From Limisphaerales bacterium (lineage in GTDB: Bacteria > Verrucomicrobiota > Verrucomicrobiia > Limisphaerales > BOG-1460): a stretch of DNA of 34,551 bases. A program made the translations under genes and the position numbers. The DNA lies in assembly GCA_003159675.1 (NCBI GenBank), contig PLQC01000129.1, forward strand, positions 1 to 34,551, given 5' to 3'. The notes beneath the pieces are model-generated. The model worked only from the letters and a program-made list of their open reading frames with translations. It searched no databases and was not told the DNA's origin. Every line of letters starts with the position of its first letter. The stretch's first letter is position 1. Of this stretch, positions 1 through 34,551 are shown piece by piece.

Positions 1-1
1 C

Positions 2-67
2 GCCGGTCACTTTGACAGAAAGTCCGGCCGCTGGGGCAACCGCCGCGTGCCCGTGCGCTTGAGTTGA
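2..67 (+). CDS. C-terminal fragment of an unidentified protein (partial, 5' end outside window)
   Basis: An open frame enters from the left edge and ends with TGA at 65-67. It encodes about 21 residues ending in GRWGNRRVPVRLS. The basic, Gly/Arg/Trp-containing tail resembles real coding sequence more than random sequence, but it is too short to assign a family. It would be the 3' end of a plus-strand gene converging on the kinase gene, leaving about 59 bases between the two stops. It may also be chance. Confidence 0.3.
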   Translation, partial: AGHFDRKSGRWGNRRVPVRLS

Positions 68-126
68 TTCCCACCGCCGGCGCCAGGAAGACTCGGCAGC
101 TCAGAGAACCGCAACGGCGCGGAACG

Positions 127-2394
127 CTACACCAGCAGATCGCCAAGTGGATCAGCAACGATTTTATCAATCTCTGAAATCTGATGGTGAGCTTTCAATC
201 CCGAGAAAACCGAGAGGAGAACAAGCAAAGCAAATGCGAAGACAAGCAATAGTCGGCCTTGATATTTTCTCCAGCCTGCCGGGCGGATGTGATAGCCGGT
301 GATTCGCCAACTGCCATCCGGCTGCTTGGAGCAGGTACTGGTTTCCACTGCCGCGAGCAAGCCGTCGAACGACGTGTTAAATTTCGTTTCCAGGCGCGTC
401 CCAACGGCGGCGTCCTTCAGGGAACGCATCTTGCGGGAATACGAATACGTTATGGAACGCAACTTGCGGGAAATGACTTTGCCCAGTGGTCGCCTGACTT
501 TTTCCAACCGGGCCACCCATTCCTCCTTGTTGATGGTGCGCTGAAAGGAATCCGCCGCCAATTCCCAGCTTTCCGCGTATTTCCCGCTGTCCACGATTGC
601 CAGCCAGGATTTATCATCGGTGGGCTGGGCGGGGAATGAATTTGCAAATTGGATTGATATTTTACGCGAGAGGGGTCCCACGACCACGGCCAGTTTGGTG
701 AGGAGATTGACGAGGAACAGGATGAGGAACAGAAACAAACCAGCGTCAATGATGGATATGGCAATCCCCGCCGCAACCCGGGCGATGCCGGGCAGTGAGT
801 TGACAGCGGCCAGCGCAGTCGTGATGGGGCCAGGCAACAGTCCGCTCAACACGTCCAGCAACGGTCGCTTGCCGAGCATTGCGATAAATGCCACACATAG
901 AAAAAACCACATCGCCTGATTCCGCCTGGACGGAGTCTTTGCCTCGGAGTGATGCCCCACCGGAAGCCTGCTTCCGGTGCGGGCTCGAATGGCCTCCTGC
1001 AGCGCAAAATACCATTCGTTTAAGACGATCTGGTTCTCCCAGATCTTCTTCTTGGGATTCGTCAAATGGTACCTCACCCAAGTCCGAACCGTATTGAGCG
1101 GCGGTGTGGGAGTGAACAACAGCGTGCGTGAAACACCCTGCTCGGTGAAGGTCACCGACATGTAATTGGCCGGCATTAACAACAGCTTGATGAACGACAT
1201 GGGATAGCTGCCCTTAGCCAATGCGCAAATGGACGACAGGGGAATCTTCACCACCGACCAACCGCTGTCGAAGCTAAGCATTTCGCTGTCCAAGCGCAAT
1301 TCGCCCTTCGCCTGGCAGATGTAAAGGAGGCGGCCCAGGAGGGTGCGCAGGTGTTCGGGCGTGCTGACGTAGCACAGGGAAACCTTCGGCAGGCTGTCCG
1401 ACGTCGGCGCGGACTCGGCGGAAGTGCGGGGCGTCGTCGCAATCGTTTCCACCATCGTCTTCACTTCGCTGACTTGCTGGTAGCGGAGTTCGGGTTTCTG
1501 TTCCAATGCGCGCAGCACGACTTCATCAAGACGCACGTCAATTTGAACTTTTGACGACGGAGGTTCGAGGCGTTTGCCGGGCAGTTCGCCTGTGAGCATT
1601 TCGTAGAACACAACGCCGAGCGAATAGATGTCAGCGCGGCTATCCACGCGTTGCGGATCGGTTTTCTGTTCGGGTGCGCTGTAACCAGGCGTTCCAACGG
1701 CGCTTTGGGTGGCGTTTTCCGGCGCGGCAGTTCCGCCGCCGCTACACCGGCCGTTGACCGTGCCCAGCATTTTGGCGATGCCAAAATCAGCAACTTTCAC
1801 CCGGCCGACTTTGTCGAGCAGCAGGTTCTCCGGTTTGATGTCCCGGTGGATAATGCCCCGGTCGTGGGCGAATTGCAGCGCGTCGCACAGCGGTGGCACG
1901 ATTGCCAGCGCCTCCTCGGGGGCAATCTTCCGCGTGCGCAAAAGCTGGCGTAAATTCACACCGTCCACAAATTCCATGAGGAGAAAATAGAACCCGCCCG
2001 CCTGCCCGAAGTCGTAAATGGTGACGATGTTCGGATGGTTCAACGCCGCGAGCGCCTGAGCCTCGCGCGTGAAGCGGTCGGCGAATTTCGCGTCGCGCAC
2101 GCGCTCTGGCGCGAGAAGTTTCAGCGCGACAAGACGGTTCAAGGTTTTTTGCCGGGCCTTGTAAACCACACCCATACCGCCGCGTCCGAGACATTCAAGG
2201 ATTTCAAGCTGTGGAAAATGCGGGGCAATCTGTTCGGGCGGCAGCGGCGGTTGTGCGGCAGAGGTGTCGTCGGTGAAAGCGGTTTCCGTTTTCAGGTTCA
2301 GCGCCATGAGGCAATTGGGGCACAGCCCGGCGGGCGCATTCTCTGGAAGCGGCGTGCCGCACTGCGGACATTTCGGCAATGATTCGTTGCTCAT
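127..2394 (-). CDS. Membrane-anchored Ser/Thr protein kinase with N-terminal zinc ribbon
   Basis: This 755-residue protein is a Hanks-type kinase. An N-terminal zinc ribbon has Cys9, Cys12, Cys25 and Cys28 (CPQCG...CPNC). The kinase domain spans about residues 64-320, with the glycine loop LGRGGMGVVYK at 69-79, the ATP-binding Lys92 (VALKLL), the catalytic loop HRDIKPENLL with Asp185, DFG at 203-205 and the activation segment end GTPGYSAPEQ. The activation loop carries a Gly/Ala-rich insertion (about 212-232). After the kinase comes a mostly beta region (about 335-445) of unknown fold, then two or more hydrophobic segments (about 495-590) and a last membrane helix near 725-745, so the kinase should face the cytoplasm. 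It lies 48 bases downstream of an ECF sigma gene on the same strand, so co-transcription is likely. Sigma-kinase neighbours of this kind are known in Planctomycetes and Verrucomicrobia. Substrate and signal are not visible. Confidence 0.9.
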   Translation of the reverse strand: MSNESLPKCPQCGTPLPENAPAGLCPNCLMALNLKTETAFTDDTSAAQPPLPPEQIAPHFPQLEILECLGRGGMGVVYKARQKTLNRLVALKLLAPERVRDAKFADRFTREAQALAALNHPNIVTIYDFGQAGGFYFLLMEFVDGVNLRQLLRTRKIAPEEALAIVPPLCDALQFAHDRGIIHRDIKPENLLLDKVGRVKVADFGIAKMLGTVNGRCSGGGTAAPENATQSAVGTPGYSAPEQKTDPQRVDSRADIYSLGVVFYEMLTGELPGKRLEPPSSKVQIDVRLDEVVLRALEQKPELRYQQVSEVKTMVETIATTPRTSAESAPTSDSLPKVSLCYVSTPEHLRTLLGRLLYICQAKGELRLDSEMLSFDSGWSVVKIPLSSICALAKGSYPMSFIKLLLMPANYMSVTFTEQGVSRTLLFTPTPPLNTVRTWVRYHLTNPKKKIWENQIVLNEWYFALQEAIRARTGSRLPVGHHSEAKTPSRRNQAMWFFLCVAFIAMLGKRPLLDVLSGLLPGPITTALAAVNSLPGIARVAAGIAISIIDAGLFLFLILFLVNLLTKLAVVVGPLSRKISIQFANSFPAQPTDDKSWLAIVDSGKYAESWELAADSFQRTINKEEWVARLEKVRRPLGKVISRKLRSITYSYSRKMRSLKDAAVGTRLETKFNTSFDGLLAAVETSTCSKQPDGSWRITGYHIRPAGWRKYQGRLLLVFAFALLVLLSVFSGLKAHHQISEIDKIVADPLGDLLV

Positions 2395-2442
2395 GCCCGA
2401 TGCTTACCGGTTGACGGAAGGTTGTTACACGGTGGGTTCATT

Positions 2443-3186
2443 TTATTTTCCAGCCAGGGCGGCGGCGAGATGCCGTAATTCACCGGCCACATCCGCTTGG
2501 TCCGAAAGCGTCTGTGAAATCTCCTCGCGATATATTTCGCGGAATCGTTTCCGCAGCCGATGCACCGCTACGCGAGCCGCTCCTTCGTTCATGCCGAGGC
2601 GAGATGCCACTGTTACATAATCAATCGCTCCAGGCGCAGCCATGAGGCAACCCTTGAGCGCCTCAAAATCGCCGGGTTTTCCTGCCGCCGCAAATTCTGC
2701 GCGCAGCCGATTCACCGTCAAATCAAGTAACGTCAATGCCCACTGTTTATCGAAAGTTTCGTCCGCAGCAAGCGTGGCCGAATGATCGGCGGCATAGCGA
2801 CTTTCGGCGAATTCCGTGTCAAACGGCACCTGTGATTGGCCGCCGCCGCGACGTTGGGCGGAAGCCCGCCGCCATTCCTTGCTCATGAAGTTTTTCAACG
2901 CCACGATCAGGAACGTCCGCAACTTGCCTTTTTCGCGGTCGGCGGAATCCAGCCAGCGTTTTTCGAGCAGGCGGCAGAAGAATTCCTGCGTGAGGTCTTG
3001 CGCGTCGTGTGGCGATTGACCGCAACGGCGGACGTAAGCGTAAAGCGGATACCAGTAGGCGCGGCAGAGGGCTTCCAGCGCCTCCGCCGATTCTGGCGCG
3101 TCCTTCCGTGTCGCTGCCAATACCAGCGACCATCGTGTGTGCGGAAAGATTCGCGGCGCTTCGTTGGATGAAGTGAGGCTGCTCAT
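2443..3186 (-). CDS. ECF-type RNA polymerase sigma factor linked to a Ser/Thr kinase
   Basis: A 247-residue sigma-70 family regulator. The N-terminus contains FPHTRWSLVLAATR, which I associate with the sigma group found beside Ser/Thr kinases in Planctomycetes and Verrucomicrobia. Region 2 is represented by DAQDLTQEFFCRLLEKRWL and the following basic helix (LRTFLIVALKNFMSKEWRRA). Region 4 is the helix-turn-helix DYVTVASRLGMNEGAARVAV followed by HRLRKRFREIYREEI. The start at 3186 (MSSLTSSNEAP) was chosen because the residues encoded upstream to 3270 do not look like a sigma N-terminus. The kinase gene follows at 48 bases, and no anti-sigma gene is visible, so phosphorylation by the kinase is the likely control. 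The family assignment is firm; the partnership is inferred from gene order. Confidence 0.9.
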   Translation of the reverse strand: MSSLTSSNEAPRIFPHTRWSLVLAATRKDAPESAEALEALCRAYWYPLYAYVRRCGQSPHDAQDLTQEFFCRLLEKRWLDSADREKGKLRTFLIVALKNFMSKEWRRASAQRRGGGQSQVPFDTEFAESRYAADHSATLAADETFDKQWALTLLDLTVNRLRAEFAAAGKPGDFEALKGCLMAAPGAIDYVTVASRLGMNEGAARVAVHRLRKRFREIYREEISQTLSDQADVAGELRHLAAALAGK

Positions 3187-3282
3187 GGAAATATCGTATC
3201 CAGATGAATTACCGGAAACGAGGTGGTTGTTACAGAAGAAGTGTGAGAAAGTTGCCCCTCTCAAACGCAATTGATAATCACC

Positions 3283-4398
3283 TTAAACATCTCCCGGCTT
3301 GGGGGAACGTGGCCCGCGGCTCGCGCTCACAGGGCGGAAGTGTTTCCAATCGTCAATTGTGGCTTGTTTCATTGCTTCGGCGGCCTTGAAAAGCCATTTC
3401 GGATGCCGGTCACGCAAATCAGCACCAACCTTTTTTGCCGCACTTTTTGTCCCAAGATGAATATTGGCCGTTTCGAATCCCATGGCGTATAACAGCTTCA
3501 ACCCGTTTCTTCTCGTGGGTAATTGATTCAATTCGATTCGCCTGCAATCGGGTGCCAGCCGCCTAATCAACCAATGCTGATGCAACGACACCATCGGGTC
3601 GGAAACACGAACAGCATGATCGATTGCCGTCTTGTAAAATATTTCAGTCTTAACCTGACGGTTTTCGCTCCAACCCCATGCCGATTGAGTCAATTCCTTG
3701 GCCTCACGAGCAATAAATCCATCCCGCCATTCAGCCAATAGCGTAAATCGCCTTCGCCCCAGACTGCCCAAGCCGGCTTGACGATGCACCACGCGAAACG
3801 GCAATCGTGATTCCGGCAAAGCCCGGACCAAAGCGCCTCTAATGTCCGGGGGCAGCTTGGTTGCAACCGGCCACTGCTTCAACTTGTCCCAATATCGCGT
3901 TGGATCGCGCAGTTCATTCTGGGCGAGGTCACGCAACCAACGATGATGTTCGGCCAACACGAATGGCTGCCCGCCTTTTTCAATCCCTTTGGTGTATCCA
4001 GTTAGGATTGCACCACAGGCGTTTTGGGGATCGCAAGATAGAGTCCCTTCGCTTATCGCAATGTTGGCGCTGGTCGCCAAGCGCACCAAGTCAACCGCAT
4101 AAGGAACTTCACAGACTTCATCAAAATCATTTACTCCCCAGATCAACCGCCCCTCCCAATCACGCCAAGTGCCGAAATTCTCGACATGGAGATCGCCAAC
4201 CCCAAGCACCGATGGCAGACTCACCAGTTCGGGGCAGGCTTCCGGCCACAACTGCGCCCAGCGATAGAAAGTTGCCCGCAGGAATTGGAAGACGTCTTCC
4301 GCCATCCGCTGATGCTTCAATTTCAGATCCGCTTCGATAAGCGGAATCTTTTTGCTTAACCAAACCTCGTAAGCTTTGGTTGCCAGCTTAACATCCAT
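3283..4398 (-). CDS. DUF2252 family protein
   Basis: A 371-residue protein matching DUF2252 by recall of its motifs: GVGDLHVENFGTW in the first third, followed closely by WGVNDFDEV and an aliphatic/aromatic C-terminal half. The HxENFG and NDFDE pair resembles the catalytic and metal-binding loops of kinase-like phosphotransferases, so a nucleotide-dependent phosphotransferase is possible, but no reaction is established that I know of. The frame stays open upstream to 4512. I chose ATG at 4398 (MDVKLATKAYEVW) because longer versions would run into the upstream permease gene, which ends at 4431, and the extra residues are Cys-rich and low quality. The 32-base gap from the permease suggests one transcript. 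The region looks more AT-rich than genes further right. Confidence 0.8.
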   Translation of the reverse strand: MDVKLATKAYEVWLSKKIPLIEADLKLKHQRMAEDVFQFLRATFYRWAQLWPEACPELVSLPSVLGVGDLHVENFGTWRDWEGRLIWGVNDFDEVCEVPYAVDLVRLATSANIAISEGTLSCDPQNACGAILTGYTKGIEKGGQPFVLAEHHRWLRDLAQNELRDPTRYWDKLKQWPVATKLPPDIRGALVRALPESRLPFRVVHRQAGLGSLGRRRFTLLAEWRDGFIAREAKELTQSAWGWSENRQVKTEIFYKTAIDHAVRVSDPMVSLHQHWLIRRLAPDCRRIELNQLPTRRNGLKLLYAMGFETANIHLGTKSAAKKVGADLRDRHPKWLFKAAEAMKQATIDDWKHFRPVSASRGPRSPKPGDV

Positions 4399-4430
4399 AA
4401 ATAGGGTCAGCCATATTCCGTCACATTCAC

Positions 4431-5660
4431 TCAGTGCAACAGAACGACCCAGACAAGCAGGCCTGCCAGTGCTGCCAAGGTCACAGAAAACCCCAGTCTG
4501 GCAAAGTCCCAAAAAGAAATGTTTATCCCCATTCCCCGCGCTTGTTGGACGACAATGATATTGGACACACTCCCGATAATGATGAGGCTGCCGCCGAAAC
4601 TGTTGGCTAATGCCAGAATATATGATGTGACGGGATTTGCGGGATTGACAATTTTAAGCAGCAACATCACGGTCGCCGAATTGCCAATCAAATTGGTCAG
4701 CACCGTCGTCATCAAAGTCAAATTGAATGGGGAATTGAGATCGAATCCGCCTTGTGCCAGCCACTGAACGGCGTGGTCGCCATAACCAGTGGATTGAAAG
4801 GCTCCGGTGACAACAAACAGCCCCATAAAAAGCACAAGAATCGGCCAATCCACCAGTCCGAGCAAATCGTCGGTGCGAAATTTGGTGCTGGCCAGATGGA
4901 TGCCGGCGACAGCCAAGGCGATAATTTCTTTGGGCAGCGAAGTGAAAAAAAGACCGATAGCCACGACGAGAATGATTATCCCCTTGATGGTGTGAACCCG
5001 GTTAAAAGGATAGGTTTGCTGCGCCGATTCATTTTGATTGGGCAGAGAAGCCTGGAGATTGTTTCGTGACATGAGCCAGATGATTCCATAAGCGGCACCC
5101 ATGGCAAAAATGACCGGCACACTGCTCCAAAGAATATAGCGACCAAAATCCAAATGCGCAATTTGGCCGATCAACATGTTCTGAGGATTGCCGATGAGCG
5201 TCGCCGCCGCTCCGATGTTGCTGGATATTGCCAGCGCAATCAAAAATGGGCCGGGGTTGATTTGTTTGCGCAGGAGCGTGACACCTACAATGGGCGCAAA
5301 AACGAAGCAAACAATGTCGTGATTAAGGAAGGCGGAAAGTCCGCCGGTTATCACCATCAGAATGAGTAAAAACCGTGCGGGATGTCCAAATCGATTGGCA
5401 AAGCCAGCAGCCACTTTATCATAAAACCCTGACAGACGAAGTTGGGCGGAGATCACAAAAAAACCGAAAAGCAAACAAACCGTCTGCCAGTTGATATAGG
5501 CAACGGCCTGTGCCGTGGTAACTCCGCCGAAAATCATCATGCCAATTGCACCCAACAAAGCGATGCCGGCACGATTGAGCTTCAATCCCGGAATGCGTCC
5601 GATAGCGATCCCGACATAAGTAATCACGAAAATCAGCAAAATGACCGTGGCGGGTTCCAT
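4431..5660 (-). CDS. ArsB/NhaD/SLC13-type anion permease
   Basis: A 409-residue inner-membrane transporter with about ten to eleven hydrophobic segments, close to the normal length for the ArsB/NhaD and SLC13 superfamily. Characteristic parts are the re-entrant loop region SAFLNHDIVCFVFAPI, then SSNIGAAATLIGNPQNMLIG, and a second inverted copy near the C-terminus (LTNLIGNSATVMLLL, then ANSFGGSLIIIGSVSNIIV). The paired SNxGxAATxxGNPQN signature is typical of this superfamily. Arsenite, citrate, sulfate or Na+/H+ exchange cannot be distinguished from sequence alone. No arsR or arsC is nearby, so arsenic export has no contextual support. The start at 5660 (MEPATVILL) puts the first helix immediately at the N-terminus; an upstream ATG at 5708 would add 16 non-hydrophobic residues. 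It is probably co-transcribed with the DUF2252 gene 32 bases downstream. Confidence 0.8.
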   Translation of the reverse strand: MEPATVILLIFVITYVGIAIGRIPGLKLNRAGIALLGAIGMMIFGGVTTAQAVAYINWQTVCLLFGFFVISAQLRLSGFYDKVAAGFANRFGHPARFLLILMVITGGLSAFLNHDIVCFVFAPIVGVTLLRKQINPGPFLIALAISSNIGAAATLIGNPQNMLIGQIAHLDFGRYILWSSVPVIFAMGAAYGIIWLMSRNNLQASLPNQNESAQQTYPFNRVHTIKGIIILVVAIGLFFTSLPKEIIALAVAGIHLASTKFRTDDLLGLVDWPILVLFMGLFVVTGAFQSTGYGDHAVQWLAQGGFDLNSPFNLTLMTTVLTNLIGNSATVMLLLKIVNPANPVTSYILALANSFGGSLIIIGSVSNIIVVQQARGMGINISFWDFARLGFSVTLAALAGLLVWVVLLH

Positions 5661-6291
5661 CTTAGTGCATTTAATAATCGTGTTCGGAAGCCTAACGAAC
5701 TGAGCCACGCCGGGCCAAAGATGTCAACCGCGACCACACGCGACTTCCCGTAAAATCTGTACAACTACAGCGTCTTCTTCCCTGCTGCCTTTGCCTTCGC
5801 CCCTCTCGCTTTGGCCAGCTCAGAGAGGCGGTTGCGCGCTGCTGCCGAGGAAACGGTGAAGCTTTGCGGTAAGAGTGTGAATTTGATCCTTGATTGCGGC
5901 AGCCCGTCGCAACTGATCCGGTGATAAGTCTGTTACGTTCATAGGGTGGCTAATCAGCCACATGGGGCCAAGAGAGTCAAGCAGGACAATTGAAGCACGC
6001 ACAGGACGAGTTGACTCAAATTAAAAGACACCGGGGAGGGGAAACTGGGGGGAGGCGAAAAGTTTCGATCGCACCATGAATTGGCTCGCCATGGACTACA
6101 GTTTGTGCCAGTTTGTGAAGAGGTTGTCTGATGTTTTGTGGTGCCGTGCACTTCAAATCAAATGCCTGGGCTGCTGGATTTCGGACAGGGACTCGACAGA
6201 ATCGGATAAGCAATTCGGCCTGACAATCCTTGCAATGCCACCTATGAGTTTCAGCAGCCTGCCTGTTCCCCCAGGAAACCCGGACTGCGTC
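5661..6291. other. Gene-poor stretch between divergent permease and GH44 genes
   Basis: This roughly 630-base gap lies between the minus-strand permease start and the plus-strand GH44 start, so it should hold promoters for both. The only coding signal I see is the broken small gene at 5765-5942. A TTGACT at 6011-6016 resembles a -35 box, but no convincing -10 box follows at the right spacing. The plus-strand frame is open from 6076, but the residues it encodes before 6292 do not resemble a protein N-terminus or signal peptide. Confidence 0.5.
5765..5942 (-). pseudogene. Frameshifted small basic-tail protein gene
   Basis: ATG at 5940-5942 opens a short reading frame starting MNVTDLSPDQLRRAAAIKD, a helical segment followed by LTAKLHRFLGSSA, and it stops at 5820-5822. 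Shifting frame near position 5835 instead gives AARNRLSELAKARGAKAKAA and then GKKTL before TAG at 5765-5767. The two pieces together resemble a type of small Verrucomicrobia protein with a helical N-terminus and a Lys/Ala/Arg-rich DNA-binding-like tail ending in AKAKAxGKK. The basic linker normally expected between them is short or missing, so a deletion with frameshift is likely. Alternatively the 40-residue short form may be functional, or the site may be a sequencing error. Confidence 0.5.
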
Positions 6292-8622
6292 ATGACCGGC
6301 GGTTGTTGTTTGGGAATGCGGGCGCCGCGTTGGCTTTCAGTCTTGCTGCTGTTGGCGGGAGTGACCCTCCAGACCGTGGCCCAGATGAATCAGGTTATTT
6401 ACAACGATTCATTGCAGAACGGGTGGATGAATTATGGATGGACGAAAATTGACTATGCCAATACCAGCGTCGTCCATTCCGGTTCCGATTCCATCGCCGT
6501 CACAATCACGAATGGCTATCAGGCGATTTACCTGGGGCACAACTCCTTCGATTCGACGCCTTACACGAATCTGACGTTCTGGATCAGCGGCGGGAGCTCG
6601 GGCGGCCAGCAATTGAACGTGCAGGCGATTGTCGGGGACATGGCTCAATCCGCCGTGTCGCTGTCGGCGTTGGTCACCAACTGGCAGCAAATCACCCTTT
6701 CACTTGCCTCGCTGAATGCCGCCAATCAGCCGAACGCCTCCGGATTCTGGCTTGAGGACCGGACCGGTCTGGCGCAGCCGACGTTTTATCTGGATGACAT
6801 CTCGCTGCTCACCAATGGGGTCGCGACGGCAACCAATACGCCGGTCACCATCGCCGTGGACGCCCAACTGAACCGGCATGCCATCAGCCCTCTGATTTAC
6901 GGAGTGGCTTTTGCCTCCTCAAACCAGCTTTCGGATCTGAACTTCGCGATCAACCGCTCGGGCGGCAACAACGAGACGCGATACAACTGGCAGCTCAGCG
7001 CGCACAACATCGACGCGGATTGGTACTTTGAAAGCGTCGAGGACGGCTCCGCCACGCCAGGGGCGGCCGCTGACGATTTCGTTGCCAATAGCAAGAACGG
7101 CTATGCTCAGGCGATGATCACCATTCCCATGATCGGCTGGACCGCGAAGCTGGGACCCACCCGGAACTCTCTCTGGAGTTACTCGATCGCAAACTATGGT
7201 CCGCAGACCGGCCACGATCCCTACAACGCGGACGCCGGCAACGGCACCGGGACGAACAGCGCCACGCATACCAGTTGGCTTATCACCACCAACAATCCAA
7301 ACGACGCGAATTCACCGGTGGATTCAACTTTCCAGCAGGGTTATGTCCAACACCTGATGAATGTCTGGGGTTCATCCACCAACGGTGGCGTGCGGTATTA
7401 CCTCATGGACAACGAACACAGCATCTGGTTCGAGACGCACCAGGACGTCCATCCGGCGGGACCCAGAATGCAGGAAATCCGGGACAAGATCCTTGATTAC
7501 GCCGGGATGGTGAAATCCAACGACCCCAACGCGCTGGTGTGCGCGCCCGAGGAATGGGGCTGGTCGGGTTACTTCTACAGCGGTTACGACCAGCAAAACC
7601 CCGGATTCCAGGACCGCACCCTCAACGGCGGCTGGGATTACATGCCGTGGCTCCTGAATCAGATCTGGCAGCACGACACCAATACCGGCCGGCGGCTGCT
7701 CGATTACTTCACATTGCACTGCTATCCGCAGGGCGGCGAAAGCGGCGACGATGTGTCCACCACCACCCAACTTTTGCGGAACAAATCCACCCGCCAGTTC
7801 TGGGACACCAATTACGTCGATCAGAGTTGGATCGGGCTACAGCCGACAAACACGATCCTGATGCTCATCCCGCGCATGAAGAACTGGGCGGCGTCCAATT
7901 ATCCCGGCACGAAGATCGGCATCACCGAATACAACTGGGGCGCCGAAACCAACATCAACGGAGCCACCGCGCAGGCGGACATCCTCGGCATATTCGGCCG
8001 CGAAGGATTGGACCTGGCGACGCGCTGGACCACTCCCGCCGCCACTTCACCCACGTACAAATCGATGAAGCTCTATCGCAACTACGATGGCAACAAATCC
8101 GCCTTCGGCGACAACAGCGTCAGCACCTCCGACCCGAACCCCGACATCGTCTCCGCCTTCGCCGCGCTGCGGTCCTCCGACGCGGCGCTGACGGTGATGG
8201 TCATCAACAAGCAGTTGAGCGCCACCGCGACGGTTGCCCTGAGCCTCACCAACTTTTTGGGCGCCGGCACGGCCCAGGTATGGCAGCTCACCTCGGCCAA
8301 TTCCATCAACCGCCTGAGCGACGTCGGTCTGACGGGGAGCACCTTGATCGACACGGTCCCGGCCCAGAGCATCACGCTGTTTGTTCTGCCGGCGGGAACT
8401 CCGCCTTCGCCTCCGGTGCTGACACGGCCGGCCATCAGTTCCACCAACACCTTCTGCTTCTGGTTGAACGGCCAGGCCGGCCAGCGCTATGTGATCCAAT
8501 CCACCGCCGCGTTGCCGAACTGGTCGCCCGTTCAGACGAACACCCTGTCGGGCGGCTCGACCAATTTCGTGTTCCCCATTCCGGCCACGCAGCTATTCTA
8601 CCGGGCGCAATGGGCGCCCTGA
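6292..8622 (+). CDS. Secreted GH44 endoglucanase/xyloglucanase
   Basis: A 776-residue secreted glycoside hydrolase assigned to family GH44, whose members cleave internal beta-1,4 bonds in cellulose and xyloglucan with retention. A signal peptide (APRWLSVLLLLAGVTLQTVAQ) precedes a jelly-roll, carbohydrate-binding-like region (about residues 35-180), then the catalytic TIM barrel starting near VDAQLNRHAISPLIYGVAF. The acid/base candidate is Glu375 in NEHSIWFETHQDVHP and the nucleophile candidate is Glu546 in GITEYNWGAE. Their spacing (171) is close to that recalled for clostridial GH44 enzymes. The C-terminal about 65 residues (AGQRYVIQST...NWSP...FYRAQW) form a small beta domain common at the ends of secreted verrucomicrobial proteins. 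The start at 6292 gives a normal signal peptide; ATG 6316 is an alternative, while 6076 is not credible. A sigma factor gene follows 76 bases downstream. Confidence 0.85.
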   Translation: MTGGCCLGMRAPRWLSVLLLLAGVTLQTVAQMNQVIYNDSLQNGWMNYGWTKIDYANTSVVHSGSDSIAVTITNGYQAIYLGHNSFDSTPYTNLTFWISGGSSGGQQLNVQAIVGDMAQSAVSLSALVTNWQQITLSLASLNAANQPNASGFWLEDRTGLAQPTFYLDDISLLTNGVATATNTPVTIAVDAQLNRHAISPLIYGVAFASSNQLSDLNFAINRSGGNNETRYNWQLSAHNIDADWYFESVEDGSATPGAAADDFVANSKNGYAQAMITIPMIGWTAKLGPTRNSLWSYSIANYGPQTGHDPYNADAGNGTGTNSATHTSWLITTNNPNDANSPVDSTFQQGYVQHLMNVWGSSTNGGVRYYLMDNEHSIWFETHQDVHPAGPRMQEIRDKILDYAGMVKSNDPNALVCAPEEWGWSGYFYSGYDQQNPGFQDRTLNGGWDYMPWLLNQIWQHDTNTGRRLLDYFTLHCYPQGGESGDDVSTTTQLLRNKSTRQFWDTNYVDQSWIGLQPTNTILMLIPRMKNWAASNYPGTKIGITEYNWGAETNINGATAQADILGIFGREGLDLATRWTTPAATSPTYKSMKLYRNYDGNKSAFGDNSVSTSDPNPDIVSAFAALRSSDAALTVMVINKQLSATATVALSLTNFLGAGTAQVWQLTSANSINRLSDVGLTGSTLIDTVPAQSITLFVLPAGTPPSPPVLTRPAISSTNTFCFWLNGQAGQRYVIQSTAALPNWSPVQTNTLSGGSTNFVFPIPATQLFYRAQWAP

Positions 8623-8698
8623 TCTTCAGGAAGACCCCGCGCCCTTTTCTCGCGCGAAAGTTGTCGGATTTCGCAATCGGCGGCAGTTAATTAGTGAC

Positions 8699-10366
8699 AT
8701 GACGAACCTGAGCGACGCCGAACTCCTGCGCGAGTACGCCTCCGGCAATTCCGAGGCAGCCTTCGGCGAAATCGTGCGCCGATACGCGGACGCGGTTCAT
8801 TCCGCGGCGCTCCGGCAGGTGGGGAACGAAGAGCAGGGGCGGGACGTGGCACAATCGGTCTTCGTGGACTTGGCACGCAAGGCGGCCGCTCTCCGTCCAA
8901 ACACGCTGCTCATCGGCTGGCTCTATCGCGGCGTGCGGCTGGCCGCACTGGAACAGGTGCGAAAGGAACAACGCCGACAGCAACGTGAAAGGCAGGCCAT
9001 GGATTTGCACGATCCCGCTCCCGAAACGGCCAACGATTGGAACATCGTCCGTCCCGTGCTGGATGAAGCCATCGGCAATCTTGGTGAAGAAGACCGCGAC
9101 GCACTGTTGCTCCGGTTTTTCAAGAACGAAAGCCTCGCTTCGGTGGGGGCCACGCTCGGCATCAGCGAGGATGCCGCCCAGAAACGGGTTTCGCGCGCCC
9201 TGGGCAAATTGCGTGAATTCCTCGCCGGGCGTGGCATCAATACGACCGCCGCCGCCCTGTCGGCGGCGCTCACAGCCAATGCCGTTCAAGCCGCTCCGGC
9301 CGGCTTCGCCACGTCAATGACGGCCAGCGCACTGGCAAAGGCTGCCGTTGCTACGAGTTCAATGGCTCCCACCCTGAAACTCATTTCCCTCGCCAATATG
9401 AAAACCGCACTGTTGATCCTCGCCTTGGCCGGCGTCGTCGCCGGGCTCACCCTGAAACGAGCGGCCACGCAACACGAATTGCGCGCGGCACGGATCCTGA
9501 CACAGCAACTGGCCGCAGAGAAGGATGCCCTGCGCGCCGCCAATGAACAGCTCGCCATTCAAACCAACGACTTGGAACGCTTGCGCAACGACATGCACGA
9601 AGTGCTCCGGCTCCGCAATGAGGTCAGTCAATTGCGGCGGCAACTGGCCGCAGGGAATAAGCCCGCCAGCGGCTTCGAGACACGATCCATCTCGGACGAT
9701 TCCACGAACAACATTCCCATCTCCGCCGAACCACAGATTAACGTCAGAGCACGATTCATCGTTGCTCCCGCAAGCCTGAACCTCCCGATCGACAACTTGG
9801 GAAACGGGTCTGGAGACTCGAAAATCAAAGCGATCGACCAGGCCCTTCTCCAAGCCGGCGATGCCCAGGACAAGAGTCAATGTGAGGTGACGACGCTTAG
9901 TGGAAACGAGGCACAGATCCAGATGATCCAATCCGTGACAAATGTAAACCCGCAGTCAGGCTTGAGCACCGTTTACACGAATATTGGCGTAACGCTTGAT
10001 GTGTTGCCGAGTTGCCGCACCAATTCGCAATCCATCGATCTGAGCTTTGTCGCGACGGTCAATGAAATAATCGATATCTCTCCTGAACAGGACGGATCGC
10101 AACCCGCGTTTCACAGCCTGGCGATCTCAAACTCGATGACGATTCCGAGCGGCCGGATGGTCATCGTGGCGGGAAAACTTCCCGCTGGCGGACGGTGGAC
10201 GCAGTCGCGCTCCGGCACCGACAGCGTAGAAGCGGGCCCGAGAAATCTGCTGGTCCTTCTGACCCCCACCCTCGTGGACGCCAGCAACCAGGCTCAACCC
10301 CAGCCGGGAAATGGCCCGCAAGCGGGCGGCATCCCCTTGGACACGGGGGTCGGTCCCACACAATGA
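8699..10366 (+). CDS. ECF sigma factor fused to a membrane helix and secretin-like C-terminal domain
   Basis: A 555-residue protein whose first about 185 residues form an ECF sigma factor: region 2 at about 8-95 (LLREYASGNSEAAFGEIVRR, then GRDVAQSVFVDLARKA) and region 4 at about 120-180 (EEDRDALLLRFFKNESLASV, then LGISEDAAQKRVSRALGKLR). An Ala-rich stretch and one membrane helix (about 234-252, MKTALLILALAGVVAGLTL) follow, then a coiled coil (about 255-322, LRAANEQLAIQTNDLERLRN). The last about 200 residues resemble the secretin C-terminal beta domain: YTNIGVTLDVLPS, IDLSFVATVNEI, LAISNSMTIPSGRMVIVAGK and the end motif RNLLVLLTPTLVD. It lacks N0/N1 domains, a signal peptide and the length of a real secretin. 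The helix would place the sigma part in the cytoplasm and the beta domain outside it. It follows the GH44 gene by 76 bases on the same strand. The sigma assignment is firm; the secretin likeness is from motif pattern only. Confidence 0.85.
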   Translation: MTNLSDAELLREYASGNSEAAFGEIVRRYADAVHSAALRQVGNEEQGRDVAQSVFVDLARKAAALRPNTLLIGWLYRGVRLAALEQVRKEQRRQQRERQAMDLHDPAPETANDWNIVRPVLDEAIGNLGEEDRDALLLRFFKNESLASVGATLGISEDAAQKRVSRALGKLREFLAGRGINTTAAALSAALTANAVQAAPAGFATSMTASALAKAAVATSSMAPTLKLISLANMKTALLILALAGVVAGLTLKRAATQHELRAARILTQQLAAEKDALRAANEQLAIQTNDLERLRNDMHEVLRLRNEVSQLRRQLAAGNKPASGFETRSISDDSTNNIPISAEPQINVRARFIVAPASLNLPIDNLGNGSGDSKIKAIDQALLQAGDAQDKSQCEVTTLSGNEAQIQMIQSVTNVNPQSGLSTVYTNIGVTLDVLPSCRTNSQSIDLSFVATVNEIIDISPEQDGSQPAFHSLAISNSMTIPSGRMVIVAGKLPAGGRWTQSRSGTDSVEAGPRNLLVLLTPTLVDASNQAQPQPGNGPQAGGIPLDTGVGPTQ

Positions 10367-10662
10367 CACAAATCCTGATTACACCGACTCCGCTCTCAGG
10401 CGCAGCAGAGCGTTAGCTCTGAAATGTGGAAGGTTGAATGCAAAATGCAGAACGGCAGGTCTAAGATAACGGGAGCTGAATTCGATGGTCGTTTCCCCCA
10501 CTACGACCGCCGCGATGGCGGTCCTCTCCGTCTCCACGCGCTGGTGTTCGCCAAATCCCCGGCTCTCTGGAGCTTGCCCAATTGAAAAGACGCGCCCTGT
10601 CCCCGGCGCATCGCGGGGCATATTGTCTTTGCATCTTTTCGGTCCGTCGATAAACTCCGCGG
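10367..10662. other. Intergenic stretch, no gene seen
   Basis: About 300 bases with no convincing reading frame. It holds a perfect 7-bp stem (GACCGCC/GGCGGTC at 10505-10511 and 10517-10523, 5-base loop) and a smaller stem AGAGC/GCTCT at 10407-10420. Neither has a following T-run, so neither is called a terminator. The part near 10421-10460 has loose repeats of the form 'aatgcaaaatgcagaa', a style of degenerate filler seen in intergenic DNA of this phylum. Confidence 0.5.
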
Positions 10663-11067
10663 ATGCCTGAGATCGTGGAGTTTGTAAGTCGGGGTGCGGC
10701 GGCGATTACGCCGGCGGTCGTGGAGAAGGTGCTCCGGGCTTTGCCGCAATGGAAGCTCGAGTTCACCCAGATCTATGAGCCGCTGTTCCCGCATTTGGGA
10801 CAGCAACTGGATTTCCTCGCCAACGCCGTCGAGGATTTCGCCGAAGGCGCCTACAAGGAGCTGCCCTTTTATGCCGTCGCCCAGGCCACCTTTGCGCTGC
10901 TTTATGCGCACAAAAAGGTCGGCATCATTCCGGACGCTGTTCTGAACCTGGGACGGGCGGATGATTCGAGCGTGGTGCGCGCCGTCCTGATCCCGAACGA
11001 GAAAGCCTTTGCGATCTATGCCGCTTCCCAGGATCTGGACTGGACCAGGATCACCAGCCAGCCCTGA
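10663..11067 (+). CDS. Small DUF1232-like protein
   Basis: A 134-residue protein. The centre contains an Ala-rich helix followed by GIIPDAVLNLGRADDSSVV, which matches the IPD...LG..DD..V pattern of the DUF1232 (YkvA) family; members are small helical proteins of unknown function, often membrane-associated. Here the hydrophobic character before the motif is weak (FALLYAHKKV), so membrane attachment is uncertain. The N-terminal half (EIVEFVSRG...ALPQWKLEFTQIYEPLF) has no recognised domain. The start at ATG 10663 has only a poor ribosome-binding sequence. It ends 63 bases from the convergent debranching enzyme gene and shows no link to neighbours. Confidence 0.6.
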   Translation: MPEIVEFVSRGAAAITPAVVEKVLRALPQWKLEFTQIYEPLFPHLGQQLDFLANAVEDFAEGAYKELPFYAVAQATFALLYAHKKVGIIPDAVLNLGRADDSSVVRAVLIPNEKAFAIYAASQDLDWTRITSQP

Positions 11068-11130
11068 CACTTTCCAGTTTTTGGACGTGTGACTTCTTCC
11101 ACTGCGCCCGCAAACTGGTTCCCCGTCCGT

Positions 11131-14100
11131 TTAGCTGGAACCGCCGGGTTCGGTCTTCGGCGAGTTTAACAGCTCCCACACACGCAGGGCTTCGATCGCG
11201 CTCCACCCCTGGGCATCACAACCTCGTGGCGTATGCGGCGAGTCTCCGTCGAGCAGTTCCGGGATCTGTCCAAGGCAGCCCTGTTTCATGATTTGATCCA
11301 GGCTGCCCAGATAAGCGCGGGCGGTCGCGATGGCTTCGGGGGTGAAATCCCAGGCCCGTGCCAGAGCTTCGCAGAAAACAGGGAGGGTCCAGGTCCAGGC
11401 GGTGCCGTTGTGATAGGCCGGCTTGCGGCGCGTATCTTCGTCTCCTTCGTAACGACCCCAGTACGGCTCGGCCGGATTGTTGAGAAGACGTCCGTCGTTG
11501 GCATGGACCGGCAGCGGCGGCGAGACCGGCAGCGGCGCCAGCGAACGCACGGCGCCCGGGACGACGAGGTATTGTCTTGCGGCCTCGATGGAGCGTTTCG
11601 CGCGATCGCCGCGCGCGAGGCCGAGGCTGGCCAGGAACAGCCCGTTGCTGCATAGAGCATCACTGGCCGGGGCGTTTGCCGCCGGTCGGCCCGGGCCGGC
11701 CCCGAGCAGGTCCGCATACCAGCCGCGCTCTTCAAGCCAGAAGAGCTTCTCGACGGAAGCGAGCGCGCGGTCCGCGAGTTCGTTCCAGTGCGGTCGTTGG
11801 CCCGGCTCGCAGATTCCCGCGAGCAGGCGCAGCAGCCGGATCCATAGCGCCTGGATTTCGACCGGATAGCCCTCGCGCGGAGTGCCCGCCGGATGGTTTG
11901 TGTCCATCCACGTGAAATGGCTTGGGCTCCAGATCAGACCGGATTCCGGATCCATCCGGATTCCGTTTGGCGTTCCCGCGGCGTAATGGGTGGCGATGCT
12001 CCGGAGCACATCCCGGATGGTGCGGCCGGAGGGATCGGCTGGCGTGTCGTAGAAGTCGGAAGGAGGCCGGGCCTTTTTCGCGGTGCCGTTCTCAGGGGCT
12101 CGGTCTCCGGCGTCCGGCGTCATCCGGGCGAGCTCCTCGCAGGCGATCCCAAACCACAAGGGCGCATCGGATGTGTCGCGGTTCGAGGTGTTGTCGCCAT
12201 GGATCGTGTTTGGCAGCGTGCCGTCCTTTTCAAACCGCGCGAACGTGAGCAGGATTTCTTTGACATCGCGGGCCATGCCCGCGGCGAGCAGACCCCGAGC
12301 GCAGATGAGCGTGTCCCGGCCCCAATCGAGAAACCAGGGATACCCGGCAATGATCGTTTTTCCTTCGCCGCGGCGCGCGATGAACGCGCGGGCGGCACGC
12401 CGGAGTTGCGCGGCGAATGGGTCGTGCGGATCTGGGATTTGGGATTTGAACTCGGAGAGGGACGGCTCCTCTGCCGGCGGCCCGGCAGCCTCCGCGGTGA
12501 CGACCAGGGTGGCGTTGGCGCCTTTGGCCAGCGGCAGGTCGAACCAGCCGGGGCTGTAGGCATCGCCGCTCCGCGTCTGGCCGCGCGATTGTTCGACCGG
12601 ATGCGGGAGGTTTTCGCTCCACTCCGGCTGGGGATGGTAGTTGCCCGCCGTGGTGAAGACGCGCAGTTGCCGGTCCACCGCCGGCGTGAAGGAAAAGCCC
12701 CGTGACTGGCGGCCGGTTTGTTCCGTGTCACCCAGCGTCTTTGTATTCGCCGGGAAATGAGTCTCCGCACTCTCATTGCGTCGCGTTTCCCAGTGAAAAT
12801 TCCGGTCTTCGATATCCACGCGCACCGTGAGGCGCACGTCGGCATCGGCCGGCAATTGTTTGCCGGTGGCCCGGGCGGCCGTCGGCCGGCTGAACTGAAA
12901 AACGGTTGTGTTGCGCCCGGCAACCATGTTCGCGCGCATTTCAATCTCGACCGTGCGGCCGTCGCCGGCGTTGGTGACGAACTGCCACACCGCTGGCGGT
13001 CCGGGGGCGATCGAAGCGAGGTTGTTGAGGTCGAGGGGCGAAATGAAGCCGTCGGCATTGACCCAGACCCGGATGCGCTTGGCGAAAATGTGGCGGTCCA
13101 CCGGCAGAGTGGGATGCAAATTCGCGCCCAGCACGCAATCGTATTTGGATTGCACGCGCCCCAGATCCGCGCAGATCCGCGCCATGCCGCCGATGCCGTT
13201 GGTGAGCAGGATCCGATCGGTGTCGCGAGGCGCGAGATGCGGTGGCAGGCACTCCGGCTCGGGCCCAAGAAAACGAATGGAGGCGGCCATGTGCGGGGAC
13301 GTCGTGTCGTAGCGCTCCAGAATCAAATCGGCATCGACCCCCTTCGTGCGCGGCGGGAAACAAGCAACGTGACCCGATCGGACTGCGATGGACTGGGCGT
13401 GCTGGGGGATGCTCGCTTCGCCCGTTTCGCCCCGCGCCGTCAAGGAGGCGCGAAACGGCACGCTGTCCTCGATGAGCAGCCAGTGACCGGGGGGAACCGG
13501 AGTGACGCGGCGGCGATCCATCCGGTCCCAGCGGATGACTTCAGGCAGGGGCCTCGTTGCGGCGGCCTTGTCCAGGGCAGCCTGCAGCGACGAAACCGGG
13601 CCCGGTTCGAGTCGCCGGATCGCGGCCAGGAACTCGAATGGGGAGCGGTCCACGATTTCCGCCAGCGCGCGCCAGTCGAAGCGTCCGATGTCGGCGAACG
13701 GCATGATTTCGCTCAACGCCTGGATGCCCCAGGCCGCCTGAGCGCGGGCGCGCCGATAGGCGTCACCGCTCAAACCGGCGGGCCGGGCGAGGGATGAAAG
13801 GCAATAGGCGCCGCCGGGCGGGACGGGGATGGAGGCCTCGCCGGTCTTAGAAATCCGGATCTCGGGCGGGGATTGGCCGAGCAGCTCGAACGTGAGCGGG
13901 CCGGTCTGGCGGAAGGTTTTTTCAGGCAGGGGAAGCGTGTATGGTTTTTCGTCATCATTGTTGATGAGCACGAGCACCCGATCCTTGCCTTCGGCGGATT
14001 CGCGCAACAGCGCGCAGACCGGAGACTCGGCCGGAGTGAGCCGGCGGATGGTTGCGCCATCAAAGAAACAGGGATGTTCGGCGAGCAGCCTGTTGAGTTG

Positions 14101-15549
14101 GGCGAGTTCGGGAACGAGATTATCGGGATTGCCCCACGCCAGGCCGGCCGAGCCGTGAACATCGATCTTTTCGCGGGCGAGCCATTCCACGCCGCAGGCA
14201 AAGCCGAATCCTCCGCTGACACCGGCCAGCGCGCAAAGCCGGTTGCGGAGCAGCGACCAGGTGCGCCCGCGGGCCGCGAGGCGATCGTTGTCATGTGTTT
14301 CGCTGTAATGCACGAGCAGGCCGACCCGTGCGCTTTGCTTGAAGCTGTGGTCCAGATAGCCTGCGACCTGCGGGCCGGAATAGTTCTGGAACAATTCGGA
14401 ATAGGCCCACTGCATGCCTCCCTCGGTGAGCAGTGTTTCCGTCGTTTCCCAGGCGCCCCCGAGTCCTTCGAGCAGAAACAGGGCGTCCCGGTATTCCTGG
14501 CGGACGCGCGCAATGATGTACTGCCAGGCGCGGACGGGAACCTTGTATCCAGCATCGCAGCGGAAGCCGTCCACGCCGCGCCGGCACCAGGTCAAAAACA
14601 CCTCCGCGAGATTGTCCCACAACCCCACATTGTCGTGCTTGAGTTCGACCAGATCCTCCCAGGTGACGCCCCACACTCCAGGGCTCGCGAAGGTGCCGTC
14701 GGGGTTTCGCAAAAACCAGTCGGGATGGTTTTCTTGGAGGACGGAACTCCAGCCGGTGTGATTGATGACGAGGTCGAGAAAAACGCGGCCGCCGAGCAGG
14801 TGTGTGGCGTAGGTCAGTTCGCGGAATTGATCGACGCCGGTGGTCCGCTTGTCGAAAACCACGAGCGTGGGATCGATGGCGGTCAGGTCGAGCGCGGCGT
14901 AGGGACTGCCGAAGCGGCCGAATCGCGCGTAGGTCGTCGGCGTCGGGTTGACGGGCAGCAGGTGGAGGATCCTGCAGCCGAGGCCGTCGATGATGTGCGG
15001 GAGGTGCTGGATGACATCGCGCAATGTTCCGGAAGGCGGCAGGAGGGTATAACCGTGTTCCTCGATCTGGCGGATCTGGGCTTCGATCTGCCCGTTCTTC
15101 GTGTTCGACGCCGTTTTGGTGCCGCCGAACAGCCGCGGGAACGCGCAATAAATGGTGTTGGCGGTCCGATACGCGTTCGGGTGGACCGAAATCCCGACGT
15201 CCGGGCCCTCCGGCCAGTATTGCCATCCTTGGGGATCGAGCAGGAAGGCTTTGGCCTTGAAGAAGCCGACCTCGGTCAGAGGCAGGTCGAGCGACCACCC
15301 CTCGGCCTCGGGCTTCATCGGCAGGTCATGCCAGGAATCTCCGGCGAGGGGAAGGCCCTGGGTGTGGGCCTGGAGGATCTCGCGGCGCAGGCTTTCGGCG
15401 CGGCCCAGATTCGTACGCACCCGCGCGGACCATCCGCGGGGCGGGGTGCGGCCGTTGCGGTCGCGGAGCGCCAGGCGCAGGGGGTCGCCAACGTACCGTT
15501 GCAAACGGTCGCCGGGCGCGGGCGTCATCACTGGAATCTGTTGACCCAT
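11131..15549 (-). CDS. Glycogen debranching enzyme, two-domain (GH13 plus GH133)
   Basis: A 1472-residue enzyme with the layout of eukaryotic AGL/Gdb1 debranching enzymes: an N-terminal GH13 4-alpha-glucanotransferase half and a C-terminal GH133 amylo-alpha-1,6-glucosidase half. The first half keeps the strand-3 motif VFLDLVINHTGW, the nucleophile candidate Asp332 (GFRCDAGYK), the acid/base candidate Glu361 (LFLLEGLGG) and the transition-state Asp420 (YSETHDNDR). The second half has the GDE_C signature YPWFLDWGRDTLICARGLL near residues 1069-1088, DTSDAPLWFGIACEE, and NGTAWTWTLPVFCEAL near the C-terminus. Its length is close to human AGL as I recall it (about 1530). The expected role is trimming glycogen branches by moving a maltooligosaccharide stub and then hydrolysing the single remaining glucose. 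It has no signal peptide, so it is cytoplasmic. No glycogen phosphorylase or synthase is adjacent. A short micro-repeat is embedded near residue 1036. ATG 15528 is an alternative start. Confidence 0.9.
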   Translation of the reverse strand: MGQQIPVMTPAPGDRLQRYVGDPLRLALRDRNGRTPPRGWSARVRTNLGRAESLRREILQAHTQGLPLAGDSWHDLPMKPEAEGWSLDLPLTEVGFFKAKAFLLDPQGWQYWPEGPDVGISVHPNAYRTANTIYCAFPRLFGGTKTASNTKNGQIEAQIRQIEEHGYTLLPPSGTLRDVIQHLPHIIDGLGCRILHLLPVNPTPTTYARFGRFGSPYAALDLTAIDPTLVVFDKRTTGVDQFRELTYATHLLGGRVFLDLVINHTGWSSVLQENHPDWFLRNPDGTFASPGVWGVTWEDLVELKHDNVGLWDNLAEVFLTWCRRGVDGFRCDAGYKVPVRAWQYIIARVRQEYRDALFLLEGLGGAWETTETLLTEGGMQWAYSELFQNYSGPQVAGYLDHSFKQSARVGLLVHYSETHDNDRLAARGRTWSLLRNRLCALAGVSGGFGFACGVEWLAREKIDVHGSAGLAWGNPDNLVPELAQLNRLLAEHPCFFDGATIRRLTPAESPVCALLRESAEGKDRVLVLINNDDEKPYTLPLPEKTFRQTGPLTFELLGQSPPEIRISKTGEASIPVPPGGAYCLSSLARPAGLSGDAYRRARAQAAWGIQALSEIMPFADIGRFDWRALAEIVDRSPFEFLAAIRRLEPGPVSSLQAALDKAAATRPLPEVIRWDRMDRRRVTPVPPGHWLLIEDSVPFRASLTARGETGEASIPQHAQSIAVRSGHVACFPPRTKGVDADLILERYDTTSPHMAASIRFLGPEPECLPPHLAPRDTDRILLTNGIGGMARICADLGRVQSKYDCVLGANLHPTLPVDRHIFAKRIRVWVNADGFISPLDLNNLASIAPGPPAVWQFVTNAGDGRTVEIEMRANMVAGRNTTVFQFSRPTAARATGKQLPADADVRLTVRVDIEDRNFHWETRRNESAETHFPANTKTLGDTEQTGRQSRGFSFTPAVDRQLRVFTTAGNYHPQPEWSENLPHPVEQSRGQTRSGDAYSPGWFDLPLAKGANATLVVTAEAAGPPAEEPSLSEFKSQIPDPHDPFAAQLRRAARAFIARRGEGKTIIAGYPWFLDWGRDTLICARGLLAAGMARDVKEILLTFARFEKDGTLPNTIHGDNTSNRDTSDAPLWFGIACEELARMTPDAGDRAPENGTAKKARPPSDFYDTPADPSGRTIRDVLRSIATHYAAGTPNGIRMDPESGLIWSPSHFTWMDTNHPAGTPREGYPVEIQALWIRLLRLLAGICEPGQRPHWNELADRALASVEKLFWLEERGWYADLLGAGPGRPAANAPASDALCSNGLFLASLGLARGDRAKRSIEAARQYLVVPGAVRSLAPLPVSPPLPVHANDGRLLNNPAEPYWGRYEGDEDTRRKPAYHNGTAWTWTLPVFCEALARAWDFTPEAIATARAYLGSLDQIMKQGCLGQIPELLDGDSPHTPRGCDAQGWSAIEALRVWELLNSPKTEPGGSS
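12434..12447. repeat. Tandem 7-mer micro-repeat inside the debranching enzyme gene
   Basis: Two copies of GGGATTT in tandem, followed by GAA. On the coding strand this reads as EFKSQIPDPHD between the beta-rich linker and the GH133 domain. The same kind of sequence (ATTTGAAAT-type units) sits in the intergenic space at 22475-22508, so this may be a micro-repeat that expanded within a tolerant linker. Confidence 0.4.
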
Positions 15550-15621
15550 CTGTCTGCCGGAAATTGAGGCGGCTCTACAATCGCAACTTCAAATCAGATT
15601 GCAATTCCGCAGTGCAAGAAC

Positions 15622-15637
15622 AGGACACAAGTGTCCT
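15622..15637. promoter_or_regulatory. Inverted repeat between divergent genes (possible operator)
   Basis: AGGACAC, two bases, GTGTCCT: a perfect 7-bp dyad. It lies in the 230-base space between the divergently read debranching enzyme gene (start 15549) and the TPR/MshEN gene (start 15780). The symmetric short form suits a dimeric regulator or a short hairpin. No regulator gene is adjacent, and chance occurrence is possible. Confidence 0.3.
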
Positions 15638-15779
15638 TCAAACGGAAAATGTCCCCATCCGGGACTCCAGTTGGATCGACGGCTTGGGAACTCCGAATCT
15701 GGCGAACATTTTGCTGCTAACGAATGGCCCGGTCACCGCATTCATCCAAAATCAATGCGTCTGGCCGGGCGGATACGAA

Positions 15780-16631
15780 ATGGCGAACACGACCTTCAGT
15801 CCGGGCGAAGAAGCCCAGTTGGCGCAGACGATCGAGATGTTTGAAGTCATCACCGAGTCTCAGCCGCACGACTATCAGTCGCTCGAGATTCTGAAGGAGG
15901 CCTACTCGAAGTTGGGGCGCGAGAAGGACGTGGTGAAGACCTCGAAGCGCATTGCCGAGGCCTACGTTCAGATGGGGCAGCTTTCGTCGGCCATTCTCGA
16001 ATACGAAACGATCCTCCAGCGCAATGCGGACGACCCGGATGTGCGCCAGGCCCTCAAGCAGATCGAGAGCAAGGCGAACAACTTCGCGCAGAACCCGGTC
16101 GTGTCCGAGCCGGCCGCCGTCAAGCCGTCACCCGAATCGCCCAAGGCCTCGAAGGCCCCCGGCAAACCCGCTCCCGCTCCGGTGGACGATGGGCGGCAGG
16201 CGATGCACAAGGTTTTTGTCGAAGCCAAGATCATCACTTTGGGTGATTTCGATTTATGCTGGGTGACGCCGGACCTTTCCGCGCCGCCCAACGGGGTGGT
16301 GGAGCCGTTCGTCCAGATCCTGGCGGACAAGGGGATTCTCCCGGTGGAAAGATCGCTGAAAATCCTCACCGACAAATCGCGCACGGCGTTTCTGCCGCTG
16401 GAGAAGTATGACACCGACATTGAATTGGCGCGGGGTTTTCCGGCCGAGGTTTGCCGGCGCTGGTGCGTGCTTCCGTTCGACCGCATGAGCAAGTCGATCC
16501 TCGTCGCCACGGCCAATCCCTTCAATCAACAGGCGGCAAAAGAACTGGCGGAAGCCACACCGCACCGCCTGTTGTGGTATATCACGTCCCCCATCGATCT
16601 GGTGCAGAACCTGCGGAAGGCCTTTCGATAA
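15780..16631 (+). CDS. TPR protein with GspE/PilB N-terminal-like (MshEN) domain
   Basis: A 283-residue cytoplasmic protein. Residues about 10-97 form two to three TPR-like helical pairs (YQSLEILKEAYSKLGREKDV, then AEAYVQMGQLSSAILEYETI). A Pro/Ala/Lys-rich linker follows (about 108-138). The C-terminal half resembles the N-terminal domain of type II/IV assembly ATPases (FLPLEKYDTDIELARGFPAE, then MSKSILVATANPF). No Walker motifs are present, so it is not itself an ATPase. The start at 15780 has GGGCGGA upstream and begins a normal protein (MANTTFSPGEEAQ); the open frame back to 15564 encodes unlikely sequence. PilB begins 4 bases after its stop, so the two are surely co-transcribed, and the protein is probably an accessory or scaffold for that ATPase. 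Confidence 0.8.
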   Translation: MANTTFSPGEEAQLAQTIEMFEVITESQPHDYQSLEILKEAYSKLGREKDVVKTSKRIAEAYVQMGQLSSAILEYETILQRNADDPDVRQALKQIESKANNFAQNPVVSEPAAVKPSPESPKASKAPGKPAPAPVDDGRQAMHKVFVEAKIITLGDFDLCWVTPDLSAPPNGVVEPFVQILADKGILPVERSLKILTDKSRTAFLPLEKYDTDIELARGFPAEVCRRWCVLPFDRMSKSILVATANPFNQQAAKELAEATPHRLLWYITSPIDLVQNLRKAFR

Positions 16632-16635
16632 ACCC

Positions 16636-18375
16636 ATGCCTCCTGTCAAATCATTCGGTGAACGCATTGCGGACGTTCTGGTGGAAGACGGTCTGTTGAC
16701 GCCAAATCAGGTGGCAGAACTGCTCGAGCAGCAGAAAAAGGGCGGCATGCGCCTGTTGAAGCTCATTCTCGAGAAGGCCTATGTGAGCGATCAGGACATG
16801 GCGGTTTGCATGGGCCGTGTGCTGAACACGCCGCCCATCAATCTCTCCCGCATCACGATTCCCGCCGAACTGGCCGAACTGCTGCCCAGCGAGGTCTGCC
16901 ACAACCACAAGATCGTCCCCGTCTCGCGCCTGGAGAACAAATTGTTCATCGCCATGGCCGATCCACTCAACGTGCTGGCCATCGATGATGTCCGGCGCAT
17001 CACGCGGCTGGAAGTGGCCCCTCTGATCGCATCCGAAAAAGCCATCATCGACAAGCTGAACCACCTCGATGCGGCCAAAGGTGGCAGCATGGAGGACATC
17101 ATCGAGGATGCGAAAAAGAAGGCGGATGGCGAGGCGGATGATGGCAATGTCGAACTGGCCCGGGAATCCTTTGAAGAAGTCAACCTGGATCAACTCGCCG
17201 CCTCGAGCGAAGAGGCGCCCGTCATCAAGCTGGCGAATCTGATTCTGGTGCAGGCGATCAAGGACCGTGCCAGCGACATTCATCTGGAGCCTTTCGAGAA
17301 GAACGTGCGATTGCGCTACCGTATTGACGGAGTGCTTGTGGACGCGACCCCACCGCCCAAGCAACTGCAACTGGCGCTGGCGTCGCGATTCAAGATCATG
17401 AGCAGCCTGGATATCGCCGAGCGGCGGCTTCCCCAGGACGGGCGCATGCGGGTCAGAGTGAGCGGCAAGGATTACGATCTTCGCGTGTCGATCATGCCCA
17501 CCGTTCATGGCGAGAAAATCGTGTTACGCGTGCTCGACAAGTCGAATCTTTCCGCGAGCCTGGACAAGCTCGGGCTGGACGCTGATACGTACCAGCAGGT
17601 CAAAGCCGCCGTGGACGCTCCGCATGGTTTGATCCTGGTGACCGGGCCGACCGGTTCCGGCAAGACGACCACTCTCTATTCCATTCTCAACGAATTGAAC
17701 AATCCGATTTACAACATCATCACCGTCGAAGATCCGGTCGAGTTTCAAATCCCCGGCATCAACCAGGTGCCTGTCAGAAAGGAAATCGGGCTCACCTTCG
17801 CCAACGCCCTCCGGTCGATCCTGCGCCAGGACCCCGACATCATCATGATCGGCGAAATCCGCGATACCGAGACTGCGGAAATTGCCATTGAAGCCGCTCT
17901 GACCGGCCACCAGGTGCTGAGCACCATGCATTGCAACGACGCGCCGGGTGCCATCGCCCGCCTGGACGACATGGGCGTGGCGCCGTTTCTGATCTCCTCG
18001 TCGGTGATTCTGACGTGCGCGCAACGGCTCATGCGCCGCATCTGCTCGCATTGCAAGGAACCGGTGACCTATCTGGAAAAGGTGTACCAGGATTTGAACA
18101 TCGACCCGAGCATGTTCGAAGGCGTGACGCTGTATCGCGGACGCGGTTGCGACCGCTGCAAGAATTCAGGCTACTCGGGCCGCATGGCGATCATCGAAGC
18201 AATGACCGTCACGGACGAAATCCGCAAGCTGGTCATTTCGCGCGCCAATTCGCGGGAATTGGGAAAAATCGCCATCGGTCAGGGCATGAGAACGTTGCGT
18301 ATGGTCGCTCTAGATCGCGTGCGTGAGGGCACGTCCACCCTCGAACAGGTGCTCCTGCTGACGGCCGCGCACTGA
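16636..18375 (+). CDS. pilB: PilB/GspE-type assembly ATPase
   Basis: A 579-residue hexameric ATPase of the type IV pilus/type II secretion family, near the usual length. The MshEN N-terminal domain (about 1-150) contains ALEQQKKGG-like and LFIAMADPLNVLAIDDVRR segments. The ATPase core has Walker A GPTGSGKTTT at 337-346 with Lys343, the Asp box and Walker B ILRQDPDIIMIGEIRD ending near 409, and the His box TGHQVLSTMHCNDA. A zinc tetracysteine is formed by Cys470, Cys473, Cys505 and Cys508 (CSHC...CDRC). The expected role is powering pilin or pseudopilin assembly at the inner membrane. It follows the TPR/MshEN gene by 4 bases. PilT, PilC and pilin genes are not in the window, so pilus versus type II secretion cannot be separated; the symbol follows the closer-looking PilB pattern. 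Confidence 0.9.
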   Translation: MPPVKSFGERIADVLVEDGLLTPNQVAELLEQQKKGGMRLLKLILEKAYVSDQDMAVCMGRVLNTPPINLSRITIPAELAELLPSEVCHNHKIVPVSRLENKLFIAMADPLNVLAIDDVRRITRLEVAPLIASEKAIIDKLNHLDAAKGGSMEDIIEDAKKKADGEADDGNVELARESFEEVNLDQLAASSEEAPVIKLANLILVQAIKDRASDIHLEPFEKNVRLRYRIDGVLVDATPPPKQLQLALASRFKIMSSLDIAERRLPQDGRMRVRVSGKDYDLRVSIMPTVHGEKIVLRVLDKSNLSASLDKLGLDADTYQQVKAAVDAPHGLILVTGPTGSGKTTTLYSILNELNNPIYNIITVEDPVEFQIPGINQVPVRKEIGLTFANALRSILRQDPDIIMIGEIRDTETAEIAIEAALTGHQVLSTMHCNDAPGAIARLDDMGVAPFLISSSVILTCAQRLMRRICSHCKEPVTYLEKVYQDLNIDPSMFEGVTLYRGRGCDRCKNSGYSGRMAIIEAMTVTDEIRKLVISRANSRELGKIAIGQGMRTLRMVALDRVREGTSTLEQVLLLTAAH

Positions 18376-18698
18376 ACACCGGCAGGCCCGACCCTCGCCC
18401 TGGAGGCTGCGGACCGAATCCAGATGCACGGCAACTTCACCCGCCCCCTTCATGGATGGGGTGCCCGCGCCGGCTCTTCAGGCTTTTTCCGGGTCTGGCA
18501 GCCCGTTGAAAGAGTAGGAGCCGACGTGAGGAGGCTCTGAATTCGTCCTCGGGTCCGAAGAGATCTGAGCCTCCTTACGTCGGCTCCTGCAAAGGAAAGA
18601 GTCTTTAAACGGGCCTATGCCTCGAGGCCCGTGGCCGGCGCTTTCGGGGGTGTCTTTCGGGGGTTCCCAATCCCGGGCGGTCTTCGTAACCTTCCGCC
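18376..18698. other. Intergenic stretch holding a nested inverted-repeat element
   Basis: About 320 bases between pilB and moeA without a credible gene. The main content is the inverted-repeat element at 18500-18615. The 80 bases just before moeA should hold its promoter, but I see no clear -35/-10 pair. Confidence 0.5.
18500..18615. repeat. Nested inverted-repeat element (REP/MITE-like)
   Basis: The inner arms are 22 bases each, 18516-18537 and 18567-18588, and match as inverted repeats at 21 of 22 positions (left arm begins AGGAGCCGACG; right arm ends CGTCGGCTCCT), with a 29-base loop. Outer arms AGCCCGTTGAAAGA (18500-18513) and TCTTTAAACGGGCC (18602-18615) are also nearly inverted. The whole unit can fold into one long interrupted hairpin of about 116 bases. 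It looks like a dispersed palindromic element rather than a terminator, as no T-run follows. Confidence 0.65.
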
Positions 18699-19904
18699 AT
18701 GTTCGAACTCGAAGAAGCCCTGGCGCGAATCCTCGCCGTTCTTCCAAAGCCTGGAAGCGAGACCCTTTCGCTCCGGGAGGCGCACGGGCGCGTTCTTCTG
18801 GACCGGGTGGCGGCCGCGGTGGATCTGCCGCCCTTCGACAATTCCCCGGTGGATGGTTACGCGGTGCGCGCAGCGGATGTCGCCGGGGTCAACCCGGGAG
18901 CGCCCGCGCGTCTCCGTCTTGTCGGAAGGGTTCCGGCGGGTGAAACTTTTTCGGGCGAACTGACCACAGGCACGTGCGTGCGGCTGTTCACCGGGTCGCC
19001 CCTGCCGCGCGGAGCGGACGCCGTCGTCATGCAGGAGGAAACGCTCATCCCAGCGGATCGGCCGGGCGAAGTGCTGGCGCTGGAACCGGTCCGGCCGTGG
19101 GAAAACGTGCGATTCCGGGGAGAGGACGTGAAACGCGGCGCGACGCTCATCGAAGCGGGCGAGGTGCTGAGCGTTGGCCGGATGGCGCTGCTCGCGGCGG
19201 CGGGCGTAAACCAGGTGAACGTCGGCCGCCGGCCGGTGGCGGCTTTGCTGGCCGCCGGTTCCGAATTGAAGGAGCCTGGTGAAACGCTCGCGGCGGGGCA
19301 AATCTACGAGAGCAACCGGACCGGTTTGGCTTCCCTCATCGAAGGCGCCGGCGCGATCGTGAAGGTGTTCCCGATCGTTCCGGATGACCTCGATGCCACC
19401 CGCGAGGCATTGGCGCGCGCGCTCGGCGAGTGCGACCTTGTCATCACGTGCGGCGGCGTTTCGGTGGGCGAGATGGATTTCATCAGAAGCGCATTCGAGC
19501 AGCTCGGGGGGGAGCTGCAATTCTGGAAAGTGGCGATGAAGCCCGGGAGGCCGTTCACATTCGGCCGCTGCGGAAGCAAATGGCTGTTCGGTTTGCCGGG
19601 GAATCCTGTTTCCGCCCTGGTCACTTTTCTGCTCCTGGCCCGGCCGGCGTTGCGGCGCTGGCAAGGGGCCGGAGTCGTCGGGTTGCCGGCGTCCCCGGGC
19701 GTGCTGGTTGAACCGCTGGCAAACGCCGGATCGCGCCGGCATTTCATGCGGGTGACAATGGACGCCGCGGGCAAGATCCGCTCCGCCGGATTTCAAGCGT
19801 CGCACATTCTAAGTTCGTTCGCCTCGGCGAACGGCCTGGTGGATGTCGCGCCACAAACGGATCTCCCGGCCGGGACGATCGTTCAGGTGCTGCGCTGGGA
19901 ATAG
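18699..19904 (+). CDS. moeA: Molybdopterin molybdenumtransferase MoeA
   Basis: A 401-residue MoeA, the normal length, which inserts molybdate into adenylylated molybdopterin in the last step of molybdenum cofactor synthesis. Signatures are the N-terminal DLPPFDNSPVDGYAVRAADV, the beta domain GTCVRLFTGSPLPRGADAVV and VMQEET, the MoCF domain segments LVITCGGVSVGEMDFIR and FGLPGNPVSALVTFLLL, and a C-terminal domain ending VDVAPQTDLPAGTIVQVLRW. All expected acidic and glycine motifs appear intact. It is the only molybdenum cofactor gene in the window, converging on the hypothetical gene that ends 7 bases away. Confidence 0.95.
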   Translation: MFELEEALARILAVLPKPGSETLSLREAHGRVLLDRVAAAVDLPPFDNSPVDGYAVRAADVAGVNPGAPARLRLVGRVPAGETFSGELTTGTCVRLFTGSPLPRGADAVVMQEETLIPADRPGEVLALEPVRPWENVRFRGEDVKRGATLIEAGEVLSVGRMALLAAAGVNQVNVGRRPVAALLAAGSELKEPGETLAAGQIYESNRTGLASLIEGAGAIVKVFPIVPDDLDATREALARALGECDLVITCGGVSVGEMDFIRSAFEQLGGELQFWKVAMKPGRPFTFGRCGSKWLFGLPGNPVSALVTFLLLARPALRRWQGAGVVGLPASPGVLVEPLANAGSRRHFMRVTMDAAGKIRSAGFQASHILSSFASANGLVDVAPQTDLPAGTIVQVLRWE

Positions 19905-19911
19905 GCGGGGC

Positions 19912-20991
19912 TCAAAACGCCCGCTTGGGAACGGAGAAAATCGGTTTCGGAGCCGTGGTTCGGTCCAGTGGCGGAGCGAAGGGAACGGGCGCAAGGCTCG
20001 AAGGCACCGGCGCCTGGGGAGCGGTGGGTGCGAGAAGACCCGGATCGAGCGTCGGGTTCACGGTTGACGGCGCCATGGCGAAGGGGTTGTACGGGTCCGG
20101 CGCGAGAGGCGTCGCCAGACTGCCGGTTGACAACGGATTCTGGCCTGCAGAAGGCGTGAGCTGGCCGGCATCATATAGGGGCGTCCGCGAATAACCCAGA
20201 AGCGCCTTATAGTCATCGATCTGTCTTTTCTGGAGCTCTTCCGCACGCTTGCTCTCCAGCAACAGTTCCGCGTCCTCGCCGCGATTGTCGCGAGGCCCGA
20301 ACAGATCCATAAGACTGCCCGGCCTGTCGGCGGGGGAGGAAGAGCGTGAATTGGGATCGAACCGCGGAAGCCTGTTCGGGGACAAGTTCGCGGAATCGTC
20401 CCAGCGCGATCCCGAATTTTCGGAGTCCGAAGAATCTCTCTGATTGCCCATCTGGGTCCGTGACCAGAACGAACCCGCGGGATTCGACCGGTTTGACGCC
20501 TGAGGTCGCGCGGTCAGGAACTGGTCATAAAAGCGCGTCATGGAAGATCCCGGCTGTTCGGTCAAAGCGCTGTTCGCGTCATCCGGTTCGTCGTACGGCG
20601 ATTTCAGGAGATCCCGGATCAACATCTGCCGCAGCGTTTCCTCCGGCGCGAGCGACTGCGAATTGTCGCCCAGTCCAAACGGGTTTTTCGTCCGCCGGTT
20701 GACGACCACTCCCGCCGAAGGCGCCGGCCAGGGGAACTCGCCGGTGAGGGAGGTTTCGGGGGCGCCGACGGTCTGGGAATTGGGGAAGCCGGCTTCGAAA
20801 TCACGGGCGTCGCGGGTTTCCTGGTCCAACCGGTTGACATTGGTCACCTGCGTATCGTTCCGGGGGGTGGAAAATTCGATCGAGCGAGCGGGGGGTGCGC
20901 CATCCGCCGCCCGGACAGTCCATGCTCCCACAGAAGCGGCAAGGGCAACTCCGCCACAGAGGCATCGGAAACTGGAGGGCACGAAACACAT
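19912..20991 (-). CDS. Hypothetical secreted, largely disordered protein
   Basis: A 359-residue protein I do not recognise. It starts with a likely signal peptide (VALAASVGAWTVRAADG; cleavage near residue 30). The rest is rich in Ser, Asn, Asp, Pro and Arg with few hydrophobic runs, suggesting a disordered periplasmic or envelope protein. One helical piece (AELLLESKRAEELQKRQIDD, about 243-262) could be a short coiled coil. The C-terminal about 90 residues are Pro/Ala/Leu-rich (PFAMAPSTVNPTLDPG) and end in IFSVPKRAF. It lies on the same strand as, and downstream of, lpxA by about 40 bases, so the two may be co-transcribed and an envelope role is possible. No function is assigned. Confidence 0.7.
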   Translation of the reverse strand: MCFVPSSFRCLCGGVALAASVGAWTVRAADGAPPARSIEFSTPRNDTQVTNVNRLDQETRDARDFEAGFPNSQTVGAPETSLTGEFPWPAPSAGVVVNRRTKNPFGLGDNSQSLAPEETLRQMLIRDLLKSPYDEPDDANSALTEQPGSSMTRFYDQFLTARPQASNRSNPAGSFWSRTQMGNQRDSSDSENSGSRWDDSANLSPNRLPRFDPNSRSSSPADRPGSLMDLFGPRDNRGEDAELLLESKRAEELQKRQIDDYKALLGYSRTPLYDAGQLTPSAGQNPLSTGSLATPLAPDPYNPFAMAPSTVNPTLDPGLLAPTAPQAPVPSSLAPVPFAPPLDRTTAPKPIFSVPKRAF

Positions 20992-21033
20992 TGTCAGCCT
21001 GTAGTGTTAGTGTACCTCAAAACGGCCGCCCAG

Positions 21034-21822
21034 TCAAAGCTCATCGCTTGATGCGCCGGCATCGGCGCAAACGCCGCGAATCGAGGAATCCAGGAAATCC
21101 AGAAGCGTACACGCGGCGGGACTCGAGAACTTCAACCGGGCGCCGGCGATCGCCGCTTTGAGAGATTGTCTGTTGCGGAAGAGGGCGCGATAGAGCTGTT
21201 TCAATTCCAGTCGTTGCTCGGCGCTGAAGCCGGCGCGGCGCAGGCCCACGATGTTCAGGCCGCAGATGCCGTTGTATTCGCGCGCCAAGGTGAACGGCGG
21301 CAGGTCTTTGCTGATCGCCGCGCCGCCCTGCATCATGGCCAGCGTGCCGACGCGCGCGAACTGGTGCACCAGGCAATTGCCCGAGATGAAGGCCAGGTCC
21401 TGCACAACGGCGTATCCTCCCAGGAGCGCGCCGCTGGCCAGGATCACGTGGTTCCCGACGACGCAGTTGTGCGCCACATGGGCGTGCTGCATGAGGAAAT
21501 TGTGCGAACCGATGATTGTTTCCTCCCCGGTCGTGGTGGAGCGGTTCGCGGTGACGTGTTCCCGGAACACGTTGTGGTCGCCGATGCGCAGCCGCGTCGG
21601 TTCGCCGTCGTACTTCAGGTCCTGCGGGGCGTCGCCGATCACGCATCCCGCGTGAAACTCGTTATGCGCGCCGATGGTCGTCATCCCCGTGATATGGACG
21701 TGCGGCCCCACGGTGCAACCGGGTCCCATCTCCACGCCTTCATCGATCACGGCGTAGGGCCCGATCCGGACCGTCGAATCCAGCTTTGCCTTCGGGTGAA
21801 TGACGGCGGTTGAATGAATCAT
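21034..21822 (-). CDS. lpxA: UDP-N-acetylglucosamine O-acyltransferase LpxA
   Basis: A 262-residue cytoplasmic enzyme matching E. coli LpxA in length. It transfers a 3-hydroxyacyl chain from acyl-ACP to UDP-GlcNAc, the first step of lipid A synthesis. Imperfect hexapeptide repeats fill residues 3-190 (STAVIHPKAKLDSTVRIGPY and so on). The catalytic base corresponds to His118 in the motif HAHVAHNC, aligned with E. coli His125, and the HQFARVG and SKDLPPFTLA segments are typical. A helical C-terminal domain follows (GFSAEQRLELKQLYRALF). It is a lone lpx gene here, divergent from the Lrp-family gene with about 165 bases between. Presence of lpxA supports a lipid A-containing outer membrane. Confidence 0.95.
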   Translation of the reverse strand: MIHSTAVIHPKAKLDSTVRIGPYAVIDEGVEMGPGCTVGPHVHITGMTTIGAHNEFHAGCVIGDAPQDLKYDGEPTRLRIGDHNVFREHVTANRSTTTGEETIIGSHNFLMQHAHVAHNCVVGNHVILASGALLGGYAVVQDLAFISGNCLVHQFARVGTLAMMQGGAAISKDLPPFTLAREYNGICGLNIVGLRRAGFSAEQRLELKQLYRALFRNRQSLKAAIAGARLKFSSPAACTLLDFLDSSIRGVCADAGASSDEL

Positions 21823-21987
21823 TTCTCGTTGCAGGATCGCAGAGTGACCGCGTCAAATCGAGTCTTTGTTCGCAGCGTGCCGGACCAAGGCACGGAGCGC
21901 GCACCGCCGGGTCCGCGCCGGGCTTTTGGCATGGGAATCAAGAATAAGTATGGATTTATGGCCGGCTTTCGAGAAAACTCCGGTCTG

Positions 21988-22470
21988 ATGAATCCGGTAA
22001 TCAAACTTTTGCTCGAAGGCGGCGGTTTAAGCACGGCGCAGATGGCGCAGGTGTTGAATCTGTCGGAGGCCGAAGTCAACCGACAACTGGAGCAGCTCAA
22101 GAAGGAGCGCATCCTGCTGGGGTGGCGACCGGTGTTGAATCTTTCCGAGGAAGACACGGGAGTCGTGCGCGCGGTCATCGAGGTGCGCATTACCCCGGAG
22201 CGCGGCGGCGGGTTCAATCGATTGGCCGAGCGCATCAGCCGGTTTGACGAGGTCGAGTCGTGTTACCTGATGTCCGGAGGCTATGATCTGCTCGTCTTCG
22301 TCAGCGGTTCCAGCCTGCAAAAGGTTGCCGCGTTCGTGTCGGAGAAGCTGTCCACTGTCGATGGCGTGTTGTCCACGGCGACGCATTTCATGCTCCGCTC
22401 CTACAAGGAACACGGCTTTCTCCTGGACGTGAAATCCGAAGAAAACAGCCGGCTGAAAGTCACGCCCTGA
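21988..22470 (+). CDS. Lrp/AsnC-family transcriptional regulator
   Basis: A 160-residue regulator. The N-terminal winged helix-turn-helix covers about residues 10-60 (LSTAQMAQVLNLSEAEVNRQ, then LEQLKKERILLGWRPVLN). The C-terminal RAM domain (about 68-150) is beta-alpha-beta and carries the effector-binding GGYDLLVFVSG and FMLRSYKEHG. The start at 21988 (MNPVIKLLLEGGGL) was chosen because it opens directly into the first helix; earlier ATGs at 21931 and 21958 add unconvincing residues. The next gene, an aminotransferase, begins 41 bases downstream, so this regulator probably senses an amino acid and controls it, as in the Bacillus alaR-alaT pair that I recall as the closest analogue. Confidence 0.85.
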   Translation: MNPVIKLLLEGGGLSTAQMAQVLNLSEAEVNRQLEQLKKERILLGWRPVLNLSEEDTGVVRAVIEVRITPERGGGFNRLAERISRFDEVESCYLMSGGYDLLVFVSGSSLQKVAAFVSEKLSTVDGVLSTATHFMLRSYKEHGFLLDVKSEENSRLKVTP

Positions 22471-22474
22471 TCCG

Positions 22475-22508
22475 ATTTCAAATTTGAAATCTCAAATTTG
22501 AAATTCAT
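22475..22508. repeat. AT-rich palindromic micro-repeat between regulator and aminotransferase
   Basis: ATTTCAAATTTGAAAT at 22475-22490 is a perfect 16-base palindrome, followed by a second near copy (TCAAATTTGAAAT) at 22492-22504. It fills most of the 41 bases between the two genes. It could be an operator for the Lrp-type protein or simply a member of the micro-repeat family also seen at 12434-12447. Confidence 0.5.
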
Positions 22509-22511
22509 TCC

Positions 22512-23723
22512 ATGGACACCACCCGATTCATCGCCCGGCACGTTGTCAACCTGCCCCGGTCCGGCATTCGCGACTTTTTTGAAATTGTGGCGAAGATGGA
22601 CGACGTGATTTCGCTGGGGATCGGCGAGCCGGATTTCGACACGCCCTGGCACATCCGCGAAGCCGCCATTTACGCGCTGGAGAAAGGCAAGACGCATTAC
22701 ACCTCCAATCTGGGCCTGATCGAACTGCGCCGGGCCATCAATCGTTACCTCGAAAAAAACTTCAACCTGAGCTACCGGCCCGAGGACGAGATCCTCGTCA
22801 CTGTCGGGGTTTCCGAGGCGCTCGACATCGCGTTTCGCGCGCTGGTGAATCCGGGAGACGCGGTGATGTTCCACCAGCCGTGCTATGTGAGCTATCATCC
22901 GAGCATCACGCTGACCCATGGCGTTGCCGTGCCGGTGCCAACCTATGCGAAGGACAACTTTGCCTTGACGGCCGAGGCCCTGGCGTCGGCGTGGCAGCCG
23001 GGTTGCAAGCTGCTCGTGTTGAATCTGCCATGCAACCCGACCGGCGGCACGTGCAGCCGCGCCCAGCTTGAGGCCATCGCCCGGTTCTGCGTCGAAAAGG
23101 ATCTGCTGGTGTTGAGCGACGAGATTTATTCCGAGCTGACCTTCGAGGGCGGGCACGTCAGCATCGCCTGCCTGCCAGGGATGCAGGAGCGCACAGTTTT
23201 TCTGCATGGGTTTTCGAAGGCGTTCGCGATGACCGGCTGGCGCATCGGCTATGCCTGCGGCCCGGCGGTCTTGATTGAGGCGATGATGAAGGTGCACCAG
23301 TATTCGATGATGTGCGCATCGATCATCAGCCAGGAAGGGGCGATCGAGGCGTTGCAGCGCGGTGCGGATGCGATGAATGCGATGCGCGAGCAGTATCAGC
23401 GCCGGCGCGATTTCATCGTCCGGCGCTTCAATGAAATCGGGCTGAAATGCCATCTGCCACGCGGTTCGTTTTACGCGTTTCCGGACGTGTCGGTGACCGG
23501 CATGAGTGAAAAGGATTTCGCGGTCGGTTTGCTGCAGGCGGAGCGGGTGGCGATGGTGCCCGGGACGGCGTTCGGCGGGAACGGCGCGGGCTTTTGCCGC
23601 GCGTGCTTTGCGACGGGCTACGATCAGCTCATCGAGGCAGGCACCCGGATCGAGCGGTATGTCCAGAAGCTGGCCGCGCAATCCGCCAGGGCCGAAGGCC
23701 CGCAAGGCGATAGCCCGGGCTGA
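22512..23723 (+). CDS. Class I/II PLP aminotransferase (AlaT/PatA-like)
   Basis: A 403-residue fold-type I aminotransferase. Family marks are SLGIGEPDFDTPWHIREAA, the cofactor-binding GVSEALDIAFRALV, NLPCNPTGGT, LVLSDEIYSELTF and the PLP lysine Lys236 in HGFSKAFAMTGWRIGY. The C-terminal arginine region is present (FCRACFATGYDQL). Substrate is not certain; aspartate, alanine and aromatic amino acids are all possible, but the pairing with an Lrp/AsnC regulator 41 bases upstream favours alanine or a related substrate. The last about 15 residues (QSARAEGPQGDSPG) look like read-through into a repeat element that continues downstream. Confidence 0.9.
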   Translation: MDTTRFIARHVVNLPRSGIRDFFEIVAKMDDVISLGIGEPDFDTPWHIREAAIYALEKGKTHYTSNLGLIELRRAINRYLEKNFNLSYRPEDEILVTVGVSEALDIAFRALVNPGDAVMFHQPCYVSYHPSITLTHGVAVPVPTYAKDNFALTAEALASAWQPGCKLLVLNLPCNPTGGTCSRAQLEAIARFCVEKDLLVLSDEIYSELTFEGGHVSIACLPGMQERTVFLHGFSKAFAMTGWRIGYACGPAVLIEAMMKVHQYSMMCASIISQEGAIEALQRGADAMNAMREQYQRRRDFIVRRFNEIGLKCHLPRGSFYAFPDVSVTGMSEKDFAVGLLQAERVAMVPGTAFGGNGAGFCRACFATGYDQLIEAGTRIERYVQKLAAQSARAEGPQGDSPG

Positions 23724-23945
23724 AGCGAGGACCGCGAGCGGAGGCCCGGGTCAACCGTCCCATAAAACACCAAGCCCTGCAGGGGCATCACAGCAATGCC
23801 GTCATTTTGCGTCACACCCAATGTCCCGCCCTGTCAGGGCGGTGACGGTCTTGTGCCTGTTCACCTGGGGCTCCGCGACGCGCGCTCCACCCCAGGCTGT
23901 CACAGGCCGGGCCTTCAGCCCTGCGATCAGATTTGCAGATTGGCT
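23690..23945. repeat. Decayed interspersed repeat downstream of the aminotransferase
   Basis: The gene-free tail contains phrases such as AGCCCGGGCTGAAGCG, CCCTGCAGGGGCATCA, CGCCCTGTCAGGGCGG and GGGCCTTCAGCCCTG. These resemble a GC-rich interspersed element common in planctomycete and verrucomicrobial genomes. The strongest local structure is an 8-bp hairpin with a one-base loop at 23826-23842. The repeat seems to begin inside the 3' end of the aminotransferase gene. No gene was found between 23724 and 23960. Confidence 0.5.
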
Positions 23946-23960
23946 CGATGCGTTCTCAAT

Positions 23961-24971
23961 TCAGTTTTCGATCCGCGCTTTCACAAGCGTGGCTACGACA
24001 TCGGGCGAATCCTCCGGCATCAACTCGATCCACTCCAGTCTCAACTGCCGCTTGAACCAGGTCATCTGACGTTTGGCGAACTGGCGGGTGCGGATTTTGA
24101 CCAACTCGATGGTTTCCGTCAGCGAACGGCCGCCGCGCAGATGTTCGACGACCTGCCGGTAACCCAGGGCCTGCATCGCCGTCTTGTTATCCGCGAGACC
24201 GCGTTTGAGCAACTGCTCGGTTTCGGCCACGAGCCCGCGCCGGAACATGCCGTCCACCCGTTCGTTGATGCGATGGCGGAGGTCGGACTGGGAGCGTGTA
24301 AGGCCGAGCGAAGGCGGGAACGGTCTGCCTGGGTCGGGCGAGACTCCTGGCGAGCCGGGCGATCCCAAAGCATCGGACGGTCCGCCGGGAGTCCCGTTCC
24401 ACCTGGCCTTTTGAGCGGAAAATGGCCTTCCGGTCAGGCGAATCACCTCCACGGCGCGAATCACGCGGCGCAGGTTGAGGCGGTCGATTTTCTCGAAAGT
24501 CGCCGGATCGCGTTCGGCCAGTTCGCGGAGCAGCTCGGCCGGCGGCGTGGCCCGCAACGCGGCGCGGAGCTGTTCGTCGGCGGGCGGCGCCTCGCCGAGG
24601 CCATCGAGAAATGCCTTGAAGTAAAGGCCGGTGCCCCCGCAGAGAATGGGCAGGCGGTTTCGCGATCGGATTTCGGCCACGGCCTGGTGCGCCAGTTCCG
24701 CAAATCTCGCCGCGTCAAACGGCTCGGTGACGTCCACCACGTCGATCAGATGATGCGGCACCCGGGCACGCTCCTCAGCCGATGGTTTGGCGGTGCCGAT
24801 GTCCAGTCCGCGGTAAACCTGCATCGAATCCACGGAAACAATCTCCCCGTTGAGCCGTTCGGCCAGTAGCAGCGCGATCCTGGATTTTCCGACGGCGGTG
24901 GGGCCGGCGAGCAGGATCGGGCGGCGCTGGAGGCTGGAGGCTGGAGGCTGGAGGCTGCGGGCGGTTGCCAT
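23961..24971 (-). CDS. miaA: tRNA dimethylallyltransferase MiaA
   Basis: A 336-residue enzyme that isopentenylates A37 of tRNAs reading UNN codons. The P-loop is GPTAVGKS near residue 25, followed by VSVDSMQVYRGLDIGTAKPS, VPHHLIDVVD, and ILCGGTGLYFKAFLDGL. The C-terminal RQFAKRQMTWFKRQ motif is present. The start at 24971 has AGAGGA about 6 bases upstream; ATG 24992 would overlap lgt and has no good site. Oddities: the N-terminus (SLQPPASSLQ) is encoded by a tandem 7-mer repeat, and a Gly/Pro/Ser-rich insert of about 30 residues (from GTPGGPSDALGSP) follows RPFSAQKARW. It lies 10 bases downstream of lgt and is likely co-transcribed. Confidence 0.93.
   Translation of the reverse strand: MATARSLQPPASSLQRRPILLAGPTAVGKSRIALLLAERLNGEIVSVDSMQVYRGLDIGTAKPSAEERARVPHHLIDVVDVTEPFDAARFAELAHQAVAEIRSRNRLPILCGGTGLYFKAFLDGLGEAPPADEQLRAALRATPPAELLRELAERDPATFEKIDRLNLRRVIRAVEVIRLTGRPFSAQKARWNGTPGGPSDALGSPGSPGVSPDPGRPFPPSLGLTRSQSDLRHRINERVDGMFRRGLVAETEQLLKRGLADNKTAMQALGYRQVVEHLRGGRSLTETIELVKIRTRQFAKRQMTWFKRQLRLEWIELMPEDSPDVVATLVKARIEN
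24927..24954. repeat. Tandem CTGGAGG repeat at the miaA 5' end
   Basis: Four perfect head-to-tail copies of the 7-mer CTGGAGG, then a broken fifth (CTGCGG). On the miaA strand it encodes SLQPPASSLQ-type residues before the P-loop domain. Because the unit is 7 bases, a change in copy number would shift the reading frame. Confidence 0.8.
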
Positions 24972-24981
24972 CTTCGATCCT

Positions 24982-25779
24982 CTATCGTCCATCCTCGTGT
25001 TTCACCGGGCGAAGACGCGCCAGGATCGTCCACAAGACAACGCCTGCGGCGAAAATCCCGATGCTGACCAATTGGGCGGGTGTGAGCCCGCCGTGAAGGT
25101 GAACGGGAGTGTAATCGCCGCGAAACGTTTCCACGATCGAACGGGTCGCCGCGTAGCACATCAGGTAAGTGGCGAAGACCTGGCCGTCGAATTTCTTCCG
25201 ACGATACAGCCAGGCCAACGCCCCGTACAAGACGAGGTTCAGCAGGGCGTCGTAGATTTCGGTTGGGTGCACGCCGTTGGGATAGGTTTCGTGGCCTTGC
25301 GGGAAATGGATTGCCCAGGGCAGGTTGCAGACCCGCCCGTAACAACAGCCGTTGAGCAGGCAGCCGATCCGGCCGAAGACGTAGCCCAAGGCGATGCTGG
25401 GCGCCAGGATGTCTGCGAGCTTCCAGAGCGGCAGTTGTTTGATCCGGGCATAGAGGACGCAGGCCAGCGCCGCTCCGATGAGGCCGCCGTAATAGACGAG
25501 GCCCCCGCGCTGCACCATGAAAACTTCCGTCCAGGGCGCCCGCGGAAACAGCGGTTGCTCCATCAATGTGTCCCAGTAGGTGGCGACGTAGAGGGCGCGT
25601 GCGCCGACGATGGCGCCGACGATGAGCCAGGGGCCGATATCGAGGACTTTTTCCCGCGAGACCCCTTCGCGCAGACTGCGCCGGCTGGCGGTCCAAAGAC
25701 CGGCCAGGAACGCCAGCGCCATCATCACGCCATACCAATGGATGGGGAAGGAGCCGATATCAAATGCGATCGGGTGCAC
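24982..25779 (-). CDS. lgt: Prolipoprotein diacylglyceryl transferase Lgt
   Basis: A 265-residue inner-membrane enzyme with about seven hydrophobic segments that transfers diacylglycerol from phosphatidylglycerol to the lipobox cysteine of prolipoproteins. Family marks are the N-terminal FPIHWYGVMMALAF, RGGLVYYGGLIGA, the signature GRIGCLLNGCCYGRVC, HPTEIYDALLNL and the C-terminal GGLTPAQLVS region. In the signature, the positions of E. coli Asn146 and Glu151 are Cys, as in some other phyla. The gene is followed after 10 bases by miaA. The start at 25779 (MHPIAFDIGSFP) is normal. Confidence 0.93.
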   Translation of the reverse strand: MHPIAFDIGSFPIHWYGVMMALAFLAGLWTASRRSLREGVSREKVLDIGPWLIVGAIVGARALYVATYWDTLMEQPLFPRAPWTEVFMVQRGGLVYYGGLIGAALACVLYARIKQLPLWKLADILAPSIALGYVFGRIGCLLNGCCYGRVCNLPWAIHFPQGHETYPNGVHPTEIYDALLNLVLYGALAWLYRRKKFDGQVFATYLMCYAATRSIVETFRGDYTPVHLHGGLTPAQLVSIGIFAAGVVLWTILARLRPVKHEDGR

Positions 25780-25878
25780 GTGAACTCTATCCTAACGGAG
25801 GCGGAGCGCATCTGCCACTCCGGAACGGGGGCCGGGTGCGGCAGGCAGGCGGCATCGGGGCAAGATCGGCTGTTGCCT

Positions 25879-26898
25879 TCATTTTGGCGGAGCCGCGGCG
25901 GGATGGGTGTCGGGGGCGGAAAACAGGCCGGATCCGACCGGTTGCGGGAGCGGGCGGATGAAGCCGGGCGGCAGGGGCGGCAGGGGCGGCGAGCTCTCGA
26001 GCTGCTGGACGAGATCGCGCCAGGCCTGACGTTCCTCGGCAGACATCTTCTGCCAGCGCTCGGCATTCTTCATGAATTGCTGCCGGTCCGCCGCGGACAT
26101 TTCTGCAAACTGGCGGAAAGCGGCCAGGTAGGCCTGCTGTTGCGCCTTGGAGCCCTTTTCGATGGAACCCAGGACCTTCGCCGTCTCGCCGCGTTCCGGT
26201 TGCGCCAGGGCGTCCAGTGTCTTCTCCTTCTCCTGGTCGCTGAGTTCAAAGTAATGTTGGAAGCAGCCGAACAACTGCTGGCGCTGCGCCTGGGGCATGG
26301 CCTGCCATTCCGCGAGCTTCCGCTCGACTCCGGGCCGATCGCCTTCGGACAGGTCTGCGGCCGCCATTTGTTGTTGGATCACGGCGTTCCCCGCGGCATC
26401 CCGTCCCACGAAGCAACTGAAGGTGCTTTGATATTCGAGCACTTCGTCCCTCAGATCGGGCGGCCACATCTCCCATTCCTCCAGCCTCGCCCGGACCAGG
26501 TCCCGATAGGGTTCCGGAACCCATCTCAGTTTTTCCGCGCGCTGTTCGGGCGGCGTCTTCAGGAGCGGGAGTAAATACCACCGCAGCTCGGTGACGCGCA
26601 ATCGCAATTCCCGGAAGTCCGGAGGGAGCATTTGGTACTGCTGCATCTTGTCCAGGATGCGTTCTCGCGTGGCGGGTGGATAGTTGGTCAGGAACGAGTC
26701 CCGCTCGGACGGCGACATGGCCAGCAGTTTTCGGAATGCCTCCACGGGCGACGAGCCGAGCCGCCGGAACGCCGCCTGGTTCGAATCCGACCCGGCGCGG
26801 CCCGGGGCATCGTCGATTCCAGCGCGGCCCGTAAGCGCGAGGAGACAAGCCACCGCGCCTGCCAGGAGCCGGAAGCCTTTCGGACCGGTCGGGCTCAT
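25879..26898 (-). CDS. DUF3106-like secreted protein of a sigma/anti-sigma operon
   Basis: A 339-residue protein with an N-terminal signal or anchor (RLLAGAVACLLALTGRAG). The body is made of repeated helical units rich in Gln, Arg, Glu and Trp: LAMSPSERDSFL, LLKTPPEQRAEKLRWVPE, WQAMPQAQRQQLFGCF, FAEMSAADRQQFMKNAERWQ and KMSAEERQAWRDLVQQ. The SPEERQxWxxM-like pattern matches DUF3106 as I recall it, and similar periplasmic proteins may bind regulators or metals. The C-terminus is Pro-rich (PPLPPLPPGF), encoded by a short GGCGGCAGG tandem. The start at 26898 overlaps the upstream anti-sigma-like gene by ATGA, showing translational coupling; the longer frame to 27141 is Arg-rich shadow sequence. 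Confidence 0.75.
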   Translation of the reverse strand: MSPTGPKGFRLLAGAVACLLALTGRAGIDDAPGRAGSDSNQAAFRRLGSSPVEAFRKLLAMSPSERDSFLTNYPPATRERILDKMQQYQMLPPDFRELRLRVTELRWYLLPLLKTPPEQRAEKLRWVPEPYRDLVRARLEEWEMWPPDLRDEVLEYQSTFSCFVGRDAAGNAVIQQQMAAADLSEGDRPGVERKLAEWQAMPQAQRQQLFGCFQHYFELSDQEKEKTLDALAQPERGETAKVLGSIEKGSKAQQQAYLAAFRQFAEMSAADRQQFMKNAERWQKMSAEERQAWRDLVQQLESSPPLPPLPPGFIRPLPQPVGSGLFSAPDTHPAAAPPK

Positions 26899-27404
26899 CT
26901 CAGAAGCGCGAGCAGTTCTTCGTCGGCGGGCGGCGTCTGGCCCAGACGCCGGACGGCCTCGAAGTCCTGCATGAGACCGGGGTTGGGCACGGCGGCAACG
27001 TCGGCAACGTCGGCAACGGTCGCCACATTGCGGGCGAGGACCGCGCGTTGCGTGGCTTCGTGCCGTTCGTAGGAAATCAATCCTATGGCCGCGACGACCG
27101 CGGCGACGGCGGCTTTGGGCAGGAGCCGGCGCCAGCGCCATGTCCAGCCCGACGTCTCGCGGCGCGAGCCTTCGGATTCCCGCTCGATCGCGTTCAGAAC
27201 CCGCGCGGTAAAATTCGTCGGCACGGGGGCGTCGGGCAGGCAGCTCAACACCTCGCCCAATCCCGCCTCGGTCGCCCAGTCCGCTTCCATTTCGGGATGC
27301 GCGGCCAGCCAGGCGCGCAGTTCGGCTTCCTCGCCCGCGATCAGCTTCCGCCGCCAGTGGGACTCGCGGAGCCGGTGATAGAGCGGATCGTTCATAGATT
27401 CCAT
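26895..27404 (-). CDS. Membrane anti-sigma factor-like protein
   Basis: A 169-residue protein lying between an ECF sigma gene and the DUF3106-like gene. The cytoplasmic N-terminal about 75 residues are helical (HWRRKLIAGEEAELRAWLAA, then EMEADWATEAGLGEVLSCL), a pattern seen in anti-sigma domains. One membrane helix (about 97-110, KAAVAAVVAAIGLISY) and a short outer segment (about 111-169) follow. It lacks the Cys/His ZAS zinc motif. Its stop overlaps the next start by four bases (ATGA). A second in-frame ATG at 27395 has a GGA nearby and may be the true start. The role as anti-sigma is inferred mainly from position and layout. Confidence 0.7.
   Translation of the reverse strand: MESMNDPLYHRLRESHWRRKLIAGEEAELRAWLAAHPEMEADWATEAGLGEVLSCLPDAPVPTNFTARVLNAIERESEGSRRETSGWTWRWRRLLPKAAVAAVVAAIGLISYERHEATQRAVLARNVATVADVADVAAVPNPGLMQDFEAVRRLGQTPPADEELLALLR
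26993..27019. repeat. Tandem 9-mer repeat in the anti-sigma-like gene
   Basis: Three copies of CGGCAACGT (the last with one change). The unit is a multiple of three, so it lengthens or shortens the coded VATVADVADVAA segment without shifting the frame. Confidence 0.7.
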
Positions 27405-27439
27405 TCTGTTTTAAAACCTGGGTTGAAGGAAAGTTGCGT

Positions 27440-28048
27440 TCATTTGGGGTTTCGCCACGCCCCGGTGAGCAAATAGGCTTTCAGCCTGTGTTTGAGGGTT
27501 TCCCGCCCCCGGTGGATCAGCGATTTGGTGGCCGAAAGGGAGCAGCCGAGCACTTCGGAAATCTCCTCATAACTCAGTTCCTCCTGGCGGCAGAGGAGGA
27601 TGGCCGTGCGCTGGTTTTCCGGTAAGTCGGCAAGCGCCCTCTCGACCTTGTCCTCCAGTTCTCCATGCAACAGGCTCTCGGGCGGGGAAAAGGTGGCTTT
27701 ATCCTCGACCTGATGCAGCGGCTGGCCTTCCTGCCCGGGCAGAGAGGCGTCGAGAGACTCCGCCGGATGCCGCGACCGGCGGCGGATTTCATTCAGGCAA
27801 AGGTTCCGCGCGATCGTGAACAGCCAGGTGGAAAACTTGGCCGAACTCCGGTAGCGGTGGGCGGATTTGTAAACCTGCACGAAGACGTTTTGCGCCAGAT
27901 CCTCGGCTTCCGTCGTGTCGCGGATCGTCCGGTAAGCGAGGTTCATCACCGGCTGTTTGTACTTGTCCACCAGCGTGGCGAAAGCGGCGGTGTCGCCCTG
28001 CTTGACGCGGAGCATCAGGGCGGCATCGGGATCGAGGTTGGCGGGCAT
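27440..28048 (-). CDS. ECF RNA polymerase sigma factor (first gene of sigma/anti-sigma operon)
   Basis: A 202-residue sigma factor of RpoE-like form. Region 2 spans about residues 25-95 (FATLVDKYKQPVMNLAYRTI, then EAEDLAQNVFVQVYKSAHRY and FSTWLFTIARNLCLNEIRRR). Region 4 spans about 138-190 (LADLPENQRTAILLCRQEEL, then SYEEISEVLGCSLSATKSLI). The start at 28048 (MPANLDPDAALMLRV) is set by homology pattern; the same frame stays open far upstream but those residues are shadow sequence. The anti-sigma-like gene follows at 35 bases, so this is probably an autoregulated operon that also makes the DUF3106-like protein. Confidence 0.93.
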   Translation of the reverse strand: MPANLDPDAALMLRVKQGDTAAFATLVDKYKQPVMNLAYRTIRDTTEAEDLAQNVFVQVYKSAHRYRSSAKFSTWLFTIARNLCLNEIRRRSRHPAESLDASLPGQEGQPLHQVEDKATFSPPESLLHGELEDKVERALADLPENQRTAILLCRQEELSYEEISEVLGCSLSATKSLIHRGRETLKHRLKAYLLTGAWRNPK

Positions 28049-28285
28049 GATATACGAACCGGACTGCGCCAATTTAGGCCAACGGCGAGGCGGCGACAAG
28101 GCTTCCGTCCCGCCTGGACACTTGCCTTCGAGCAGGTTTGCACTCACAGTGAAGCGCGTGTGCGGAATCGGAAAGGCGGCTTCCTGCCCGTTCTCGTCCT
28201 CGAATGGCTGTGAAGTCGGGGTCGGCGACGAGGCCAAGAGAGGGAGAGGCCATCGGCGGATTCCGGCGCAACGCTCCAATCTGGA
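28049..28285. other. Divergent promoter region between the ECF operon and glnD
   Basis: A 237-base space between two outward-facing starts, so it must hold the promoters of both transcripts. I saw no convincing sigma-70 boxes or operator dyads and no gene. Confidence 0.4.
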
Positions 28286-31078
28286 ATGCAGGCGCTGCTT
28301 GAAAAAATTGAAGCCGACGCCGCGGCGCGGTTGCCGCTGCCGCCGGGCTGCGTTCCCGCGCAGGAGTTGCAGCGCTACAAGGCCTTTCTGAAGGTTGAAA
28401 CCCACCGGCTGAAGCTGCTGCATCGCGCGGGCGGCGGCGGGTCCGAGGTATGCCAGGGCCGGGCGATGATTCTGGATGTGTTGTTGCGCTATCTTTGGGA
28501 GGCGGCCCGCGGCAGCCTGTCCGCACAGGCGCAGGCGGAATTCCCGCCACTGGCGCTCGTCGCGATCGGAGGCTATGGCCGCGGCGAACTGAATCCGCAC
28601 AGCGACGTCGATTTCATGTTTTTGCACGACGGGCAGGTGGTGGCCGGGAACAGGGCCCTGCCGCACCTGTCGAAAATCATCGACGGGATTCTGTATCCGC
28701 TCTGGGACATCGGGCTGAAGGTGGGGCACTCGGTTCGCAGCATCGACGATTGCGTCAAGGTGGCCAACAGCGACATGCAATCGAAGACCTCGTTGATCGA
28801 GTCGCGGCTGATCACGGGGGACGAAGCCCTGTTCAAGAAGTTTCAAAAGACGCTCCTGGCCAAGTGCGTGGCCGGCTACGTGGACCGGTACATCGGCCTG
28901 CGGCTGGAGGACCAGACCGCCCGTCGAAACAAATATGGCAATTCAGCCTGCATGCAGGAGCCGAGCCTGAAGAACGGGTGCGGCGGCTTGCGGGATTTTC
29001 AGAACCTGCTGTGGATGACTTTTTTCAAGTATCAGACGCGCTCCCTGAAGGATCTGCAGCAACTGGAGTTTGTGAGTCCCACCGAGCGCAAGCAGCTTGA
29101 AACCGCGTATGACTTCCTGCTCCGGGTGCGGACGGAGATGCACTACCATGCCAACCGGGCCATGGACGTGCTCAGCAAGAATCTTCAGCCTGCGATCGCG
29201 CACGGCCTGGGTTACACCGATCGTTCGCCCAGCCGGCGCATCGAACGCTTCATGCGGGATCTTTACATCCACTCCCGGAACATTTTTCTCATCACCCGGA
29301 CGCTCGAGCAACGCATGGCGCTGGTGCCCCGGCCGGAACGGGGATTGTCCCTGCGCACCCTGCTTCGCAGCACGCGACGCGCCACCGTTGAGCCGGTGGA
29401 CGGGTTCAAATTCATCAACGGCGAAATCCACGCTGTTTCGCAGCGCGTGTTTCGCGACCAGCCGCGCCGGCTGATGCGGGTGTTCCTCTACGCGCAGCAG
29501 CGCGGTTTGCGGCTGCATCCCGACCTGGCCCAGCTCATCCGCAACCAGTTGTCCCTGGCCGACCGGGAGTTTTTGAACGACGAACACGTGCGCGAAACGT
29601 TCCTGAGCATCCTCGATCAGCGCGGAAACGTCGCCCCCATCCTGCGGGCGATGCACGAAGTGGATTTGCTTGGCAAATACATTCCGGAGTTCGGCAAGCT
29701 GACCTGCCTCGTGCAGCACGAGTTCTACCATCAGTACACGGCCGACGAACATACGCTGATGTGTCTGCAGCAGCTCGACCGGATCTGGGAGGCGAAAACG
29801 CCGCCGTACGACGCCTATGCCCCGCTGTTCCAGAAGCTCGAGCGGCCGTTCCTGCTTTATCTGGCGTTGCTGCTGCACGACACCGGCAAGCCCCAGGGCC
29901 ACGGGAACCATGCGGCGGTGAGCGCGGAGCTGGCCCTTCGCGTGGCCCGGCGATTGCGCCTGGACGGGTCGGCGACGCACACCCTTCGCGTGCTGATCGA
30001 AAATCATCTGGCCATGGCCGAAGTGTCGCAGCGGCGCGACCTGGACGATCCGCTGGTGATTCGCAATTTTGCCGCGCGGGTGCAGAGTCCCGAAACGCTT
30101 TCCCTGCTGACCCTGCTGACGTTTGCGGACTCGCAGGCCACGAGTGACAAGCTCTGGAATGGATTCAAGGACGCGCTGCTCTGGTCGTTGCACAAGAAAA
30201 CCATGCCCCTGCTGGCGGGCGGAACGGAATTCATCCGCGCCGAGGAAAAGCAGCGCGAACTGTTGATGGAAGAAGTGGACCGCCTCATGGACGGGCATCT
30301 GAGCGCCGAAGAGTTGAGCGCCCATTTCGCCGCGTTGCCGGCCCGCTATTTTCAGATCCACACCGCGCGGGAAATCCAGGATGACCTGCTCCTGACGCAC
30401 CGGTTCATGCGCCTGCAGGTGTCGGTGGAGGAAAGCCCGCTGGCGCCGGTGGTCAACTGGCACAACGAACCCGATCGCGGCTACAATTCGGTGAAGGTCT
30501 GCACCTGGGACCGCGCGGGGTTGTTCAGCAAGATCGCCGGCTCCTTCAGCGCGACGGGCCTGAACATCCTGAGCGCGCAGATCTTCACGCGCGCCGACGG
30601 CATCGTCCTGGACACGTTTTTCGTGACGGACGCCAGGACGGGGAACCTGGTTGACCGCGATCTGCGCGAGGAATTCGAGAAGCTGCTGGTCCGGGTCCTC
30701 ACGGGCGGAGAGGTGGATTTCCAGGCGCTGATCGCGCGCCAGAAAATCTCCCGGCCGCTGTATCAGGCGTACACCGGGGAACGGATCCCCACCCAGATCC
30801 GCTTCGACAACGAAGCCTCGGAGGCGCGCACGCTCATCGAAATTGAAACCGAGGACCGGATCGGGCTGCTGTATGCGCTCTCGCAGGCGCTGAGCGAGGT
30901 GGACCTCGACATTTCCGCCGCCAAGATCTGCACGGAGATGGGCGCGGCCATCGACAGCTTTTATGTCCGCGAACTCGACGGCGGGAAGATCCTGGCGCCG
31001 GACCGGCAGAGCGCCATCGAAGGCAGGCTGCGTCACCGGATTCATCTGTTGGAGAGCCCTCCGGAGGTGCCGGCGTGA
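28286..31078 (+). CDS. glnD: [Protein-PII] uridylyltransferase/uridylyl-removing enzyme GlnD
   Basis: A 930-residue GlnD, the usual size, which uridylylates PII proteins under nitrogen limitation and removes UMP when glutamine is high. The nucleotidyltransferase motif is GGYGRGELNPHSDVDF, with Asp107 and Asp109 as metal ligands. The HD domain has HDTGKPQGHGNH with His531-Asp532, and LIENHLAMAEVSQRRD. Two C-terminal ACT domains sense glutamine: KVCTWDRAGLFSKIAGSFS (about 735-800) and IEIETEDRIGLLYALSQALS (about 852-920). All catalytic elements look intact. No glnB/glnK or glnA lies in the window. It is divergent from the ECF operon with 237 bases between, and leads a same-strand run with psd, pssA and a LysE-type gene. 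Confidence 0.93.
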   Translation: MQALLEKIEADAAARLPLPPGCVPAQELQRYKAFLKVETHRLKLLHRAGGGGSEVCQGRAMILDVLLRYLWEAARGSLSAQAQAEFPPLALVAIGGYGRGELNPHSDVDFMFLHDGQVVAGNRALPHLSKIIDGILYPLWDIGLKVGHSVRSIDDCVKVANSDMQSKTSLIESRLITGDEALFKKFQKTLLAKCVAGYVDRYIGLRLEDQTARRNKYGNSACMQEPSLKNGCGGLRDFQNLLWMTFFKYQTRSLKDLQQLEFVSPTERKQLETAYDFLLRVRTEMHYHANRAMDVLSKNLQPAIAHGLGYTDRSPSRRIERFMRDLYIHSRNIFLITRTLEQRMALVPRPERGLSLRTLLRSTRRATVEPVDGFKFINGEIHAVSQRVFRDQPRRLMRVFLYAQQRGLRLHPDLAQLIRNQLSLADREFLNDEHVRETFLSILDQRGNVAPILRAMHEVDLLGKYIPEFGKLTCLVQHEFYHQYTADEHTLMCLQQLDRIWEAKTPPYDAYAPLFQKLERPFLLYLALLLHDTGKPQGHGNHAAVSAELALRVARRLRLDGSATHTLRVLIENHLAMAEVSQRRDLDDPLVIRNFAARVQSPETLSLLTLLTFADSQATSDKLWNGFKDALLWSLHKKTMPLLAGGTEFIRAEEKQRELLMEEVDRLMDGHLSAEELSAHFAALPARYFQIHTAREIQDDLLLTHRFMRLQVSVEESPLAPVVNWHNEPDRGYNSVKVCTWDRAGLFSKIAGSFSATGLNILSAQIFTRADGIVLDTFFVTDARTGNLVDRDLREEFEKLLVRVLTGGEVDFQALIARQKISRPLYQAYTGERIPTQIRFDNEASEARTLIEIETEDRIGLLYALSQALSEVDLDISAAKICTEMGAAIDSFYVRELDGGKILAPDRQSAIEGRLRHRIHLLESPPEVPA

Positions 31079-31141
31079 CGCGATCCCGACGGCGGAAAAT
31101 TTGGACTTTGAAGGCGGGGTCCTTGCCCTTACCCTGACTCC

Positions 31142-31828
31142 ATGAAACATTCGGGAAAAGCGAGGAAGGCCGCGTTCAAAATGCTGCTCGTCACGCTGGT
31201 CCTCGTGTTGCTGGTCCCGGTCGCCGGGTTTCTGGCAACGCTGATCGGGTCCGCGATGGTCGCCTTTTCCATCCTCCTGATTCTCGCCTGGGTCCTGTTC
31301 GCGCTCTTCACACTCTATTTTTTCCGCGACCCCAATCCGCGCGTTCCCGCCGGAGCCAATCTCCTGGTCTCACCCGGCCACGGCAAGGTGGATGTGATTG
31401 ACACCGTCGCCGAACCGCAGTTCATGGGCGGCGAATGCCGTCGCATTTCGATGTTTCTGTCCGTGCTGAACGTGCACGTGCAGAACGCGCCGGTGGGCGG
31501 AACCGTGGCCTACTTCAAACACACGACAGGCCAGTTTCTCAACGCCATGCGGACCGAATCCGCCAGTTGCAACGAGAACGTGCTCATCGGCTTCGAAGCC
31601 GCCGAGCCGCGCGGAGTCAAAGTCGGGGTGCGCCTCATTGCCGGCGTCCTGGCCCGGCGCATCGTGCCCTGGGTGGCGCCGGGCGACGCCGTCGCCCGCG
31701 GCGACCGCATCGGCCTCATTCAATTCGGTTCGCGCCTGGACGTGTATCTGCCGCAAAACGCGCGGATCGAGATCAAGCTCGGGGACAGGGTGGTGGGGGG
31801 TGAGACCGTGCTGGCGGTTTTGGAATAG
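31142..31828 (+). CDS. psd: Phosphatidylserine decarboxylase (small, Psd-B type)
   Basis: A 228-residue member of the short phosphatidylserine decarboxylase family, which makes phosphatidylethanolamine using a pyruvoyl group. Two N-terminal hydrophobic segments (LLVTLVLVLLVPVAGFLATL, then AFSILLILAWVLFALFTLYF) anchor it. FFRDPNP, SPGHGKV, MFLSVLNVHVQNAP and the self-cleavage motif FGSRLDVYLP follow; cleavage is expected between Gly196 and Ser197. The gene is 6 bases upstream of pssA, which supplies its substrate, so the pair forms a phosphatidylethanolamine operon. Confidence 0.92.
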   Translation: MKHSGKARKAAFKMLLVTLVLVLLVPVAGFLATLIGSAMVAFSILLILAWVLFALFTLYFFRDPNPRVPAGANLLVSPGHGKVDVIDTVAEPQFMGGECRRISMFLSVLNVHVQNAPVGGTVAYFKHTTGQFLNAMRTESASCNENVLIGFEAAEPRGVKVGVRLIAGVLARRIVPWVAPGDAVARGDRIGLIQFGSRLDVYLPQNARIEIKLGDRVVGGETVLAVLE

Positions 31829-31834
31829 GAGCGA

Positions 31835-32704
31835 ATGATGGCGGCGCCTCTTTCCAACCCCCGGCCGGGCGATGCCACCGAGCTGAAGCTGAAGATTTAT
31901 TTCCTGCCCAATCTGCTCACCGCCGGCAACCTGTTCTGCGGCTTTGTCGCCCTCACCAAAATCGTCGAGGCCGACATTCCGGCCGGGGATTTTTCCCAGA
32001 TCAAACTGGCGCTTTTTTTCATCCTGCTCGCGTGCATTTTTGATTTGTTCGACGGCCGGGTGGCGCGGATGGGGGGTGTGGAAAGCCCGTTTGGACGGGA
32101 GTTTGATTCCCTGGCCGACCTGATTTCGTTCGGCGTGGCTCCGGCGTTTCTGGTTCATCGCGTCGTGCTGCGGGATGTATTTGTGGGGCACCCGGCGTGG
32201 GGCTGGTTCATCGCGTCGATCTACCTGTTGTGCGGCGCGTTCCGCCTGGCGCGCTTCAATTGTCTGGCCGCGCAGCCCGGCGCCGGCGGGAGCAAGGAGT
32301 TTCTCGGATTCCCGATCCCTTCCGCCGCGGGGCTGGTGGCGTCGCTCACCCTGCTGGTCATCCAGTTGAATGAAAACGAAAAATCTCTGGGAAACTGGAA
32401 GTATCTCCCCGCGGTCGTGCTCGTGCTTCTTTCGGCCATGATGGTGAGCACGGTCCGGTATCCCAGTTTCAAATCACTCGGCTTGCGTTCCACCAGCACC
32501 TTTACCAAGGCCATCATCGCGGCCCTGTTCATCGGGTCGATCCTCGTGTTGTGGGAGACGATTCTCTATTACGTTCTGCCCGGGTTTTTCACCGTGTATC
32601 TCGTTTACGGCTTTGTTCGCCCGCGCATCTCCCGCCGGATCCGGTATGAGATCGAGGAGGAGGAGGAAGAGGACGGCGACCCGGGGGCGGCTGTGGGGGA
32701 GTGA
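31835..32704 (+). CDS. pssA: CDP-diacylglycerol-serine O-phosphatidyltransferase
   Basis: A 289-residue membrane enzyme that makes phosphatidylserine from CDP-diacylglycerol and L-serine. The CDP-alcohol phosphotransferase motif is intact: DLFDGRVARMGGVESPFGRE followed by FDSLAD, with Asp70, Asp73, Asp91 and Asp95 as metal/catalytic ligands. About six to eight hydrophobic segments are present and the C-terminus is acidic (EEEEEEDGD). ATG at 31835 or 31838 both fit. The 6-base gap from psd shows one operon. The LysE-type gene begins 5 bases after its stop if ATG 32710 is used. Confidence 0.93.
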   Translation: MMAAPLSNPRPGDATELKLKIYFLPNLLTAGNLFCGFVALTKIVEADIPAGDFSQIKLALFFILLACIFDLFDGRVARMGGVESPFGREFDSLADLISFGVAPAFLVHRVVLRDVFVGHPAWGWFIASIYLLCGAFRLARFNCLAAQPGAGGSKEFLGFPIPSAAGLVASLTLLVIQLNENEKSLGNWKYLPAVVLVLLSAMMVSTVRYPSFKSLGLRSTSTFTKAIIAALFIGSILVLWETILYYVLPGFFTVYLVYGFVRPRISRRIRYEIEEEEEEDGDPGAAVGE

Positions 32705-32709
32705 CCCGG

Positions 32710-33417
32710 ATGGAACGGTTTTCACCCATTTTGCTGGCCGGCCTCACCGGCTTCCTCAGCGGCCTGATCCTTTCCATTCCCGTCGGGCCCGTCAACCTCA
32801 CGATCCTGAACGAAGGCGCGCGTCGCGGCTTCAAGTGGGCGGTGCTCATCGGCCTTGGGGCGACCGTCATGGAGGTGATCTACTGCTTCATCGCCTTCAC
32901 CGGGTTCGCCTCGTTTTTCAGCCGGGGTTACATCAAGGCCGCCATGGAATTGTTCAGCTTCGTCTTCATGCTCTTTCTCGGGATCAAGTTTCTCATGACC
33001 AAATCGGTGCACGCCCCCGTCCAACTCGGCGCGGCGGCCAGCAAAATCGAGGAGCGGCTGGAGGAACGGTTGCATCCGCGTTCGGCCTTCATGACGGGAT
33101 TCGTGCGGGTGATGGGAAACGTGGGCGTGCTCGTGTTCTGGATCATTCTCGCGGCCAACTTCATCTCGCGTGAATGGGTGACGCCGGATTGGCCGGGCAA
33201 ACTGGCATGTGTGACGGGTGTCGCTATTGGAACCAGCCTCTTCTTCCTGTTGCTGAGCTACGGCGCCTCGCGCGGACACGGCAAATTCAGCGAAAAGACG
33301 CTCCTGCGAATGGAACACTTCTCCGGCATCGGCCTGCTGGCGCTGGCGCTGATTCACGGGGGAACGATCATCTGGCAGATGAGAGAGCACAGCTTGAACC
33401 TGCATCTGCATTCCTGA
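32710..33417 (+). CDS. LysE/RhtB-family export protein
   Basis: A 235-residue inner-membrane protein with about six hydrophobic segments matching the LysE superfamily of amino-acid and metabolite exporters: LTGFLSGLILSIPVGPVNLT, ILNEGARRGFKWAVLIGLGA and FMLFLGIKFLM are the typical N-terminal half. A charged loop (SKIEERLEERLHPRS) replaces the usual short linker. The start at 32710 was chosen because GGGGAG sits 8 bases upstream; GTG at 32701 would overlap the pssA stop and has its purine run immediately adjacent. The substrate is unknown. Its place in the psd-pssA operon does not point to one. Confidence 0.85.
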   Translation: MERFSPILLAGLTGFLSGLILSIPVGPVNLTILNEGARRGFKWAVLIGLGATVMEVIYCFIAFTGFASFFSRGYIKAAMELFSFVFMLFLGIKFLMTKSVHAPVQLGAAASKIEERLEERLHPRSAFMTGFVRVMGNVGVLVFWIILAANFISREWVTPDWPGKLACVTGVAIGTSLFFLLLSYGASRGHGKFSEKTLLRMEHFSGIGLLALALIHGGTIIWQMREHSLNLHLHS

Positions 33418-33424
33418 CACCGTG

Positions 33425-33457
33425 TGGGTGCGAGGGAGCCGAGGGATTCGAACCCCA
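33425..33457 (-). other. tRNA 3'-end-like fragment (T arm plus part of acceptor)
   Basis: Read on the minus strand this gives GGGGTTCGAATCCC, the T arm with loop TTCGAAT and a mostly paired stem, followed by GGCTCCC as a 7-base acceptor half. No D arm, anticodon stem or matching 5' acceptor half follows on that strand; RAYT-type repeats begin there instead. It therefore looks like a leftover 3' piece of a tRNA gene rather than a functional one. There is no CCA directly after the discriminator position. Confidence 0.4.
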
Positions 33458-33458
33458 C

Positions 33459-33487
33459 AAAAACGTGTCAGTCCCGACAATTTGCAG
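33459..33487 (+). repeat. 29-bp direct repeat, copy 1 (upstream of RAYT)
   Basis: Begins AAAAACGTGTCAGTCCCGAC and ends AATTTGCAG. Within it, TGTC...GACA forms a small dyad around AGTCCC, the kind of imperfect palindrome RAYT enzymes recognise. Confidence 0.85.
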
Positions 33488-33503
33488 AAAACGAAAACGT
33501 GTC

Positions 33504-33532
33504 AAAAACGTGTCAGTCCCGACAATTTGCAG
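33504..33532 (+). repeat. 29-bp direct repeat, copy 2 (upstream of RAYT)
   Basis: Identical to copy 1 over all 29 bases, with 16 bases between the two copies. The spacer holds a partial unit AAAACGTGTC at 33494-33503. The copy ends 64 bases before the transposase start. Confidence 0.85.
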
Positions 33533-33596
33533 TGGGCGATGAGAAGGAGGTGGGATGGGAATGGCGGATTGACAATTAGGGGTGGGAGGGTATGTG

Positions 33597-34529
33597 ATGC
33601 GGTGCATGGGGCGGAGACTGAGGGTGCAGTATCCGGGGGCGATATACCACGTGATGAGCCGTGGCGATCGGCGCGAGGAGATTTTTCATGACGATGGGGA
33701 TCGACGGTGCTTTTCGAGCACACTGGGCGAAGGGTGTGAGAAGACAGGTTGGCAGGTGCATGCGTATTGCCTGATGGGAAATCATTTTCACCTGGTGGTG
33801 GAGACCCCGCGGGCAAACCTGGTGGTGGGGATGAAATGGTTTTTGGGTACCTACACGGGACGGTTCAACCGGCGACACAAGCTGTTCGGACACTTGTTCA
33901 GCGGTCGGTACAAGGCGTTGATCGTGGACGGGAGTGGCAACGGGTATTTGAAGACGGTGTGCGATTATGTGCACTTGAATCCGGCGCGGGCAAAGTTGCT
34001 CGCGCCCGAGCAGGCATTGCGGGAATATCGGTGGAGCAGTTGGCCGGAGTATTTGAGGCGGCCGGGGAAGCGGCCGGAGTGGCTGCGGGCGGACCGTTTG
34101 CTGGGGGAATATCGGATTCCCAGAGACAGTGTGGCAGGGAGGCGATACTTGGAAGAGTGCCTGGAACAGCGGCGAGCCGGTGAGGAAGGCAGGGATTACC
34201 GAGGGCTGAGACGGGGATGGTATTTTGGGGACAAAGCCATGAAGCGGGCGTTGCTGGAGGAGATGAAGGACGGTTTTGGCGAGCACCACCAGGGTGAGGA
34301 GCTATGGGAGTCAGCGGTGCAATATGCCGAGAGTGTGGTGGCCGAGGAACTCAAGCGCCTGGGTTGGCGGGAAGACCAACTGGCGCGGCGGCGCAAGGGC
34401 GATGAGGGTAAAGTGCGCATCGCCCGACGCTTGAGAACCGGGACAACGATGAGCATGAAGTGGATAGCGGAGCGTCTGCGGATGGGCAGTGTGAGCATGG
34501 TGGCGCACTGCTTGCGGTCGATAACGTGA
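33597..34529 (+). CDS. REP-associated tyrosine transposase (RAYT), Y1/HUH family
   Basis: A 310-residue HUH endonuclease of the Transposase_17/RAYT type (IS200/IS605-related), which nicks single-stranded palindromic repeats. Motifs: RLRVQYPGAIYHVMSRGDRR, the HUH pair in YCLMGNHFHLVVE, GHLFSGRYKALIVDG, and the catalytic tyrosine candidate in YLKTVCDYVHLNPARAKLL. The C-terminal about 55 residues (RIARRLRTGTTMSMKWIAER, then LRMGSVSMVAHCL) look like an added helix-turn-helix, making it longer than enterobacterial RAYTs. GTG 33582 also opens the frame, but ATG 33597 has GGGAGGG six bases upstream. It follows two 29-bp repeats and precedes a partial inverted copy at the window edge, so a mobile or once-mobile unit is likely. 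Confidence 0.88.
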   Translation: MRCMGRRLRVQYPGAIYHVMSRGDRREEIFHDDGDRRCFSSTLGEGCEKTGWQVHAYCLMGNHFHLVVETPRANLVVGMKWFLGTYTGRFNRRHKLFGHLFSGRYKALIVDGSGNGYLKTVCDYVHLNPARAKLLAPEQALREYRWSSWPEYLRRPGKRPEWLRADRLLGEYRIPRDSVAGRRYLEECLEQRRAGEEGRDYRGLRRGWYFGDKAMKRALLEEMKDGFGEHHQGEELWESAVQYAESVVAEELKRLGWREDQLARRRKGDEGKVRIARRLRTGTTMSMKWIAERLRMGSVSMVAHCLRSIT

Positions 34530-34540
34530 TGAATGAAAAA

Positions 34541-34551
34541 CTACAAATTGT
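34541..34551 (-). repeat. Partial inverted copy of the 29-bp repeat, cut by the window edge
   Basis: CTACAAATTGT matches the first 11 bases of the reverse complement of the 29-bp repeat (CTGCAAATTGT) with one difference. The rest would lie beyond the window. Together with 33504-33532 it would frame the transposase gene with inverted repeats. Confidence 0.5.

Follow-up and report, generated by a model that had tools for sequence, protein, structure and literature searches.

An ECF sigma factor fused through a predicted membrane helix and a coiled coil to a secretin-like domain in Limisphaerales bacteria

Secretin core domains form outer-membrane pores. A gene in a Limisphaerales genome, in which a stretch resembling such a domain follows a sigma factor in the same polypeptide, raises the question of what a secretin fold could be doing there. 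The window, i.e. the whole stretch of DNA analysed (34,551 nucleotides, contig PLQC01000129.1), contains this gene as a single intact frame of 555 codons, which runs from the ATG at 8699 to the stop at 10366. The features of the gene and of its upstream neighbour are collected in Table 1.

Table 1. Positions in the window of the fusion gene, its parts and the adjacent glycoside hydrolase gene
Feature	Position	Strand	Evidence
Glycoside hydrolase family 44 gene (GH44), co-directional, upstream of the fusion gene	6076..8622	+	PF12891, E 2.4e-62
Whole gene P0001 (sigma, helix, coiled coil, secretin-like), 555 aa	8699..10366	+	frame; same architecture in other genomes
Sigma-70 region 2, residues 25-93	8771..8977	+	PF04542, E 2.7e-7; TIGR02937
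Sigma-70 region 4, residues 124-173	9068..9217	+	PF04545, E 3.8e-8; PF08281, E 6.7e-8
Conserved Ala-rich linker, residues ~178-232, motif ANAVQAAPxG	9230..9394	+	
Hydrophobic (membrane) helix, residues ~234-252	9398..9454	+	hydropathy; AF2 model
Coiled coil, residues 253-320, terminal family motif E(V/L)LRLR(N/G)EVxxLRR	9455..9658	+	
Secretin-like module, residues 346-527	9734..10279	+	PF00263 match 9842-10174; predicted fold

The N-terminal part scored 68.9 bits with the ECF sigma model TIGR02937 (sigma70-ECF), above the cut-off of 42.9, and 49.8 bits with TIGR02989, the model of the Rhodopirellula/Verrucomicrobium sigma family, below the cut-off of 124.55. Hydropathy revealed a single clear hydrophobic helix (residues ~230-255), and in the AF2 model a continuous helix extends over residues 237-319, with low confidence up to about residue 256; the junction between the sigma part and the helix was also modelled with low confidence. 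The initial annotation, made from the letters alone, had described one 555-codon frame with sigma regions 2 and 4, followed by a lone hydrophobic helix and a coiled coil, and the intact frame, the Pfam and NCBIfam matches, the hydropathy profile and the modelled helix all bear this out. No anti-sigma domain of the FecR-like or zinc finger type was matched by Pfam in the fusion protein, even at E ≤10. A search for a sigma-70-type promoter around the fusion gene gave no match either, a result that says little for this phylum.

The stretch beyond the coiled coil had been called secretin-like from its motifs. In Pfam, PF00263 (Secretin) matched residues 382-492 with 33.3 bits (gathering score 27.5, E 4.6e-8), and with E 5.3e-9 when the C-terminal part was scanned alone; the match spans only profile positions 1-121 of 169. 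The AlphaFold2 model of residues 322-544 (mean pLDDT 78.5) has the order strand, helix, seven strands, and all 40 PDB chains found by Foldseek at E < 0.001 were secretins (GspD, PilQ, InvG, RcpA, pIV and others). Structural matches to secretins reached E values down to 1.8e-8 and Z scores up to 12.4 over 130-164 aligned residues. Because the alignment of 52 relatives underlying this model includes pilus secretins, the model is not independent of secretin kinship; the Pfam score is. A PDB sequence search with the module alone returned no secretin, thus the link to secretins rests on profiles and predicted fold. The module begins with QINVRARFIV (residue 346), at the same point at which secretin core domains start, and counterparts of all parts of the secretin core were found in it except the VPxLGxxPxxGRLF stretch. 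The window module also gave a weak match to Amuc_1098 (E 0.003). Chance occurrence of secretin-like motifs was considered and ruled out by the profile score and the fold. For the initial annotation, the lack of both a significant profile match and a predicted secretin-like beta sheet would have refuted the assignment, and both were obtained. Secretin N domains and a signal peptide had been noted as absent, and indeed the N-terminus is occupied by the sigma domain and no Secretin_N match was obtained.

The sigma part and the module were found in one frame in at least nine other genomes of the same order (G008, G018, G024, G026, G032, G042, G214, G217 and G220). Two further carriers are in the named collection (L185, Limisphaerales SJ485, and L194, which is cut by a contig end), so that within this verrucomicrobial group the architecture occurs in at least 11 genomes besides that of the window; L173 (UBA3939) and L186 appear to be repeats of two of the nine carriers and were not counted again. 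All named carriers are Verrucomicrobia. A single-sequence scan of genome contigs gave no match. A frame error or a chimeric assembly is ruled out by the presence of the same architecture in independent genomes: the initial annotation had pointed out that homologues encoded by two separate genes would betray a frame error here, and the homologues proved to be one-frame fusions. The frame in L148, one of the nine, has a stop inside the module, and its product may therefore be short. In G042 the sigma-secretin frame (L050:3445-7002, also L173) runs without a stop into a dihydroxyacid-dehydratase-like protein, which could be due to a fault in the reads or the assembly or else reflect a genuine read-through.

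In 58 genomes of the order more than 100 matches to the protein were obtained, and most of the alignments cover residues 1 to ~325 or less. Their common part, referred to below as the chassis, consists of the sigma domain, the Ala-rich linker (ANAVQAAPxG), the hydrophobic helix and a coiled coil ending in ELLRLRGEVxxLRR, and this end motif is conserved whatever module comes after it. Beyond the chassis the tails differ. Most of the 30 tails scanned with Pfam belong to no known family; clear matches were POTRA in L054 (E 2.1e-10), DUF3738 in L039 and L059 and TPR in L030, while LTXXQ in L036 (just under) and DUF4878 in L022 stayed below the cut-off. DUF3738 was seen on the chassis in additional genomes as well. 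In a phylum-wide sample the chassis extends to further orders and classes; among the matches listed there at E 1e-60 or better, none was a full-length secretin fusion. The sigma-helix-coil unit is a widespread chassis with a swapped C-terminal domain, and the secretin fusion is one member of a large family. With its POTRA tail, L054:3744-4313 is, besides the secretin fusion, a further case of a sigma factor carrying a domain of outer-membrane machinery, and another chassis tail (L028:1245-1862) resembles by eye a secretin N-type domain, with no Pfam match.

The module has a wider distribution than the sigma fusions. With a profile (A2) it was detected in almost all genomes of the order, and most of the matches lie at the ends of proteins ~900-1000 aa long, of which each genome has roughly one. 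Judging by size, copy number and motifs, and by the weak match of the window module to Amuc_1098, these long proteins can be identified as the probable verrucomicrobial PilQ (Amuc_1098 family), Amuc_1098 being an outer-membrane secretin of 907 residues (PMC4960237). The genome carrying the window has four near-complete secretin matches; between its PilQ copy (contig 38) and the window module the identity is 24% (E 4e-10). The module also occurs as the C-terminal domain of M56/BlaR1-type receptor-proteases: M56 and Secretin matches stand together in five Pfam-scanned proteins (L149, L150, L152, L158 and L191), with the Secretin score above the cut-off in all except L149, which is just below. 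In L177 a gene of this type, in which Pfam recognises no M56 core, is situated upstream of a chassis sigma gene, at a distance of 112 bases.

Several of these proteins have additional parts. One M56 peptidase (L158:1919-5614) apparently contains two secretin-like modules, given that PF00263 matches at 454-582 and A2 gives a second match at the C-terminus, and in another (L152:1362-5363) the peptidase precedes a complete secretin match together with an SLBB domain of the polysaccharide-export type. An open-ended frame (L199:3-2990) combines an ExbD-like part and TPR with secretin N-type repeats and a secretin-like module, and a chassis sigma gene follows ~1 kb downstream.

Nine changes of the secretin label have to be assumed on the sigma-domain tree (56 rows), and well-supported branches dictate seven of them. 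In the module tree (70 rows) the sigma-borne modules fall in at least three places: the window module groups with L185 and L194; L147 and L148 together stand next to an M56 module; and five others (L052, L053, L124, L125 and L133) form a clade that is nested among M56 modules. The same five are spread over three parts of the sigma tree, so modules have moved between chassis. Taking into account the label changes in the sigma tree and the scatter in the module tree, the module has apparently been exchanged repeatedly between receptor-like proteins, chassis and M56 proteins alike. A single origin of the fusion is unsupported by either tree, in both of which many deep branches are weak. The window module forms a long branch, and its exact placement is unsure. 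We infer that the module derives from type IV pilus secretins.

Compared with full secretins, the module has undergone losses. The signature VPxLGxxPxxGxLF, which follows the GQT strand in secretins, is absent from the window module; in its VPxLGxxP form it was found in 23 of 27 pilus secretins (PilQ), 4 of 21 M56 modules and none of 12 sigma modules, a count to be read strictly as 0/9, because three of the 12 end early in the profile match. The median distance between TTLSG and LDVLP is 58 residues in PilQ, 40 in the M56 modules and 31 in the sigma modules, and that between GQT and TPTLVD is 46, 32 and 32 residues, respectively. With the signature, the signal peptide and the N domains missing and an inner-membrane helix predicted, it is very unlikely that the sigma fusions form outer-membrane pores.

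Such losses could also mean that the C-terminal part, the remnant of a fused secretin, is decaying and functionless, and the long branch of the window module, its shortened loops and the module dN/dS of 0.55 in the L052/L053 pair (sigma part 0.37) would fit this. We regard it as highly improbable, since in the L185/L194 pair the dN/dS of the module (0.19) is close to that of the sigma part (0.16), the module was acquired repeatedly and open frames are maintained in many genomes. As judged from these substitution ratios, the module appears to be kept by purifying selection.

The sigma part is predicted to be cytoplasmic, and the stalk and the module periplasmic. That the sigma factor is held at the membrane with the module facing the envelope was already proposed in the initial annotation, and it has become more likely, because the C-termini of M56/BlaR1 proteins bear the same module and the same chassis bears other envelope-type modules, among them POTRA, DUF3738 and, just under the cut-off, LTXXQ; what goes against it is the charge pattern of the window protein itself, in which a single K/R is found in the 15 residues that precede the helix and four follow it, the reverse of what the positive-inside rule requires for a C-out orientation. 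The mean net charge of the family (~+1.4 before the helix, ~+0.6 after it) does fit C-out. In some relatives (e.g. L148) the Ala-rich linker is nearly hydrophobic enough for a second membrane helix, and if it were one, the module would be cytoplasmic. Linker and helix would then form a hairpin, with the coil and the module acting inside the cell as a domain for oligomerisation or inhibition. In favour of such a hairpin are the hydrophobic linkers of several relatives and, in the window protein, the bias of the charges that flank the helix. It is nevertheless unlikely, considering that the module is also C-terminal in M56 proteins, a family in which the C-terminal part of BlaR1 is extracytoplasmic, that POTRA and secretin domains are envelope domains and that the family mean charge favours C-out.

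Upstream of the fusion gene, across a gap of 76 bases, lies the GH44 gene, and the two may belong to one operon. Each of the three chassis genes of this genome comes after a glycoside hydrolase gene that runs in the same direction (GH44, GH9 and GH53), the GH9 and GH53 genes being separated from theirs by ~196 and ~732 bases as counted from estimated starts. Thus the link to a cellulase gene made in the initial annotation extends to all three chassis genes of the organism; it does not extend to most relatives inspected, which have other neighbours, such as an aminotransferase-like gene before L050. A conserved operon is ruled out by these differences, and the glycoside hydrolase link is therefore an observation on this genome only. 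We take it as a lead about the organism and not as part of the mechanism. The window also contains another sigma-like gene (Sigma70_r2; 2443-3270, - strand), which adjoins a gene for a Ser/Thr kinase with a C-terminal DUF4019 (127-2394, - strand), and, ~6 kb downstream of the fusion gene, a gene for a GspE/PilB-type ATPase with an MshEN domain (16636-18375, + strand).

Taken together, we think it probable that ECF sigma factor, linker, helix, stalk and trimmed secretin core make up a one-piece transmembrane signalling device that controls a tethered sigma factor. The module would have been taken from type IV pilus secretins, would have lost the pore-forming parts and would now act as a binding or sensing domain, which perceives a change in the periplasm (a ligand, the state of the envelope or a partner protein) and passes the signal through the coiled coil to the tethered sigma part. 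The simplest output would be release of the sigma part by proteolysis, as in IutY; alternatively, a conformational change could let the sigma part engage RNA polymerase at the membrane. The targets may include polysaccharide-degradation genes. Release by proteolysis, envisaged in the initial annotation too, is suggested here by analogy. An M50/site-2 protease gene is present in the genome; proteases of this kind are near-universal, and their presence is hence generic.

The main rival to proteolytic release is action at the membrane. In the manner of the one-component regulators CadC and ToxR, the sigma part would never be released and would work from the membrane once the periplasmic module has formed dimers or oligomers by way of the coiled coil. 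The long conserved coiled coil, whose end motif is kept irrespective of the module, and the lack of a recognisable anti-sigma domain are what one would expect of such a regulator. We consider it possible and the less likely course, because a site-2 protease is available in the genome and because IutY, the sole membrane-extended ECF factor with its activation worked out, uses proteolysis (PMC8999054).

The descent of the module from a secretin core, with the order of strands and helix retained, suggests yet another role, raised in the initial annotation as well, in which it docks into or co-assembles with the secretin ring of a type IV pilus or type II system and reports the state of the ring to the sigma part. 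A coil of ~65 residues could extend well into the periplasm, and the genome itself has the four near-complete secretin matches. Nonetheless, the module is very divergent from the pilus secretin of its own genome, its loops are shortened, the signature is lost and no co-location with secretin genes was seen among the fusions, which makes docking improbable. Similarly doubtful is the more specific proposal that the module recognises the pilus or type II channel by inserting into the ring or capping it, so that the sigma part reads the assembly or activity of the channel, the M56 fusions being a protease-linked parallel. If it were true, an outer-membrane secretion channel would be read directly by a sigma factor across the envelope.

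Returning to the tethered signalling device, two unrelated kinds of signalling proteins, sigma factors and M56 receptors, seem to have taken up a trimmed secretin fold as an interchangeable extracytoplasmic part, and the recurrence of the module on other membrane sensors of these bacteria suggests that it is reused as a signal-receiving part. If so, a secretin fold would have a regulatory role, and the family would provide natural domain swaps for testing how a membrane-tethered ECF factor is switched on when it has no recognisable anti-sigma domain. None of the open-access papers searched was found to describe the fusion of a secretin domain to a sigma factor or to an M56 peptidase.

Sigma factors fused to a membrane-spanning C-terminal extension are already known from IutY and SCO4117 (PMC8999054). 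IutY of Pseudomonas putida, an ECF sigma factor fused to its own membrane-bound anti-sigma factor and activated by proteolysis (PMC8999054), likewise combines an ECF sigma domain, a membrane segment and a periplasmic C-terminal part in one polypeptide (the membrane segment and its orientation being predictions for the window protein), but the window protein has a coiled coil and a secretin-derived domain and no anti-sigma domain of the FecR or zinc type. The actinobacterial groups ECF48, ECF52 and ECF53 (e.g. SCO4117) also have C-terminal membrane extensions (PMC8999054), several hundred residues long and with an outward-facing module, in their case a carbohydrate-binding one; they differ in having a zinc-finger anti-sigma domain and one or two helices, and in phylum and module. 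Planctomycete ECF factors, which were recovered in detergent-soluble fractions (PMC8567305), resemble the fusion as expanded ECF factors of the PVC group with added C-terminal domains (PMC8567305), but with WD40 repeats in place of the secretin module. Verrucomicrobial PilQ (Amuc_1098 family) has the motifs TTLSGRQAQ, LDV(I/L)P and TPT(I/L)(I/V)D in common with the module, but has more N-terminal domains, the VPxLGDxPxxGRLF signature and an outer-membrane location (PMC4960237). The M56/BlaR1-type peptidases are, like the fusion, inner-membrane signalling proteins with the same C-terminal module; in them a multi-pass protease replaces the sigma factor, and several retain a secretin N-type stretch just before the module.
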